64,000 nt of DNA from Sulfurovum sp. FS08-3. GTDB lineage: Bacteria > Campylobacterota > Campylobacteria > Campylobacterales > Sulfurovaceae. The position numbers were made by a program, and so were the translations under genes. Below are positions 1-64,000 of the stretch, in pieces (positions within the stretch are counted from its first letter, which is position 1; the number at the start of each line of letters is the position of its first letter). Location: positions 159,482 to 223,481 of the forward strand of contig JQIS01000001.1 in NCBI GenBank assembly GCA_000830175.1. Reading direction: 5' to 3'. A model generated the notes under the pieces. That model had not been told where the DNA came from. It did not search any database and saw only the letters and a list, made by a program, of their open reading frames with translations.

Positions 1-194
1 CTGCCCAATACGATGGCAAAACCTATACCCTAAAAGTCAATAAAGAAAACAAAATCACGCAAATTGCCTACTACGATGAGCTTGAAAACATGGTGCAGAT
101 AGTATTTAAAAATCTCAAATCCAACTCCAAAGATATTGCTCCCTCGCATCTGCAATGTCGCATCCCCAAAACATACGATACGATTGATGGTTAA
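1..194 (+). CDS. C-terminal end of LolA-like outer-membrane lipoprotein carrier (partial)
   Basis: An open frame runs in from the left edge (first full codon at base 3) and stops with TAA at 192-194. The visible 63 residues have alternating beta-strand character with a YYDELENMVQIVF segment and a short basic, proline-containing tail. This resembles the last strands of LolA, the periplasmic chaperone that carries lipoproteins to the outer membrane in the Campylobacterota. The N-terminus, signal peptide and most of the fold lie outside the window, so the call rests on the tail only. The stop codon overlaps the start of the phosphatase gene by 8 bases, suggesting translational coupling. Confidence 0.5.
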   Translation, partial: AQYDGKTYTLKVNKENKITQIAYYDELENMVQIVFKNLKSNSKDIAPSHLQCRIPKTYDTIDG

Positions 195-627
195 GAGTAT
201 TGTATTTGTTTGTTTGGGCAACATCTGTCGCTCTCCCTTAGCCGAGGCAATTGCAAGAGAAAAAATCAAACAAAAAGGTTTGGATATTGTTGTCGATAGT
301 GCAGGAACGAGCCATTGGCATATTGGCGAAGCTCCTTGCGAAGGCTCACAAAAAATAGCCACACTCCACGGCATAGATATATCGCACCTCAAAGCCAGAG
401 CGGTAACCCCCAAAGATTTTAGTGCTTTTGAGCTTATTATCGCACTCGATAGCTCCAATCAAAAGGATTTGTACGCTATGGGAGCTAAACATGTCACGAA
501 GCTACGCTACTACGACAAAACAAACGGCGACGTACCCGATCCCTACTTCTTTGATGGCTTTGAGGGGTTTGAAGAGGTTTATACCATCATCGAAACCTGC
601 ATTGAGGAGCTACTCAATACGCTATAG
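187..627 (+). CDS. low-molecular-weight protein-tyrosine phosphatase
   Basis: A 146-residue protein of normal size for the family. The N-terminal P-loop CLGNICRSP holds the catalytic cysteine and arginine (C-x5-R-S). The C-terminal VPDPYF segment contains the general-acid aspartate, so both catalytic elements are present. The family dephosphorylates phosphotyrosine or small phosphoesters in the cytoplasm, and in several bacteria it regulates polysaccharide tyrosine kinases. No kinase is nearby. The ATG at 187 is preferred over an upstream in-frame ATG at 136 because the homologous region begins here and the start overlaps the end of the lolA-like gene. Confidence 0.9.
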   Translation: MVKSIVFVCLGNICRSPLAEAIAREKIKQKGLDIVVDSAGTSHWHIGEAPCEGSQKIATLHGIDISHLKARAVTPKDFSAFELIIALDSSNQKDLYAMGAKHVTKLRYYDKTNGDVPDPYFFDGFEGFEEVYTIIETCIEELLNTL

Positions 628-705
628 ACTTTTGATAAAAGTACCACAAATACCCTACCAACCAACTCTCCATCGTGCTATAATAAACCAAAAAAGGATA
701 GCACT

Positions 706-1218
706 ATGCGATATTTTGTTTTGCTTCTTGCGTTGCTTCTGGGCAGTTGCACCGATACTCCCCCCAATGTCCAACCCCAAAAAAATTTTGAACTCACCCG
801 TTATCTTGGCACATGGTATGAGATTGCACGACTCGATCACCGTTTTGAAAGAGGAATGGAGCAAATCACCGCTACCTATTCCTTGCAAGAAGATGGGGGT
901 GTCAAAGTCCTCAATCGTGGATACAAAACCCAAGAAAAAGCGTGGAGTCAAGCCCAAGGAAGAGCCTATTTTGTAGAGGATAACCGCACAGGATTTTTAA
1001 AAGTCTCATTTTTTGGCCCCTTTTACGGCTCTTATATCGTCATGGAGAGCGATTATGAGAGCTACACGATGATAAGTGGACCCAATTATAAATACCTTTG
1101 GATTCTCTCTCGCCAACCTACACTTCCAGCCAAAACCCTCCAAAAACTTATCACCAAAGCCAAAAAAGCAGGATTCGATACCGACAAGCTTATCTACCCC
1201 AAACCCCAAAAAGGGTAG
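706..1218 (+). CDS. blc: outer-membrane lipocalin (Blc family)
   Basis: A 170-residue lipoprotein. A short hydrophobic signal ends in the lipobox LLGSC, with the lipidated cysteine at residue 15. The mature part has the lipocalin signature GTWYEIARLDHRFERG near residues 36-51 and the second conserved block YLWILSRQP near residues 140-148. Blc-type lipocalins are eight-stranded barrels that bind lysophospholipids or fatty acids at the inner leaflet of the outer membrane. The gene stands alone: 78 bases separate it from the phosphatase, and its end faces the end of hsdR only 14 bases away, which marks the left border of the defence island. Confidence 0.88.
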   Translation: MRYFVLLLALLLGSCTDTPPNVQPQKNFELTRYLGTWYEIARLDHRFERGMEQITATYSLQEDGGVKVLNRGYKTQEKAWSQAQGRAYFVEDNRTGFLKVSFFGPFYGSYIVMESDYESYTMISGPNYKYLWILSRQPTLPAKTLQKLITKAKKAGFDTDKLIYPKPQKG

Positions 1219-1232
1219 AGGGCAACAAAAGA

Positions 1233-4172
1233 CTAAACCACCGCTTGCAAGCCTAAGGCTCTCTCAAGACTATCAAACATACCTACTCTAAAAACCTCAT
1301 CACCTGCAAATAGTTTATAAAGATTTAGCTCTTTTCTTCTCTCACGGTTCATAATCTCTCCTACCATTTTTTCTAATGCTAATCTTCGTGTATGCTCATC
1401 TCTATTTTCATAAAATTTTGTTTTATAGTCTTGATGTTTTAATGTTTCATTCATAATATGTATAAATTTCACTCTTTGTTCTTCTAGGGTAGCTTCCCAG
1501 CCTTGAAACCATTTTTTGTTAAATTCCTCTATGATACTATCGAGTAAATTTTTCTCATTATCCCCATAAGCTCCCCGTGGATTGTTATTGACGGGGTCAA
1601 GTTCTGTTTGGCTTTCATCTAGCTCAATACTCACCCCTAGCTTCACCCTCTCTAGCCCATAGGTTGATAAATCGACACTATTAAGTAGCTCATCGAGCTT
1701 ATCTTGGTCTTTGTCTTTTATTATCATTTTTGGAATGAGGAACTTCAAAAACCAAAAGAGTTTTTCCCATGCGACCATCTCATAAGGGATGATAGAAGCC
1801 ATCTGCCCGTATATTTTTACAAACTGTTTGGCTTTGATTTTGTAGTCTGCTTTTTGCTCCTCTTCAAGAACTAGTTCACTATTAAATCTATCGGCTGATT
1901 TATCAATAATGGGTGATAGCCTTGAAGCTTCTTCTCCTTTGAAATATTTTTCAAAAAATTCATCAACTTCATCTAGCTCATATACACCAACATCGTCAAG
2001 ATTATCTTTGAGTTCATGCAACACATTGACATCGGTTGCCTCACTAAGCGTTGTTGAGGTATAAAAAGGGTCAAACGAGGCTTTGATATCCTCCGTATGG
2101 TTAAAAAAATCAAGCACAAACAGATCTTCCGTTTTTTTGCCGTATCTTGATGATGAACGATTAAGCCTTGACAGTGCTTGAACCGCTAGAACCCCTTGAA
2201 GTTTTTTATCCACATACATTGTACAAAGTTTGGGTTGGTCAAATCCAGTTAAAAATTTATTTGCAACTACCAACAATTTATACTCATCGCTATCAAATTT
2301 TTCACTTATATCTTTTGAAGCGAACCCATTCATCTCATCTTCTGTATATTCGATTCCATTCACATCCTTTTTACCAGAAAATGCGATAATGGCTTTAAAG
2401 GGATTTCCCAGTTCTTCTAACTTTTTATTGATAGCCCCAAAGTAAACGATAGCCGTTTCGATATTGGCAGTTGCTACCATACCCTTTGCTTTGCCTTTGA
2501 GCTTTTTGGTTTTGACAACTTTTTCTATAAAATGGTCTAATATTATCTCTACTTTGGTAGCTATTGTGGATGGATTTTTCTCTACAAAACTTCTCAATCT
2601 CTTTTGTGCTTTTTTGGTATCAAAAAGGGGATTATCTTCGATGGACTTTGCTATTTCGTAGTAGCTTTTGTAGGTTGTGTAGTTGGACAATACATCGAGG
2701 ATAAACCCCTCTTCGATGGCTTGTTTCATAGAGTAGAGATGAAAAGGTTTAAATGTTCCATCGGCTTGTTTTGTTCCAAATTTCTCCAAAGTGGTGTTTT
2801 TTGGTGTTGCGGTAAATGCCAAATATGAAGCATTCCCTTTCATCTTTCTACTTTTCATGATTTCCAAAATCATATCTTGAGTATCGAGTTCTTCATCATA
2901 CTCGTTTCCATTAAATGACTTCTTGCCCATCGCTTCATTCATCTTCCCATGAGCCAAGCCACTTTGGCTAGAGTGTGCTTCATCGATAATCACTGCAAAT
3001 CTTTTGTCGCTCAAATCTGCAATTCCATCTACGATAAACGGAAACTTTTGGATAGTGGTGAGGATGATTTTTTTGCCATTTTCAAGATTGCTTTTGAGTT
3101 CAGCAGAGCTGTAAGCAGGGGCAACGATATTTTTTTGTTCGCTAAATGCTTTGACATTGTCACGAAGCTGTTTATCGAGGAGTTTTCTATCGGTGACGAT
3201 AATGACGCTATTAAAGAGCGGTCTATCCTCATGTTTGTAATAGGCTTCGATGAGTTGATAGGCACTCCATGTAATAGAGTTTGATTTCCCACTCCCTGCA
3301 CTGTGTTGGATGAGATAAGTTTTCCCAACCCCATTTTGGCTGACATCATCGAGGAGACGACGCACGACATCAAGCTGATGATACCGTGGGAAATAGAGTG
3401 TTTCACCTTCCATCCTTACAAAGTGTTGGATGATGTTTGCCAATGAATTTTTGGTAAATATCTCCTCCCAAATATAGGCGGTTTTATGCCCATTTGGATT
3501 GAGCGGATTTCCTGCCCCGAAATTGTTGCCCTTATTGAAAGGGAGGAAAAATGTTTTCTCTTTTTCAAGCCTAGTAGTCATAAAAGCCTCATCGGTATCG
3601 ATAGCAAAATGAACGATGCACCGAGCGAAACTTAGCAGTGGATCTTTTGGGTCTCTGTTCTCTTTGTATTGCTTGATACCATGATACCGAGCGTTTTGCC
3701 CCGTCCAATGGTTTTTGAGTTCCATCGTGATGATGGGTAATCCATTTAAAAAAATAACCGTATCAAGTTCAAGCAATGGATTTGTTTTTGAAAAAGTTAC
3801 TTGTCTTGTTACACTAAATTGATTTGAAGCAAATCTTTTTTTGATTTCATCTCCACTTGAAGCCAAAGGTGCAATAAAGAAAAATTTAAAATGAGCATCA
3901 TCTACATCAAGACCTTTTTTTAGGATTTTTAAAATCCCATACTTTTGCATCATCTTATCAAGGCGTTGTATCACTTTGAGCTTATAGTTAGAATCTCTTT
4001 TGAGTTTTTCTAGCTCTTTTGGTTGTGAAGATTGCAAAAAATCCCAAAATCTTTTTTCATCAATCGCATACTCTTTATTAAAATCTCGGCTTTCACCGCT
4101 GATAAAACCTTGTCTCAATAAAGCTTGTTCGATGTGATTTTCTAGTGCCTCTTCGTTGGTTTGACTTGCCAT
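1233..4172 (-). CDS. hsdR: type I restriction enzyme, HsdR subunit
   Basis: A 979-residue motor and nuclease subunit. The N-terminal PD-(D/E)xK site has D137 and E151-x-K153 (MELKN). The translocase domains follow, with Walker A SAGSGKS at 291-297 and the DEAH box at 397-400, then a second RecA-like domain and a helical C-terminus that binds the methylase. Type I HsdR pumps DNA using ATP and cuts far from the recognition site when the site is unmethylated. The start ATG overlaps the stop of rhuM by one base (TAATG). It is the last gene of the defence operon. Length and motifs indicate an intact enzyme. Confidence 0.96.
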   Translation of the reverse strand: MASQTNEEALENHIEQALLRQGFISGESRDFNKEYAIDEKRFWDFLQSSQPKELEKLKRDSNYKLKVIQRLDKMMQKYGILKILKKGLDVDDAHFKFFFIAPLASSGDEIKKRFASNQFSVTRQVTFSKTNPLLELDTVIFLNGLPIITMELKNHWTGQNARYHGIKQYKENRDPKDPLLSFARCIVHFAIDTDEAFMTTRLEKEKTFFLPFNKGNNFGAGNPLNPNGHKTAYIWEEIFTKNSLANIIQHFVRMEGETLYFPRYHQLDVVRRLLDDVSQNGVGKTYLIQHSAGSGKSNSITWSAYQLIEAYYKHEDRPLFNSVIIVTDRKLLDKQLRDNVKAFSEQKNIVAPAYSSAELKSNLENGKKIILTTIQKFPFIVDGIADLSDKRFAVIIDEAHSSQSGLAHGKMNEAMGKKSFNGNEYDEELDTQDMILEIMKSRKMKGNASYLAFTATPKNTTLEKFGTKQADGTFKPFHLYSMKQAIEEGFILDVLSNYTTYKSYYEIAKSIEDNPLFDTKKAQKRLRSFVEKNPSTIATKVEIILDHFIEKVVKTKKLKGKAKGMVATANIETAIVYFGAINKKLEELGNPFKAIIAFSGKKDVNGIEYTEDEMNGFASKDISEKFDSDEYKLLVVANKFLTGFDQPKLCTMYVDKKLQGVLAVQALSRLNRSSSRYGKKTEDLFVLDFFNHTEDIKASFDPFYTSTTLSEATDVNVLHELKDNLDDVGVYELDEVDEFFEKYFKGEEASRLSPIIDKSADRFNSELVLEEEQKADYKIKAKQFVKIYGQMASIIPYEMVAWEKLFWFLKFLIPKMIIKDKDQDKLDELLNSVDLSTYGLERVKLGVSIELDESQTELDPVNNNPRGAYGDNEKNLLDSIIEEFNKKWFQGWEATLEEQRVKFIHIMNETLKHQDYKTKFYENRDEHTRRLALEKMVGEIMNRERRKELNLYKLFAGDEVFRVGMFDSLERALGLQAVV

Positions 4173-5158
4173 TATTTCAACCTCTTTATATCTTCTTCTA
4201 GCTCTTTGATGCTTTGTACTTTTTGTTCCTCTTTTTGCATCTCTTTGTATTTTTGATACTCCAGTTCGCTTCGCTCTTTTGCTATTTGGTGACTTATTTT
4301 CCCTGCATGAGTGAGTAGCTCTCTTCCGTTGATAGAGAGTATCATATCAAGTCTAGCTATCCAGTCTTTCATATACATTGGGGTCTTCTGCGATGCCATC
4401 GTTTCTGCAAATGCTAAATACTGCTCTACCAAAAGCCCTAAGAGTTTTATCTCTTCTTCACTCAGATAGTTTTTAGCGATGCTTACATCTTTTTTGGTGA
4501 TGTTTTTACCCTCTTTATCAAATGAACTCATCCCAAGAAGTTGTTTAGAAATATCCACACGGTTATGTACAAGCTCCGCTGCTGTTTGCTGTGAGACTGC
4601 CCAAAGGAGTTTATTTTGAACAATTTTAAAAAACTCTATGGTTTTTTCATCTTTTGGGTCATAGTCTATACTTGTCATATAGATATCTTTGATTTTTTGA
4701 TAAAAAAACTTTTCAGATATTCGAATATCTCTAAGTCTTTTTTGAAGCTCATCAAAATAGCCCATGGAAGTGCCGTTTTTAAATCGCTCATCGTTGAGTA
4801 CAAAACCTTTTGTGATGTACTCTTTTAGTTTGTCATTTGCCCAAATTCTAAATTTTGTACCAGTAGATGAACGAACTCTAAATCCTATGGCGATTATCAT
4901 ATTGAGGTTATAATACTCAACATCATAGTTTTTACCATCATTTGCAGTTGTTCGGTAATTCCGAACAACTGAATTTTTATCTAATTCACCCTCATCAAAA
5001 ATAGCTTTGATATGTTCACTTATAGTTGATTTTGCTTTACCAAATACTTCACAAATTTGAGCCTGAGAGAGCCACACCGAGCCATCTTCAAACATCACAT
5101 CAACTTTGATATTGCCGTTTTCATTTTGGTAGATCAGAATATTTGGATTATTGTTCAT
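4172..5158 (-). CDS. rhuM: RhuM-family protein
   Basis: A 328-residue protein of the RhuM (virulence protein RhuM) family. The N-terminal half contains a helix-turn-helix-like stretch (WLSQAQICEVFGKAKST near residues 29-45) followed by the family core with GFRVRSSTGTKFRIWA (about residues 101-116). The C-terminus is a charged coiled coil. Family members recur in restriction and other defence loci of many bacteria, and their biochemical role is not established. Here it lies between the ABC-3C ATPase gene, which it overlaps by 11 bases, and hsdR, which it overlaps by one base, so it is translated as part of the same operon. Confidence 0.85.
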   Translation of the reverse strand: MNNNPNILIYQNENGNIKVDVMFEDGSVWLSQAQICEVFGKAKSTISEHIKAIFDEGELDKNSVVRNYRTTANDGKNYDVEYYNLNMIIAIGFRVRSSTGTKFRIWANDKLKEYITKGFVLNDERFKNGTSMGYFDELQKRLRDIRISEKFFYQKIKDIYMTSIDYDPKDEKTIEFFKIVQNKLLWAVSQQTAAELVHNRVDISKQLLGMSSFDKEGKNITKKDVSIAKNYLSEEEIKLLGLLVEQYLAFAETMASQKTPMYMKDWIARLDMILSINGRELLTHAGKISHQIAKERSELEYQKYKEMQKEEQKVQSIKELEEDIKRLK

Positions 5159-7166
5159 CTATAAACCCTCTTTTTCTCCATCTTCTGCCATTAACTAAAC
5201 TTTCAAAATCAATACCAGCATCAAGAGTTAAATTATCCACATGGTCTGTAACTATAATTTGTGGCTCAATACCCGTTTCTTCAAAAGTTGTTTTACAAAA
5301 AGCGACTAATTGATTAAATAAATTTGTAACAGCTTTTAAATCTTCATCTGCTTTTTCTTCAAAACTTTTTGTATCATTAGCTTCTTTCCCTTTTTTTTGT
5401 TCAATTTCTTTGGCATTGAATGCTTCATTTTCATCTCTTATTGAAGTAGGAAAATAGACTTGACTAGGTTGGTCTAAAAACAAAATCGGTGGTATTAAAG
5501 ATTTATCACCTAAAGAACAAAAGAATTTATGTAAAGCCAAAAACAAAGTCACATGACTGTATAACCAGTTTGCTCCACTACCCATTGAACGAAGATACAC
5601 TTTTTCTCCATTATCTTTTTCATGCCATAACTCAAAATTATCCAACGAAAATTTTAAATTGATTGGCTTATATGTTTTTTCAAAATCAAATTTTTCTCCA
5701 ATCTTTTTCATTTCCGCATTGATATATTTTTCTGCATTTAAAAGTTTTTTAGTGACATCAAATTTCTCTTCTAGGTCTTTTTTATAGGCTTTTATTTTTT
5801 TCTTTGAAGTTTTAATTTCTTCTTCAAGGTCAGAACTTTCTTTACCCACTAAGCTTTCAAGCAAATTTTCAATTTTGAGCTTAACTTTTAAACCTTGTTC
5901 CTCTAAACTCTTATTTTGTTGTAAATTTTCAGTAATTTTTTCAAGTCTATCAATGCTTCGATACACTTCTTTTATTTCATTATTTACACCTATAATTTGC
6001 TCTTCAATCTCTTTTTTATCACTTTCAAATGAATCAAGCAGATAATTAGATTTAGATAATTCTCCATTTAACCAAGTAATTGCATTTTCAAGTTGATTTG
6101 CTTCACCTATTATTTTTTCATTGTCTGCATGACAAAATGGACATTCAGATATCTTAACTTTTTCTTCGCTTTCATTTGTCAAGTTTTCAACATCATGAAA
6201 ATGTTTATTTGCGTACTCTATTGAAGATGAAATATCATTAAGTTTATTTTGTAAAATTCTTTTTTGTGAATAAAGCACATTTCTTTTATTTTTTAATTCT
6301 TGTAAGTCTTTCGTGCTTTGTTCAGATTCATAATTAGCCGAAATAACCTTTTTTTCAAGTTTTTCTAATGTATTTGCTGGATTTAATAGTATTTGCATGA
6401 TAGTGTCATCGACTAGTGTATTTCCAGTGATTGCATGATATTCATTAAGTAAGCCACTTAACTTGTTACTATTTAATTCATTTTGCTCATTTATTGTTTT
6501 TTGTTGATTTTCTAATCTTTTTAAATTTCTTTGTTCGTCTGTCAAACTTTGCTTAATAGTGTAGTATTCTTGTTTTACAAAACCTGCAAAAATTTTAAAT
6601 TGATCTATTGTTTGCTCTCGTTTTTCTTTTTGATCAAATCTATAAAATAGAGAATGTTTATTAGCTACTAAATTTTGATGTTGCAATAAAAAAGGTATCA
6701 TGTTTCTAACTGATGGGCGACTTTTTTTAGCATTATTCTTTCTGTATTTTCTATCTTCTAAATCTTCATCTATATCATTTATATCCAAGCCTAGATGATG
6801 ACCAAGTTCTACATTAAAATCATTAGAAAAATAGTTTTTTTCAAAATATTCTTTTTTTAAGTTTTCGATATTTGGCAATTCAGATTCAAGTTTTAAGAAC
6901 TTTTTTGATCGATTTGGGTTCCTGCCTATAGTGATAAAAGAATCTCTAATAGCTAAAACCATAAAATATTCATCTGCACTATCGGTAATAATGCCTGATG
7001 GTATTGTAAACTCACTGCTGCCAAAACAATAATCAAAAAGTTCAATCATGGCACTTTTACCTGTAGATGACTTACCCGTAATAACATTAACACCCGTGCT
7101 AAATTCAACATGATGTATTTTATTTGACTTATCTACCACGCCTAAATATTTTACATAACTTTTCAT
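5148..7166 (-). CDS. ABC-3C / Lamassu-like SMC-type ATPase (DUF3732)
   Basis: A 672-residue SMC/Rad50-like ATPase. Walker A is GKSSTGKS at 31-38, followed by about 150 residues of globular domain. Two long coiled-coil arms meet at a CPFC zinc-hook-like apex (C342, C345). The ABC signature SMGSG lies at 527-531 and Walker B ILFLDQPS at 561-568. Known DUF3732 proteins are the ATPase component of three-gene ABC-3C conflict systems, which include Lamassu. They are thought to sense DNA ends or replication intermediates and release an effector. The gene overlaps the middle component by 4 bases. The finding rests on visible motifs; membership in Lamassu proper is inferred. Confidence 0.85.
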   Translation of the reverse strand: MKSYVKYLGVVDKSNKIHHVEFSTGVNVITGKSSTGKSAMIELFDYCFGSSEFTIPSGIITDSADEYFMVLAIRDSFITIGRNPNRSKKFLKLESELPNIENLKKEYFEKNYFSNDFNVELGHHLGLDINDIDEDLEDRKYRKNNAKKSRPSVRNMIPFLLQHQNLVANKHSLFYRFDQKEKREQTIDQFKIFAGFVKQEYYTIKQSLTDEQRNLKRLENQQKTINEQNELNSNKLSGLLNEYHAITGNTLVDDTIMQILLNPANTLEKLEKKVISANYESEQSTKDLQELKNKRNVLYSQKRILQNKLNDISSSIEYANKHFHDVENLTNESEEKVKISECPFCHADNEKIIGEANQLENAITWLNGELSKSNYLLDSFESDKKEIEEQIIGVNNEIKEVYRSIDRLEKITENLQQNKSLEEQGLKVKLKIENLLESLVGKESSDLEEEIKTSKKKIKAYKKDLEEKFDVTKKLLNAEKYINAEMKKIGEKFDFEKTYKPINLKFSLDNFELWHEKDNGEKVYLRSMGSGANWLYSHVTLFLALHKFFCSLGDKSLIPPILFLDQPSQVYFPTSIRDENEAFNAKEIEQKKGKEANDTKSFEEKADEDLKAVTNLFNQLVAFCKTTFEETGIEPQIIVTDHVDNLTLDAGIDFESLVNGRRWRKRGFIDEQ

Positions 7167-7639
7167 AGTTCTTTTACTCCCAATAATCTGTATATTGTCA
7201 CAACATCCAAATCCTTAAAAATTTTATGCAAATTTGATGAGGCTCTAAATGATTGATTTAAATTTTCTACTTTATTATCAACTTTTTGTAAAAATTCAAT
7301 TGACAAATCTTCTCTAACGCTAATCCATTGATTATCAATAGCATATTGAATACATTGATTGGTTGTTTCTTTATAGTTTTGAATTCTCTCTGGCAGACCA
7401 AACACATTTTCTCTTTTTGATTTATCACTGCTATCTATAAAAGTATGGATACTACTTGTTATTCTAGCAGTTTGAAGTGTTAGTTTACTTCGCTCATTTA
7501 ATACTAATGGCAAGACAAGATAGGCAAACAAAATATTGTTAGGTTTCTTTTCGAGCTTTTCATAAAATGTAACAATTAATGGAGTCAAAACAAAAGGATT
7601 GTTATGTATTTTATAAACACTATCAATAAATCTATTCAT
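7163..7639 (-). CDS. ABC-3C system middle component
   Basis: A small, mostly helical protein (158 residues from ATG 7639). It fits the size and position of the middle component of ABC-3C systems: directly between the effector gene (8-base overlap) and the DUF3732 ATPase gene (4-base overlap). The middle component is the counterpart of Lamassu LmuC and probably bridges the SMC ATPase and the effector. It has no catalytic motif that I can see. An in-frame TTG at 7648 is an alternative start. ATG 7639 is preferred because GAGG lies just upstream of it. Confidence 0.7.
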   Translation of the reverse strand: MNRFIDSVYKIHNNPFVLTPLIVTFYEKLEKKPNNILFAYLVLPLVLNERSKLTLQTARITSSIHTFIDSSDKSKRENVFGLPERIQNYKETTNQCIQYAIDNQWISVREDLSIEFLQKVDNKVENLNQSFRASSNLHKIFKDLDVVTIYRLLGVKEL

Positions 7640-8834
7640 CTTCCTCAACCTTTAATTTCCAAATAACTTTCCTTTCATTCGTATCACCATCATCATCTGC
7701 CATCTGATGCAAAAGACCATTTCTAAATCTTTTGGGCGTATCCTTAAAGTTTCTAAAAGGTAATGCGTCATGACCAGTGACGCTATTGTAGAAAATTTTT
7801 GAATCTCTTATAACTCTTGCATTTTCAGTGCCTAGTGAAGCATTTCTATACTTTGAAATATATGAGTCATGTATCTCTTTTTCATAATTATCATAATGTA
7901 TTTTAGATACTTCATATCCTCGTAGTTCTTCTGTTATAATTTTTCGTGTATAGATAAAATCTGAAATAGCATCAATTTTAACTTCATTATATTTTATGGC
8001 ATCTATTTTTTTTACAAAAGTATAATCTGAATGTTCTGTTTCTTCGTCTGATGTTGCCATTACACTTCGATATGTTGATGGGAAAATAACAGTTTTTGAG
8101 TTAAGTTCTTCCAGTAGTGATACTACTCTAGCTTGAAAAGATTGATAGGTAATCTCCCATCCATTAGAAGTGATTACTGGATTAACTATAAAGCCCATTA
8201 AAGAATTAATATAGTCGTTTTTTTTATCTGAGATTACACCAGTTGTTTTAGTTTCTATTAATCTTTTATATAAAGTTTCATCATTTTCAGCTTCACTTTG
8301 AATTATAAATTTCTCCAAAATAGTTAATAATTTATCACTTTTAGTAGAATCAAATACTTTATTCAACAATATTTGAGTTTCATTAGGTTTTTCTTCCTTT
8401 TCTTCAGTAGATTTTGGAACTGTTAATGTTTTCTTTTCAATAGACTTTTTCTTTTTCTCATCAAATTCTTTTTTTATAGAATTTAAAATTTCTAGCTTTT
8501 CATCTTTATTTTTATTGTTCCAATCAATAAATTTTGAAGTTGGACTGATAGTTTGTGTAGTGGATAAAATTAAACTATGATAATAAGATACATCAAATCC
8601 ATCATCTAACCAATTTTTTAAAGTTTTCCAAACATTATGGTCTAAATCTGTTAAATTCTTTTGATAATCTTTAACTTCTACTTGTTCTCCACTTGAGCTT
8701 GTAACATCACCATATTTTTCAATCCAAATTGATTCATTATTTTGCATTTCAAAACACTTTTCTAATGCAATTAAGAATTGATAAATTATAGGCTTCAATG
8801 TTTTTGTTGAATCATGGACTAAAGTATTACTCAT
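7632..8834 (-). CDS. ABC-3C / Lamassu-like effector with PD-(D/E)xK nuclease N-terminus
   Basis: A 400-residue protein. The first ~60 residues carry a restriction-endonuclease-like site: E25 in a helix, D43 in YGDV and E53-x-K55 in GEQVEVKDY. This is the pattern of the Cap4-type dsDNA nuclease domain found in defence effectors. A lysine- and glutamate-rich linker (about 125-160) leads to a C-terminal domain of about 220 residues, which probably docks on the middle component. In ABC-3C and Lamassu systems the first gene is the toxic effector, so this protein is inferred to degrade DNA on activation. It lies 2 bases after the chimeric hsdR/hsdS fragment. Confidence 0.7.
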   Translation of the reverse strand: MSNTLVHDSTKTLKPIIYQFLIALEKCFEMQNNESIWIEKYGDVTSSSGEQVEVKDYQKNLTDLDHNVWKTLKNWLDDGFDVSYYHSLILSTTQTISPTSKFIDWNNKNKDEKLEILNSIKKEFDEKKKKSIEKKTLTVPKSTEEKEEKPNETQILLNKVFDSTKSDKLLTILEKFIIQSEAENDETLYKRLIETKTTGVISDKKNDYINSLMGFIVNPVITSNGWEITYQSFQARVVSLLEELNSKTVIFPSTYRSVMATSDEETEHSDYTFVKKIDAIKYNEVKIDAISDFIYTRKIITEELRGYEVSKIHYDNYEKEIHDSYISKYRNASLGTENARVIRDSKIFYNSVTGHDALPFRNFKDTPKRFRNGLLHQMADDDGDTNERKVIWKLKVEEDE

Positions 8835-8836
8835 TA

Positions 8837-9025
8837 TTACACCCTCACTTTCCCAGTCACCACACTAATAAGCGATGCTTTGTACTCTTTGAGTTTTGAT
8901 ATATAGTTTTGTTGGAGTTCTATGGCTTTGTCAAAATCACTATTGAAACCTTTGATAAATCCTTGTTCTAATAAAGAACTTTCAATACAACTTTCCAATG
9001 CCTCTTCATCTGTTTGGGTTCTCAT
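8837..9025 (-). pseudogene. chimera of an hsdR N-terminus and an hsdS C-terminus
   Basis: A 62-codon frame. Residues 1-32 (starting MRTQTDEEALES) align with the first residues of the HsdR encoded at 4172. Residues 33-62 ([19 protein letters not shown] and on) match the C-terminal end of the HsdS encoded at 9777. At the DNA level 8892-8932 is identical to 9838-9878 (41 bases). The HsdR-like part differs from the resident hsdR, so it derives from a second allele. This is a recombination scar joining two type I operons inside their reading frames. A function for the peptide is unlikely. It overlaps the end of hepT by 20 bases, as a former hsdR start would. Confidence 0.88.
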
Positions 9026-9425
9026 TTTGTATCTCTTTTATAAATATATCAAAATCCTTTAAATGATTTATAACTATAGCTACGACTATATCAAGATTTA
9101 AATTTTGATAATCGTGAACTGCCAAGTTCCTAAACCCTACCATTTTTTGCATAGAATGACTTATCTCTTTTGATAATATTTTATTCTCTTCTAGCAAAAC
9201 AAAAACTTCTCTACTTGTTTTGGGTATCCCAAACTTCTCTACTCTTATTATATGAGTTGATATATCTATAGTAGCCTGAGAGAGTCTCTCAAGATTTAAA
9301 ATAATTGAATCTTGTTTAGTGTAATTTTGATAAAATTCATCTTCAAATCCCACGTACTCTTCATGAATTCTTTTGATACATCTTTTTATCGTCTCTATTT
9401 TATTGATAATAACATCATCTATCAT
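9006..9425 (-). CDS. hepT: HepT-like HEPN toxin
   Basis: A 139-residue all-helical HEPN (DUF86) protein. The catalytic RNase motif R-x4-H-x-Y is present as RNLAVHDY (R99, H104, Y106). HepT toxins cleave or otherwise act on RNA. The partner MntA neutralises them by adding AMP to the motif tyrosine (type VII toxin-antitoxin). The gene overlaps mntA by 11 bases. It is embedded between hsdS and the hsdR remnant, as is common for toxin-antitoxin pairs nested in restriction loci. Motif and partner are both present, so the pair looks functional. Confidence 0.88.
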   Translation of the reverse strand: MIDDVIINKIETIKRCIKRIHEEYVGFEDEFYQNYTKQDSIILNLERLSQATIDISTHIIRVEKFGIPKTSREVFVLLEENKILSKEISHSMQKMVGFRNLAVHDYQNLNLDIVVAIVINHLKDFDIFIKEIQNENPNR

Positions 9426-9783
9426 AATGCTCTAAAATCTCCTTTCTATCTTCATTGAGTACAAAATAACTTGTATAACATCTATCCAAAAAACTATCCA
9501 TATTTTTATTTAAAATCACTTTGCCAGTTGAAGCTATCTCAAATCTTAAGACATCATTTGCACTTTGCATATCTACTAAATCTACATCTATATTAAGCCC
9601 CATCGCTATATCCTGTGCCAAAAGCCATCTTTGATAGTTATCTATCTTGACTTCACTATAAAAAGCTATATCTATATCACTTCTACTATGATAACTGTTT
9701 TTAGCATAACTTCCAAAGATAATAATAAGTTTTGGCTTTAAGTGTGATAGTTTTTCTATGATAAAATCTTGATAAATCAACAT
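9415..9783 (-). CDS. mntA: MntA-like nucleotidyltransferase antitoxin
   Basis: A 122-residue minimal nucleotidyltransferase. The glycine-serine motif GSYAKNS is at 24-30 and the metal-binding D36-x-D38 in SDIDIAF. MntA enzymes AMPylate the HEPN toxin HepT and so silence it. The start overlaps the end of hsdS by 7 bases and the end overlaps hepT by 11 bases, so this is a tightly coupled insertion in the restriction operon. The order antitoxin before toxin is usual for the family. Confidence 0.88.
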   Translation of the reverse strand: MLIYQDFIIEKLSHLKPKLIIIFGSYAKNSYHSRSDIDIAFYSEVKIDNYQRWLLAQDIAMGLNIDVDLVDMQSANDVLRFEIASTGKVILNKNMDSFLDRCYTSYFVLNEDRKEILEHYDR

Positions 9784-11123
9784 ACCTTTACCTTTCCTGT
9801 AACCACACTGTCGATAAGCGTAGCTTTGTACTCTTTTAGTTTTGATATATAGTTTTGTTGGAGTTCTATGGCTTTGTCTATTTTTGTGGTTTGGGTTTCG
9901 ATGTGTTTTACGATTTGGAGTTGTTCGTTTTTTGGAGGAAGTGGAATATCAAAATTTTTAATTGTCTCAAAACTTAAACCCTCCCTTCCTCCCCCCTGTT
10001 GAAAACGCCATATTTGGGATTGCCCAACTTCTGACGCTAAAATATTATTTAATAGTATTGTAAAAATTTTATTCGTTGGTCTAATAATACATACATGCTG
10101 ATTTACATTTAAAGGATAATGAACATCTACATAATTACATCTACCAATGGAACCACCAGTAATGTTTAAAAGTACATCATTATATTTTACTTGACTGTTT
10201 TTCATTTTGTTATGAGTTTTTTCAGATATATACACGGATTTCTCATAATCTATTTTTTCAAATAAAATATTTTGACTTCTTAATAATGGAATTCCTTCTG
10301 TTAAATAGCTTAATGCCCCTCCACTAGGAGTTATACCACTACCAATTTTGATAACAACATACTTCAACTTCTTAACTTCCCAATGCTTCGGTATCTCCCC
10401 AATCCACTCCACGCCACTATCTACAAACTCTACACTTTTATCTAAACCTTTTGTGACCGCATCATTGATAACGATTTGACGACGCTCTTTCAAAAGCTCG
10501 ATGAGTTTTTGTTTTTGGCTAATCACTTCATCAATTTGAGCTGTTTTTTTGTCGAGGAATTGGGCTATTTTTGTTTGTTCTTGTTTTGGGGGCAAAATTG
10601 TAAATAAATCATTGATATACTCCTGCTTGATATTAATTCGTGTAAATCCACGACCAACTAAAGCGAAATAATTTCTATATGTCTTGCTTTGCAATAAATA
10701 ATTTAAAAACTCTGCATTTATAGCAAAAGCCTTTGGTCTAAACCCTTTGCAAAATGAATTTAAATAAAATTGTTCTTCATCAATATGTATGGAACATTTA
10801 CCAATATCTTCTAGTGTTTCACTGCTCATAAGAAAAATTATGTCGTTTTTCTGAACTTTATTTTGCTTCTCATAAGGTTTTATTCTTACATATTGCATTT
10901 GATTTTTATCAATTTTTAGATTATTACAAACATTTGTAAATGGTATAAAAGGCTTTTTATCTTCAGATATTTCTTTAGCAAAATCATCACCTTTTTTATC
11001 TGCTAATCCAGCAAACATTTTTCCAAGATATTTCATCTTTTGAGTTTCCCACCCCTCAGGAATCTCCCCCAACCACTCCACACCGCTCTCTCTATACGAT
11101 GGATATTTCTCTAATCTACTCAT
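9777..11123 (-). CDS. hsdS: type I restriction enzyme, HsdS specificity subunit
   Basis: A 448-residue protein with two target-recognition domains (about 1-190 and 225-415). Each is followed by the conserved coiled-coil spacer ([14 protein letters not shown] near 210, and the [19 protein letters not shown] helix at the end). The repeated SGVEW(L/I)GEIP blocks near residues 13 and 235 mark the start of each half. HsdS determines the bipartite DNA sequence methylated and restricted. The start chosen is ATG 11123 ([10 protein letters not shown]), which overlaps the fic stop by 8 bases; ATG-like starts farther up (11141) add only non-family residues. The 3' end is duplicated in the chimera at 8837-8935. 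Confidence 0.93.
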
Positions 11124-11664
11124 CTTTTTGATACCCCTCATAATAGTAAGATTTCTCTATTCCCTTGAAAATAATCTCTCTATTGTCTATATCGTTTGTT
11201 AAGTTTTTTTCTAGCAAAAATCTTAATTCCAAATCATTGATAGGGCTTCGCTCCATGGCTTGAAGATAGAGTTCTTTGGCTACATTTTGCCAATTGACCA
11301 CTTTTTGGAGTCTTGCTTTGAGCATCCTATCGAGCCATATTCGCATCGTTCGTCCATTGCCCTCCATAAAGGGGTGAGCGATATTCATCTCCACATATTT
11401 GGCAATTATCTCTTCAAAGGTTGTTTCTGGCATCTGTTCTATTTTTACTAAAATCTCTTTTAGATAAAGTGTATTGGCAAATCTAAATCCACCTTTTGAG
11501 ATATTAACCGTTCGCAACTCTCCTGCAAAATCATACAATCCATCAAAAAGATATGTGTGAATCTCCTGAAGTCCCTTTGTTGTACCGATTTGGATTTTTT
11601 CTATATCTTTGTTTTCAAATAATCTATAAGCATTTTCTAGGCTTTGTTTGTCTATATTTTTCAT
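11116..11664 (-). CDS. Fic-domain nucleotidyl (AMP) transferase
   Basis: A 182-residue stand-alone Fic enzyme. The active-site motif HPFMEGNGR starts at H97 and is canonical (HPFx(D/E)GNGRxxR). The upstream flap is [14 protein letters not shown] near residues 27-40. A C-terminal S140-PINDLE146 could be the autoinhibitory S/T-x-E type helix of class III Fic proteins, but the spacing is only approximate. Fic proteins transfer AMP to target proteins such as gyrase subunits and act as toxins or regulators. No antitoxin gene is adjacent, in line with self-inhibition. It sits between the YhcG-type nuclease gene and hsdS in the defence operon. Confidence 0.9.
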
Positions 11665-11688
11665 TTTATATCCCTCAAAATCTTTAGT

Positions 11689-12735
11689 TTACTCATTGTC
11701 AAAACCTTTCAGTTCTGCTTCTATTTGCTCAATAGTAGGAAGTGATGACTCGTACTCTTTTGGCAATATTTCGGTTAGTTGATACTCACTTATACCTATT
11801 GGTGTATTTACATTTCTTAGGGCATATTCTACGATAGTATCACTTTTTGATTTGCAGATAAGTATTCCTATTGTTGGGTTATCAAATTTAGTTTTTATTT
11901 GTTCATCTACTGCTGTTATATAAAAGTTTAGTTTCCCTGCATATTCTGGTTTAAAATCTGTTATTTTAAGCTCCAGCACGACAAAACAGTGTAGTTTTAC
12001 ATGATAAAAAAGTAAATCTATTTTAAAATCATTTTTATCTACGGTTATTTTATATTGTTGCCCTACAAATGCAAATCCACTTCCAAGCTCCAATAAAAAT
12101 TTAGTCATATTTTGTATAAGTGCATCTTCTAACTCTTTTTCATCATAAGCTTCTCTAAGAGTTAGAAAATCAAAATTATAAGGGTCTTTTGTGATTTCAT
12201 TGGCTAGAGCTGATTGTGGTTTTGGAAGTTTACTTTCAAAATTTGTTATAGCTTTACCACTTCTTAGATATAACTCTTTTTTCATCTCTTCTACAAGTTT
12301 GGCTCTTGAATAGTTATTTTCAATAGTTTTAGAGATATAAAATAGTGCTTCATCTATATTTTTGACTTTTGAAATAATATGAATATTATGCCCCCAAGGT
12401 ATGAGAAAAATTTGTGCAACAGCTTGTTGCACAATTTCATCAACAGGTTGTTGACTGATTGAATAAAACAAAACCCATTTTTTCATATAATGGATATTTC
12501 TTAGCGAAAATCCTTGTAGATTTGGAAACTCTTTTTTTAAATCTTTGCTAATATTTTCTAAAATCTTATCTCCCCAAGAAGATTCATTTTGTTTTGATAT
12601 TATCACCCCGCCTATTTCCCAATATAGCTTTAACATCTCTTCATTTACTTTTATATGGGCTTTTAGTTGAGCTGATTGGATTTTGGATTTAATATCAAAT
12701 AAAAATTGTTTATATTCTTGTGTAATTATTTGCAT
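11689..12735 (-). CDS. YhcG-type PD-(D/E)xK nuclease (DUF1016 family)
   Basis: A 348-residue protein. The N-terminal DUF1016 part (about 1-165) is helical and predicted to bind DNA. The C-terminal PD-(D/E)xK domain (about 185-340) shows the aspartate in DFKIDLLFYH and the E-x-K in VVLELK. Family members are often encoded in type I restriction operons and are believed to be accessory nucleases. Here the start codon lies one base after the hsdM stop, and 24 bases separate its stop from fic. Confidence 0.9.
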   Translation of the reverse strand: MQIITQEYKQFLFDIKSKIQSAQLKAHIKVNEEMLKLYWEIGGVIISKQNESSWGDKILENISKDLKKEFPNLQGFSLRNIHYMKKWVLFYSISQQPVDEIVQQAVAQIFLIPWGHNIHIISKVKNIDEALFYISKTIENNYSRAKLVEEMKKELYLRSGKAITNFESKLPKPQSALANEITKDPYNFDFLTLREAYDEKELEDALIQNMTKFLLELGSGFAFVGQQYKITVDKNDFKIDLLFYHVKLHCFVVLELKITDFKPEYAGKLNFYITAVDEQIKTKFDNPTIGILICKSKSDTIVEYALRNVNTPIGISEYQLTEILPKEYESSLPTIEQIEAELKGFDNE

Positions 12736-12736
12736 A

Positions 12737-15085
12737 TTATAATCCTAAAATCTCTTTGATAAGTCCATCACTTGCATTTTCAAGTTCAAGTATATCTTTT
12801 GCCACTTCTTCTAAACTTCGAAGTGGTTTATGAGTGTAGAAGTATTTGTTAAAACTTATTTCATATCCTATTTTTGTACTATCAAGATTTATCCAAGCCT
12901 CTTCTACATGAGGTTTTACCTCTTTTAAAAAATACTCATAAATATCATCTTTTAAAGGTATATTTTCACTATCTCTTAAATCTGTATCACTTTCATACTC
13001 CATATACTCATGTTTATTTTGAGTTTTATAGTAGCCAAAATCTTTAAGTTCACTTTCTTTACATCCAAGATTTTCACAAAGTTTTTCTAGCTTATCATCA
13101 CTTATTTTAGAGATTTTTTTGATAACCTTTTGTGCCGTTTCGTCATACCAAGATACCGCATTTAATATCATGCTTTTTTCACTTGCACTTAGGCTTATTT
13201 TTTGCTCTTTGAGTACTTTTTCTACTAATTCTTTAAAGATATTAAAATCATCATATTCATCTGTTCCAATTTTTTCTTTTAGTTGTTTTGCAGATTCAAC
13301 AAGTGTTTTGTGTTTTTTCCACAACTCTTTTGAAAACAGTAATTTTAGTTGTTTTGCGTTTAGTTCAATACCATTTTTATCTAAGTGTTCTTCTATGGCT
13401 TTTTTATGTTTTGATAAGTCGTTATTACACTCTTCTTTATATTCTTGCTCACACCATATCATAGCCTCTTGTAGAGTTTTATCATATCGGAGGGTTTCGA
13501 TAAGCTCATCTCTAAACCTAGCTTTTAATCTTTTTGGTCGCTCAATATTTACCTTGTAGTATCCAAAATCTTTTGTTTCAAAGATTTTAGAAGAGATTTT
13601 CTTACCATCGATTTCATCATCACAATTTTCAAACTTTGAATAAATTTCCATTATTTTTGAAATATGTTTAGGCTCTAGTTCGCAGTTTTTATCTCCTAGA
13701 TTTTTTCGTAGTTTTGAGTATAAATCATTTGCATCTATTAGTTGTACTTTGCCTTTTCTTGTATTTGCTTTGTTATTTGAAAGTAACCAAATATAAGTAG
13801 TTATTCCTGTATTATAAAAAAGGTTGTTTGGAAGTTGAATAATTGCATCTAATAAATCATTTTCTATTATATATCTTCTGATATTACTCTCTCCACCACC
13901 AGCATCACCAGTAAAGAGTGAACTTCCATTGTGAACTGAAGCTATTCGGCTTCCTATACCATTTGAAGAAGATGATTTCATTTTTCCAACCATCTCCATT
14001 AAAAATAGTAATTGTCCATCACTACTTCTTGGAGTTGCATCAACATCACTTTTATTTCCCCAATAATCCTTTAGATTTACTATAAATCTAGTATCAATTA
14101 CATCTTTGCCATCTTTGATATATTTTTGTTCACTTGCCCATGATTTGCCATAAGGAGGGTTTGAGAGCATAAAGTCAAATTTTATTCCTGCAAAATCATC
14201 AACACTAAGAGTTGAACCATTTTTAATATTTTCAGGATTGTTTCCTTTTATCATCATGTCAGATTTACAAATAGCATAAGTTTCATCATTTATCTCTTTG
14301 CCGTATAAAATCACATCACCTTTAGCTTTTATCTCTCCATCTTCATCTTTAATAAAGTTTTGAGATTCTGTTAGCATTCCCCCACTTCCACAAGCTGGGT
14401 CATAAATAGTCATAACAGGTGGTAAATTATCTTTGATGGGGTCAAATACAATATGTGTCATAAGGTCAATTACTTCTCTTGGGGTAAAGTGTTCTCCTGC
14501 TTCCTCGTTGTTATCTTCGTTAAATTTACGAATTAGCTCTTCAAACACATATCCCATACCAAGATTTGTAAGTGGAGGAAGTTTTTTACCATCTGGGTCT
14601 TGGGCTTCTTTGTCTGTTAGATTTATATAAGAACTTGTGAATTTTTCAAGAACATCAAGAAGTACATCTTTGTCTGCCATGTGTTTGATTTGAGATTTTA
14701 ATTTGAATTTTTCGATTATCTCTTGTACATTTTTGCTAAATCCATTTAGGTATTCTGTAAAGTTTGCTTCAAGCATTTGTGATGAGTTTGTCGCTGTATC
14801 AAAAAGTTTTTGTAAAGTCCATTTGCTAGTGTTGTAAAAGACATATCCACTGGCATCTTGCAGTCCCATCTCATCAAGTTCTGTAAAACCAGCTTCAACT
14901 TGCTGAAATCGTAGCTCTTCAAGCACCGCCTCTTTGGTAGGTTCAAGCAACGCATCAAGCCGTCGCAAAACCACCATAGGAAGAATTACATCCCTGTATT
15001 TACCTCTCACATAGACATCTCGTAAACAATCATCGGCTATCGACCATATAAAACTAACTAACTTGTTGTGTGACTCTTGATTCAT
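12737..15085 (-). CDS. hsdM: type I restriction enzyme, HsdM methyltransferase subunit
   Basis: A 782-residue N6-adenine methylase. The HsdM N-terminal helical domain is followed by the catalytic domain with the SAM-binding motif DPACGSGGML (about residue 229) and the catalytic motif NPPYG (about residue 308). The C-terminal ~300 residues are a long helical extension, so it is longer than the classic ~500-residue HsdM but typical of the long subfamily. With HsdS it methylates the recognition sequence and protects host DNA. It is the first gene of the operon, and its ATG is only 15 bases from the mrdA stop, so it has no space for its own promoter in the intergenic gap. Confidence 0.95.
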   Translation of the reverse strand: MNQESHNKLVSFIWSIADDCLRDVYVRGKYRDVILPMVVLRRLDALLEPTKEAVLEELRFQQVEAGFTELDEMGLQDASGYVFYNTSKWTLQKLFDTATNSSQMLEANFTEYLNGFSKNVQEIIEKFKLKSQIKHMADKDVLLDVLEKFTSSYINLTDKEAQDPDGKKLPPLTNLGMGYVFEELIRKFNEDNNEEAGEHFTPREVIDLMTHIVFDPIKDNLPPVMTIYDPACGSGGMLTESQNFIKDEDGEIKAKGDVILYGKEINDETYAICKSDMMIKGNNPENIKNGSTLSVDDFAGIKFDFMLSNPPYGKSWASEQKYIKDGKDVIDTRFIVNLKDYWGNKSDVDATPRSSDGQLLFLMEMVGKMKSSSSNGIGSRIASVHNGSSLFTGDAGGGESNIRRYIIENDLLDAIIQLPNNLFYNTGITTYIWLLSNNKANTRKGKVQLIDANDLYSKLRKNLGDKNCELEPKHISKIMEIYSKFENCDDEIDGKKISSKIFETKDFGYYKVNIERPKRLKARFRDELIETLRYDKTLQEAMIWCEQEYKEECNNDLSKHKKAIEEHLDKNGIELNAKQLKLLFSKELWKKHKTLVESAKQLKEKIGTDEYDDFNIFKELVEKVLKEQKISLSASEKSMILNAVSWYDETAQKVIKKISKISDDKLEKLCENLGCKESELKDFGYYKTQNKHEYMEYESDTDLRDSENIPLKDDIYEYFLKEVKPHVEEAWINLDSTKIGYEISFNKYFYTHKPLRSLEEVAKDILELENASDGLIKEILGL

Positions 15086-15100
15086 CTATGTTTTAACCCA

Positions 15101-16924
15101 TCAACGGTTGTCACTCTCATCAACCTCCGTTTTTACCACGGGTTTAACATACCCTTTTTGATGCAACCAACGATAGATGTCGGCTACGATGGGACCTGCG
15201 GCACTTCCTCCGTGTCCTCCGTGTTCGATAATAGCTGTGACGATAATTTGAGGGTCATCATAGGGGGCATAGGTGGTAATCCATGCATGAGAGCGTGTGT
15301 AGTACTCCATATCCTCTTCGCTTATACGCTTTTTGACATCTTGACCGATGGAGACGACTTGCGAAGTCCCTGTTTTACCTGCTACCAAAAAGGGCATATC
15401 GTGGAGTGCTTTGTAGGCTGTACCTTTGGGATGATTGCACACATCGTACATTCCTGCACGTATTTCGGTTAAATGTTTGAGATTGAAATGAAAAGGGATT
15501 TCAACTTTTTGCACGATTTGATTATCAACTATGGAGGCAATTTGAGGAGTCACAAGATTGGAAGTCGCCACAAGTGCGGTGTAACGTGCTATCTGCATGG
15601 GTGTGGAGAGGACATATCCTTGACCAATCGAAGAGATAACCGTCTCGCCCATATACCACGGCTGTTTGTAGCGTCGCATCTTCCAATTTTTATCAGGCAT
15701 AATACCGCTATACTCTGTAGGCAAATCAATACCCGTAGCCGTACCAAAACCAAAATCACGCATATTTTTGGCTATAGCATCGATACCTACTTCTAAGCTT
15801 TTGTTATAAAAAAAGACATCGCAACTCTCACGAATCGCTTTGCGTAATGAAGTTGCCCCATGCCCCCAACTACTCCAACATCTAAATTTATGATCGGCTT
15901 TGCCCAGTTTGATATAACCTCTGCAATGTTCACTTCTATCAAGCAACTGCGGATTAGCGTTGGAAAAGGCTAGTGCCATACCCATCTTAATCGTTGATCC
16001 AGGAGGATAGGTGCCATGGATGAATTTGTTGGTAAAGGGGTGGTCAAGATCCTCTTGCAAAGCTTTCCAATCTTTGAAGTTAATACCACCCACAAAAAGA
16101 TTGGGATTGAAGCTAGGAACCGATACCGCCGCCAACACTTCACCATTTGGTCGCATCACCACAACCGCACCCGAATCCTCTCCAAAGCGGTCATAAATCA
16201 TTTTTTGAAGAGCTATATCGATATTGGTGATGATATTTTTATTATCTTTGGCATCGACATTTTTGAGCAACTCAATCTCTTTGTTACGGGCATTGACTTT
16301 GAAGATTTGATAACCCAACTCTCCTTGAAGAACGCTATTGTAGCTGCGTTCCAATCCGCTTTTACCCACACGTCCAACCACCTCTACGACTGGGTCGGTC
16401 GTGTTCTCTTTTTCGTTGGAGCGTCCAATGTAGCCTATAATATGTGAGGCATATTTATTATAGGGATAGTAGCGATTGGTTTCGGCTTCGATAAGGATGT
16501 TTTCATTGAGACTTAGGGCAGGATAGTGGCTAATCATGTGGTCGTATTGAATAAAATCAACTACTTTGATAAATTTGTGATTGTAGTGAGAGGATTGTTG
16601 CTGATAGACTTTTTTCATTACGCTCTTATTGAGATCAGGGAAATAGCCTACAATGGTATCAATGGCACTATCAAGCTTTTTTTTCTTACCGCTATCCAAA
16701 TGGGGGGCGATGGAGATTGAAAAACCGATTTTATTGTAAGCCAAAATCTTGCCGTTGCGATCCAAAATCTCCCCTCGTGTGGGTTTGGAGTGAATCTTTT
16801 TTTCGATATTTTCTTTGGCTAACTTCTCATAATAGATATTGGATTTGACACTAATATTATAAACTCTATGCAACAATATTCCCCAAAAAATCAAAAAGAT
16901 AACGATGACTATTTTGTATCTCAT
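15101..16924 (-). CDS. mrdA: penicillin-binding protein 2 (peptidoglycan transpeptidase)
   Basis: A 607-residue class B PBP. An N-terminal membrane anchor (about 5-22) is followed by the dimerisation domain and the transpeptidase domain. Active-site motifs are S-x-x-K in GSTIKMG (about 307-313), S-x-N-like SCD (about 367) and KTG in AGKTGTSQV (about 508). It cross-links lateral-wall peptidoglycan with the elongasome. Its start overlaps the upstream membrane-protein gene by 4 bases. The gene order with engB, lptA, lptC, kdsC and rlpA matches that of Helicobacter and Campylobacter. Last gene of the housekeeping operon; the defence operon follows at once. Confidence 0.95.
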   Translation of the reverse strand: MRYKIVIVIFLIFWGILLHRVYNISVKSNIYYEKLAKENIEKKIHSKPTRGEILDRNGKILAYNKIGFSISIAPHLDSGKKKKLDSAIDTIVGYFPDLNKSVMKKVYQQQSSHYNHKFIKVVDFIQYDHMISHYPALSLNENILIEAETNRYYPYNKYASHIIGYIGRSNEKENTTDPVVEVVGRVGKSGLERSYNSVLQGELGYQIFKVNARNKEIELLKNVDAKDNKNIITNIDIALQKMIYDRFGEDSGAVVVMRPNGEVLAAVSVPSFNPNLFVGGINFKDWKALQEDLDHPFTNKFIHGTYPPGSTIKMGMALAFSNANPQLLDRSEHCRGYIKLGKADHKFRCWSSWGHGATSLRKAIRESCDVFFYNKSLEVGIDAIAKNMRDFGFGTATGIDLPTEYSGIMPDKNWKMRRYKQPWYMGETVISSIGQGYVLSTPMQIARYTALVATSNLVTPQIASIVDNQIVQKVEIPFHFNLKHLTEIRAGMYDVCNHPKGTAYKALHDMPFLVAGKTGTSQVVSIGQDVKKRISEEDMEYYTRSHAWITTYAPYDDPQIIVTAIIEHGGHGGSAAGPIVADIYRWLHQKGYVKPVVKTEVDESDNR

Positions 16925-17382
16925 AGGGCAAACACCATCAGTAAATCAAAGACAAAATAGGCAAACAGCAACCCATCCAAATCCAAAATAAACTCTTGGA
17001 AGATGTAGCTATAGAGCAGTATCATCTCCAAATAGAGTAGATTAAAAATAGCCACGACAATCAAGGCAACGCACAACTTGCAATGGTTAAAAACACTTAA
17101 TTTTGGAAAAATAAGGGTATAGATGAGTAGCGTTGAAAAGATGGATAAAAACATCGGCATAGAGAAGTTTACATCAATATTGAGCATATAGACAAGCACC
17201 ATAAAGAGACTCTCACGCTCTCCTTTTTCAATTGAGTCGATCAATACAAAAGCTGCTATACCCAAAAGTGGCGGTGAAAAGGCATAAATGGAGGCAATAA
17301 TGGGATAAAGCACGATAAAACACCACAACACTAAGCTATTTAAAGCACTTCGTTTGGGGCGATTTTGAGAGATACTCTTCAT
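16921..17382 (-). CDS. small integral membrane protein, possibly MreD-like
   Basis: A 153-residue, very hydrophobic protein with about five membrane segments. It occupies the conserved slot between engB/N-acetyltransferase and mrdA that holds an uncharacterised membrane protein in other Campylobacterota. A five-helix topology and a place next to PBP2 would fit MreD, the membrane scaffold of the rod-shape system, but the sequence shows no motif that proves it. Both ends overlap neighbours by 4 bases. Confidence 0.65.
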   Translation of the reverse strand: MKSISQNRPKRSALNSLVLWCFIVLYPIIASIYAFSPPLLGIAAFVLIDSIEKGERESLFMVLVYMLNIDVNFSMPMFLSIFSTLLIYTLIFPKLSVFNHCKLCVALIVVAIFNLLYLEMILLYSYIFQEFILDLDGLLFAYFVFDLLMVFAL

Positions 17383-17843
17383 GATTTATCAATCCTATAG
17401 ACCAAAGAGATCTCATCGCAAACAGGAAAACGAATGCACTTGATGCAATCAGCCCATATTTTGTGTTCGGGAATGCTCTCTTTGGGAATCTCAACAAATC
17501 CCAACTTTTCAAAAAAAGGGCGAATATAAGTAAGTACCAACACCTCTTCAATCCCTAACCCCCTAGCCTCTGCCAAAGCAAACTCCACAATCGATTGACC
17601 CACATGGCGTTTGCGGTAGTTTTGAGCTACTATCAAGGAGCGAATCTCGGCTAGTCGTGGAGAATGAATATGCAACGCTCCATAGCCTACAATTGCATCA
17701 TTCTCAAGGGCAATCACGTAGCTACGGATATTGGTAGCTACCTCATCATCTTCACGTTTCAAAATCGTTCCATCGGCTACTTTGTCGGCTACCAATTTTT
17801 GCATAGCACTTATGTCACTTAGGGTGGCTTTGCGTAGTATCAT
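17379..17843 (-). CDS. short ArgA-type N-acetylglutamate synthase (GNAT)
   Basis: A 154-residue GNAT acetyltransferase. The acetyl-CoA binding region is around residues 68-85 (EIRSLIVAQNYRKRHVG, with a QNYRKRHVG loop in place of the usual Q/R-x-x-G-x-G/A). The C-terminus has the KIWADCIKC...CDE block typical of the short, single-domain ArgA enzymes that acetylate glutamate in the first step of arginine synthesis. It lacks the amino-acid kinase domain of E. coli ArgA. The gene is locked by 4-base overlaps between engB and the membrane-protein gene. A general protein or small-molecule acetyltransferase role cannot be excluded. Confidence 0.75.
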   Translation of the reverse strand: MILRKATLSDISAMQKLVADKVADGTILKREDDEVATNIRSYVIALENDAIVGYGALHIHSPRLAEIRSLIVAQNYRKRHVGQSIVEFALAEARGLGIEEVLVLTYIRPFFEKLGFVEIPKESIPEHKIWADCIKCIRFPVCDEISLVYRIDKS

Positions 17844-18454
17844 TGCTCTGCAACTCCAAAAATATGGGTAAATATCTCTTGATGAACCCTATCGTGTCCG
17901 CTGTTTTTGACATTGGAAAGCACGATGGAATCGGGAAACTCACGCTTGAGCTTGTCACGCTCTTTTTGATTGAGCTTGTCTATTTTGGTAAAGAGTGTGA
18001 GATATTTTTGATCAGGGTTTTTGAAACTCTTGATATACTCCTCCACCTCATTGTCGATAAGCGTATCGGGGTGTCTAGCGTCTCGAATATGCACAAAGAC
18101 TCGAATGGCAATACGCTTTTGGATAAATTCAACCAAACTCTTTTGCCACGTCTGCTTAAGCGTCTTGGAGACCTTTGCGTAGCCAAAGCCAGGTAGATCG
18201 ACAAAACGCAAGGGAAAATCCTCTTGATTGAGACGATATTTGATGTCAAAAAAGTTGATAAGTTGTGTCTTGCCAGGTGTTGCTGAACTTTTAGCTAAGT
18301 TTTTGCGATTGGTTAGCCCATTGATGGTAGAGCTTTTGCCCACATTGGAACGCCCCAAAAAGGCTACTTCGCTACGGCTCTCATCGAGACTCTCATTGAG
18401 TGAGGGGGCGGATTTCATAAAGTTGGCTTCAATAATTCGAGGTGTGAGCATCAA
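17840..18454 (-). CDS. engB: ribosome biogenesis GTP-binding protein EngB (YsxC/YihA)
   Basis: A 204-residue GTPase of normal length. G1 is GRSNVGKSS (about 32-40), G3 DLPGFGYAK (about 86-94) and G4 TKIDK (about 151-155). EngB assists assembly of the large ribosomal subunit. It begins with two methionines; either ATG (18454 or 18451) overlaps the lptA stop. The gene is part of the conserved kdsC-lptC-lptA-engB-pbp2 string. Confidence 0.96.
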   Translation of the reverse strand: MMLTPRIIEANFMKSAPSLNESLDESRSEVAFLGRSNVGKSSTINGLTNRKNLAKSSATPGKTQLINFFDIKYRLNQEDFPLRFVDLPGFGYAKVSKTLKQTWQKSLVEFIQKRIAIRVFVHIRDARHPDTLIDNEVEEYIKSFKNPDQKYLTLFTKIDKLNQKERDKLKREFPDSIVLSNVKNSGHDRVHQEIFTHIFGVAEQ

Positions 18455-18906
18455 TTTTCCATTTCAAAAATAAATTTACTAGGACGCTCCAACGAGCTTT
18501 TGACGGAGGCCTTGCCCGTCGTGGAGTTAAGCACAATCACTTCGCCAAACAAATCACGTTTGGTAGTAAGGTCGTGTATAATCGCATCGCCTTTGAAGGT
18601 GTATTGCGTGAGTTGAACGATATACTCTACGCTTTTGGCACTCCCTTTGTAGTGAGAACCTTGGCGAAAAATCTCAAATCGCACATTGCCCGAAGCATCG
18701 TATTTTTTCGTCTCTTGATCGTCATTGAAATAGACAATAAGCAAATCGCAAAAGAGGATATCTTGCTCTTTGGTTACTTTAACATTATCAACAAAAAAGA
18801 TTTGCGAGGAGTTGTCATCTGCATAAAATTTATCCGACGTTATCTCTACTTTTGCACCGTAAAGTATCGGTGTAAAAAGCAGTAAAATGATTGTAAAATA
18901 TCTCAA
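18451..18906 (-). CDS. lptA: lipopolysaccharide transport periplasmic protein LptA
   Basis: A 151-residue secreted protein. The signal peptide (about 1-17) ends in YGAK, followed by an OstA/LptA beta-jellyroll (KVEITSDKFYADD...FVDNVKVTKEQD). LptA forms the periplasmic bridge that carries LPS from the inner to the outer membrane. Sequence is weakly conserved, but fold pattern, size and position after lptC support it. It overlaps engB by 4 bases. Confidence 0.85.
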   Translation of the reverse strand: MRYFTIILLLFTPILYGAKVEITSDKFYADDNSSQIFFVDNVKVTKEQDILFCDLLIVYFNDDQETKKYDASGNVRFEIFRQGSHYKGSAKSVEYIVQLTQYTFKGDAIIHDLTTKRDLFGEVIVLNSTTGKASVKSSLERPSKFIFEMEN

Positions 18907-18958
18907 AATATCTACCTAAGAGTTTTTAATTATTATTATACCATTTGCAACCATAGAG

Positions 18959-19480
18959 CTACTTTTTTTCTAAAGAGAGTACAGAGTCAATACGCTTGGC
19001 ATCAATGTAGTTTTGATTGCCATAATAGACCATACTCTCTCCCAAAAAACTATCCCCTTGACGCAACGCCTTGAAGTGCTTGGTGATGGTTAATGTATCG
19101 TTTTTGCTGTTGTAGAGGGCATGGCTGGTGTGATAGCTAAAGCCTCCTGTACGTTTAAACTCTACATCGTGATAGAAATCTATCGCATCGCCTTTTTGCA
19201 AAGCCTCTTTGGCCTCCAAAATATCTTGGAAACGGTTGATGAAGCGAATAGTGTGCAACACAAAAGTATCTCTTGTTTTATAAATTGTATCGGCCGTTGT
19301 CGTGCTTTTTTGCTCTTTGGTATCGACTTCTATGATTTTTGCATCGTTAAACTCTATCTCTTTGATACTTTTGGTTGTTTTTTTATCATCCATGGGTCTA
19401 TTGTGCAACTTCACAATCGAAACAACCGTTACAAAAAGAATGGTTACAATAATGGCTAAATTTCTGTATTGCGTACTCAT
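18959..19480 (-). CDS. lptC: LPS export protein LptC
   Basis: A 173-residue bitopic membrane protein. One N-terminal transmembrane helix (about 5-24) precedes a periplasmic beta-jellyroll of the LptC/DUF1239 type. LptC docks on LptBFG and passes LPS to LptA. The ATG at 19480 shares one base with the kdsC stop (TAATG), which supports this start over the ATG three codons upstream. A gap of 52 AT-rich bases precedes lptA. Confidence 0.82.
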   Translation of the reverse strand: MSTQYRNLAIIVTILFVTVVSIVKLHNRPMDDKKTTKSIKEIEFNDAKIIEVDTKEQKSTTTADTIYKTRDTFVLHTIRFINRFQDILEAKEALQKGDAIDFYHDVEFKRTGGFSYHTSHALYNSKNDTLTITKHFKALRQGDSFLGESMVYYGNQNYIDAKRIDSVLSLEKK

Positions 19481-19977
19481 TACTTCCAAATCTTCAAAAA
19501 CTTCTCTTCCAATCCCTCTTTTGTGATGAGATACTCTATCATCTCTCGAATCGCACCTTCGCCACCCTTTTGCGTCAAAACCACATCGGCAATAGTCTCA
19601 AGGTATCGACTAGCATCTTTGGGAACAAAAGCTATTTTGGAGGCTTTAAGCATTCGATAGTCGTTAAGGTCATCACCGATAGAGGCTACACTATCAAGCC
19701 CGATACCCAAATGAGCGGTAATCTTTTCAAGCAATGCCAATTTATCTTTCACCCCTTGATAACAGTGTTGAATAGTGAGTTCTTTGGCTCTTCGAGCGAC
19801 CATATCGGAGCTTCGTCCTGTAATGATAGCCACCTCTTTGCCTAGTTGCATCCAACTTTTGATTGCCAAACCATCTTTGACATTAAAATACTTAATCTCA
19901 TCGCCGTTTTGGGTATAGCCAATTTGCCCATTGGTCATCGTGCCATCGACATCCAAAACAATCAATTGGATGCTCAT
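19480..19977 (-). CDS. kdsC: 3-deoxy-D-manno-octulosonate 8-phosphate phosphatase KdsC
   Basis: A 165-residue HAD phosphatase without a cap domain. Motif I is DVDGTMTNG (about 9-17) with the nucleophile and acid-base aspartates; motif II is TGRS and motif III K...GDDLNDYRML. KdsC dephosphorylates KDO-8-phosphate in the synthesis of the LPS inner core. kdsA and kdsD, which act earlier in this pathway, are in the polysaccharide cluster at the other end of the window. It overlaps hisB by 4 bases and lptC by one base. Confidence 0.94.
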   Translation of the reverse strand: MSIQLIVLDVDGTMTNGQIGYTQNGDEIKYFNVKDGLAIKSWMQLGKEVAIITGRSSDMVARRAKELTIQHCYQGVKDKLALLEKITAHLGIGLDSVASIGDDLNDYRMLKASKIAFVPKDASRYLETIADVVLTQKGGEGAIREMIEYLITKEGLEEKFLKIWK

Positions 19978-20546
19978 ATTACCCCTTTGGTGCTGGGAAT
20001 ACCCAATCGTTCGTTAATCGTAATCGCACGTCTTAACGCCACTGCCAAAGCTTTAAAAGCAGCTTCGATAATATGGTGACGATTTTTGCCTCGATTGAAA
20101 ATAAGATGCGTTGTGATAGAGGCATTAAAACAAAAAGCTCTAAAAAACTCCTCGACAAGTTCGCTATCAAAGTTGCCTACTTTCCCCTCAATAGGGAGTT
20201 CAAAGACCAAAAAAGGGCGATTGGAAATATCCAAATCACAACTTACCGATGCCTCATCCATCACCACCGTAGCGTTGCCGTAGCGTTCGATATTTTGGAT
20301 AGGATAGAGAGCACGATTGAGGGCTTGACCTAGTGTAATGCCAATATCTTCAACGGAATGATGATCATCAATATGCGTATCGCCGTTGCAACTAATCTCC
20401 ATATCAATCCCAGAGTGCTTGGAGAGGGCTTGAAGCATATGATCCAAAAAACCCACTCCGCTGTTAATGTTTGAAGTGCCACTACCGTAGAGATTGATAC
20501 TTACTTCAATGTGCGTCTCTTTAGTCTCTCTTACAATTTTCACCAA
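19974..20546 (-). CDS. hisB: imidazoleglycerol-phosphate dehydratase HisB
   Basis: A 190-residue monofunctional enzyme. The two metal-binding histidine motifs are GFLDHM (about 34) and HIDDHHSVEDIG (about 59), with their internal repeats further on at HLIFNRGKNRHHIIEAAFKA. It dehydrates imidazole-glycerol phosphate in histidine synthesis, in the cytoplasm. No other his gene is present, so the histidine genes are scattered. It lies inside the envelope operon, overlapping rlpA by 26 bases and kdsC by 4 bases. Confidence 0.96.
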   Translation of the reverse strand: MVKIVRETKETHIEVSINLYGSGTSNINSGVGFLDHMLQALSKHSGIDMEISCNGDTHIDDHHSVEDIGITLGQALNRALYPIQNIERYGNATVVMDEASVSCDLDISNRPFLVFELPIEGKVGNFDSELVEEFFRAFCFNASITTHLIFNRGKNRHHIIEAAFKALAVALRRAITINERLGIPSTKGVI

Positions 20547-21309
20547 TATCTCCTCGTACTACAATAGCTCCATGAAGCGATTTTGTGCGTATAAAATCTT
20601 TTGCTTCCATTTCCGATTTGAAACCTCTAATCCAAACACGATAGTAGGTCATATTATCAACCTTGGCTATCTCAATGGTAGTCGTGTAGCCTTCGCCAAC
20701 GTGTTGGTATTTGCTTCGGTGGCTTCTAGCGATATTAATATCCATAAATGACCCTACTTGAACGGCAAAATCGGTTAAGAGTACTTTTTGTTTATAAATA
20801 GGGAGTTGCTTCTTCACAAGTGTCTCAATTTTACCCGCAAAGCCCAAAACCTCTATCTTGACGGGTGTAATGCCTTTGCTATCAAGTCCCAACTTCTTCC
20901 CTGCTTTGAAGCTCAAATCAATAATTCTTCCGCTCACAAAAGGACCTCGGTCGTTGATTCTCACCACCGTACTCTTGCCTGTATCCGTGCATGAGACTTT
21001 GACCATAGTATTCATAGGCCATGTTTTGTGAGCAGCTGTCATGGAGTACATATCGTAAGTTTCGCAGTTGCTGGTTTGTTTGCCGTGAAAATCTGGCCCA
21101 TACCAACTCGCCACCCCTTTCATGGTATCACCAATGGAGACGTAGGTAGGGTAGTATCTTTTGCCATGAACAGTATAGGGTTTCATGGTGGGGTGATTGG
21201 GTGAGATGGTACAGTTGTTGCCGTAGCAGTTTTTTTGAGTACATCCTGTACCCATGATGATGTAGAGTGAAAATATTACAAAGAGTGCAATAGATTGGGT
21301 AAATTTCAA
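20521..21309 (-). CDS. rlpA: RlpA-like septal lipoprotein with SPOR domain
   Basis: A 262-residue lipoprotein. The signal peptide ends with lipobox GTGC (cysteine about 23). A double-psi beta-barrel RlpA domain (GVASWYGPDFHGKQTSNCE...MTAAHKTWPMNT) spans about 65-150, with the VRINDRGPF signature. A C-terminal SPOR domain (about 180-255) binds denuded peptidoglycan at the septum. RlpA of other bacteria is a lytic transglycosylase. The start is TTG at 21309, with AAGGA 6 bases upstream. It is the first gene of the minus-strand envelope operon and diverges from surE. Confidence 0.92.
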   Translation of the reverse strand: MKFTQSIALFVIFSLYIIMGTGCTQKNCYGNNCTISPNHPTMKPYTVHGKRYYPTYVSIGDTMKGVASWYGPDFHGKQTSNCETYDMYSMTAAHKTWPMNTMVKVSCTDTGKSTVVRINDRGPFVSGRIIDLSFKAGKKLGLDSKGITPVKIEVLGFAGKIETLVKKQLPIYKQKVLLTDFAVQVGSFMDINIARSHRSKYQHVGEGYTTTIEIAKVDNMTYYRVWIRGFKSEMEAKDFIRTKSLHGAIVVRGDIGENCKRD

Positions 21310-21429
21310 CGGTAATCCTTTGTAGGTCTTTATCTTTGTTACGCAATTATCACAACTTTTATCTTTATATTGGCTTGTTAATATTTGGTTAATGGGTTAA
21401 TCATAAGTAGCCTTAAACCAACGGATAAG

Positions 21430-21435
21430 TATAAT
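21430..21435 (+). promoter_or_regulatory. probable sigma-70 -10 box for surE
   Basis: TATAAT at 21430-21435, 28 bases before the chosen surE ATG, in the AT-rich divergent region between rlpA and surE. An in-frame ATG at 21434 lies inside this box, which argues against it as a start. No strong -35 is needed in this phylum and none is obvious. Confidence 0.5.
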
Positions 21436-21463
21436 GTTATTGATTTTAAAAACGGAAAAGAAT

Positions 21464-22249
21464 ATGAAAAAGATACTAGTAACCAACGACGATGGATTTG
21501 AATCCAAAGGCCTAGCAGCACTCGTAGAGGCTCTCAAACCCTTTGGTCACGTAACCGTCGTAGCCCCTACTATGGAAAAATCAGCATGCGGACACTCTTT
21601 GACACTCACAAGACCGCTACGGTTTGTTGAACTCGATGATGATTTTTTCAAACTTGATGACGGTACACCTACCGATTGTGTCTTTTTGGCACTCAATAAA
21701 CTCTTTAGGGAAGATTGCAAACCCGATCTTATTGTCTCTGGCATTAACAAAGGTGCCAATTTGGGTGAGGATATTACCTATTCAGGTACGGCTTCGGCTG
21801 CTATGGAGGGGGTATTACAAGGAGTACCTTCGATTGCTATTTCACAAGTATGCAACGAGCATTGCAACAGTGTCGATGAGGATGGATACGCTTTGGCACA
21901 AGAGACAATCGCAACCGTTGTGCAAAAGATTTTTAATGGCACTTTTCCCTTGCCTCCTCGTAAATTTCTCAATATCAACATCCCTCCTATCAAACCTCAT
22001 GAGTCAAAAGGCATCAAAATCACCCGTGCGGGTAGCCGTTTTTATGGTAATGATGCGCAGATTCATCGCAATCCACGAGGAGTGGAGTACTACTGGATTG
22101 GTTTGCCACATTTGGATTGGCACGAAAACGATAGCCACCACATGAGTGACTTTGAGGCAATTTTCCAAAACTATGTCTCCATTACTCCTGTTCACCTTGA
22201 TATGACAAGTTACGACGATATTAGCTCCCTTGAGGAGTGGCTAAAGTAG
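21464..22249 (+). CDS. surE: 5'/3'-nucleotidase SurE
   Basis: A 261-residue metal-dependent phosphatase. The N-terminal LVTNDDGFES carries the catalytic aspartate pair. SGIN(K)GANLGEDITYSGTA carries the asparagine and serine metal ligands. SurE hydrolyses nucleoside monophosphates and short polyphosphates. The ATG at 21464 begins directly with the conserved strand and is preceded by a GGAAAAG ribosome site. The stop shares one base with a GTG start of tcdA, so the two are coupled. Confidence 0.95.
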   Translation: MKKILVTNDDGFESKGLAALVEALKPFGHVTVVAPTMEKSACGHSLTLTRPLRFVELDDDFFKLDDGTPTDCVFLALNKLFREDCKPDLIVSGINKGANLGEDITYSGTASAAMEGVLQGVPSIAISQVCNEHCNSVDEDGYALAQETIATVVQKIFNGTFPLPPRKFLNINIPPIKPHESKGIKITRAGSRFYGNDAQIHRNPRGVEYYWIGLPHLDWHENDSHHMSDFEAIFQNYVSITPVHLDMTSYDDISSLEEWLK

Positions 22250-22896
22250 TGCGATTTGAGCGATGTATTAGCCTCTTTGGGCAAGAGAAGTTTGAAGATT
22301 TTAAAAAGGTATCCATTTTGATTTTGGGCGTAGGGGGAGTAGGAAGCTATGCTCTTGATTGTCTCTACCGCACGGGATTTAGTGATATTACCATTGTCGA
22401 TTACGATACCTTTGATGAGAGCAACCAAAATCGCCAAATTGGCTCAGAGGCATTGGGAGAACTCAAAACCTCGCATCTTGCAACACTCTATCAAGGCATC
22501 AAAGCTATCAACCAAAAGATGGATTTGGAGTGGGTAGAGGGTTTTGATTTTGAGCCTTACGATTTTGTACTTGATTGTGCCGATACAACGCCCGTCAAAA
22601 TAGCCATTGCCAAAAAGTGCTACAAAAAACTCATTATGTCGGTGGGTAGTGCCAAACGCTACGATGCTTCCAAAATCGAAGTAGCCTCGATCTGGAAAAC
22701 CCACGGCGATGCCTTAGCACGAAAAATCCGAAACCAACTCAAAAAAGATAAATTCAACCGCAACTTCACCGTAGTATTTTCAAGCGAAGAGGATAGATGC
22801 CCATCCAAAGGAAGCTTTGTGGGTGTAACGGGCAGTTTTGGTTTGCGTATCTGTAGCGAGGTGGTCAAGAGGGTAATCTTGACACCTCAAAGATGA
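22249..22896 (+). CDS. tcdA: tRNA threonylcarbamoyladenosine dehydratase TcdA (ThiF/E1 family)
   Basis: A ~215-residue E1-like enzyme. The ATP-binding GxGxxG is VLILGVGGVGSYALD-like near residue 27, with the conserved D...NRQ (DESNQNRQIGS) and the adenylate-binding DCADTTPVK segment. TcdA/CsdL uses ATP to cyclise t6A37 in tRNA. Start GTG 22249 overlaps the surE stop by one base (TAGTG). An in-frame GTG at 22237 is also possible but has no spacing to the GAGGAG ribosome site. A more general ThiF-like activity is the alternative. Confidence 0.85.
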   Translation: MRFERCISLFGQEKFEDFKKVSILILGVGGVGSYALDCLYRTGFSDITIVDYDTFDESNQNRQIGSEALGELKTSHLATLYQGIKAINQKMDLEWVEGFDFEPYDFVLDCADTTPVKIAIAKKCYKKLIMSVGSAKRYDASKIEVASIWKTHGDALARKIRNQLKKDKFNRNFTVVFSSEEDRCPSKGSFVGVTGSFGLRICSEVVKRVILTPQR

Positions 22897-22897
22897 T

Positions 22898-24982
22898 TTA
22901 GAGGGATTGACCAAAAATCTCTTCAAAAATAGTATTTTTAAACATCAATTGACCATCAATGCCGTTGTCTATCTCATCTACAGCACTGCTTCCAATCACT
23001 CCCAAATGATACTCATTATTTAAAAAAAACTGATACCCATCAATGTCGTGGGTTGGGTCATCAAAAAGTGCCATAGGTACCATCCCAAAGAGTCCGCTTT
23101 CATGAAGTCTCTCTTTGGCTTGTGTAAGCTGAGTAAAGACCTCTAAAGCTACCCCTTCCCATCCCTTCTCGTCTATCTCGTTGGAATCAATCACACCATC
23201 GCTATTGGTATCACTCCATGAAGCCGTTGCTACGCTCACAAAAGGCAACAATACAGGTTTGCCGTATCGATTGTGTAAAAATTGAGTAAAGTTTATCACA
23301 CGCTCCCCAAAAGTATCAATGCTCAAATCCTCTTCACTATAGACAATGATACCGTTTTTATCGTTGGGGTCATGGCTAAATTGTGCGATATTTTGTCCAA
23401 AGGAGATAAAATCAAGTCGGCTAAGGAGCAAATCATAGACGATTGAAGGACGCTCCCACTCATTTTTGTCACCCAATCCGCAATGAGCGTATCCGCAACT
23501 CTCATGGTTCTCGTAAGATTTTCGGCTTCCCTTATCCATCATCGAAAGCGAAAAGAGTGCTTGAGGATTTTTGGCTTTGATAATATCAATAGCATTAGCC
23601 AAAAGCAAAGCAAACTCCTCTTGGGTTGCGGTGCTAAAAGTGACACTGTTTTTATTAAATTCAGGCTCCATCACGATAAGTGTCTTGCCTTTAAGTTCAC
23701 TCAAAAAGAGTGCCAAACGGGTTGCATCTTGAAGATACTCTTGTGCCTCAATAGCACTGGGCATACCCTCGATAAGCCCATCGCCAAAATACCAATAGCT
23801 AAAAATCGGCACATACCCTGCATTCATCGCCTCTTGTATTTTGCTTCTATCAAACCAACTAATTTGCCACCCTTTGGTAATCCAATAGACAACAAATTTT
23901 GAGTTTTTGAGTTTGCTTTGAATATAGCTAAATTGCAAAGGATCAAAGTTGCGAATCTTTTGATAATAACTATTATTGACAAGTTTATCATCCATCATCA
24001 AATCAATCGAACTTAACCAAATATTCTCACCTCCATAAGCCGAAAGGAATTTAAAGCTATATGAACCACCAAAGCCAATGTTGAACCCATCAAAAAGTCT
24101 ATCAACTTTGACAATCAAATCCAATGTTTTTGTTTGAACCTCTTGCCCTTTGGTGATAGTAGCACTAAGCGTTACGGCTTGATCGCCCTCAAGGGCGGTA
24201 GGTTGGTAAACTGTGCCGTTGGTATCAATATAGTTAGGATTGCTTGAACTCCAAACAATGGTTGTCCCGTGTTCGCCTTTGGTAACCAAAGAGAGGTTTT
24301 TGGTGATAGCATTTTCTTGCATATTGTGGTTTTTAATCGCTTCAAAGGTTAGTGCATCGCTATCAAGCAGGAGACTTTGGACATTGCTTACCTCTTCTTC
24401 TTTAGGGCTTCGTTTGGAGCAGTATCCAAAAGTAATGGATTGGCTAGGTTCGACAATCTCATTGTAGTCCAAACCGCTTAAGTGGAGCGTATAGTTGCTA
24501 TCTTGCATATAGTTTACACTCCACAAATCTAAAACTTCTCCTTGGGCAACCAAATCAATACTCCACTTTATCCGCTTATCCGAACCGTTGTAGAGCGTAA
24601 CATCTTGACACAAACCACTGCCCCAATCGGAACTAATCGTTTGGGTTATATTCAAAAGCGACGAATCATTAGAGATAGGTCTTTGGACGCAATACCCAAA
24701 AGAGGTCGATGCACCCGCTTTCAAAAGCATATTATCATTTTTGCCTTGATAGAGAACGTTTTGAGCGTTTTGCACATGGACAGCATCCCATACCGTGAAA
24801 ACGCTACCTTCGATACTTAAATTTACTTCCCATTGAATGGTTTTGGCCGAAAGATTGGTGACATTAACAGATTGACAATAACCACTCTTCCAATCATCTA
24901 TAGTGGTTGATGATAGAGATATATTCCCTCCATAACTACTAGCCGATAACACCACGAGACTCATAAACATATTTTTTAACAT
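22898..24982 (-). CDS. secreted carbohydrate-active protein: two CBM2-like modules, Ig-like domain, TIM-barrel-like domain
   Basis: A 694-residue exported protein. The signal peptide is at about 1-19. Two tandem modules (about 22-112 and 115-205) share the pattern W-x-SG-x-C...W-x-V/I...W...FGYC, resembling cellulose-binding CBM2, with a cysteine pair in each. A bacterial Ig-like domain (about 215-300, IVWSSSNPNYIDTNGTVYQP) follows. The C-terminal ~390 residues look like a glycoside-hydrolase barrel, with candidate acid VMEPEFNK and an SFGQNIAQFS strand. Start ATG 24982 has an AAGG site 8 bases upstream; the frame is open further up without signal-like residues. Role inferred: binding or cutting of a beta-glucan. 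The gene is isolated. Confidence 0.68.
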   Translation of the reverse strand: MLKNMFMSLVVLSASSYGGNISLSSTTIDDWKSGYCQSVNVTNLSAKTIQWEVNLSIEGSVFTVWDAVHVQNAQNVLYQGKNDNMLLKAGASTSFGYCVQRPISNDSSLLNITQTISSDWGSGLCQDVTLYNGSDKRIKWSIDLVAQGEVLDLWSVNYMQDSNYTLHLSGLDYNEIVEPSQSITFGYCSKRSPKEEEVSNVQSLLLDSDALTFEAIKNHNMQENAITKNLSLVTKGEHGTTIVWSSSNPNYIDTNGTVYQPTALEGDQAVTLSATITKGQEVQTKTLDLIVKVDRLFDGFNIGFGGSYSFKFLSAYGGENIWLSSIDLMMDDKLVNNSYYQKIRNFDPLQFSYIQSKLKNSKFVVYWITKGWQISWFDRSKIQEAMNAGYVPIFSYWYFGDGLIEGMPSAIEAQEYLQDATRLALFLSELKGKTLIVMEPEFNKNSVTFSTATQEEFALLLANAIDIIKAKNPQALFSLSMMDKGSRKSYENHESCGYAHCGLGDKNEWERPSIVYDLLLSRLDFISFGQNIAQFSHDPNDKNGIIVYSEEDLSIDTFGERVINFTQFLHNRYGKPVLLPFVSVATASWSDTNSDGVIDSNEIDEKGWEGVALEVFTQLTQAKERLHESGLFGMVPMALFDDPTHDIDGYQFFLNNEYHLGVIGSSAVDEIDNGIDGQLMFKNTIFEEIFGQSL

Positions 24983-25124
24983 AACAGCAACCTTACAAAA
25001 AATAGAGTTTGGAGGGCTTTTAAAATACTCCACCAAAATAAGTATATAAAAATTCATATAAATAGTTGATAAATAAGATAAGTTATATTTAAATTACAGT
25101 GATTTTAAAAAAACTTTTTATTAG

Positions 25125-25142
25125 GTTCGGCTTTAGCCGAAC
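25125..25142. repeat. perfect 18-bp hairpin downstream of the aspC 3' fragment
   Basis: GTTCGGCT-TT-AGCCGAAC, fully self-complementary apart from the centre. Read on the minus strand it follows the aspC fragment, and a run of seven T lies about 10 bases further on, so it could be a weak terminator of that gene. The T-run is too far away for a classical one. The rest of 25058-25219 shows nothing else. Confidence 0.45.
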
Positions 25143-25219
25143 ATTTGGAGACCATTGAATGTTTCAAACTTTAGCCAAAGCCGAGGCTACGCTTTCAAAG
25201 TTGTTAGTTTGTAAGCAAT

Positions 25220-25723
25220 TTAAAACGATACTATAGGACTGCCCTCATCGAGAGGAAAGGTATCGCCACTGTAGCGGATAAACTTCTCAATGCGTCGAAT
25301 ACCGTCACGAATAAGCGAAATATCACTCGCAAAAGAGAATCTAAAATATCCCTCCGCCCCAAAACCAATCCCAGGTACGACGGCTACGCCCACTTTTTCA
25401 AGCAAATCTTTGGCAAAACGCATTGAATCGTTGGTAATGTCTTTGATGTTAACAAAGAGATAAAAAGCTCCTTGAGGGGCGATAACGCTTACTCCAGGGA
25501 TTTGATTGAAGAGTTCCACTGCTTCAACGGCTCTTGCCTCAAAGGCTCGTCGCATACTCTCAATCTCTCTATCAACTTCACCGTTGAGTGCGGGAATAGC
25601 GGCGTATTGGGTGATGGAGTTGATATTGGAGGTGCTTTGACCTTGCAAATCTCGTATGGCGGATATTAGCTCTTGATTGGGAGAGGCTAGGTATCCAAAA
25701 CGCCATCCCGTCATCGCAACGGC
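25220..25723 (-). pseudogene. aspC: 3' half of a split aspartate aminotransferase gene
   Basis: Encodes the C-terminal ~168 residues of a class I PLP aminotransferase, starting at AVAMTGWRFGYLASP and running to the natural end, with the family block QGQSTSNINSITQYAA and the substrate arginine in FRFSFA. Upstream of the alanine codon (beyond 25723) the reading gives WIINHF, unrelated to the expected NG(L)SK, so the catalytic lysine is missing. The matching 5' half is at 34274-34963 on the opposite strand; together they make a normal ~395-residue enzyme. Internal ATG 25714 could start a fragment, but it would lack PLP attachment. See the inversion finding. Confidence 0.92.
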
Positions 25724-25844
25724 AAAATGGTTAATAATCCAAAGGGGTGTGATGTTATTTGAATGTTTTTTTAGAAAGTAGTAGGTGTTTTGGGGATTGG
25801 GGTGTAGAATTGTGCTTTTGGGTGCATTTTTAGTATCTTTTGGA

Positions 25845-25850
25845 TATAAT
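25845..25850 (+). promoter_or_regulatory. probable -10 box of gyrA
   Basis: TATAAT at 25845-25850, 53 bases upstream of the gyrA ATG. The GyrA ribosome site AAGGA lies 6 bases before the start. The promoter is only about 120 bases from the proposed inversion breakpoint at 25723/25724, so sequence farther upstream has been replaced. Confidence 0.5.
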
Positions 25851-25903
25851 AACTACTATTTTTCTAAAACCCAAAGAGGGTCAAATCCACAAAAGGAATT
25901 TTC

Positions 25904-28381
25904 ATGGATATTCTATCAAATGCCCAAAACATTGATAATATTTTAATCGAAGATAGCATCAAATCAAGTTATCTTGATTACTCCATGAGCGTCATTATCG
26001 GACGGGCGTTGCCTGATGCACGTGATGGGCTTAAGCCTGTACACCGTAGAATCTTATACGCTATGAGTGAGCTTAATCTCTCCTATCGCAGTGCTTACAA
26101 AAAGTCGGCTCGTATCGTGGGGGATGTTATCGGTAAGTATCATCCTCACGGTGATAATGCCGTTTATGATGCACTTGTAAGAATGGCACAAGATTTCTCT
26201 ATGCGAATGCCTCTTATTGATGGGCAAGGTAACTTTGGTTCAGTCGATGGTGACAATGCGGCGGCTATGCGATACACCGAAGCACGTATGGCGAAGCTCA
26301 CCGATGAATTGCTGCTTGATATTGACAAAGATACCGTTGATTTTGTCCCAAACTACGATGGGAGCGTCAAAGAACCCGATGTTTTGCCCTCACGTGTCCC
26401 CAATTTGCTTATCAATGGAAGTTCGGGTATTGCCGTAGGTATGGCTACTAATATCCCACCCCATCGACTTGATGAGATTATTCAAGCCCATCTTCATAGA
26501 CTCCACAATCCTCAATGTCCTATTGAAGATATTTTGGAGATTATCAAAGGTCCCGATTTTCCTACGGGGGGAATTATTTTTGGTAAAAAAGGGATTATGG
26601 ATGCCTATACGACGGGAAGAGGACGTATCAAAGTACGAGCCAAAACCCATATTGAACAAAAGGGCAATAGGGATGTCATTGTCATTGATGAGCTTCCCTA
26701 CCAAGTCAATAAAGCACGATTGATTGAAAACATTGCTATTTTGGTGCGTGAAAAACAGCTTGAAGGAATTTCGGAAGTACGAGATGAGTCCGATAGAGAC
26801 GGGATGCGTGTGGTGATAGAACTCAAACGTGACGCTATGAGCGATATAGTCCTCAATCATCTCTTTAAATCAACCCAAATGCAAGTCACGTTTGGGATTA
26901 TTATGTTGGCTATTGTCAATAAAGAACCCAAAATCTTTAATATCCTAGAGCTTATCGATCTCTTTTTGAGACACCGCAAAACCGTTGTGATTCGTCGTAC
27001 CCTTTTTGACCTCGAAAAGGCACGAGGAAGAGCGCATATTGTTGAGGGATTGCTAAAAGCTGTTGAGCATATCGACGAAGTCATTCGCATTATTCGTCAA
27101 TCGGCGGATACTCCAACGGCTAGAGATGCTTTGATAGAGCGTTTTGAGCTAAGCCTCATACAAGCCAAAGAGATTTTGGAGATGCGTCTTAGAAGGCTTA
27201 CGGGATTGGAGATTGAGGCTCTTGAAAATGAGCTTAAAGAGCTACAAGAAAAAATTTCCTATCTTGAATCCATCCTCAAAAGTGAAGAGGTACTAGGGGG
27301 TATCATTGCGGATGAACTCAAACTGGTGCAAGATACCTATACTGCTCCACGACTCACCCAAATAGAAGAGGATTATGATGATATAGATATAGAGGATCTT
27401 ATCGTTAATGAACCGATGGTTGTCACCATTACCCATAGAGGCTATATCAAGCGTGTACCTGTCAAATCCTATGAAAAACAACGCCGTGGAGGCAAGGGCA
27501 AAACCGCACTCACTACCTACGAAGATGATTTTATTGAGCGTTTCTTTATCTCCAATACACACGATACGCTTATGTTTATCACCAATCTAGGGCAAGTCTA
27601 TTGGCTCAAAGTCTATAAAATTCCAGAAGGGAGTCGTACTGCCAAAGGTAAAGCGGTCGTCAATCTTATCCAACTTCAAGAGGATGAGAAGATTATGGCT
27701 ATTATCCCCACTACCGATTTTGCCGATAGTAAAGGGCTTGTGATGTTTACACGCAAGGGGATTGTTAAGCGAACCAATTTGAGCGAATACTCCAATATCC
27801 GAAACGTCGGAGTACGTGCTATCAATCTTGATGAAGATGATGAAGTGGTGGAGGCCAAAATTATCACTCCTCAAACCCAATGGCTCTTTGTTGTGACCAA
27901 AAAGGGATTGTGTATCCGATTTAAAGTCGAAGATGCCAGAGAGATTGGACGTGTGGCTCGTGGTGTTACGGCGATTAAATTCAAGCTTGATGAGGATTTT
28001 GTCACAGGAGCTATTAGTATCAACAATGAAGAGGATGAGATACTCATCGTAAGCGAAAAAGGGCTAGGTAAACGCACCAAGGTGAGCGAATACCGTGAGC
28101 AAAGTCGTGCGGGTAAAGGGGTAATTGCTATGAAGCTCACCCCCAAAACAGGCGATGTGGTGGGTGTCGTATTTGTCGAGGAGGATCAAGACCTTATGAT
28201 ACTTACAAGTATCGGCAAAATGATACGCGTCGATATGCAAACCATTCGTCAAGCAGGACGTAACACCTCAGGTGTCAAGGTCGTCACCACCGAAAAAGAG
28301 GACAAGGTTGTCTCTATCGCCAAATGCCCCAAAGAGGAAGAGATTGAACCCGAAGAGGAAGTAAATCTCTTGAATATCTAA
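25904..28381 (+). CDS. gyrA: DNA gyrase subunit A
   Basis: An 825-residue protein of standard length. The active-site tyrosine is Y124 in [11 protein letters not shown]. The C-terminal beta-pinwheel carries the GyrA box QRRGGKG, which separates it from ParC. With GyrB it introduces negative supercoils. In the quinolone pocket the residue equivalent to E. coli S83 is N85 and that equivalent to D87 is D89, as in wild-type Helicobacter. A strong hairpin terminator follows. It is the first gene inside the inverted segment. Confidence 0.98.
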
Positions 28382-28385
28382 AACA

Positions 28386-28435
28386 AACGCTTATTGACTT
28401 TGTACTATTACGGGTCAATAAGCGTTATATTTTTG
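28386..28435 (+). terminator. rho-independent terminator of gyrA
   Basis: Perfect 13-bp stem: AACGCTTATTGAC at 28386-28398 pairs with GTCAATAAGCGTT at 28414-28426, with a 15-base loop, followed by ATATTTTTG. It lies 5 bases after the gyrA stop and separates gyrA from the ars genes. Confidence 0.82.
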
Positions 28436-28439
28436 TAAA

Positions 28440-28463
28440 ATATATCAATATATCTTGATATAT
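28440..28463. promoter_or_regulatory. inverted-repeat operator upstream of arsB
   Basis: ATATATCAA at 28440-28448, a 6-base spacer, and TTGATATAT at 28455-28463: perfect 9-bp arms. Size, AT-rich symmetry and position 47 bases before the arsB start fit an ArsR/SmtB-family operator. No arsR gene is in the window, so the regulator, if there is one, is elsewhere. Confidence 0.6.
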
Positions 28464-28510
28464 TAAATATTATTATGGTATTGTTCGCAAGACAATAGAG
28501 GGGGTAGTAG

Positions 28511-29767
28511 ATGGTAGTAGCAAGTTTGATTTTTTTAGCGACTCTTTTTTTGGTTATCTATCAGCCAAAAGGTTTGCAAATAGGTACAAGTGCGATTATA
28601 GGGGCGTTTACTGCTTTGGTGGTTGGAGTTGTCAGTTTGGAAGATGTAAAAACCGTAACACACATCGTTTGGGATGCGACGTTGGCATTTGTTGGGATAA
28701 TAATTTTATCAATGGTACTCGATGAGATAGGTTTTTTTGAGTGGTGTGCTATAAAGATGGCGAAATTAAGTAGGGGTAATGGACATTTGATGTTTGTCTA
28801 TGCTTTGCTTTTGGGGGCATTTGTTTCGGCTCTTTTTGCCAACGATGGAGCAGCCTTGATTTTGACACCGATTTTATTAGCCAAAATGAGGATTTTGCAA
28901 CTCAATGCCAAAACCATCATCGCTTTTTTACTTGCGGGAGGATTTATAAGCGACAGTGCCTCTTTGCCGTTTGTGTTTTCAAATCTTACCAATATCGTCA
29001 CAGCAAACTATTTTAACATAGGTTTTGGAGAGTATCTAAGTGCTATGTGGTTGCCATTTGTTGTGAGTGTAGCGGTTTCGATTGCTCTTTTGTGGGCAAT
29101 CTTACGAAAAGATATACCCTCACGCATAGATGTGGAGCTACTCAAAAATCCAGATGATGTACTCAAAAGCAAACCGCTTTTTTATATGAGTTGGCTTTTT
29201 TTGGCGATGCTCATAGTGGCGTATTTTGTAGGCGATAGTTACGATTTGCCTGTTTCGCTTTTTGCTCTTGGTGGAGGAGTTGTTTTTTTGCTTCTTGCTA
29301 CCCTAGTCAAAAGTGTTGAACCCATTCATATTATCCGCAATGCTCCTTGGCAAGTAGTATGGTTTAGTATCGGACTTTATATCGTAGTCTATGGACTCAA
29401 AAATGCAGGACTAACCGATTATCTCCATATCGTTTTGCAAAACTTAGCGACACAAAGCGATACGATAGCTATTGTGGGAACGGGGTTTATCAGTGCATTT
29501 TTGAGTGCTATTATGAACAATATGCCAACCGTTATGATAATGGATATAGCACTTCAAGATATACCCAATCAAACACTTGCCTATGCGAACATTATCGGTT
29601 GCAACCTAGGACCCAAAATGACACCCTTTGGAAGTCTTGCTACGCTATTATGGCTTCATGTATTGGCACAAAAAGGGGTAAAAATCGGCTTTTGGCAATA
29701 CAGTAAGTTTGGTTTGATGGTCACACCGCCGATTCTTTTGGTTGTGTTGTTGTCATTGACATTTTAA
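28511..29767 (+). CDS. arsB: arsenite efflux permease ArsB (ArsB/NhaD superfamily)
   Basis: A 418-residue transporter with 10-12 membrane segments. Family hallmarks are the NDGAALILTPI segment near residue 115 and its repeat counterpart MNNMPTVMIMD near residue 337, in line with the two-fold symmetric ion-transporter fold. ArsB exports arsenite driven by membrane potential. Start ATG 28511 follows a GAGGGGGTAG ribosome site. arsC follows 17 bases later, so the two form an operon behind a palindromic operator. Confidence 0.92.
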   Translation: MVVASLIFLATLFLVIYQPKGLQIGTSAIIGAFTALVVGVVSLEDVKTVTHIVWDATLAFVGIIILSMVLDEIGFFEWCAIKMAKLSRGNGHLMFVYALLLGAFVSALFANDGAALILTPILLAKMRILQLNAKTIIAFLLAGGFISDSASLPFVFSNLTNIVTANYFNIGFGEYLSAMWLPFVVSVAVSIALLWAILRKDIPSRIDVELLKNPDDVLKSKPLFYMSWLFLAMLIVAYFVGDSYDLPVSLFALGGGVVFLLLATLVKSVEPIHIIRNAPWQVVWFSIGLYIVVYGLKNAGLTDYLHIVLQNLATQSDTIAIVGTGFISAFLSAIMNNMPTVMIMDIALQDIPNQTLAYANIIGCNLGPKMTPFGSLATLLWLHVLAQKGVKIGFWQYSKFGLMVTPPILLVVLLSLTF

Positions 29768-29784
29768 AAAAGGAGAAAAAATAG

Positions 29785-30183
29785 ATGAAAAAAGTATTGG
29801 TTTTATGTACAGGAAACAGTTGTCGAAGCATCATTGCAGAAGCTCTTATCAATGCTAAGCTCGATGGAGTAGAAGCTAGAAGCAGTGGAGTAAGAGCCAG
29901 TGGAAAAGTCAATCCAAATGCTCAAAAATTATTGGAAGAAAAAGGAATTTGGAGAGAGGAGTATCATAGCAAAACGCTTGAAACGGTGATAGATGAGGCG
30001 TTTGATTTGGTAGTAACGGTGTGTGACCATGCCAATGAAACCTGCCCCATGTTTCCACGCCCAACGCCCAAAATCCATGTAGGCTTTGAAGACCCCGATG
30101 GTAAAGGCTATGAGGCATTTGAAACGACTTACAAAGAGATAGTGGAGGTTTTGCTTCCAAAAATCAAAGAGTTTTTCCTCTAG
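29785..30183 (+). CDS. arsC: arsenate reductase ArsC (thioredoxin-coupled type)
   Basis: A 132-residue protein of the LMW-phosphatase fold. P-loop CTGNSCRS (C10) and the redox pair in CDHANETCPMFP (C81, C88) are present. These three cysteines define the thioredoxin-dependent arsenate reductases. It reduces arsenate to arsenite for export by ArsB. The AAAGGAG ribosome site is directly upstream. Its end meets the end of the broken SRPBCC gene on the other strand within 6 bases. Confidence 0.94.
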   Translation: MKKVLVLCTGNSCRSIIAEALINAKLDGVEARSSGVRASGKVNPNAQKLLEEKGIWREEYHSKTLETVIDEAFDLVVTVCDHANETCPMFPRPTPKIHVGFEDPDGKGYEAFETTYKEIVEVLLPKIKEFFL

Positions 30184-30189
30184 GGGGAG

Positions 30190-30656
30190 CTAGAGTGAAG
30201 TAAATACGCTATCGCTAAAGTACTCCAGTGTCTTTTGGTGGCGGTAAATAAACATATTTTTCATATCGTAGCGTACAAACCACGCTATAGGATTGGAAAG
30301 CGGTGCTAAAGGTGGCTCAAAAGTGACTCTATCAATCAACTTTGTGCGACTATCTTCAATCGAAATAAAGTGGTGTTCATGCACAAAACTCTTGAAAGGC
30401 GAACGCAACGAGCGGTCGATAATGAGTTGGGGTGTCACCTTTTCAAATACAAACCCCCACACACAAAAGCTATCAAACCTTTTTTGATTTTTAACACCCC
30501 TTGAACGCCCTCTTAGATGGGTTTGTCGAGCTTGATAACCTCGACTTTGATATTGGGCGGTGTAATGAGCGGTAGATTATAGGGATTGGCATGAAAGGCA
30601 TACAACCCCTCAAAGGTGCAATCGATAATCGTTTCAAGCTCTAATGTATAGGGCAT
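30190..30656 (-). pseudogene. disrupted SRPBCC-family (START-like) protein gene
   Basis: ATG 30656 opens a frame (MPYTLELETIIDCTFEGLY...) that ends at an internal TAA after about 48 codons. The rest of the protein continues in another frame to 30190 (WGFVFEKVTPQLI...SPFKSFVHEHHFI...FVRYDMKNMFIYRHQKT), which is typical of SRPBCC proteins annotated as cell-division inhibitors. The two frames can be joined by one stop reversal plus removal of one TG in a TGTGTGTG run, or by a single base in a C run. It follows frdB without a gap (TAAATG) and was probably the last gene of the frd operon. Confidence 0.8.
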
Positions 30657-31397
30657 TTAGCATACCTTTACCATTTTGTTGCGCATATAGGCTATTTGCT
30701 TTTGGAGCGGAAGGTGTTTGGGGCAGTGGTCTTGACACCCCATAAATGACATACATCCAAAGATACCCTCATCATCTCCAATCAACTCATAAAACTCCTC
30801 ATCGCTTCGACTATCGTGAGGGTCAAGCGAAAATCGTGCCACACGGTTGAGTCCTACTGCACCTACAAAATTGGGACGCATCACTTTGGTAGCGCAACTA
30901 GCCAAACAGATACCGCACTCAATGCAACGATCGAGTTCAAATATCTCATCGCTAAGTTCGGGGTCGATGGGTTTTTCGATGGTGGAAATATCTTGGGGGC
31001 TGTTATTGACTATCCATCCCTCTACCCGTTTGGTCATTGCATTCATAAAGGTTCCCGTATCAACTGAAAGATCTTTAATGTGTTGAAAAGTAGGCAGAGG
31101 CAAAAGGGTAATCTTACCCTCGCTAAACTCACTCGTAAGCGTCCTACAAGCCAAACGGGGTTTGCCATTGACGACCATAGCACAACTGCCGCAAATACCC
31201 GCACGGCAGACAAAATCAAAACTTACATCGTGATCCATAGAGGTATAAATTTGTGTCAAGGCGATATAAAGTGTCATCCCTGGGCGTTCGATAATGGGGT
31301 AATCTTGAAAATGCGGGATGGAGTCTTCATCGTTGGGGTTGTGGCGAAAGATAGTTAGTACAATCTCTCTTCCTCCATCTTCATAAACTCTATGCAT
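30657..31397 (-). CDS. frdB: fumarate reductase iron-sulfur subunit FrdB
   Basis: A 246-residue subunit. The N-terminal plant-type ferredoxin domain binds a 2Fe-2S cluster (CRAGICGSC...C, about 64-84). The C-terminal domain holds [11 protein letters not shown] and the further cysteines for the 4Fe-4S and 3Fe-4S clusters. It passes electrons from the menaquinol-oxidising FrdC to FrdA. It overlaps frdA by 8 bases. In related bacteria the complex serves fumarate respiration and the reductive TCA cycle. Confidence 0.97.
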
Positions 31398-33375
31398 ACT
31401 CTGCTCCTATACGTTGATTTTTCTTTTTGTAATCAAGGGGCAACTCAAAAGGCATCAATTGCTCTTGCAGTTCAAATCTATCCATGTCGGGATGGGTTGC
31501 TTTGAACGCCTCTATCTCTTGGGTTCTCTCCATGCTTTGGGGATGTTCGATAATCGAATCTTTACGACCGTATCCCCTAAAGGCAGGGGGTAGCTCCATC
31601 TTGGCAATATCAAGCTCTTCGTAACTAATCGTTGGTGTAGTAGCCTCTGGGGCTTCCCAGCGAGTAATAGTACGTTTGAGCCAATTGAGATCATCACGTT
31701 TGATATAATCCTCTCGATAATGCGCTCCACGACTCTCTCTTCGCTCCAATGCTCCTTTAGCAACACACAAAGCGATTTTGAGCATCTTGGGGACACGGTA
31801 GGCTTCGTTGAGTTCGGGATTGTTGCCACGGATTTTGGATTTGACATTGATCTGCTTGGTCATGATGAGTAGCTCCTCAAGACGCTTCACGGCTCTTTGG
31901 AGTCCCTCTTCGTTTCTAAATATCCCCACCTCCTCTTGCATGATGCTACGCATCTCATCTTTAATATCAAAGATATTCTCTTTGCCGTTGTAGGCTAGTA
32001 TCTCATTGAGATAATCGGATTGTTTTTGCATAAATTTTGATATGACACTGGTATTGGCGTTGAGGTTTCTCTCTTTGCAATAGGTAGCAAAATGCTCACC
32101 CACTATCATGCCCGATACCACCGCTTCGCTCACCGAGTTGCCCCCTAGGCGGTTAAATCCATGCAAATCCCAACACGCCGCTTCTCCTGCCGCAAAGAGT
32201 CCATCAAGCGTGGTACTCTCTCCTGTAGGCTTGGTACGAACTCCTCCCATGGAGTAGTGTTGCATGGGCAATACAGGCATCCACCCCTTTGACCCCTCAT
32301 CGGCGGGATCGATACCGTTGAAAGTTTTGGCAATATCTTGCACGTCACGCAGGTTTTTTTCGATATGTTTGCGTCCCAAAATCGAAATATCAAGCCATAG
32401 ATGCTCACCGTAAGGAGAGGGTACGCCCTTACCTGCACGAATATGTTGTATCATACGACGGCTGACGACATCACGCGAGGCGAGTTCTTTTTTTTCGGGT
32501 TCGTAATCGGGCATGAAGCGATAGCCATCTTTGTCTCTTAATACTCCACCATCGCCCCTACACCCCTCTGTGAGCAAAATAGCCGAGGGAACAATAGGGG
32601 TAGGATGAAACTGCACCGCTTCCATATTGCCCAGTGTTGCAATGCCTGTCTCAAGGGCAATAGCCGTACCAATACCTTTGCAAATAATGGCGTTTGTGGA
32701 TTGTTTGTAGATACGTCCGTATCCGCCTGTGGCTATCATCGTCCCTTTGGCAACGTAAGCGATAAGCTCTCCATTAACCAAATCCCGTGCAATCACCCCA
32801 ATAGCCTTTTTTTCGTCGTGGATAATAGATATCGCCTCTTTGCGGTCGTGGATAATGACATTGCGTCTAAGTGCCTCATTGGCTACGGCATAGAGCATAG
32901 TGTGACCCGTAGCATCGGAGGTGTAGCAGGTTCGCCACTTTTTGGTGCCTCCAAAGTCACGGGCATTGATAAGTCCATGGGCATCTTGGCTCTCTTGAAT
33001 AATCTCTTTTTGCCCATTCATAATGACGGTACGTTCCCCCGCACTGATACGACTCCATGGCACTCCCCAATTGGCAAGTTCTCGTATCGCTTTGGGTGCA
33101 GTTGCTACAAACATACGAGCCACCTCTTGATCACACCCCCAATCGCTTCCTTTTACGGTATCGGCAAAGTGGACATCTTCATTGTCTCCCTCTCCCATGA
33201 CGCTATTAGCAAGAGCGGCTTGCATACCCCCTTGAGCGGCAACCGAATGAGAGCGTTTGACGGGAACCATGCTTATAACAATGGTATCTAATCCCTTCTC
33301 TTTGGTCGCAATAGCACTACGCAATCCCGCCAATCCTCCACCCACAATCAGGGCATCACTGTATATAATTTTCAT
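31390..33375 (-). CDS. frdA: fumarate reductase flavoprotein subunit FrdA
   Basis: A 661-residue flavoprotein. The N-terminal dinucleotide fold is [12 protein letters not shown] (about 11-22). The [10 protein letters not shown] block follows, with the conserved histidine for FAD attachment just before it ([11 protein letters not shown]). Substrate and active-site segments are [11 protein letters not shown] and the shuttle arginine region SRR. The length matches the Wolinella/Helicobacter enzymes. It reduces fumarate to succinate at the cytoplasmic face. Overlaps frdC by 4 bases. Confidence 0.97.
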
Positions 33376-34109
33376 CTATTAGCCTCCACTGTGTAACGTT
33401 TGCCATACTCTCCACGATGTTCGTATCCAATCTTCATATAAGCACCCAACGAAACAAGCCCTATTCCTAGATAAAAAATCGTTGCCGCTTTAATCATCCA
33501 TTTGGATTTTTGACGCTCACCCCATCCCCATTTGATAATCAGGCGGTAGAGTCCCACACTCGCATGAAGTACTACCGAAACGAGCAACAAAAGATACATA
33601 GGCCACATCGTATCGGAATAGATTCTATCTGCTGAAGCAAAAGGACCAATTTTATCGGGTTGGGTCATCATGGTGTAGAGATGGATCGAGCCCAAAAAAA
33701 ACATCATAAAGCCCGTCGTAATCTGAATAAACCATAAAGAGGTATCTTCGTGTTGTATCATTTGGGAATGGAGGCGATAAGCACTGTACTCTCGATAGGA
33801 TGAGGGAAATTTACGCATGGCTAGAAGCGCATGAAGAATAAAGACAACAAAGACTCCAAAAGCCAAAAAGGCGATAAACAAAGGCTCACCCCCTTTAAAT
33901 ACAAAATCAAGCTCAAAAGCTTTGGTAAGGGCATACATCGCATCTTTGCCCAATAAAATAGAGGATTCAAAGAGGAGATGAAACATAATAAAAAGCACCA
34001 ATACCGCACCTGTGGCACTTTGTAAAAAATCAAGACGAGCGGGTATTTTGCTCTTTTTTTTGCGGTTGTCTTTTTGGGTAAGCAGTTCAATGAGATGGTT
34101 TTTTTGCAA
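33372..34109 (-). CDS. frdC: fumarate reductase cytochrome b subunit FrdC
   Basis: A 245-residue membrane subunit of the Wolinella type with five transmembrane helices. Histidines in the helices (for example FHLLFE near 44, [10 protein letters not shown] near 93 and [11 protein letters not shown] near 183) can ligate two haem b. It oxidises menaquinol and anchors FrdAB. The start is TTG 34109, with AGGA 7 bases upstream. It is the first gene of frdCAB and lies back to back with the 5' half of aspC. Confidence 0.93.
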
Positions 34110-34142
34110 GGTGATTCCTAGTAGTAGTCTAAAAACGGCACA

Positions 34143-34153
34143 ATTTTAGCATA
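34143..34153 (-). promoter_or_regulatory. probable extended -10 promoter of frdCAB
   Basis: On the minus strand TATGCTAAAAT reads as an extended -10 (TGC before TAAAAT), about 35 bases before the frdC TTG. On the plus strand the same divergent region has TATAAT at 34234-34239, a candidate -10 for the aspC 5' half starting at 34274. The 34110-34273 gap holds no gene. Confidence 0.45.
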
Positions 34154-34273
34154 AATACTCTAAAGCGATAGGGTTTGGTTATAAAAATGATTAAGATAGC
34201 ATAACTTCAAACTCATCTTAACCCCTTTGATAGTATAATTTTTCAAATTTTTTTTATCAAGGGTATAGATAAA

Positions 34274-34975
34274 ATGTTAGCAAAACGTATGCACACACTC
34301 TCTCCATCATTAACATTGGAGATTTCAGATTTGGCTAGAAAACTCAAAGAAGAGGGTAAAAACATTATCAGTTTCTCCGCAGGTGAACCCGATTTTGATA
34401 CACCCCAACGCATCAAAGATGAAGCAAAATTGGCACTTGATAGGGGAATGACTAAATACACCGCAGTAGGCGGTATTCCCAAACTACTGGAGGCTATTAG
34501 TGAAAAACTAGAGCGCGAAAACGGTATTGTTTACGCTCCGAATGATATTATCGTGAGCAACGGTGCGAAACACTCCTTGTTTAATCTTTTTCAAGTATTG
34601 ATTGATGAGGGCGATGAGGTGATTATCCCAGCTCCCTATTGGGTAACCTATCCCGAACTCGTTACCTTTTGCGGGGGCACGCCTGTCTTTATCGAAACCA
34701 ACGACATTGCCAAGTTTAAAATCACCCCCGAACAACTCTACTCAGCCATTACGCCCAAAACCAAAATGCTTATTTTGACCTCTCCTTCCAATCCTACAGG
34801 AAGCGTCTATTCCAAAGAGGAGCTTGAGGATTTGGCTCGTGTCCTTAAAGATACCAATATCTTTGTAGCCTCCGATGAGATGTATGAAAAGCTCATCTAT
34901 GAGACCAAATTTACCTCTACAGCAAGCATTAGCCGTGATATGTATCTTCGCACCGTTACTATCAGGTTGGGTTAG
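34274..34975 (+). pseudogene. aspC: 5' half of a split aspartate aminotransferase gene
   Basis: Encodes residues 1-230 of a class I PLP aminotransferase: SAGEPDFDTP (about 36), the YTAVGGIP loop, SNGAKHSLFN for the PLP phosphate, PYWVTYPE, SPSNPTG and SDEMYEKLIY. The family sequence stops after the TVTI strand at 34963; three foreign codons and a TAG follow. The next residues of the family, NG-x-SK with the PLP lysine, are absent. The complementary 3' half is at 25220-25723 on the other strand. As it stands it cannot form an active enzyme. Confidence 0.93.
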
Positions 34976-35053
34976 AATTGCTGGACACAAAGGGCTAGAT
35001 TCCCTAAACTAAAACAATTTCGCTATAATATCATCAAAAACTAGGATGTACAT

Positions 35054-36190
35054 TTGAATTTTGAAACCTATCCCTTTGAAAAACTCAATCATCTTTTGAA
35101 AAATATTTCGCCCAATGACAAGTATGCACCTTTGAGCTTGACGATTGGGGAGCCGCAGTTTAATACTCCCTATTTTATACTCGAAGAGTTCAAAAACAAA
35201 GCCACCATGCTCAATAAATACCCCAAAAGTAGCGGTGAAGAGGAGCTAATAAGCAGTATGCTAGAGTACGTCAAAAAACGATTTGATATACCCCTAAGGG
35301 CTACGCAAATCCTCTCTACCTTTGGGACTCGTGAAGTGCTTTTTAACTTTCCGCAATATCTTTTGCATGAGAATGAACACCCTATTATAGCCTATCCCAA
35401 CCCTTTTTATCAGATATACGAAGGAGCAGCCAAGGCGGTTAATGCGCGTGTGATTCATTTGGATCTCACCCCTGCAAACGACTTCAAACCCGATGTAAAC
35501 CATGAGGAGTTGTGGAATTGTGATTTGGTTATTCTCAATTTCCCCAACAACCCAACCGCCTCAATGCTTACGATGGAGGAGCTTAAAAAGTGGGTCAAAC
35601 TCGCCCTCAAACACGATTTTGTACTGCTTAATGATGAGTGCTATATCGATCTCTACACCGACAAGCCGATTCCCTCGCTCCTCAATGCCTCTATGGAGGT
35701 TGGCAATGTCAATTTCAAAAATATTCTCGTTGTCAATTCCATCTCCAAACGCTCTTCAGCCCCTGGGTTGCGTAGCGGATTTATAGCGGGAGATGAAGAG
35801 ATACTCAAAGGCTATGGGCAATACCGTACCTATGTGGGGTGTGCTTCGCCCCTGCCACTTCAATACGCTGCAGCTACAGCATGGAGCGATGATATTCATG
35901 TCGATGGCTTTAGAGATAATTACCGCAAAAACTTTCAAATCGCTCAAGAGATATTGGGCATAGAGATGCCTACTTCAACCTTTTACGTTTGGCTAGAGGT
36001 AAGCGATGAGCTACGCTTCACTCAAGAACTCTATGAAGGCTACAACATCAAAGTCCTACCAGGGAGCTTTTTGGGACGCAACGGGATAGGCAAGGGCTAC
36101 GTTCGACTCGCTCTTGTCTATGAGGAGTCGCTTATGCGTGAAGCGTTGCAACGCATCAAAAAATATATCGATCGCAAGGAAAACAGATGA
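35054..36190 (+). CDS. dapC: class I aminotransferase, probably succinyl-diaminopimelate aminotransferase (DapC)
   Basis: A 378-residue complete PLP enzyme. The N-terminal LTIGEPQFNTP, NFPNNPTAS, NDECYIDLY and SISKRSSAPGLRSG (with the PLP lysine in SK) are all present. Its sequence type and position before murC match the DapC-like aminotransferases of Campylobacterota, which act in lysine and peptidoglycan precursor synthesis. The start is TTG 35054 with AGGA 7 bases upstream. It overlaps the next gene by 4 bases. A different substrate, such as another dicarboxylic amino acid, cannot be excluded. Confidence 0.8.
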   Translation: MNFETYPFEKLNHLLKNISPNDKYAPLSLTIGEPQFNTPYFILEEFKNKATMLNKYPKSSGEEELISSMLEYVKKRFDIPLRATQILSTFGTREVLFNFPQYLLHENEHPIIAYPNPFYQIYEGAAKAVNARVIHLDLTPANDFKPDVNHEELWNCDLVILNFPNNPTASMLTMEELKKWVKLALKHDFVLLNDECYIDLYTDKPIPSLLNASMEVGNVNFKNILVVNSISKRSSAPGLRSGFIAGDEEILKGYGQYRTYVGCASPLPLQYAAATAWSDDIHVDGFRDNYRKNFQIAQEILGIEMPTSTFYVWLEVSDELRFTQELYEGYNIKVLPGSFLGRNGIGKGYVRLALVYEESLMREALQRIKKYIDRKENR

Positions 36191-36780
36191 ATTTTGAAAA
36201 TGAAATAGATATCGAAGCCCTCAAAACCAATAGAGAGTTTTTAGCCAATTTGGAGCTTCTCGAAGAGGAGATGAAAAGCACACAGAGTATCAAAAAGGGA
36301 TACCAACTGCTTGATTCGCTACTTCTTATTGATGGCGATGAGGAGAGGATTAGCGATATTTTCAACTTTGTTCTTAACCTTGCCTTTGATAGAATTTCGC
36401 AACATCTCGTCGCCCATACGACGCTTAGTATGCGTAACGAAGAGGATATTGCCACGGCTCGTGCGATTTATGACCACGCCGTTTCGCTCTACGATGAACG
36501 CTCTTTTAAGAGTGCCAAAGAGCTTTTTTTGGTACTCTATCATCTCGTGGATTACTACAGACTCCAAGAGGCTATGATGATTTATGCCGTTCATGCGATG
36601 AAAGAGGTTACATTTGATGAGTTTTCCGCCCAAATTCTTGATACGCAAAAGTACGATATCAATATCGAACTTGCCTATTTTTTCATGAATTTCAAAATCG
36701 AACCCAAGGACTTTTTGAGCGAAAACAAAAAATATGTTGAAGAGGCAAAAAAAGAGTTGCAAGTGCTTCAAAAGAGATAG
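36187..36780 (+). CDS. uncharacterised helical protein
   Basis: I do not recognise a named family. The 197 residues are almost entirely amphipathic helix, acidic at the N-terminus and lysine-rich at the C-terminus, without signal peptide or membrane segment. It reads like a helical-repeat or coiled-coil adaptor. It is translationally coupled to the aminotransferase gene (4-base overlap) and is followed by murC after 17 bases, so it is co-transcribed with precursor genes for the cell wall. Confidence 0.75.
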   Translation: MNFENEIDIEALKTNREFLANLELLEEEMKSTQSIKKGYQLLDSLLLIDGDEERISDIFNFVLNLAFDRISQHLVAHTTLSMRNEEDIATARAIYDHAVSLYDERSFKSAKELFLVLYHLVDYYRLQEAMMIYAVHAMKEVTFDEFSAQILDTQKYDINIELAYFFMNFKIEPKDFLSENKKYVEEAKKELQVLQKR

Positions 36781-36797
36781 GCAGTGGAGAGTTACAG

Positions 36798-38111
36798 ATG
36801 AAAAGAGTCCATTTTATTGGCATTGGGGGCATTGGGCTTTCGGCTTTGGCAAAGTTTCTCTACGGTCAAGGCTACAAAATCTCAGGTTCGGATATTCGCC
36901 AAAGTGAAATTACCAACGACCTTGCTACCAACTTTGGAGCTAAAATCACCATTCCTCATCACGAAGAGGCGATTAGTGACGCTATTGATATAGTTATCTA
37001 CTCCGCAGCCGTTCGCCCTACCAATGTGGAGTACAAACAAGCCAAAGCTTTGGGGATAGAGTTGCTTTCACGCAAAGAGGCACTGAAGTTTATTTTGGGC
37101 GACAAAGAGGTCTATGCGGTAGGTGGAGCGCATGGCAAAAGTACTACTTCGGCGATGTTGAGTGCTATATTGCCCGATGCCAATGCCCTTATTGGAGCTA
37201 TTAGCAAAGAGTTTGGCTCAAATGTACGAAGTGCTGCCAATAACAAAGTAGTCTTTGAAGCCGATGAGAGTGATGAGAGCTTTTTAAACTCCAATCCCTA
37301 TCTTGCTGTTGTTACCAATGTGGAGCTTGAACACATGGAGTACTACGAGTACGATGAGGAGCGTTTTTACAATGCCTACAGAGGTTTTATGGATTTGGCA
37401 AATGTGTGCGTAGTCAATGGCGATGATAGCTTTTTGGCTAGTGGCAAGGGTGTCAAACTCTATCCTCAGCACGACATCCAATCCATTGAGTATCTGCTTG
37501 TCAATGACGAACCCCATACTCGATTTGTTCTCAAAGAGTACGGTGCTTTTGAGGTCTTTGGCTTTGGGGAGCATATCGCTTTGGACGCTGCTTTGGCTAT
37601 TGAGGCTGCTGTGCAGTTGGGTCTTTCTATCGATACCATTCGCACCAATCTACGCAACTACAAAGGGATTAAAAAACGCTTTGATATTATCCAAAACGAG
37701 CCTAGTAGCGTCGTCATTGATGATTATGCCCATCATCCCACAGAGATAAAAGCGACACTTAAAGCTATCAAAGAGTACGCTAGACTCAAACAGATAGACA
37801 AAATCATCGCCATTTGGCAACCCCATAAATATACTCGCACCTTTGACAATCTCCACGCTTTTGTGGAGTCTTTTGCGGGGGTTGATGAGCTTGTGATTTT
37901 GCCTATTTGGAGTGCGGGAGAGTTGCCTTTGGAAATCGATCTCAAAGGGGCTTTTAGTCGCTACAACCCTATCATGGGCGAGAAGGTGACCAAAATCAAC
38001 GGAGTTGTCAAAGTACTCAAAGATAACCACACCCTCAAACACTACGACACAGGGCTAGTCGTAGCCTTCGGGGCGGGAGATATTACCTATCAAATCCGTG
38101 GGGAGCATTAA
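36798..38111 (+). CDS. murC: UDP-N-acetylmuramate-L-alanine ligase MurC
   Basis: A 437-residue Mur ligase. The N-terminal UDP-binding loop is IGIGGIGLSALA. The ATP loop is GAHGKSTTSAML (about 112-123). The central EADESDESF carries metal and substrate ligands, and the C-terminal domain has YAHHPTEIKATL. It adds L-alanine to UDP-MurNAc. The start follows a GGAG-containing site. It ends the dapC-like operon. Confidence 0.97.
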   Translation: MKRVHFIGIGGIGLSALAKFLYGQGYKISGSDIRQSEITNDLATNFGAKITIPHHEEAISDAIDIVIYSAAVRPTNVEYKQAKALGIELLSRKEALKFILGDKEVYAVGGAHGKSTTSAMLSAILPDANALIGAISKEFGSNVRSAANNKVVFEADESDESFLNSNPYLAVVTNVELEHMEYYEYDEERFYNAYRGFMDLANVCVVNGDDSFLASGKGVKLYPQHDIQSIEYLLVNDEPHTRFVLKEYGAFEVFGFGEHIALDAALAIEAAVQLGLSIDTIRTNLRNYKGIKKRFDIIQNEPSSVVIDDYAHHPTEIKATLKAIKEYARLKQIDKIIAIWQPHKYTRTFDNLHAFVESFAGVDELVILPIWSAGELPLEIDLKGAFSRYNPIMGEKVTKINGVVKVLKDNHTLKHYDTGLVVAFGAGDITYQIRGEH

Positions 38112-38150
38112 AAGCCCCCTTGTTTTCTTGCGGTTGATAGGAGAAATGGT

Positions 38151-38489
38151 TTAGTGGTGTCCTATAATGTAATAGACCTCTTTGGTTTTGATCTTTTGTA
38201 CCTCTACGTTGTACTTTTGACTCCAGTTTAAAACCGTATCGTGAAACTCTTGAAGTATCAAGGGAGCATCGCTAATATCGCATTTGATTTTGAGGTAGTC
38301 AAGTGAATTGGACATGGCAACATAGGCTTTCATGTGTTTGAGATGCTCATCAAGGCTGATAATGTGTTTGGCAAATTTATCAAACCCTTTGGTATTGTTG
38401 ATAATATCTTGCATTTGCGAAAGTGCTGCTTCGCTTTTGGGGTATCCCAATTGAGAAAGCAACATAGGGGCTGTCACATCTAAGTGCAT
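38151..38489 (-). CDS. small uncharacterised protein
   Basis: A 112-residue acidic protein without signal peptide. I do not recognise a family. It looks mainly helical in the first 75 residues, with alternating strands at the end (KYNVEVQKIKTKEVYYIIG). It faces murC end to end. ATG 38489 has AAAGGAC upstream, a good ribosome site, and codon use resembles that of its neighbours, so it is likely to be real. Confidence 0.65.
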   Translation of the reverse strand: MHLDVTAPMLLSQLGYPKSEAALSQMQDIINNTKGFDKFAKHIISLDEHLKHMKAYVAMSNSLDYLKIKCDISDAPLILQEFHDTVLNWSQKYNVEVQKIKTKEVYYIIGHH

Positions 38490-38571
38490 TGTTGTCCTTT
38501 TGTTGATAAATGTAATTTATTATCCTACCCAAAAATTATTGTAAATTTGCTGATAAAAACCCATTCCTCTC

Positions 38572-38658
38572 ATTCCATCTCTCCCGAGGTGGAATGCATA
38601 CAAAAGCTAAAACAACCTACCAAAACCTTCCTCGTTCCCAAATTGCATTTGGGAACGA
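38572..38658. repeat. two REP-like hairpins
   Basis: Hairpin 1: ATTCCATCTC (38572-38581), loop TCCC, GAGGTGGAAT, with all positions paired including one G-T. Hairpin 2: TCGTTCCCAAAT (38632-38643), loop TGC, ATTTGGGAACGA (38647-38658), perfect. Such GGGAACGA hairpins are common intergenic repeats in many bacteria. They lie in the gene-free stretch 38490-38927, directly next to the transposase-related element. Confidence 0.75.
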
Positions 38659-38667
38659 AACCTAAGT

Positions 38668-38841
38668 ACCGTATCACGAATCTCCACTTTTTCTTTTCTC
38701 CATCACAATTTTAGAAACAGCCAAACTACTAATCCTCTTGCAGGGTTTTGGCTTTTTCATCTCTTATGCCATACTCTGTTTTGATAGGTTTTTTATCGTT
38801 TGGTATTCATAGTATAGAAAAGTGGAAATTTATGATACGGT
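38668..38841. mobile_element. REP-associated transposase element remnant, left copy
   Basis: Bounded by imperfect inverted repeats of about 25 bases: it opens ACCGTATCACGAATCTCC and closes GGAAATTTATGATACGGT. About 150 bp are shared with the copy at 45861-46118 in the same orientation, with about 84 bp missing in the middle. The terminal base pair that differs between copies is changed in both arms (CCGTA/TACGG here, CCATA/TATGG there). The element has no intact gene. It lies upstream in map order of the type III restriction operon. Confidence 0.8.
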
Positions 38842-38927
38842 GATAATTTTTTGGTACTTGTTTCTCACGCCTTGCCTATCTATCCTTGATAGTATGTGTT
38901 TGAGACTAAGCCAAAATATCCCTGTCA

Positions 38928-41672
38928 TTATTTAATCAATTGCAACCCATCATATTTAGCTTTAAAACTAGCATTATGGGCTTCATTAAAGAACGGTAAA
39001 CCAATTAGTCTATAGCTTGGATTCTCTGCTTTTATGACATTATCAAATCCATATCTATCACTAATCTGCTCTAAAAACTCTTCTTTCCATCCCTCTTTAC
39101 CAGTTTTAAATGTTCCATCTTCACCTTTAAACTCATTACCTTTAGGCTCTATGAATACTTGGTATTGTAAACTATTTTTACCTTTTAAAAACAGGATAAA
39201 GTCAGGTTGAAAACCTCTACCTTTTTTAAAGTCATAAATTTTGTAAACTTCCTCATTTCTTAATAAATAAACTTCATCATGTTTAGTCTCTAGATTACCT
39301 ACTGTTGACTTTATAAAGCTTATAAGTCCTTTCTCCTCACTTGTACCATAAAAAGAGTCCAATATATACCATTTTTCATCTTCCAGCTCTTTAGCAATTC
39401 TATCTGAGTCAGAATCCTCTTTCACTGTTTTTGTTTTTGCTTCTGAGAAGAATTCTTTGAATGACCCTGGTATAAAATCACTACCTTTATTTGGATGGAT
39501 ATTATCTTTCAATTCAGCAAAGATTTTCTCTAAAAATTTTAATGTGATATTTAGTTTATCATCATTAGAGATATCATCATAGCTCATAGTTTTATTCACT
39601 ACGATATTAACTTTGAAAGCCCCCAATATTTCGTCTTTTTGTAAGTCTTCTATACTTTCAATTTCAAGCTCATCTTTGAGCTTATCAAATTGATAAAGTG
39701 AAGCTTCTTGTTTGGCTTTGATATTGATAGCTTTTCTAAAGATATGCTTCTCTATATCTTTAAACCTCTTCTCAATGGTATGTAAACCTTTTTCTTGTAA
39801 ATTTAACCGTTCTATATCTTCTTCATTACCAAAATCAATTTCTTGTTCAGATATTTCCAAACCTTTAATTTTATATGGTACTACAAAATCTTCTTTTAAA
39901 TCATTTAGTGTTTTCTTTTTTCTAGTAGGATTATCTATTTTTTTGTTATACCAAACTATTGTATTATTATAAAAATCAGTCTCTTCAAACCCTTGTTTTA
40001 ATTTAAAAGTTTTAACAATTTTATCATCTCTTACATATCCATCTTTTCTCAACTCTTCTTTTAAATGCGAGATATACCTTGACTCTTCATCATAGGTATA
40101 GTAGTAAAGCTCTTCTAGCACCCTAAGTTCATTCTTTAGGTCTTCATCAAATTTTCTTTTATTTTTAATTTTATCGTTATATACAAACGGAAAGTATCTT
40201 ACTCCTCTACCAATAAGTTGTTTCTCTTTTGTTGTTGCTTCAGGAGTTTTCTTTGTACTACCCCCTGCATTTTGTCCTTGATAAAGTCTTACTATATCAA
40301 AGAGATTCAGTACATCCCATCCCTCAGTAAGTCTATCAACGGTGAATATAGCTCTTATATGATTGTTTTTATCTTCAAGGCTATTGAGTAGTTTTTCTTG
40401 ATCCTCTGTTGTTTTTTCTGTCTTTGTTGTGTTGGTTTTAGAATTGGTAATGATGACATTCTTTTCTCCAAACCTACTTTTTATAAACTCAGCTATTTCA
40501 CCATAATGAATATCTTCAGTTTCGATAAAATTCAATACCTGCTCAGTTCTTGATCTTCCTTGCTCATGCACACTTTTTGTTTGAGATATTTTGTCTGAGA
40601 TAGTTATCAAAAAATCAAAATCACTAGCAGAGATATTTTCAGTCCAGTTCATAAACTCTTCATAGTCCATATTGGATTCTTCTATTGTTTTACTTCTAAA
40701 AAGTATAACGGGCTTGAAGTTGGCTATATTATTTCTCAATGCTATTTTGTGTCTATACCAGTTGAAGAGTAATGCTTGCAGGATTCTCTCTTTCTTTTGC
40801 AAAGTAGAAGAGATAAGATTTATCTCTTTGGTATATCCAGCTTCCAAAAACTCTTTGAGACCAAATTTATAGATAATCTTGTCTTCATACTTTTTGGCTA
40901 CCTCTTCATTGGCAGGGATAGTGGCTGTAAACTCTAATAATACATTTTTATTATCTTTTTTTGAACCATTCTTATTTAAGATAAGTTCAATAACTGTATG
41001 CTCCCAACCCTTTTTTTCTACAACATCAGCACCACCTTTTAACTCTTCTTCAAACATCTCTTTTTGAATTGTTATGTTCTTGGTGTTTGCATTGAGGTGA
41101 TGGGCTTCATCTGCAAGCATGACAATATCTTTTGAATGCAAGTCATCCAAAGTCGTTTGGTTTTCTCTCTCTATATGAATGTCGTTGTATAGCTTTTGAA
41201 TGGTCGTAAATTTAATCTCTATGCCTTGTGGATTATCACTAAAAGTCTCTACTTTTTTGATATTTACCGTTTTATCATCGATAACGATTTTATCTTTATA
41301 AAGATACTTTGTATGCGTAGAGTCGATGAAGTTATTTTCTGTTTTATCTACGATATTATTTTGATTTACAAAGAAGATAAAGTGCCTATATCCTTTGTTG
41401 TAATAGTAAAGAATAGTAGAAGCCATAAGTAGGGTTTTACCTGTACCTGTAGCCAAATTAAACATAAGATGAGTAGGTCTTTTTTGAAGTTTTGATTTTG
41501 GATTTTCATAAAATAAGAAATTTTCAAAAGCTTCTTTTTGCCAATCAAAAAGGTCATATTTCAAATTACTTGAAATATAGTTTGGTATTTCAAACACTTC
41601 AGGATTAAAGCTTTTTAAGGCTTCTTTTTGAGTGTTGATAGTGTCATATAGGTATTTAATAGTCATTCCCAT
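38928..41672 (-). CDS. res: type III restriction enzyme, Res subunit
   Basis: A 914-residue helicase-nuclease. Walker A ATGTGKT at about 74-80, DEAH box in ADEAHHLNA, helicase motif VI-like IGRGVRYFPF, and a C-terminal PD-(D/E)xK site (QPDFILFLKG...FIEPKG). Type III Res needs Mod and two inversely oriented sites to cut DNA. Start ATG 41672 or the ATG two codons later. Only 5 bases separate it from the GHKL gene. It looks intact. Confidence 0.94.
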   Translation of the reverse strand: MGMTIKYLYDTINTQKEALKSFNPEVFEIPNYISSNLKYDLFDWQKEAFENFLFYENPKSKLQKRPTHLMFNLATGTGKTLLMASTILYYYNKGYRHFIFFVNQNNIVDKTENNFIDSTHTKYLYKDKIVIDDKTVNIKKVETFSDNPQGIEIKFTTIQKLYNDIHIERENQTTLDDLHSKDIVMLADEAHHLNANTKNITIQKEMFEEELKGGADVVEKKGWEHTVIELILNKNGSKKDNKNVLLEFTATIPANEEVAKKYEDKIIYKFGLKEFLEAGYTKEINLISSTLQKKERILQALLFNWYRHKIALRNNIANFKPVILFRSKTIEESNMDYEEFMNWTENISASDFDFLITISDKISQTKSVHEQGRSRTEQVLNFIETEDIHYGEIAEFIKSRFGEKNVIITNSKTNTTKTEKTTEDQEKLLNSLEDKNNHIRAIFTVDRLTEGWDVLNLFDIVRLYQGQNAGGSTKKTPEATTKEKQLIGRGVRYFPFVYNDKIKNKRKFDEDLKNELRVLEELYYYTYDEESRYISHLKEELRKDGYVRDDKIVKTFKLKQGFEETDFYNNTIVWYNKKIDNPTRKKKTLNDLKEDFVVPYKIKGLEISEQEIDFGNEEDIERLNLQEKGLHTIEKRFKDIEKHIFRKAINIKAKQEASLYQFDKLKDELEIESIEDLQKDEILGAFKVNIVVNKTMSYDDISNDDKLNITLKFLEKIFAELKDNIHPNKGSDFIPGSFKEFFSEAKTKTVKEDSDSDRIAKELEDEKWYILDSFYGTSEEKGLISFIKSTVGNLETKHDEVYLLRNEEVYKIYDFKKGRGFQPDFILFLKGKNSLQYQVFIEPKGNEFKGEDGTFKTGKEGWKEEFLEQISDRYGFDNVIKAENPSYRLIGLPFFNEAHNASFKAKYDGLQLIK

Positions 41673-41677
41673 AAATA

Positions 41678-43624
41678 TTACTTTATAATTTCATGTACAA
41701 TTGTATCAACATTATTTTCACTAGATTTCTTTGCTTGTATTTGTAATTTATCTTTTAAGTATTTCATTTTTGTTCCCCATTCAACTTCTAAAACATCTGA
41801 CCATTTACGAACATAAATTTTAACTTTTCCATTATTAAAATTAAACGCAAGTCCTCTTTCTATTTCTCCATAGTTCTTTTGTGAGTCAATTTTTCTTTCT
41901 ATATGTTCATCAAAGTCTTTCCCAATTAAACAAAATTCCCAATATTGGTTCGGGCTATTACATAAAGATTGTTTCAGTATTGCTTCCATATAGCCTTCAA
42001 TTTGGTCATATTCTTTTTTTCCAAGTTTTATTGATGCTCTTTTAATTTCAACCACAATATTTTTTTGAATTTTCTCTCCTAGAGGTTCTGTTTTTGTTAA
42101 AAATAAATCAACTTCACCATTAGGTTGTGTTTCTAATTCAGGATCATCTATAGCCAATATTTTTTTTGCATATTCTGTTAAAACATTTTTCAAAGCTCCC
42201 TCTGTTGAGCTAAATAATCTAAATTGTTCTCCAAAAAGCCAAAAGTTTTCATTTAATATTTTTTGAATATGTTTTACTTCTAGAGTTTCTTTTTCATGTT
42301 CTGAAATTAGAATTTTAAGTTTATTTAAAACTTCTAATCTATGATCAATTTCTTTAGTAGTTTTTATTATATTTGATAATGAAGTTCTATTGAGAATATC
42401 CAATAAGTCATGTTTTTCTTCATCTGTAAGTTCTTGTAATTGTTCTAAGATAGTCTTGATTAATATATCATCTTGATTTGAAAGTAGTCCTGCAAAAGTA
42501 GCACATATAAACTTTATTTCTGGATCACTTTTACCTACAAAAAGTGATGGGGTAATTGTATAAATTGTCTTTAGTAAATCATCATAAGAGTCCTCATCAT
42601 ATATTCCAAAGTTTGAAAGATTTGGTATTAAATGATCTTTCTTGAGTTTTTTTAATAAATAATCTGACTGTTCTATAAGGTATGGCTTTCTTAATTTTAT
42701 TAATTCTTCTTTTATTTTTTGGATAATTTGTTTTTTTATTCTTGTAATTTCTTTATCACTAAAATCAAAAGTCTGTTGTTCTGTATTTTCTTCGTTAATA
42801 TCTTCAGGAGACTCAAAGAGTTTTGACTTTATATATACAGAATGCCAAAAATCATCTCTTTTTTTATTTAAACCAGTATTTTGTTTAAAAATTTCTACAC
42901 TTTTATCATTTAGAAAATAATACTTTGAAAATTCTGTAGGCTTTTGTTCCCATAAAATGATTCTTATTTCAAACTGTTCATCTAATTTTTTTTGAATATC
43001 TTCTGAAAAGAAGTTTTTATCTAAAGTTTTAATATTCTTTATATTTTTAGCTATATCTACTGCTTCGCCATTTATAAAAATTTTATAGTTTGTATTTTCT
43101 TCTAGGAACCAACCAAAATTTATTAATATTTCCTTATGTAAATTATCTACAGATAACAATATTGATGAGAAGTTTTCTTTTATGTTAATAAAGTTTATCT
43201 GTGTTCCTATATTATCGAACACTACATTTTCTTTCTTGATGACTGTGTCATGTTGTAAAGTTAATTTTTTCTTTTTGCTAAAAACTTCAATTTGCCCAGC
43301 AATCCAAATAAAAGCATACCTGCCTCTTCCAAGTTTTCCTTTAGGGAGAGTTTTATTTGCTACTGATTTTTTAGTAGAAGATATAAAATTATTTGTAACA
43401 GCATTATCATCAAAATCCCACCCCTTACCATTATCAACAATTTGTACATTTTTTACATAACCTATTCCCTCAGGAGGAAGCTCAAAATTTATTTTTACTT
43501 CATTTGCTCCCGCATCAAAAGAATTCCATATGTACTCAAAGAGACACTTATATGGTTTATCCTTATATAGCTTGAGTTCAGTTTTTATGGACTGTTCATT
43601 GATTTTTAATTCTGACTTAACCAT
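41678..43624 (-). CDS. GHKL (MutL/MORC-like) ATPase fused to a PD-(D/E)xK nuclease-like domain
   Basis: A 648-residue protein encoded between mod and res. The N-terminal Bergerat ATP fold has the N-box E30-x3-N34-x2-D37 (EYIWNSFDAGA), G1 DNGKG (D64) and G2 KLGRGRYAF (about 97-105). The middle region (about 200-470) is helical. The C-terminal ~170 residues carry D506 in GEVDLFL and E526-x-K528 in VVEIKR, a PD-(D/E)xK site of the DUF4263 (Shedu C-terminal) type. MORC/MutL-like ATPases are known in prokaryotic restriction loci. The role here is not established; an ATP-gated accessory nuclease is the simplest inference. Gaps to mod and res are 6 and 5 bases. Confidence 0.82.
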   Translation of the reverse strand: MVKSELKINEQSIKTELKLYKDKPYKCLFEYIWNSFDAGANEVKINFELPPEGIGYVKNVQIVDNGKGWDFDDNAVTNNFISSTKKSVANKTLPKGKLGRGRYAFIWIAGQIEVFSKKKKLTLQHDTVIKKENVVFDNIGTQINFINIKENFSSILLSVDNLHKEILINFGWFLEENTNYKIFINGEAVDIAKNIKNIKTLDKNFFSEDIQKKLDEQFEIRIILWEQKPTEFSKYYFLNDKSVEIFKQNTGLNKKRDDFWHSVYIKSKLFESPEDINEENTEQQTFDFSDKEITRIKKQIIQKIKEELIKLRKPYLIEQSDYLLKKLKKDHLIPNLSNFGIYDEDSYDDLLKTIYTITPSLFVGKSDPEIKFICATFAGLLSNQDDILIKTILEQLQELTDEEKHDLLDILNRTSLSNIIKTTKEIDHRLEVLNKLKILISEHEKETLEVKHIQKILNENFWLFGEQFRLFSSTEGALKNVLTEYAKKILAIDDPELETQPNGEVDLFLTKTEPLGEKIQKNIVVEIKRASIKLGKKEYDQIEGYMEAILKQSLCNSPNQYWEFCLIGKDFDEHIERKIDSQKNYGEIERGLAFNFNNGKVKIYVRKWSDVLEVEWGTKMKYLKDKLQIQAKKSSENNVDTIVHEIIK

Positions 43625-43630
43625 AAGATA

Positions 43631-45727
43631 CTACTTTTCATTATAAAATTGATTTGTTGACTTCTGATCCTCTTCACTAATACCAAACCTCTTATCTTCC
43701 ATTTCACTTTTTTGAACATACATTTGGTTTAAATCAAGCATAGTCAAAAACATTCTTTTTTGCTCCTCCAAAGATAAAGCTTTAAATTCATCTTCGTTGA
43801 TAACTTTGTCTTTAAACTCTTTGATTTTTAAATTATAGTTCAAAAAGTATTTTTCATATAGAGTATCAAATAGTTTTACTAAATCATCCAAGCTTTTACA
43901 AGTATTTATCTCTTCTTTGGCTTCTTCATTCCATTTAGCTAATTCAAAATAAATAAAGTCTCCTCCACCTTGCCAATTAACTGCTTTTGAAATACCTGTT
44001 GTATCTTTATTGATAACATTTTGAAGCCTAATAACACTATCATTATTATCATAATCAAGTTGTTCTATGCCAATATATTGTCTTCCCATTTTATGAGCAA
44101 CTGCACAAGTAGTACCGCTACCTAGGTGATAATCAAGAACTAGATCATTTTCTTCTGTAGAGAGTTCAATAATTCTTTTTAATAACAATTCAGGTTTTTT
44201 ACCATTCTTTAGTGTCACACTACCTTCATTTGCAATTCCAGTAAAACTAATATCAGTCCAAACATCAGTTAAAGCTTGTGCTGGAACATAATTCCCGTCA
44301 ATATTTTTAAAATTATTCCCCCAAAATACAATCATTTCTCCATTCAAAATATAAAAATTCTCAATATCCTCATTCGGATGTTGCATAACAACACCTTTAT
44401 TTTTTTTAGATTCCAACACAGTTTTATTTCTCTTTATTAATGCTCCACCACCTACTGCAGCGGTTCTGAAAACTTGATTTTTATTTTTAAATGCAAACTC
44501 AGAAAGTTTTTCATTAATAACAGTTTTAGAAAAATCCTTTTTAAAATCATCAGCACTTTTATACCCTTCATTTTCTGAAAGGACTTCAATTAGTGATTTA
44601 TATTTCCACTTAGAAAAATCATCTTCAGGATTTATTAAATAAAATTTGTATGCACTATCATAATCCTTTTGTATATAAATTTTATTAAGCTTATTTTTTA
44701 AACTATCTTTACCATAAATATAAATGTGATTTGCTGTTGAAAATATTTTTGCACTGGTAGCTTTAAATCCAGAAGGAGCATTTGTAGTCATTGTAATATG
44801 ATTAAGATAATTATCTCTTCTAAATATTTCATCTAATAAAACTTGCATATAAGAAGCTTCCTCATTCCCAACATGGACTACAATAACACCATTATCCCTT
44901 AAAAGCTCTTTGGCTACCTCTAAACGATTTTTCATAAAAGTCAACCAAGTTGAATGATTAAATGAGTCATTATATTTGAACTCATCTTTTCCTGTATTAA
45001 ATGGTGGATCAATATAAATGAGTTTCACTTTCCTTGCAAACTGGCTCTTCAGACCATGCAACACTAAAAGGTTGTTACCTTTAATAATTAAATTTTCTTT
45101 AATTGTTCCATCTTCATCCCTTTTTATATTTCCAACACTAACTTCACCATCTTTTGTATATCTCTTCCAGTTTACAAGAGCTTTTTCATCAAAAAGTCTA
45201 TCTATCTCATCGTGAGCTAATACTTGATTAAAAAATATCTCTTTTCTTTTGGTTTGCTTTTCCTTATATCCTGCTTCTTCTGTTATCTTTTCACCTTTGA
45301 CAGTCTTAGTTTTCTCTTCTTCGTATTCAAAATAGGTATCCATTCCTTCTTCGCTACTTTGTCCACCCTCAAGCACACAATCCTTATAAGGAAAGTCCAA
45401 CACCACATCATTGGTATCTTTGAGAAATCTTTTACCATCGGTTAAACCGATACGGTTTTTATAAGCAGTGTAAGAGTTGTTAATCTTGTTCTCTTCCATG
45501 AAGAATTTAAAATTATTCATCTTGAAAACATAAGCATCTTTGATCTTCACAAAAAACTTATCTCTCAAAGACTCCTCCTGAAGCAACAGACCAATCACTG
45601 CTTCATCAATCTGCTCTACCAAATCCAAAAGAAGAGTCTGATTTAACTCTGTTTGCTCTTCATTCCAAAGTCTTTTATCTTGTTTTAAAATTTCTAAAAT
45701 TTTGTTTTTTATTTGTGTGTTTTCCAT
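43631..45727 (-). CDS. mod: type III DNA methyltransferase, Mod subunit
   Basis: A 698-residue N6-adenine methylase of the beta class: catalytic motif IV DPPFNTG at 240-246 comes before the SAM-binding FxGxG-like YHLGSGTT near 535. The central ~250 residues form the target-recognition domain. Mod methylates one strand of an asymmetric site and gives Res its specificity. No simple-sequence tract suited to phase variation is visible at the 5' end, unlike many epsilonproteobacterial mod genes. It is the first gene of the three-gene operon. Confidence 0.94.
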   Translation of the reverse strand: MENTQIKNKILEILKQDKRLWNEEQTELNQTLLLDLVEQIDEAVIGLLLQEESLRDKFFVKIKDAYVFKMNNFKFFMEENKINNSYTAYKNRIGLTDGKRFLKDTNDVVLDFPYKDCVLEGGQSSEEGMDTYFEYEEEKTKTVKGEKITEEAGYKEKQTKRKEIFFNQVLAHDEIDRLFDEKALVNWKRYTKDGEVSVGNIKRDEDGTIKENLIIKGNNLLVLHGLKSQFARKVKLIYIDPPFNTGKDEFKYNDSFNHSTWLTFMKNRLEVAKELLRDNGVIVVHVGNEEASYMQVLLDEIFRRDNYLNHITMTTNAPSGFKATSAKIFSTANHIYIYGKDSLKNKLNKIYIQKDYDSAYKFYLINPEDDFSKWKYKSLIEVLSENEGYKSADDFKKDFSKTVINEKLSEFAFKNKNQVFRTAAVGGGALIKRNKTVLESKKNKGVVMQHPNEDIENFYILNGEMIVFWGNNFKNIDGNYVPAQALTDVWTDISFTGIANEGSVTLKNGKKPELLLKRIIELSTEENDLVLDYHLGSGTTCAVAHKMGRQYIGIEQLDYDNNDSVIRLQNVINKDTTGISKAVNWQGGGDFIYFELAKWNEEAKEEINTCKSLDDLVKLFDTLYEKYFLNYNLKIKEFKDKVINEDEFKALSLEEQKRMFLTMLDLNQMYVQKSEMEDKRFGISEEDQKSTNQFYNEK

Positions 45728-45860
45728 ACTCTAAACCATAAGAATTAAATTATTTTTATTGTATCGATAAAAGGACTAAAAGCAATTTAATATTTGTTTT
45801 ATTTATAGATTAGATTAAATTAAAAGATAATCTATCTCTTGAAATTATTTTTTTCAAAAT

Positions 45861-46118
45861 AAGCACCATATCACAAATCTCCACTTTTTCTTTTCTCTAT
45901 CACAATTTTAGAAACAGCTGAGCTATTTGGCTTTGTCTATAACCATCTTCCATAGCAATGATTATAACATTATTACGTTGTACTTTGGTTTTTGATTTGT
46001 TAAAATGCTCTTGCAGGGTTTTGGCTTTTTCATCTCTTATGCCATACTCTGTTTTGATAGGTTTTTTTATCACTTGGTATGATAGCATAGAAAAGTGGAA
46101 ATTTATGATATGGTGCTT
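45861..46118. mobile_element. REP-associated transposase element remnant, right copy
   Basis: Inverted ends AAGCACCATATCACAAATC and GATTTATGATATGGTGCTT-like (45861 onward and up to 46118) enclose 258 bp. It shares two blocks with the element at 38668-38841 and contains the end of a transposase gene. It ends 4 bases from the stop of the toxin remnant. With the left copy it forms direct repeats around the type III operon, about 7.0 kb apart. The stretch 45728-45860 is AT-rich and holds no gene. Confidence 0.8.
45900..46088 (-). pseudogene. C-terminal fragment of a REP-associated (Y1-type) transposase
   Basis: A 62-codon frame. EDGYRQSQIAQLF is the start of the C-terminal helix-turn-helix of this transposase family; the family normally continues with LGLS and a recognition helix, but here the frame ends at LKL. 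The Y1 catalytic domain is missing. It lies inside the right inverted-repeat element. Only a remnant. Confidence 0.65.
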
Positions 46119-46121
46119 ATT

Positions 46122-46258
46122 TTATAATGGTTTATTTTTATTAAAGATTCTTAAAATTTCTATCTCTTTTTTCATTGGTCTTATTCTGTATATTATCGTA
46201 TAGCCTTCATGAATCATGTCTCTAATATTTTTATCATTAAAATATATTGATTCATTAT
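46122..46258 (-). pseudogene. truncated RelE/ParE-family toxin
   Basis: Directly after the antitoxin, one frame reads NESIYFNDKNIRDMIHEGY then TIIYRIRPMKKEIEILRIF and ends at TAA 46124-46122. This is the C-terminal half of a ParE/RelE toxin (the R-x-M/L-I-x-x-GY-x-I/I-Y-R-I core). It has no start codon before this part and the first ~45 residues are absent, so the gene is decapitated. The transposase-related element begins 3-4 bases beyond its stop. Confidence 0.72.
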
Positions 46259-46500
46259 TTTTGCAATGACGCTGTAAAAGTATCTATATCATTCCAAAAA
46301 TTTTCATTGCTTATCATTTGAACATTGCCATTATCAATCTCTTCTATATCTTGTTGAAGTTGTTTTTGTCTTTCATAAAAATATGGGTCATGCTCCAATT
46401 TTTTATCTTTTTGAAGTTGAACTTTATCTTTATAGTGTTCAAGTATTGTCAAAAAATCTTGTACAAAGTTATCTTGAATATTTACTGTTAATGTTTGCAT
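46255..46500 (-). CDS. antitoxin-like protein (partner of a RelE/ParE toxin)
   Basis: An 81-residue protein. The N-terminal strand (QTLTVNIQDNF) suits a ribbon-helix-helix DNA-binding domain, and the rest is a charged helix that would wrap the toxin. Size, composition and position directly before a ParE/RelE remnant support an antitoxin. Its own frame is intact while the toxin gene is truncated, so it is probably an orphan. Confidence 0.65.
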   Translation of the reverse strand: MQTLTVNIQDNFVQDFLTILEHYKDKVQLQKDKKLEHDPYFYERQKQLQQDIEEIDNGNVQMISNENFWNDIDTFTASLQK

Positions 46501-46563
46501 AGTAAAATCCTTGCTCTAAATGTAATAAATTATATAGGAATTTCTTGTAAAAATTGGCTTTTT

Positions 46564-46581
46564 GGTGCATTGAAATGCACC
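46564..46581. repeat. REP-like hairpin
   Basis: GGTGCATT-GA-AATGCACC, a perfect palindrome with flanks TTTTT and a downstream CATTATG. It resembles the hairpin at 48632-48651. It lies in the 46501-46639 gap, whose remainder includes a half-site CAGTTTGGAAACGAGG but no gene. Confidence 0.55.
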
Positions 46582-46639
46582 TATACTATTTTAACCATTA
46601 TGATTTCACACTCTCACAGTTTGGAAACGAGGATAAAGC

Positions 46640-47248
46640 CTATTTGTAAGCGGTGAGCAAAAATACGCTAAACTCTCGATGGGGTTTTTTGATGATGCTT
46701 ACGGTTTCAAAATGGATTGCTTTAAATCCAGCGTTTTTGACAATCTCTTCCAAAACCTCACGCTCAAAGCCAAAATGAAAAACTCCCGTGTTGTCATCGT
46801 GAAACGTCCCATCCTCTTTGTCCAAATCGGCAATGGCAATAAATCCCCCTTGTGCAACCATAGCGTACATCTTCTCGAAGAGCTTTTGTTGATTGGCGAT
46901 GTGGTGAATGGTCATGGAGGAGATAATGCCATCATAGACATGGGGCAAGGTATCGTTATCAAGGTCGTGGTGGAGCAGTTGCGTTTTGCACTCAAACTCA
47001 TTGCATTTGAGCTTAAACATCTCTAGCATTGAGGGGGAGTTGTCAATGGCTACAATGGTATCGACATAGGGGGCTACAAAGTAGCTCAACAGTCCCGTAC
47101 CCGCTCCAAAATCGGCTATTGTCATATCGCTTTTAAGGGCTATATTGGCAATAATCGCATCGGCAATAGCCCCTGCATTTTTAACACGTTTGGAGTTTAG
47201 ATCCCATGTTTTGGATTTGTGTTCAAAGTGGTCTTTGGTCTCTTGCAT
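46640..47248 (-). CDS. class I SAM-dependent methyltransferase
   Basis: A 202-residue Rossmann-fold methyltransferase. Motif I is DFGAGTGLLS (about 46-55), motif II ends in IDNS (about 69-72), and MTIHHI (about 112-117) follows motif IV. The substrate is unknown; the type resembles UbiE-like and small-molecule methylases. It stands alone, divergent from nothing obvious, and ends next to REP-like sequence. The upstream site GGAAGAG supports the start. Confidence 0.88.
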   Translation of the reverse strand: MQETKDHFEHKSKTWDLNSKRVKNAGAIADAIIANIALKSDMTIADFGAGTGLLSYFVAPYVDTIVAIDNSPSMLEMFKLKCNEFECKTQLLHHDLDNDTLPHVYDGIISSMTIHHIANQQKLFEKMYAMVAQGGFIAIADLDKEDGTFHDDNTGVFHFGFEREVLEEIVKNAGFKAIHFETVSIIKKPHREFSVFLLTAYK

Positions 47249-47350
47249 CTCTCTTCCTTTTTTTTGTAGGCAAATGTTACATCGCTTTATTAAATACAGT
47301 TATAACACTAACTCCCTTATATCGGGCTTGGTTTGTCCATGGCGATGCTT

Positions 47351-48088
47351 CTATTGAAGGTATTGTTTCAAAGTGTATTTCATATCCTCATCAAGCTCAA
47401 GATTTTTGAGCATCCATGCCAAATAGCCAGAGTCTCTACGGGCTATCTCTTCGATTTGCTCTCCTTTGTATTTACCAAACTTAAACTCACGCATAAGCAC
47501 GGGAGTTTGGGTAAGCTCGACAAGCTTTGGCATAATCTCGACTCCCTCAAATTGCTCTTTGACCAACAAAAAGAGTTGAGAAAGCAACAACTTCATCACC
47601 AATACATCGCCCAAAGCATCGTGGGCTTTGATGGTGATATTGTATTTGGCAGCCTCTTTTTCCTCTTTTTTGTAGAGTTCCAAAGCGTAACGAAGATATT
47701 GCAATCGATGGTAGGGGCTATTGGGCAAAAGGTGTTTGGCACATCGCAACGTATCGATGAGTTGATAGTGGTTTACAAAACCCTCTTTGACAAGCATTCC
47801 CAAATCAAATTGGATATTGTGCGCAATCAGGTAGTTTTGGGGCGTATTGTTTTGGTTTAGTACTTCCCAAAAGGGCGTTTGTGTGAAGAGAGGTTTACCC
47901 TCAAGAAGATGGGGCGTGATATTGTGTACCTCCATCGCTTCAATTTTGATAGGCGTATCGCTAAAACAAAGCGTATCAAAGGTTTCGATAGTATCACGAG
48001 AGTGAATAAGCATCGCACCAATTTGTATAATACGATCCTCTTCTTGATTGCCTGTGGTTTCGGTATCAAAGAGCATATATTTTGCCAT
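47351..48088 (-). CDS. DnaQ-like 3'-5' exonuclease with C-terminal DUF3820-like domain
   Basis: A 245-residue protein. The DEDDh exonuclease domain (about 1-180) has Exo I FDTETTG (about 6-12), Exo II AHNIQFDLG and Exo III HDALGD with the catalytic histidine. The last ~50 residues (FKFGKYKGEQIEEIARRDSG) match the DUF3820 type found in other exonucleases. Start ATG 48088 has AGGA 7 bases upstream and begins the conserved strand. Probably a DNA or RNA 3' end trimming enzyme; it is not the polymerase III epsilon subunit by context. Confidence 0.85.
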   Translation of the reverse strand: MAKYMLFDTETTGNQEEDRIIQIGAMLIHSRDTIETFDTLCFSDTPIKIEAMEVHNITPHLLEGKPLFTQTPFWEVLNQNNTPQNYLIAHNIQFDLGMLVKEGFVNHYQLIDTLRCAKHLLPNSPYHRLQYLRYALELYKKEEKEAAKYNITIKAHDALGDVLVMKLLLSQLFLLVKEQFEGVEIMPKLVELTQTPVLMREFKFGKYKGEQIEEIARRDSGYLAWMLKNLELDEDMKYTLKQYLQ

Positions 48089-48220
48089 TACATCATCCTG
48101 CTTTTTAGACAATTATACTCTATCAAGACTACAACAACCCTTTGAGTCCAAAAATAGTGCAACAAAACACTGCTTTTGTTAATCTATTTATGTATAATAG
48201 AGGAAAAAGGATATAAAAAT

Positions 48221-48619
48221 ATGTTTAAAATAGCTATTCCCGTCAAAGATAACACTTTGCAATTTGTAGGCAACGCAGGACACACGCCCCATTTCGCCAT
48301 TTTTGAGATGGCAGGTTCGGGGATGTTTCGTTCCTTTAATCTCCTAGAAGTGATTGCCAATCCTCGAAGCGATTTGGACCATCATGACCACGATGAAGAG
48401 CATCACGAGTGCGCTCACGACCACGACGACGAGGAGCATATCGCCCAACACAACAAAATGGGAACAGCCCTTGATGGATGTCGCTACCTAGTCGCCAAAC
48501 GTGCATGCAAAAACACCGCCAACGCCATGAAGCCTTACGGTATCAAAATCGTCAAATACAACGGCAACGCCACACAAGCCGATACGATACTCAAAGAGGT
48601 AGCGGGGAGTTTTATTTAG
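48221..48619 (+). CDS. NifX/NifB-type dinitrogenase cofactor-binding family protein with His-rich loop
   Basis: A 132-residue protein of the NifX/NafY/NifB C-terminal family. The N-terminal strand FKIAIPVKD and the C-terminal YGIKIV...A-x-x-IL region fit the ribonuclease-H-like fold. A loop at about 48-76 is packed with histidine, aspartate and glutamate plus one cysteine, suggesting divalent metal binding. No nif gene is near. Start ATG 48221 has AGGA 8 bases upstream. Likely a small metal or metallocluster carrier; function unknown. Confidence 0.8.
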   Translation: MFKIAIPVKDNTLQFVGNAGHTPHFAIFEMAGSGMFRSFNLLEVIANPRSDLDHHDHDEEHHECAHDHDDEEHIAQHNKMGTALDGCRYLVAKRACKNTANAMKPYGIKIVKYNGNATQADTILKEVAGSFI

Positions 48620-48631
48620 TCAAAGACTTTT

Positions 48632-48651
48632 GGGTGCGTTTTAATGTACCC
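48632..48651. repeat. REP-like hairpin related to 46564-46581
   Basis: GGGTGCGTT-TT-AATGTACCC pairs along all nine positions if G-U pairs are allowed. Its flanks (TTTT before, CATTATG after) resemble those of the hairpin at 46564. It lies between convergent genes and could also act as a bidirectional terminator. Confidence 0.5.
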
Positions 48652-48713
48652 TAGGGTCAATCATTATGCCTTTGGTTGTATCAAAATCAATACCGAAGAA
48701 GTACGCTAAAGGT

Positions 48714-50051
48714 TTACTTAGCTCCTATTTTCAATAACACTACCTTGACGGTTTTAATCAAAATGACGACATCAAGCCAAAGTGACCAGTTGCGAATATA
48801 CCACACATCAAGCCTTTTTCGCTCCTCAAAATCCAGCTCATTTCTGCCACTCACTTGCCAAAGTCCCGTAATGCCTGGTTTGACACGCAAAATAGCATCT
48901 ATCTCGTCCGTGAGTTTTGCTTTCTCTTCTACCATATAGGGTCTAGGTCCAATAAGCGACATTTTGCCTTGCAATACGTTGATGATTTGAGGCAACTCAT
49001 CAAGCGATGTTTTTCTAAGAAAATTCCCAATAGGGGTAACTCGTGGGTCATTTTGATATTTGTGATATTTTTCATAATACTTTATCTCACGGGGGTTCTT
49101 TTGTAAATAGTGAGTCAAAATATCCTCTCCATCAAGATACATGGTTCGGTATTTGTAGCACTCAAAGGACTCTTTGTTGCGTCCTAATCGTTGTTGTCTA
49201 AACATCACAGGACCTTTTGAATCAAGTGCAATCATGGCACTAATAAAAATATGCATGACTAAAAAAATAGGCAAAAGTAAAAGCGACATAAGAAACTCTG
49301 CAACCGTTTTGGTGTAGATATTCGATGGTGCCAATAGCCTATTTTCGACATGGATAGCGCAACTGCGAATATTTAAATACTCCACAATATCGGCTTGTGC
49401 AAAGTTGATGGTATCCAAATAGGGTACGACGTAGAGATCTTTGGTTGTTTTGGAGTATTGTCTTAATAGTGCATCAAGTTCCTCAAGCCTATAGCCTTGC
49501 GATGAGACAATGAGGGCATCAAAATGGTGATTATCGTACTTGTAGCCAAAATACCAATTGGTTCTAAACTCTCGTCTAAGCTCTCTTTTTTGTCTATTGT
49601 TCCCTACAATATAAATACGCTTCTTAAACATATCAAAGCCAAAAAGTACCCGTTTCATCAAACGTTTGGTGAGTGGAAGCAAAACTACCAAGAGTGCAAA
49701 GTAGAGTACAAAAAAGCTTCGTGAATACTCAAGACTTGTTTTGGTCAATGCCACAATGGATAGCACGGCTATAAAACTAAAAAAGAGTGCTTTGATGATA
49801 CGTTTGCTATCGCTCCAAAAATCAAATCGTTGAAAGTATATTTTTTCATAAATAAGCATTATCATAATAATAAGCATAACCCAAAGAAACTTCTCGATAG
49901 AGTATTGTTGAAACTCTGGCAATAGGGTGCTAAAGTGGTGTGTTCGTATATAGCTTGTCACTTCAAAAGTCCCCAAAAGAACCAAAAAATCAGCTATGAA
50001 TAAAATAGTAAGTAAAAGTAAAAATTTTAGGTTTTTCTTAAGCAGTATCAT
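48714..50051 (-). CDS. undecaprenyl-phosphate hexose-1-phosphate transferase (initiating sugar transferase)
   Basis: A 445-residue polyisoprenyl-phosphate sugar transferase. Four N-terminal membrane helices (about 10-115), a Rossmann-like CoA-binding-type domain, a further helix near 245-265, and the catalytic domain. Catalytic marks are the basic KYRTMY segment, SLDELPQ with the D-E pair, SLIGPRPY, and PGITGLWQVSGR. It starts lipid-linked repeat units for capsule, O-antigen or exopolysaccharide. It heads, in map order, the polysaccharide cluster. Confidence 0.93.
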   Translation of the reverse strand: MILLKKNLKFLLLLTILFIADFLVLLGTFEVTSYIRTHHFSTLLPEFQQYSIEKFLWVMLIIMIMLIYEKIYFQRFDFWSDSKRIIKALFFSFIAVLSIVALTKTSLEYSRSFFVLYFALLVVLLPLTKRLMKRVLFGFDMFKKRIYIVGNNRQKRELRREFRTNWYFGYKYDNHHFDALIVSSQGYRLEELDALLRQYSKTTKDLYVVPYLDTINFAQADIVEYLNIRSCAIHVENRLLAPSNIYTKTVAEFLMSLLLLPIFLVMHIFISAMIALDSKGPVMFRQQRLGRNKESFECYKYRTMYLDGEDILTHYLQKNPREIKYYEKYHKYQNDPRVTPIGNFLRKTSLDELPQIINVLQGKMSLIGPRPYMVEEKAKLTDEIDAILRVKPGITGLWQVSGRNELDFEERKRLDVWYIRNWSLWLDVVILIKTVKVVLLKIGAK

Positions 50052-50098
50052 AAGTGATATTATAGTATATTTTATATTTTAATATACTTTAGGTAGTC

Positions 50099-51004
50099 CT
50101 ATAGCCACCATCTTCTGTGCATACTCATCTTTTGTATCCAATATTTTGGCAAATGGTTGTGATAGTATCCCAATTTATAGGCTAGATACTTTGCACCCGT
50201 TCGGATGATAGCGATAGGAATAAGATAGATTTTACGCTTCTTTGCAAGATAGTTAAGTTCGGATTTGACAAACGCAATGCCTTCACCTTCAGCTTTGCCA
50301 AAATCATCCAAAATCCACTTTTCGTTGCGATGAAATACACCTATATCAAAATAGCGTTTAAACTCCTGCGTGATGGAGTATCCATGAGAGTGATAGACTT
50401 TGGCATCGCAATTGTAGGCAATCTTGTAGCCATTTTGAAGCATTTTTGCACCCGCATACATATCTTCACCCAAAATTAATCTCTTTTTGAAGTAGCCAAT
50501 TTCTTGCAAAGCTGTGACTCTATAAGCACTAAAGCTATTGGATAAAAATGCTGTTTTGATGCCGTATTGCTCTCTATCTTCGTAGCTTCTAACATAACTC
50601 ATTGGTTTGTAGTTGAAGAGTCTCAAATGCTCTCCAAAGATTGTTTCATCGAGATTGGCAATCTGACGACCGTAAACTGCCCCTACTTTTGCATCTTCAA
50701 AGGGTTTGAGTATATTGTGAATCGATTGGTTATCATAAGGCAACGCATCTTGGGTAAGATAGATCAAAAAATCGGCTTCATGGCACTGTTTCGCCCCCAA
50801 AGTTCGTGTACCGCCGTGGTCAAACTTCTCTTTGGGTATCACAAGGTAATCAACATTATAGCTTTTGATAATATCCATCGTACCATCATCGGATGAAGAG
50901 TCGATGATTAAAATATCAACCTCTTGGGAAGTCAAATGCTCCAAAAGTTTGCCGATACTATCTTGAGCGTTGAGTGTGGGGATGATAAGCGATACTTTTT
51001 TCAT
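50099..51004 (-). CDS. family 2 glycosyltransferase
   Basis: A 301-residue GT-A enzyme. The N-terminal SLIIPTLNAQ and IDSSSDDGT bind the nucleotide sugar, YLTQDALP replaces the usual D-x-D, and EDMYAG is the catalytic ED. The C-terminus is a short amphipathic region. Likely a rhamnosyl- or hexosyltransferase, given the dTDP-rhamnose genes nearby. Start ATG 51004 has AAGG 6 bases upstream and lies 2 bases from the end of the next gene. Confidence 0.9.
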   Translation of the reverse strand: MKKVSLIIPTLNAQDSIGKLLEHLTSQEVDILIIDSSSDDGTMDIIKSYNVDYLVIPKEKFDHGGTRTLGAKQCHEADFLIYLTQDALPYDNQSIHNILKPFEDAKVGAVYGRQIANLDETIFGEHLRLFNYKPMSYVRSYEDREQYGIKTAFLSNSFSAYRVTALQEIGYFKKRLILGEDMYAGAKMLQNGYKIAYNCDAKVYHSHGYSITQEFKRYFDIGVFHRNEKWILDDFGKAEGEGIAFVKSELNYLAKKRKIYLIPIAIIRTGAKYLAYKLGYYHNHLPKYWIQKMSMHRRWWL

Positions 51005-51005
51005 A

Positions 51006-51920
51006 TTAAGCCTTAAGCAACAATCCAATATTGCGAATCAGCCCTTGCTTGAATAGATTAAATCGAATAATATGCAAAACTCTTTGAAGATAGGATAACT
51101 TTTCGGTATGGTAAAAGCGTTCAAGCATTAATACAGTATGAAAATCTAAACGTGCTTGGTAGCGTTCCAAAAAAGCTCGAGCTTGTTGGTAATGCTTGGA
51201 TAAATTGTGATTGGAGACAATGTTTTTGACGACATAACCAAATGAAAACGCATTAGCCCCTATCTCATTGCTCCTATGCTGTCTATACTCTATCGTACTT
51301 TCATGGATATAAGCAATTTTGCCAAAAGCACTCGCTACCATGGCAATCCACCAATCGTGCATAATGGCTCTATTTGATATAGGCAGTGATAGATTTGCCA
51401 ACTCTCGATTGATAAGCATCGTGCATCCCGTAACCGTATTTTGCATCAAAAGACGATTGAGTTGATTGTATTGTGGATGGATACGGGAGTAGTGCCAAAA
51501 AGAGTTGTCGATAACATTTAGCTTCTCATCAACGACTCGCAAATCGCTATGAACCAAAAGGGGCAGGGGTTTGGGAGTATCTTTTTGAAGCTTTTTCATT
51601 GCTTCGACACTCTTTTCTATCTTGTTGCTGTGCCAAATATCATCTTGGTCGGCAAACATAAAATATTTACTATTGGAACTATGAAGCGCATACTCCAAAA
51701 GAGTAGCAAAACTCATCTTAGCACCCAAATTCTCATGAGATTCCAAAATCTCTACAGGATAGTGCTTAACAATCTCCAAAGTAGCATCGCTTGAACCATC
51801 GTCTCGCACAATGACTCTAAAATTTTTGTAGCTTTGGTCAAAAATAGAGTCCAATTGCTCTTTGATATACTTTTGTCCGTTGTAGGTAGAGAGCAAAATA
51901 TCGACTCGTTCAAGTATCAT
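51006..51920 (-). CDS. family 2 glycosyltransferase, probable rhamnosyltransferase
   Basis: A 304-residue GT-A enzyme with LLSTYNGQKYI, RDDGSSDAT, the ADQDDIW motif and MHDWW. The ADQDDIW block is typical of dTDP-rhamnosyl and related transferases of O-antigen loci. The rmlABCD genes 6 kb away would supply dTDP-L-rhamnose. It sits 4 bases after cysQ and is likely co-transcribed with the cys and rml genes. Confidence 0.9.
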   Translation of the reverse strand: MILERVDILLSTYNGQKYIKEQLDSIFDQSYKNFRVIVRDDGSSDATLEIVKHYPVEILESHENLGAKMSFATLLEYALHSSNSKYFMFADQDDIWHSNKIEKSVEAMKKLQKDTPKPLPLLVHSDLRVVDEKLNVIDNSFWHYSRIHPQYNQLNRLLMQNTVTGCTMLINRELANLSLPISNRAIMHDWWIAMVASAFGKIAYIHESTIEYRQHRSNEIGANAFSFGYVVKNIVSNHNLSKHYQQARAFLERYQARLDFHTVLMLERFYHTEKLSYLQRVLHIIRFNLFKQGLIRNIGLLLKA

Positions 51921-51924
51921 AAGA

Positions 51925-52716
51925 CTACCTTACTACAAACCATGGATTGAGTAGATTTTCTTTATTATAAACCATAGGATTATTGCTCTCAAATTGATAG
52001 CTCATTTTCCCCGCTTCCCTTACAATAGCATCAGCCGCAGCAGTATCCCACTCCATCGTAGGAGCAAGACGAGGATAGATATCGGCTTCACCCGTAGCAA
52101 CCATACAGAGTTTGAGTGAACTACCTCGTGAAGTAAGTGTTAAGTGTTCAGTGTTAAGTGCTAAGTTATCGATAAAAGCTTTGGTTTCATCGGATAGGTG
52201 TGATTTACTGGCTACAACGGCTAACTCTTCAGTAGGTTTGTCATTGACGTGAAGCGGTAATCTCTCCTCTCTTAACACTTCGCACTTAGCACTTAACACT
52301 CTCCTAAACGCTCCCTCTCCTTGCTTGGCATAATAGAGTTCATTTAGTGCGGGCGCATAGACTACACCTATTAGGGGTGTCTCTTTGCCAATGAGGGCGA
52401 TATTAATGGTAAACTCATCGTTTTTTTTGATAAACTCTTTGGTGCCATCAATGGGGTCAATACACCAATAGTACTCCCAATCTTTTCGCTGGCTGTACTC
52501 AATGCTCTTGTTTTCTTCGGATAAAATGGGTATGTTGGGATAGAGTTTCGTGAGTGCTTGACAAATAATCTCATTGGCTTTAATATCCGCCTCTGTCAAA
52601 GGAGATGTATCATCTTTGTACTCTACGGTAAAATCCTTTTGGTATATCTTCATGACGGTTTGACCTGCTTGGAGTGCACTATCAATTATATCTTCTATTT
52701 TTATTCTCTTTAGCAT
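51925..52716 (-). CDS. cysQ: 3'(2'),5'-bisphosphate nucleotidase CysQ
   Basis: A 263-residue inositol-monophosphatase-fold enzyme. PLTEADIKAN, LSEEN and WCIDPIDGTKEFI hold the metal ligands; EWDTAAADA is the second conserved block. CysQ turns PAP, left after sulfotransfer or PAPS reduction, into AMP. Two segments, LSAKCEVL (about 140-147) and NLALNTEHLTLT (about 185-196), are lengthened relative to E. coli CysQ and are encoded by the two inverted heptamer arrays at 52135-52162 and 52274-52301. The frame stays open through both. It overlaps cysC by 7 bases. Confidence 0.93.
   Translation of the reverse strand: MLKRIKIEDIIDSALQAGQTVMKIYQKDFTVEYKDDTSPLTEADIKANEIICQALTKLYPNIPILSEENKSIEYSQRKDWEYYWCIDPIDGTKEFIKKNDEFTINIALIGKETPLIGVVYAPALNELYYAKQGEGAFRRVLSAKCEVLREERLPLHVNDKPTEELAVVASKSHLSDETKAFIDNLALNTEHLTLTSRGSSLKLCMVATGEADIYPRLAPTMEWDTAAADAIVREAGKMSYQFESNNPMVYNKENLLNPWFVVR
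52135..52301. repeat. inverted heptamer arrays inside cysQ
   Basis: 52135-52162 holds four units of AAGTGTT (one CAGTGTT, one AAGTGCT). 52274-52301 holds four units of the reverse complement type AACACTT (with CGCACTT, AGCACTT and AACACTC). The two arrays face each other across about 111 bp of ordinary cysQ coding sequence. This is the same architecture as the arrays around the two four-helix-bundle genes, but with a different heptamer and no enclosed gene. Confidence 0.85.
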
Positions 52717-53345
52717 ATATATCCTTTGGTTTTTAAGTACTCTACGATTTGATTAACGCCCTCATCAACGGTTATTGTATCGGTTTTTAGATGAATTTCA
52801 GGTTTTTTGGGGGCTTCGTAGGGGCTATCAATGCCTGTAAAGTTCTTGATTTCACCGCTCAAAGCCTTTTGGTAGAGTCCTTTGGGGTCTCGTTGCTGAC
52901 ACACTTCAATAGGCGTATCGATAAAGACTTCGATAAATTCCCCCTCCTCCACCAAAGAGCGAACAATGGCTCTATCACTAACAAAAGGTGAGATAAAAGC
53001 AGTGAGTACAATCACTCCACTATCGACAAAGAGTTTGGCTACTTCGCCAATACGGCGTATATTTTCGACTCTCGAAGCCTCATCAAAACCCAAATCACGA
53101 TTAAGCCCATGGCGTATATTGTCTCCATCAAGCAAATAAGTATGATGATTTAATTGATAAAGCTTAGCTTCCAAAGCATTAGCAATCGTTGATTTCCCAC
53201 TACCACTAAGTCCTGTAAACCAAACAATGCAAGGTTTTTGATTTTTTAGCTTTGAACGTGCCTCTTGGTTTAGGTGTGTTTTGTGCCATACAATATTATT
53301 TAATGTTGGATGTTGGATGTTGGATGTTGGATGTTTATTTTCCAT
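52710..53345 (-). CDS. cysC: adenylylsulfate (APS) kinase CysC
   Basis: A 211-residue APS kinase. The P-loop is GLSGSGKST; DGDNIRHGLN, the RRIGEVAKLF helix, AFISPF, RDPKGLYQKA and FTGIDSPYEAP are all canonical. It phosphorylates APS to PAPS. Residues 5-15 (HPTSNIQHPTL) are encoded by the heptamer array and family similarity starts at NIVWHKTHLN. ATG 53345 lies inside the last codons of the four-helix-bundle gene, with AGGA 7 bases upstream, so the element has supplied its start. Confidence 0.94.
   Translation of the reverse strand: MENKHPTSNIQHPTLNNIVWHKTHLNQEARSKLKNQKPCIVWFTGLSGSGKSTIANALEAKLYQLNHHTYLLDGDNIRHGLNRDLGFDEASRVENIRRIGEVAKLFVDSGVIVLTAFISPFVSDRAIVRSLVEEGEFIEVFIDTPIEVCQQRDPKGLYQKALSGEIKNFTGIDSPYEAPKKPEIHLKTDTITVDEGVNQIVEYLKTKGYIC
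53303..53335. repeat. heptamer array, downstream end of element A
   Basis: Four perfect units of ATGTTGG (53303-53330) plus a partial fifth. Read on the minus strand these are CCAACAT units lying inside the first codons of cysC, just after the stop of the four-helix-bundle gene. They form an inverted pair with the array at 53701-53742. Confidence 0.9.
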
Positions 53346-53706
53346 TATTTTGTCCTGTTTTAACAATACTTGTTAATATTTTTATAATACTGTCTATTTC
53401 ATGCAACAAAACTTTCACTTTTGATTTATTGTTATCTATGTAGCCACTATCTTTTAATAACAATAACCAATATTTTGACTCTCTAGCCTCTTTACTTGCT
53501 ATCGACATTTTAGATACAAAGTCTTTTTTACTAATTGCTGCTTGTGCTTCATCGACATTGGCTCCAATTGATGTACCACTTCGTAAAAGCTGTTTTGAAA
53601 GTACATATTCTCGTTTATTATCACTTAAAAACTTATACAGTTCGATAATCATCAATGCAAATTGATAACTTTTGGCTACAATCAAATTATCTTTTTCATC
53701 CATCAT
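53335..53706 (-). CDS. four-helix-bundle protein (23S rRNA intervening-sequence protein family), element A
   Basis: A 123-residue helical protein of the family also called S23 or bIVP, related to Avd of diversity-generating retroelements. Diagnostic are the LLRSGTSIGANVDEA motif (about 41-55), the preceding SYQFALMIIELYKFL helix and KMSIASKEARESKYWL. The role of the family is unknown apart from its presence in rRNA intervening sequences. It lies between two cys genes, bounded on both sides by inverted heptamer arrays. Its stop codon overlaps the new start codon of cysC. Confidence 0.88.
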   Translation of the reverse strand: MMDEKDNLIVAKSYQFALMIIELYKFLSDNKREYVLSKQLLRSGTSIGANVDEAQAAISKKDFVSKMSIASKEARESKYWLLLLKDSGYIDNNKSKVKVLLHEIDSIIKILTSIVKTGQNNGK

Positions 53707-53742
53707 CCATCATCCAACATTCAACATTCAACATTCAACATC
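53701..53742. repeat. heptamer array, upstream end of element A
   Basis: Two CATCATC units (53701-53714), then CAACATT three times and CAACATC (53715-53742). It is inverted with respect to the ATGTTGG array at 53303. It contains the start codon of the enclosed gene and, at 53741-53743, the stop codon of the upstream DUF2061-kinase gene. Confidence 0.9.
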
Positions 53743-54466
53743 ATTTTATATAATTTTTTTTGATGTATTTTATCACAATTTCTATCGATTCTTCGACACT
53801 TAGCTTGTCGGTATCAAGCACAATTTCGGCGTGTTGAGGCTCTTCATAGACATCGCTAATGCCTGTAAAGTTTTGAATTTCACCGCTTAGGGCTTTTTCA
53901 TAAACCCCTTTGTAGTCTCTGAGTTTGCAACTCTCAATATCGGCTTTGACATAGACCATAATGTTGTTTTTGACCATCTTGCGAATGGCTTTGCGTGACT
54001 CACTGTAGGGTGAAATAAAGGAGGCAACGGTTGAAATAGAGTTGTTTTGAAGCGTCTTAATCAAGTGTCCTACACGATACATATGCCGATTGCGATCGAT
54101 ACGATCAAAGCCTACATTGGGAATCAAAGAGCGAATATCCCTAGAGTCAAGACGTTCTAGGGGAATATCAAGCTTTTGCAACTCTTTGTAAACCCCATCG
54201 GCAATGGTTGATTTACCGCTCATGGGTAGTCCTGTAAACCAGACATTAAAAGGCTCTATCTTTTTGCGTCCCCATTTAATCTTGAGCCACGCCCGTTCAT
54301 GAGCCCAGTAGAGAGCTACTTTGAGGATAGTCTCCAATAGACCTGCTGCAATAGCCAAATCAAGTCGTCCAAAAAAAACATAAACAATAATAATCGTAGT
54401 AGTAGTAGCTGCCACCCGCCAACTTATTCCCTTGGCAATGGAGCGTCTATTGGTATCTCTATACAT
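53741..54466 (-). CDS. DUF2061 membrane domain fused to an APS-kinase-like domain
   Basis: A 241-residue fusion. The N-terminal DUF2061 part (about 1-66) has two membrane helices (TTTTIIIVYVFF and AIAAGLLETILKVALYW) and an HERAW motif. The kinase part has P-loop GLPMSGKST (79-87), ASFISPY, RDYKGVYEKA and FTGISDVYEEP. The usual DGD-N-x-R segment is replaced by DSRDIR and the RNIRRIG-like block by RNRHMYRVG, so substrate binding may differ from true CysC. The start ATG 54466 shares one base with the cysN stop (TAATG). It may be a membrane-tied kinase or pseudo-kinase for PAPS use in sulfation. Confidence 0.88.
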   Translation of the reverse strand: MYRDTNRRSIAKGISWRVAATTTTIIIVYVFFGRLDLAIAAGLLETILKVALYWAHERAWLKIKWGRKKIEPFNVWFTGLPMSGKSTIADGVYKELQKLDIPLERLDSRDIRSLIPNVGFDRIDRNRHMYRVGHLIKTLQNNSISTVASFISPYSESRKAIRKMVKNNIMVYVKADIESCKLRDYKGVYEKALSGEIQNFTGISDVYEEPQHAEIVLDTDKLSVEESIEIVIKYIKKNYIK

Positions 54467-55935
54467 TAAAATATTTCCTTGGTTTCCCACTCAGGATAGT
54501 TTCGTCGGATATAAGCATTAAGCTCAAGTTCGGCTTGGTTATATTTTCGCTCTCTCTCTTGATGCTTACCAATAATAGACGAAAGAATCATCCCCGCCCC
54601 TAATGTCTCATGGGTGTAGCGGTCAATGATAATAAAACTTCCTGTAGAGCGGTTGTACGTGTAGGGATCAATGGCTATGGCTCTATCAAGATGGAGGGTC
54701 GTTTTGGCTATATCGTTGAGGTGGAGTGTGTCGGCTTGGGACTCCTCGAAGGTATTAATATCTTTTTTATACTCAATGGATTTAAAGACTCCATTAATGA
54801 CCGATGTGGCTCGTTTGATAATGTAGTTGGTATTGATACGCATAGGTGTTTGGTTCATCCATACAACCATCGCCGATAGGGCAGAGGAGAGGGGTGGAAT
54901 ATCCTCACTTTTGACTATCATATCCCCTCGACTAATATCAATCTCATCTTCAAGCGTAAGGGTTGTAGCCATAGGGGCAAAGGCCTCTTGTATCGTTTCA
55001 ACGGTTTCCTCTTTGCCTCTTGGTCGAAGCTCTTTGATGTCACTAGCGACAATGGATTTGACTTTGGAGCGTTGTTTGGAGGGCAATACGGTAATCTCAT
55101 CGCCTACACGAATACTGCCACTAGCAATCGTACCGCAGTAGCCTCTAAAGTTGAGGTGGGGGCGATTGACATACTGCACAGGCATTCTAAAGGAGCGGTT
55201 GGCTTTTTTGTGTAGCGGTATGGTATCAAGTAGTTCCATTAGTGGTTCACTCTTATACCAATGGCACCGTGTTGAGCGTGTGACAATATTGTCTCCATCA
55301 AGGGCAGAGATAGGAATGTATCGAAAGGCTATATCGTGATAGTGGGGTAAATGGGGGATAATTTGCCCATAAGCACTCTTTATCTCCTCAAATCGCTCTT
55401 GGTTAAAATCAACCAAATCCATCTTGTTAATGGCTACAACAATCTCTTTGATGCCCAAAAGTGAGACGATATAGGAGTGGCGTTTGGTTTGGGTTAAAAC
55501 CCCCTGCCTTGCATCAATCAAAATAATAGCCACATCAGCACCCGATGCTCCCGTTGCCATATTGCGGGTATATTGCTCATGCCCAGGGGTATCGGCGATG
55601 ATAAATTTACGTTTTGAAGTGGAGAAGAAACGATACGCTACATCAATCGTAATGCCTTGTTCTCGTTCACTTGCCAATCCATCTACTAGTAGTGCTAAAT
55701 CAATTTTTTCACCTGTAGTACCCGATTTTTTGGAATCCTTTTCGATAGATGCGAGTTGATCTTCAAAAATCATCTTGCTATCATAGAGGAGTCGCCCAAT
55801 GAGCGTACTCTTACCATCATCAACCGACCCGCAGGTGATAAAAGAGCAAATCTCTTTGTTTTCATGCTCTTTAAGGTAGGCTTCTATGCCGATAGTCGAT
55901 AGTCGATAGTCGATAGTCGATGGTGTTTTATCCAT
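54466..55935 (-). CDS. cysN: sulfate adenylyltransferase GTPase subunit CysN
   Basis: A 489-residue EF-Tu-like GTPase. G1 is GSVDDGKST, G3 DTPGHEQY and G4 NKMD, followed by two beta-barrel domains. With CysD it makes APS from sulfate and ATP. The first 16 residues (MDKTPSTIDYRLSTIG) come from the heptamer array and the family sequence begins at IEAYLKEHENKE. ATG 55935 overlaps the stop of the four-helix-bundle gene of element B. No fused APS kinase domain is present; separate kinases follow. Confidence 0.95.
   Translation of the reverse strand: MDKTPSTIDYRLSTIGIEAYLKEHENKEICSFITCGSVDDGKSTLIGRLLYDSKMIFEDQLASIEKDSKKSGTTGEKIDLALLVDGLASEREQGITIDVAYRFFSTSKRKFIIADTPGHEQYTRNMATGASGADVAIILIDARQGVLTQTKRHSYIVSLLGIKEIVVAINKMDLVDFNQERFEEIKSAYGQIIPHLPHYHDIAFRYIPISALDGDNIVTRSTRCHWYKSEPLMELLDTIPLHKKANRSFRMPVQYVNRPHLNFRGYCGTIASGSIRVGDEITVLPSKQRSKVKSIVASDIKELRPRGKEETVETIQEAFAPMATTLTLEDEIDISRGDMIVKSEDIPPLSSALSAMVVWMNQTPMRINTNYIIKRATSVINGVFKSIEYKKDINTFEESQADTLHLNDIAKTTLHLDRAIAIDPYTYNRSTGSFIIIDRYTHETLGAGMILSSIIGKHQERERKYNQAELELNAYIRRNYPEWETKEIF
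55891..55921. repeat. heptamer array, downstream end of element B
   Basis: Four perfect units GATAGTC (55891-55918) and a partial GAT. It lies in the first codons of cysN, directly after the enclosed gene. It is the inverse of the GACTATC array at 56300. Confidence 0.9.
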
Positions 55936-56284
55936 GGCTACTCTCTTTGCTAATGCTATATATTAAACTTGTTATCATTTTTCCTATACTTTCTAGCTCT
56001 TCTATCCAGTGGTTTCCAATTTTTAAATCAATATACTCTATTTTCATTCCTATATAAATTTGTGTTTGAGCTTCAGCCACAGAACCTCTTGCAATATCCA
56101 AAAATCTAATTTTTTCCTTATCCGAAACCCTCTCTAATCCTTCTGCAATATTGCTAGGAATAGATAATCCACTGCGCGTTAATTGATCTTTGAATCCGTA
56201 ATCTTTTAATTGAGCTAACTCCAAATATATTTCTGATGATAATGTGGCCGACTTTTTCCAAACATCCAAACTTCTACACTTCAA
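55928..56284 (-). CDS. four-helix-bundle protein (23S rRNA intervening-sequence protein family), element B
   Basis: A 118-residue protein of the classic subfamily: SLDVWKKSATLSSEIY, LTRSGLSIPSNIAEGLER and FLDIARGSVAEAQTQ are near-consensus. The start is TTG 56284 with GGAGGAG 5-6 bases upstream; the frame remains open further up through the repeat and the cysD end, but that part is not family sequence. Only about as similar to the element A protein as two subfamilies are. It lies between cysD and cysN, inside inverted GATAGTC arrays, and its TAA overlaps the cysN ATG. Confidence 0.9.
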   Translation of the reverse strand: MKCRSLDVWKKSATLSSEIYLELAQLKDYGFKDQLTRSGLSIPSNIAEGLERVSDKEKIRFLDIARGSVAEAQTQIYIGMKIEYIDLKIGNHWIEELESIGKMITSLIYSISKESSHG

Positions 56285-56299
56285 AGTATCTCCTCCATA

Positions 56300-56318
56300 G
56301 ACTATCGACCATCGACTA
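56300..56318. repeat. heptamer array, upstream end of element B
   Basis: GACTATC, GACCATC and GACTA (56300-56318), inverted relative to the array at 55891. The cysD stop codon (TAG on the minus strand, 56316-56318) is part of the array. Confidence 0.85.
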
Positions 56319-57227
56319 AAAATACCCCTCTTGCTTCTTTTTCTCCATACTTGCATCTCCATCGCTATCAATCAATCGTCCTTGTCGTTCGCTTGTGCTT
56401 GTAAGCAACATCTCTTGGATAATTTCAGGCAACGTCGAAGCTTTTGAAGCAATTGCACCCGTAAGCGGATAGCACCCCAGTGTACGAAATCGTACCCACT
56501 CTTTTTGGGAAGTTTTACGTAACTCTTGAGGCATTCTATCGTCATCGACCATGATTTTAGCTCCCATATACTCCACTACCTCTCGCTCTTTTGCAAAATA
56601 GAGTTGGGGGATGGGTATTGATTCAAGATAGATGTATTGCCAAATATCAAGCTCTGTCCAGTTGCTAAGGGGAAAGACCCGAATGGATTCTCCCTTTTTG
56701 TGGCGACCGTTATAGATATTCCAAAGCTCTGGGCGTTGATTTTTGGGATCCCATCGATGATTTTCATCCCTAAAGGAGTAAATCCGCTCTTTGGCTCTGC
56801 TCTTCTCCTCATCTCTTCTAGCCCCACCAAAAACGGCATCAAATTGATACTTATCAAGCATTTGCGTAAGCCCTTGGGTTTTCATAATATCGGTATGCAT
56901 CGCTGAACCGTGCGTAAAAGGAGAAATACTCAACTCCTCGCCCAAAGGGTTGGAATAGACAATAAGCTCCATTCCTACCTCTTTGGCTCTTCTATCACGA
57001 AACTCTATCATTTCACGAAATTTCCACTTTGTATCGACATGTACGAGTGGCAAAGGGGGTGAAGCGGGGTAGAAGGCTTTTTGAAGCAGATGCAACATCA
57101 CAGAGCTATCTTTTCCGACACTGTAAAGCATCGCAGGATTTGAAAACTCCGCCACCACTTCACGCATGATATGAATCGATTGCGCTTCAAGTTGTTTGAG
57201 ATGGGTTAATTGTTGCCCCTCTATCAT
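56316..57227 (-). CDS. cysD: sulfate adenylyltransferase catalytic subunit CysD
   Basis: A 303-residue PP-loop ATP pyrophosphatase. [12 protein letters not shown] is the P-loop-like motif, with [24 protein letters not shown] and [12 protein letters not shown] canonical. It activates sulfate to APS with CysN. The start ATG 57227 has AGGA 5-6 bases upstream and is 7 bases after the rmlB stop. The stop codon lies in the heptamer array of element B. It heads the cys genes in transcription order. Confidence 0.96.
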
Positions 57228-57234
57228 TGGTTTC

Positions 57235-58263
57235 CTAGCTCTTGTTGTATTTTTGCAAATACCACTCAATTGTCTTAATAATCCCACTATCAAAATTCTC
57301 ATCGGCTTTCCAGCCTAGTTCATTTTCAAGTTTTGTAGCATCTATGGCATAACGTCTGTCATGTCCTGCTCTATCTTCTACGAAAGTTATTAGTTCTTTA
57401 TAAGAAGTTTCTTTTGATACTTTTTCATCAAGGATACTACAGATTCTATCTACGATTTGAAGATTTGTTCTTTCGTTTCTTCCACCGATATTATAGGTTT
57501 CACCTTTTTTGCCGTTATGGTAAACCAAATCTATTCCCTTACAGTGGTCAAGTACATAGAGCCAATCTCGGATATTTTTGCCATCACCATAGATGGGGAT
57601 TGGGTTTCCTTTGAGAGCATTTCTTATGATAGTTGGGATAAGTTTCTCATCGTGTTGTTTTGGTCCGTAGTTATTTGAGCAGTTTGTGATTACGCAGTTG
57701 AGTCCAAAAGTTTCCACATAAGCCCTCACTATCATATCACTTGAAGCTTTTGAGGCACTGTAGGGGGAGTTTGGGGCATAAGGAGTTTTTTCAGTAAATA
57801 AGTCATTTGGGTCGTCACTAAGTGTTCCATAGACTTCATCCGTTGAAATATGATGAAATCTACAATCTTGATACTCTTCTTTGTAAATAAATGGTTTCTC
57901 CATCCAGTATTTTTTCGCTACATCGACAAGGGTATAAGTACCATTGACATTGGTTTGTACAAATACTCCTGGGTTTTTGATACTATTATCTACATGACTT
58001 TCGGCTGCGAAGTGGATAACACCTCGTATATCGTATTCATTGAAGATAAACTCTACAAGTTCACGATTACAAATATCACCTTTGATAAATTTATATCGTG
58101 GATTTTGTTCACACTCTCCCAGGTTTTCTAAGTTCCCTGCATAAGTGAGCAAGTCAAGATTTACTAAGTTGTACTCTGGGTATTTTTCTAGGAAATAGGG
58201 TACAAAGTTGCTCCCTATAAATCCTGCTGTTCCTGTTAGGAGTAGTGTTTTGTTATTTTTCAT
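57235..58263 (-). CDS. rmlB: dTDP-glucose 4,6-dehydratase RmlB
   Basis: A 342-residue short-chain dehydrogenase. The NAD loop is [11 protein letters not shown] (about 11-21), with [18 protein letters not shown] and the catalytic YSASKASSD. It performs the second step of dTDP-L-rhamnose synthesis. Its start overlaps the HEPN gene by 11 bases; it is thus separated from rmlD only by the inserted MNT-HEPN pair. Confidence 0.97.
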
Positions 58264-58669
58264 CGGTTATCTCGCTTTTTGTAATATTGAGTTGGTTGCA
58301 AACTTTATCAAAAATATTTTGTGCAAATTCATAAAATTCTTTTGCTTCTTCGAGCGTGGGTTTCCCATTTGGAAGCAGTCCCATATTGCTTGGGTATCTT
58401 GAATCTATATACAATTCATCCAAAGTTTCTAAAAGTTCATCATTTTCTATAGTTAGCTTATCGGATAATATTTTTTTTAATCTTATAAGCTTATGTATTT
58501 TAGGAATATCTATTTCGTATTCTTCTATCAATGCTTTAAGGCTCTTTTCTATTGCTTGTTGTGAATGAAAAGCAACCATATGGGTAAGATGTTCTATATT
58601 TATGATTTGTTCGATTATCAACATATCATCGTTTGAAGCCTTTAACCACTCTTTTGAAATCATCTTCAT
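58253..58669 (-). CDS. HEPN-domain protein (toxin-like, partner of the nucleotidyltransferase)
   Basis: A 138-residue helical HEPN protein. The W-x-x-A-x-x-D-x-x-x-I pattern (EWLKASNDDMLI) starts the domain and HSQQAIEKSLKALI is the conserved helix. The RNase R-x4-6-H motif of toxic HEPNs is not clear; a weak candidate is RYPSNMG. It forms a pair with the nucleotidyltransferase gene (4-base ATGA overlap). Either a toxin-antitoxin pair or a regulator; the exact activity is open. Confidence 0.8.
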   Translation of the reverse strand: MKMISKEWLKASNDDMLIIEQIINIEHLTHMVAFHSQQAIEKSLKALIEEYEIDIPKIHKLIRLKKILSDKLTIENDELLETLDELYIDSRYPSNMGLLPNGKPTLEEAKEFYEFAQNIFDKVCNQLNITKSEITDEK

Positions 58670-58998
58670 AGTAGTCTTACCCCATCATTGAATATCTTTC
58701 TACTAAACATGCTATCCATCTCTACAAATTTTTTATGCATAGTTTTTGTATGCGTTATGATATCGGTTGGATATTGTTCACAAATATCTTTTAATTTTTG
58801 TGAGACTTTTTGTGAAATAGTATGTTTTTCTTTCCAACTTTGTGGCATAAAATCCTCATTTGTAACTACATACAAATCTATATCGCTATCTTGGGTGGGT
58901 GTACCGTAAGCATAGCTACCAAAAAGTATAATTTGGCTAGGATTTAAGGGTTTAAGCTTTTCTACTATCAAGGGTTTAAGCTCTTCGATATCAACCAT
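58666..58998 (-). CDS. minimal nucleotidyltransferase (MNT)
   Basis: A 110-residue nucleotidyltransferase: GSYAYGT (27-33) and the metal-binding D39-x-D41 in DSDIDLYVV. It is the usual partner of HEPN proteins. The start shares one base with the rmlD stop (TAATG). It belongs to a different subgroup from the MntA at 9415. Confidence 0.85.
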   Translation of the reverse strand: MVDIEELKPLIVEKLKPLNPSQIILFGSYAYGTPTQDSDIDLYVVTNEDFMPQSWKEKHTISQKVSQKLKDICEQYPTDIITHTKTMHKKFVEMDSMFSRKIFNDGVRLL

Positions 58999-59867
58999 TA
59001 TCTTCTCTCACCCAATCTTCTCAAGCATTCATCCAAACTATCTTTCCAGTAGGGGATAGTGATATTAAACTTAGCTTTGATTTTGGCTTTGTTTAATAGA
59101 CTGTAGTGGGGTCTTGAAGCAGGTGTGGGATAATCTTTGGTCTCAATGGGCAAAATAGTACAATCAAGTTTTGCCATCTTCATAATCTCTTTGGCAAAAT
59201 CAAACCAACTTAAAACGCCCTCGTTGGTGTAGTTGTAAATCTCGACGCTATCACTTTGCAATTGGGGTAAAATATCCAAAATAGCCCCCGCTAAATCTCT
59301 AGCATAGGTAGGTGAGCCAACTTGATCATAGATAACCGTAAGCTGATCTCTATCCTTACCCAATTTCAACATCGTCTTAACAAAATTTGCCCCAAAGCTT
59401 GAATATACCCACGCCGTACGGATAATAAGTGAGTTTTTAGGATTTATCTCCATCATCGCCTTTTCGCCATCGAGTTTGGTTTTGCCATAGATCGATTTTG
59501 GATTGGTTGTATCATCTTCAAGATAGGGGCGGTAATTTTTGCCATCAAAGACATAATCCGTTGAGATATGTATCAATGCAACACCATTATCTTTTGCAAC
59601 TTGTGCTAGATATTTTACGGCTAAATGATTGACCTTGTCGGCTAACTCTACATCACTCTGCGCTTTATCCACAGCGGTATAAGCAGCACAATTGATAATA
59701 GTATCAATTTTATTCGTCAAAACAAATGCTTCAATTGCCTCTTTGTTGCTAATATCAAGCTCACCTACATCGGTAAAGAAGAAATTATTGGGATTAGTTG
59801 AAGAGAGTTCTCTTACTTCACTACCTAATTGACCATTTCCACCTGTGACTAAGATGTTTTTATTCAT
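58998..59867 (-). CDS. rmlD: dTDP-4-dehydrorhamnose reductase RmlD
   Basis: A 289-residue reductase. The NAD(P) loop is VTGGNGQLGSE (about 6-16), with HISTDYVFDG and the catalytic YGKTKLDGE. It makes dTDP-L-rhamnose in the last step. ATG 59867 overlaps the rmlC stop by 8 bases; the frame is open further up but only as an overlap with rmlC. Confidence 0.96.
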   Translation of the reverse strand: MNKNILVTGGNGQLGSEVRELSSTNPNNFFFTDVGELDISNKEAIEAFVLTNKIDTIINCAAYTAVDKAQSDVELADKVNHLAVKYLAQVAKDNGVALIHISTDYVFDGKNYRPYLEDDTTNPKSIYGKTKLDGEKAMMEINPKNSLIIRTAWVYSSFGANFVKTMLKLGKDRDQLTVIYDQVGSPTYARDLAGAILDILPQLQSDSVEIYNYTNEGVLSWFDFAKEIMKMAKLDCTILPIETKDYPTPASRPHYSLLNKAKIKAKFNITIPYWKDSLDECLRRLGERR

Positions 59868-60432
59868 AGTAATCCACCCCATACTCAAATTTATCGCACT
59901 CTTTAAAGGATGGTTGGTTTCTATCTTTGTTGGATAGTTGCAATCTCTCTTTGGGTATAAGCCAATCAATCCCAAAGGCTTCATCATCAAATGCCACCCC
60001 TCTATCGTTTTCTGGGCTATAGTAGTTATCAACTTTGTAGGCAAAAATAGCCTCATCGCTTAGCACTACAAAAGCGTGTGCAAATCCTCTAGGAATAAAA
60101 AGTTGGCGTTTGTTCTCATCACTGAGTTCTACGGCTACATGTTTGCCAAATGTAGGAGAACCCAAACGAATATCAACGGCCACATCAAGTACTTTGCCCT
60201 TAATGACACGAACGAGTTTGCTTTGCGCAAAAGGAGCCAATTGATAGTGCAGTCCTCGAAGCACTCCGTAAGAGCTTTTGGATTCATTGTCTTGAATAAA
60301 GTTTACTTTGTAGCCAATAGCTTCAAAAAATTTATCTTCTCTAAAAGTCTCTACGAAGTAACCTCTCTCATCACCAAATATTTTTGGCTCAATAATGACA
60401 ACTTCAGCAATATCGGTTTTTATAAAGTTCAT
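59860..60432 (-). CDS. rmlC: dTDP-4-dehydrorhamnose 3,5-epimerase RmlC
   Basis: A 190-residue cupin. Family marks: [31 protein letters not shown] with the active-site histidine, DVAVDIR and PRGFAHAF. It epimerises C3 and C5 of the 4-keto sugar. Overlaps rmlA by 4 bases and rmlD by 8. Confidence 0.96.
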
Positions 60433-61319
60433 CGTGCTACCTTTCCTTCATGCGCTCGTTTAATGAGATATTGTCCGTATTGATTTTTTTGTAAAGGTTG
60501 TGCGAGTTTTAAGAGTCTCTCTTTGGAGATATAGCCCATCTCAAAAGCTATCTCCTCAATACATGCCACCTTTAATCCTTGACGATTTTCGATGGTTTGG
60601 ATAAACTGAGAGGCTTCAAGGAGAGATTCGTGCGTACCTGTATCTAGCCACGCATATCCACGCCCCATAAGCTCTACTTTGAGTCGCTCCTCTTTGAGGT
60701 AGAGTTCGTTGAGCGTTGTAATCTCTAGCTCTCCTCGTGGGCTAGGCTTGACCTCTTTGGCTTTGGCTACTACATCACTAGGGTAGAAATAGAGTCCTAC
60801 TACTGCATAATTACTTTTTGGCTCTTTGGGCTTCTCTTCGATGCTTGTTACGTTTCCATCGGCATCAAATCCCGCCACACCGTAACGCTGTGGGTCATTG
60901 ACACGATACCCAAATACGGTTGCTTTGTTCTCCTCTTTGGCATTGGTAATGGAGTTGGCTAATAGTTCACTGAGTCCATGTCCGTAAAAGATATTATCTC
61001 CCAAAACCAAACAAGCATCATTGCCCTCCAAAAACTCCTCTGCCAACAAAAAAGCTTGTGCCAAACCATCGGGCGAGGGTTGTACCACATACTCAAAACG
61101 CATACCCAACGCACTTCCATCGCCCAATAGATTTTGAAACGAAAGTTGATCGTGAGGTGTAGTAATAATAAGTATCTCCTTGATTCCCGCCAACATCAAA
61201 ACCGAAAGCGGATAGTAGATCATGGGTTTATCGTAGATAGGAACAAGCTGCTTACTTACTCCTTGTGTGATAGGATAGAGCCTTGTACCGCTTCCCCCTG
61301 CTAAGATTATTCCTTTCAT
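60429..61319 (-). CDS. rmlA: glucose-1-phosphate thymidylyltransferase RmlA
   Basis: A 296-residue nucleotidyltransferase. The N-terminal [14 protein letters not shown] is the signature, with [21 protein letters not shown] and [15 protein letters not shown]. It makes dTDP-glucose. ATG 61319 with AGGAG close upstream begins the signature. First gene of the rmlA-rmlC-rmlD-(MNT-HEPN)-rmlB-cys run and 43 bases after the kdsA stop. Confidence 0.97.
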
Positions 61320-61362
61320 CTCTCTCCTTTTTTTGGTTACTATTTTGTAATTATAACAATTT

Positions 61363-62148
61363 TTAAGCAATACTCTCTAAAATAGCTCGAAAATCTTTGA
61401 GATAGACCATATTGGGTCCATCGCTTAAAGCCTCCTCTGGGTTGGGATGAACCTCAAAGAAAAATCCATCAACCCCCACCGCATTGGCCAATTTTGCCAT
61501 ATAGGGGGCGTATTTTCTATCCCCTCCGCTCTTGCCGCCCAATGCACTGGGTTTTTGAGTTGAGTGTGTGACATCCATGACGATAGGATAACCAAACGCT
61601 TTCATATCAATGATTTGGCGAAAATCGACCACCAAATTGCCCAATCCAAACATACTTCCTCGTTCGGTGAGCATAATTTTATCATTACCACTCTCTTTGA
61701 CTTTGGTAGCTGGGTGTATCATATCTTTGCCATCGAGAAATTGGGCTTTTTTGATATTGACAATTTTATTGGTTTGTGCTGCGGCTATGAGCAAGTCGGT
61801 TTGACGACACAAAAAAGCAGGAATTTGCACAATATCCACTACAGATGCTACCAAAGAGGCCTGATAGGGTTCGTGAATATCGGTGGTAATGGGCAAACCA
61901 AAGGTATCTTTAACCTTTTGTAAAATTCTTAGCCCCTCTTCCATTCCAGGGCCTCGGTAGCTGCTCAAAGAGGTTCGATTGGCTTTGTCAAAAGAGGCTT
62001 TGAAGATATAGAGAAGCCCTAGCTCATCGCTCATTTTTTTGATTTCTCGTGCCAACTCCATCACCATAGCTTCGCTCTCAATCACGCAAGGACCTGCTAG
62101 GATAAACTTTTGCTCTTTTAGTTTGTTATACAATAGGTCACTTTGCAT
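61363..62148 (-). CDS. kdsA: 2-dehydro-3-deoxyphosphooctonate aldolase (KDO-8-phosphate synthase) KdsA
   Basis: A 261-residue DAHP-synthase-like barrel. [37 protein letters not shown] and [10 protein letters not shown] are conserved. It condenses arabinose-5-phosphate with PEP to KDO-8-phosphate. Works with KdsD (63136) and KdsC (19480). It diverges from the exporter permease gene; the 174-base gap holds the promoters. Confidence 0.97.
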
Positions 62149-62289
62149 CTTATTCCTTAATGGTTCATTTTTGGGTCAATTTTTAAAAATACTACACCCA
62201 ATTTTAACGAAACTTAACTAAAACTCTATAAAATTTTTCACATATTTACGATTTTTATCAAAAATAGTTAAATTTAATTTTGGATTGAG

Positions 62290-62295
62290 TACAAT
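62290..62295 (+). promoter_or_regulatory. candidate -10 box for the exporter permease operon
   Basis: TACAAT at 62290-62295, 27 bases before the TTG start at 62323. The ribosome site AAGGAG lies 5 bases before that start. The opposite strand of the gap must hold the kdsA promoter, which I could not place with certainty. Confidence 0.4.
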
Positions 62296-62322
62296 ATCTT
62301 TGTTACAAATTAAGGAGCTTTA

Positions 62323-63135
62323 TTGCACTACTTAAACGAATTTAAACTATTTATACTCCATCTCTTTGCCAATCAAAGGCTTATCATGACGCTTATCAAA
62401 AACGAATTTAAAAAGAGCTATTTGGGTTCTTATTTGGGGTTGTTTTGGGCGTTTGTGCAACCTCTTGTCTTTATGTTGGTGATTTGGTTTGTCTTTGAAG
62501 TGGGATTTCGCACAGGTCCCGTTACGGGTGATACCCCCTTTGTGTTGTGGCTAATAGCGGGGATGATACCGTGGTTTTTTCTCTCTAGTGGACTCTCAAG
62601 TGGCACCAATGCTGTCGTATCCAACGCCTTTTTGGTCAAAAAAGTAGCCTTTCGTACGAGTATTTTACCGCTTGTTCAGATTGGTTCGGAGATGATTATT
62701 CATTTGGTTTTGGTGGGATTGTTGCTTGGGGTCTTTTTGCTTTATGGCTACATGCCTACTCTCTATTGGTTGCAACTTTTGTATTATATTTTTTGCACCA
62801 TTGTATTGCTTTTGGGCTTGACGTGGCTTACTTCGGCTATTCGAGTCTTTGTTAAAGATATTGGCAATTTTATTACCGTAGTGATACAAATAGGCTTTTG
62901 GGCAACCCCTATCTTTTGGTCGCTTGAGTTGGTACCTCAAGAGTATCGCTACATTTTTGAACTCAATCCTGCTTTTTATATCGTAGAGGGTTTTAGAGAT
63001 AGTTTAATAGCTCAGGTTTGGTTTTGGGAGAAGGGGTATCTAACACCCTATTTTTTGATGATGGCTTCATTTACTTTTGTGGTAGGAGCGGTAGTGTTTC
63101 GTAAACTTCGTGTGCATTTTGGGGATGTACTGTAG
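62323..63135 (+). CDS. ABC-2 type polysaccharide export permease (Wzm-like)
   Basis: A 270-residue protein with six membrane helices. The N-terminal amphipathic helix and the KKSYLGSYLGLFWAF segment are typical of the Wzm/KpsM family; the C-terminal FELNPAFYIVEGFRD matches as well. It exports O-antigen or capsule across the inner membrane with an ATPase partner (Wzt/KpsT). The partner does not follow: kdsD starts one base after the stop. Start is TTG with AAGGAG 5 bases upstream. Confidence 0.88.
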   Translation: MHYLNEFKLFILHLFANQRLIMTLIKNEFKKSYLGSYLGLFWAFVQPLVFMLVIWFVFEVGFRTGPVTGDTPFVLWLIAGMIPWFFLSSGLSSGTNAVVSNAFLVKKVAFRTSILPLVQIGSEMIIHLVLVGLLLGVFLLYGYMPTLYWLQLLYYIFCTIVLLLGLTWLTSAIRVFVKDIGNFITVVIQIGFWATPIFWSLELVPQEYRYIFELNPAFYIVEGFRDSLIAQVWFWEKGYLTPYFLMMASFTFVVGAVVFRKLRVHFGDVL

Positions 63136-64000
63136 ATGGATCTTCTTGCTATTGCTCATGAGGTATTTAGGATTGAAGCCCAAGAGATAGCCCATCTTAG
63201 CGATAATCTCAGTGAAGATTTTGCACACGCCATTGAGAGCATTTTGAGTTCTAAGGGCAAAGTGGTGGTATGTGGCATTGGCAAATCGGGACTCATTGGC
63301 AAAAAGATAGCGGCAACACTAGCAAGTACAGGAACAAGTAGCTTTTTTTTGCACCCTGCCGAAGCCTATCACGGGGATTTGGGGATGGTGGGGCGTGAAG
63401 ATATTGTGGTACTTATCTCCAATTCAGGCGAGAGCGATGAGATACTCAAACTTATCCCCTTTTTTAAACATCAAAAAAACACAATCATTGCCATGAGTTC
63501 CAATAGAGCCTCGACACTTGTCCAAAACAGTGACTATTTTTTGAACATCTCCGTCGAAAAAGAGGCGTGTCCGTTGCAATTGGCTCCTACAAGTTCTACA
63601 ACAGCAACGCTTGTCATGGGCGATGCCATGGCGGTGGCACTGATGAAAAAGCGAGGATTTTTAGAGGGAGACTTTGCTACGTTTCACCCTGGTGGGAGTT
63701 TGGGGCGACGATTGCTTGTCAAAGTGGGCGACAAAGCCAAAAAAGAACCCCTTCCCCTTGCTATGCCCCATGAGAGTATTGTTGAAGTGGTACATACCAT
63801 ATCAAAATGCGGATTGGGGCTTTGCGTGATTGTTGATGCCCAAAAGATTGTAGGTATTATCACCGATGGGGATATTCGCAGAGCTATGGAGAGACAAAAA
63901 GAGGACTTTTTTGCGCTTCAAGCCAAAGATTTGATGAGTCAAAATCCCAAAACCATTGCCCACGATGCCACCTTGCATCAAGCAGGGCAGATGATGGAGG
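63136..64000 (+). CDS. kdsD: arabinose-5-phosphate isomerase KdsD (partial, runs off the window)
   Basis: 288 codons are visible. The SIS domain (about 30-180) includes VVVCGIGKSGLIGKK, SSFFLHPAEAYHGDLG, ISNSGESDE and the ATLVMGDAMAVALM helix. CBS domains follow (about 205 onward, VDAQKIVGIITDGDIRRAM). It isomerises ribulose-5-phosphate to arabinose-5-phosphate for KDO. The ATG follows the permease stop without a gap. The last ~30 residues of the second CBS domain are beyond the window. Confidence 0.95.
   Translation, partial: MDLLAIAHEVFRIEAQEIAHLSDNLSEDFAHAIESILSSKGKVVVCGIGKSGLIGKKIAATLASTGTSSFFLHPAEAYHGDLGMVGREDIVVLISNSGESDEILKLIPFFKHQKNTIIAMSSNRASTLVQNSDYFLNISVEKEACPLQLAPTSSTTATLVMGDAMAVALMKKRGFLEGDFATFHPGGSLGRRLLVKVGDKAKKEPLPLAMPHESIVEVVHTISKCGLGLCVIVDAQKIVGIITDGDIRRAMERQKEDFFALQAKDLMSQNPKTIAHDATLHQAGQMME

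Follow-up and report, generated by a model that had tools for sequence, protein, structure and literature searches.

Why does a type III restriction operon carry a gene for an ATPase-nuclease fusion between its modification and restriction genes? The operon lies in a stretch of 64,000 nucleotides from Sulfurovum sp. FS08-3 (contig JQIS01000001.1), here called the window. The question is a general one for genes embedded in RM operons, which may be independent defence genes that are co-carried or may be functionally coupled to their hosts.

The gene between mod and res

The gene in question, here called X, is an uninterrupted ORF of 648 aa in the ORF reading of the window (41678..43624, minus strand). 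It encodes a GHKL ATPase / PD-(D/E)xK nuclease fusion that can be described as paraMORC3-like or as a GHKL-type Shedu protein. As the sequence-only reading had described, mod, a type III DNA methyltransferase gene (698 aa; 43631..45727, minus strand), lies upstream with a gap of 6 bases, and res, a type III restriction helicase-nuclease gene (914 aa; 38928..41672, minus strand), lies downstream with a gap of 5 bases. Mod matched N6_N4_Mtase (1e-39) and TypeIII_RM_meth (9e-15) in Pfam and MTase_III (4e-222) in PADLOC. Res matched ResIII (7e-27) in Pfam and REase_III in PADLOC (2e-108 over residues 4-903), and the PADLOC type III models cover nearly the full length of both proteins. With mod and res in one operon, both complete and in the usual order, this is a type III RM system. 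The gaps of 5-6 bases imply tight co-expression of X with mod and res, and X would be co-transcribed with the RM operon. Operon context was taken from ORFs and HMMs, for the window and for relatives alike.

The N-terminal end of X is a GHKL ATPase core (residues 27-134; 43223..43546, minus strand), assigned from Pfam, Foldseek and invariant residues. The single X sequence matched HATPase_c_3 in Pfam over these residues with E=4.1e-13. The N-box (E30/N34) and the G1 (D64-x-G66-x-G68) and G2 (G99-x-G101-R102) motifs are intact, as had been claimed, and E30, N34, D64, G66, G68, G99, G101 and R102 are unchanged in 75/75 homologues. A PDB search with the profile of the 75 homologues found Mlh1, PMS1, topo VI B and MutL (best 4e-7), with the similarity to MutL/MORC/Hsp90-type GHKL ATPases confined to the N-terminal domain; the single X sequence gave chance-level PDB matches only. 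The top Foldseek folds for the AlphaFold2 model of full-length X (pLDDT 82.8) were TRAP1/Hsp90 and MutL, and this full-length search, dominated by Hsp90/MutL, was uninformative on the nuclease. X was not given the eukaryotic label 'MORC', since MORC3 itself matches only weakly (E about 0.05).

The ATPase core is followed by an alpha+beta, S5-like transducer region at about residues 160-266 (42827..43147, minus strand), delimited from AlphaFold2 secondary structure and Foldseek. Foldseek aligned X to 333 columns of MutL 1b63 (ATPase plus S5) with a probability of 1.00 but low TM-scores (0.24/0.41), and the S5-like assignment is therefore approximate. The helical middle proposed earlier appears in the model as helices at residues 288-329, 344-357 and 367-441, and this region may serve as a clamp arm (residues 288-441; 42302..42763, minus strand).

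The C-terminal end is a PD-(D/E)xK nuclease domain at about residues 446-632 (41729..42289, minus strand), marked by E449, D506, E526, K528 and Q541. E449, E466, D506, E526-x-K528 and Q541 are unchanged in 75/75 homologues. The invariance of the ATPase and nuclease motifs is far beyond chance, and these motifs, invariant across 75 homologues, rule out X as a chance ORF. The AlphaFold2 model of the C-terminal 280 aa (pLDDT 88, pTM 0.83) had NucS, EcoRI, FokI, McrC, AF1548 and MspJI as its nearest PDB folds. Each of these matches is weak (E 0.009-0.05) and they are consistent, nearly all of the best being PD-(D/E)xK enzymes. The proposed D506/E526-K528 site thus stands, in a domain modelled like restriction-endonuclease folds. 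In Pfam, the X C-terminus also matched HSDR_N_2 with E=4e-4, below the curated cut-off.

The assignment of this nuclease to the Shedu C-terminal type held at the level of the family, and the single sequence fell short of it. In hhalign, 167 columns of the C-terminal profile aligned to SduA C-termini (E=1.1e-6, score 52.7). The controls scored lower: at most 14.8 for 20 column-shuffled profiles, 26.1 for the HsdR N-terminus and 14.7 for the type III Res C-terminus. This alignment succeeded with a gathered set of SduA proteins; against one lone SduA sequence hhalign gave no alignment. The single X sequence had no match to Pfam SduA_C, and PADLOC SduA reached it with E=0.038. Among the relatives, SduA_C matches 9/82 and one PADLOC SduA model matches 18/82. 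One further protein, L182, a 587-aa Bacteroidota protein (locus 110-1883), combines a GHKL with an SduA_C domain. It exceeds the SduA_C cut-off, has a match to the X-family profile at 1.4e-31 over both domains, and by sequence bridges the paraMORC3-like family and Shedu. Because it draws on the profile-profile result and on L182, with the single X sequence short of the curated model, the Shedu assignment of the X nuclease rests on family-level evidence. A plasmid search with Campylobacterota SduA gave no match.

Type III operons without X and relatives of X elsewhere

The sequence-only reading proposed a three-component type III system, taken here as a model with the ATPase clamp as an obligate subunit of the enzyme. 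Among 397 Campylobacterota genomes, a related Mod (E <= 1e-60) was found in 10 other genomes at 37-45% identity. In 8/10 of these Res lies directly downstream of Mod with nothing between; of the remaining two genomes, a Res-like stretch lies on the other side in one, and no Res was recognisable in the second. The closest mod-res pair found anywhere, in Neisseria gonorrhoeae (Mod 46%, Res 50%), is likewise adjacent and has no guest gene. The record that holds this pair, NZ_CP119140.1 (2.17 Mb), was filed in the plasmid collection and is probably a chromosome. The X gene itself was found in 1/397 Campylobacterota genomes in a single-sequence search (E <= 1e-10), and the X family in 1/99 nearer relatives with the family profile (E <= 1e-50). 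X is thus not kept between mod and res, and X as a conserved type III subunit was rejected, since 8/8 mod-res pairs of the phylum and the Neisseria pair lack it. These X-less type III comparisons, added here, are what separates the guest from its host operon.

Relatives of X were collected by a pattern search of 84,980 species genomes with a three-sequence alignment. It returned 237 relatives, and 80 of the loci were retained; the same scan with the single X protein, whose peptides are too specific, found no relatives. Six full-length relatives (L059 to L064) share 60-71% identity with X. The others are about 26-32% identical, apart from the fragment L112 (65% over 158 residues). None of the six accompanies type III genes. 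In a Parcubacteria genome (L059) the order is hsdM-X-hsdS-..-hsdR, and in two Bacteroidota (L060 and L061) it is hsdM-hsdS-X-..-hsdR, all type I operons. The relative in L062 is solitary. In two Rikenellaceae genomes (L063, 902-4135; L064, 2213-5446) the relative directly follows an XRE-HipA pair with a 12-base gap, which suggests that this pair is an alternative operon partner.

An RM gene lies within five genes, as detected with HMMs built for the analysis, in 19/80 loci (18 on the same strand), and none does in the other 61/80; the 80 loci are the best-scoring pattern-search matches and not a random sample, so that 19/80 is not an unbiased frequency. The statement that MORC/MutL-like ATPases occur in prokaryotic restriction loci agrees with these neighbourhoods and with the paraMORC3 article (PMC2292703). 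The X relative is inside the RM operon in 8 loci (L059, L060, L061, L066, L069, L070, L081 and L089). One of these, L066 from Candidatus Uhrbacteria, has the type III order mod, X, a 167-aa ORF, a ThsA-macro protein and a Res with a RE_endonuc domain. Its X homologue is 31% identical to that of the window and its type III operon is unrelated, so L066 is a second, independent type III case of mod-X-...-res. In another locus (L075) the relative follows a split type III res. Another Campylobacterota genome (L046, 3099-15726) has a distinct, more distant GHKL protein of 598 aa between type I hsdS and hsdR, together with proteins of 973 aa and 448 aa between the same two genes. On plasmids, a relative directly follows a type ISP enzyme in Phaeobacter, and another lies near a C5-methyltransferase/LlaMI pair and Drt2 in Psychrobacter.

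In L066 (11999-16166), the 167-aa ORF and the ThsA-macro protein are possibly a second, Thoeris-like guest nested in the RM operon.

The obligate-subunit model can draw on the gaps of 6 and 5 bases and on the homologue after mod in the independent operon of L066. That operon, however, holds other guests between mod and res, the closest relatives of X are found without type III genes, and the type III pairs closest to the one in the window do without X. We regard a true three-component enzyme as very unlikely.

A tree of 75 sequences indicated how often the association with RM genes has changed. The label 'near RM' takes 13 changes on this tree, of which supported branches force at least 10; for 'inside an RM operon' at least 6 are needed. 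The sister of the window X is the Parcubacterium type I copy (71% identity). New here are a clade that shifts between operons of type I and of type III in different phyla, and the second, independent type III case of L066. The X family appears to be drawn to RM operons more than a purely neutral guest would suggest.

Such an attraction would fit a back-up role in which the RM system provides the trigger that the GHKL-Shedu protein needs. As they translocate, type I/III enzymes leave linear DNA ends; the clamp would load on these ends or on collided complexes, and would then degrade the DNA further or fire once restriction is inhibited. The Shedu protein EcSduA senses and cleaves DNA ends, according to a review (PMC12904381), insertion between the M/S and R genes of translocating type I/III enzymes is recurrent, and Iyer et al. 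suggested that DNA is looped between the sites of recognition and cleavage (PMC2292703). Against such dependence, most of the sampled loci (61/80) lack an RM gene within five genes, and close relatives readily switch RM type and partner. In addition, VcSduA is active alone (PMC12137116), and TgvAB, although embedded in an RM operon, is independent of HsdR activity (PMC11411939). Coupling to the RM system is a possible explanation of the locus, though an unlikely one. Its broader form, that GHKL-Shedu nucleases are a general add-on of translocating type I/III enzymes, inserted between modification and restriction genes and sensing their DNA ends or stalled translocases, seems doubtful to us. 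If it were true, these would be two-stage operons in which the RM enzyme cuts first and the clamp-nuclease finishes the work or backs it up.

Mobility of the operon

The operon region has a GC content of 26-30%, and X itself 26%, vs 44-45% in the two nearest housekeeping-like genes. MITE-like copies bound the mod-X-res operon on both sides. The upstream element (45856..46123, plus strand) has 268 bases, 33-nt terminal inverted repeats and a short ORF (MLSYQVIKKPIKTEYGIRDEKAKTLQEHF...); the second copy lies downstream in the same orientation (38663..38850, plus strand). Further MITE-like copies, partial or diverged, are found elsewhere in the genome. Given the flanking copies and these additional ones, movement of the operon as a composite unit is possible. 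The operon is missing beside mpl (window 36798-38111) in a sibling genome of about 95% identity: there, mpl is directly followed by sequence that in the window lies beyond the operon (85% identical, inverted). The operon is therefore a variable island.

At 46122-46500 of the window, an 81-aa antitoxin-like ORF (46255-46500) is followed by about the last 31 residues of a RelE/ParE-like toxin, which end where the MITE begins. By eye, this appears to be a remnant of a toxin-antitoxin pair.

Relatives of X are also found on phages: one is carried by a Pasteurella phage, and 5 were found on viral contigs, where the single X protein gave no match. A phage-borne origin was rejected for X itself; no phage genes lie beside it in the window.

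The distribution of the family bears on a further alternative, that X was recruited to DNA repair in the manner of MutL and has no part in defence. For its N-terminal profile the closest solved structures are Mlh1/PMS1/MutL and topo VI B, and a repair function was considered by Iyer et al. for the standalone forms (PMC2292703). The patchy distribution (1/99 relatives), the low GC, the phage cargo and neighbours that include Drt2, RM and HipA all count against a repair role, as does the phage defence given by VcSduA (PMC12137116). We consider repair very unlikely.

Proposed role and known systems

The explanation that we favour, and hold to be reasonably probable, is that X encodes a defence nuclease of the paraMORC3 / GHKL-type Shedu kind that spreads laterally, and sits as an autonomous guest cistron in a complete, otherwise ordinary type III operon. 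Observed features that enter into it are the domains, the intact catalytic residues, the fold, the operon position, the mobility and the independence from a particular RM type. The relatives at 60-71% identity, found alone, next to HipA or within type I operons, speak for an autonomous guest, as do the type III pairs that lack X, its rarity in the phylum, its low GC, the sibling genome without the operon, and the precedents of VcSduA and TgvAB. Counted against it are the 19/80 loci near RM genes (18 co-directional), the 8 inside an operon and the at least 6 changes on the tree, together with the Uhrbacteria type III mod-X-...-res order and the gaps of 5-6 bases. X, which moves between bacteria and settles in different kinds of RM operon, is therefore probably a defence gene carried along with the operon, not part of a new three-part system.

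As an autonomous guest, X would dimerise via its GHKL domains upon ATP binding, and the S5 region and helical arms would close round DNA as a clamp. ATP turnover would then permit cleavage of phage DNA by the PD-(D/E)xK domains fused at the C-terminus. By analogy with VcSduA, X would act alone; its autonomy in this host and its trigger are inferred. The RM operon would supply X with a promoter and a mobile vehicle, and Mod/Res would add a second, methylation-based layer of defence. The simplest reading is that X is probably a mobile effector of defence that suffices by itself, of a kind often carried in RM operons.

Compared with an ordinary type III RM system, the operon of the window has an extra cistron between Mod and Res, and related pairs lack one. 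X resembles MutL, MORC and Hsp90 in its GHKL ATPase motifs and fold and differs from them in being fused to a RE-fold nuclease. The idea that the protein itself was new did not survive comparison with the literature. GHKL plus S5 plus RE-fold fusions in RM operons were defined as paraMORC3 in 2008 (Iyer, Abhiman & Aravind, PMC2292703), and so the protein type of X was already known; a GHKL-DUF4263 Shedu protein was phage-tested in 2025. According to the 2008 article, paraMORC3 proteins carry a C-terminal RE-fold nuclease with E-D-ExK, occur in RM operons or standalone and are laterally mobile. X is like them, by the published description, in its GHKL domain, E-D-ExK nuclease, RM neighbourhood and lateral mobility, and its S5-like region may correspond to theirs. 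The order mod-paraMORC3-res, as at the X locus, is not named in the available part of the text (PMC2292703).

The phage-tested protein is VcSduA, a Shedu type I-D protein with GHKL and DUF4263 domains from Vibrio cholerae WASA (PMC12137116). It protects E. coli by itself, with the host surviving, and its E27A and K557A mutants lose phage defence, so that ATPase and nuclease residues are both needed (PMC12137116). X shares with VcSduA an N-terminal GHKL ATPase and a C-terminal Shedu-type PD-(D/E)xK domain in the same order. The N-box Glu is residue 27 in VcSduA and 30 in X, and the catalytic Lys is residue 557 in VcSduA and 528 in X; compared by residue positions, the two sites are 530 residues apart in VcSduA vs 498 in X. 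In its domain order and equivalent catalytic residues X fits the layout of Shedu type I-D, a Shedu nuclease that carries a GHKL regulatory domain at its N-terminus. The settings differ, with VcSduA in VSP-II next to GrwAB and X in an RM operon.

For its position, X is like TgvAB, defence genes inserted within the type I operon of V. cholerae VPI-2 that defend without HsdR activity (PMC11411939). Unlike X, TgvAB is a GmrSD-like type IV enzyme of an unrelated protein family. The X locus connects a genomic prediction made 18 years ago, that of paraMORC3 in RM loci, and the phage-tested VcSduA with one recurrent operon pattern, in which a GHKL clamp-nuclease is lodged between modification and restriction genes.
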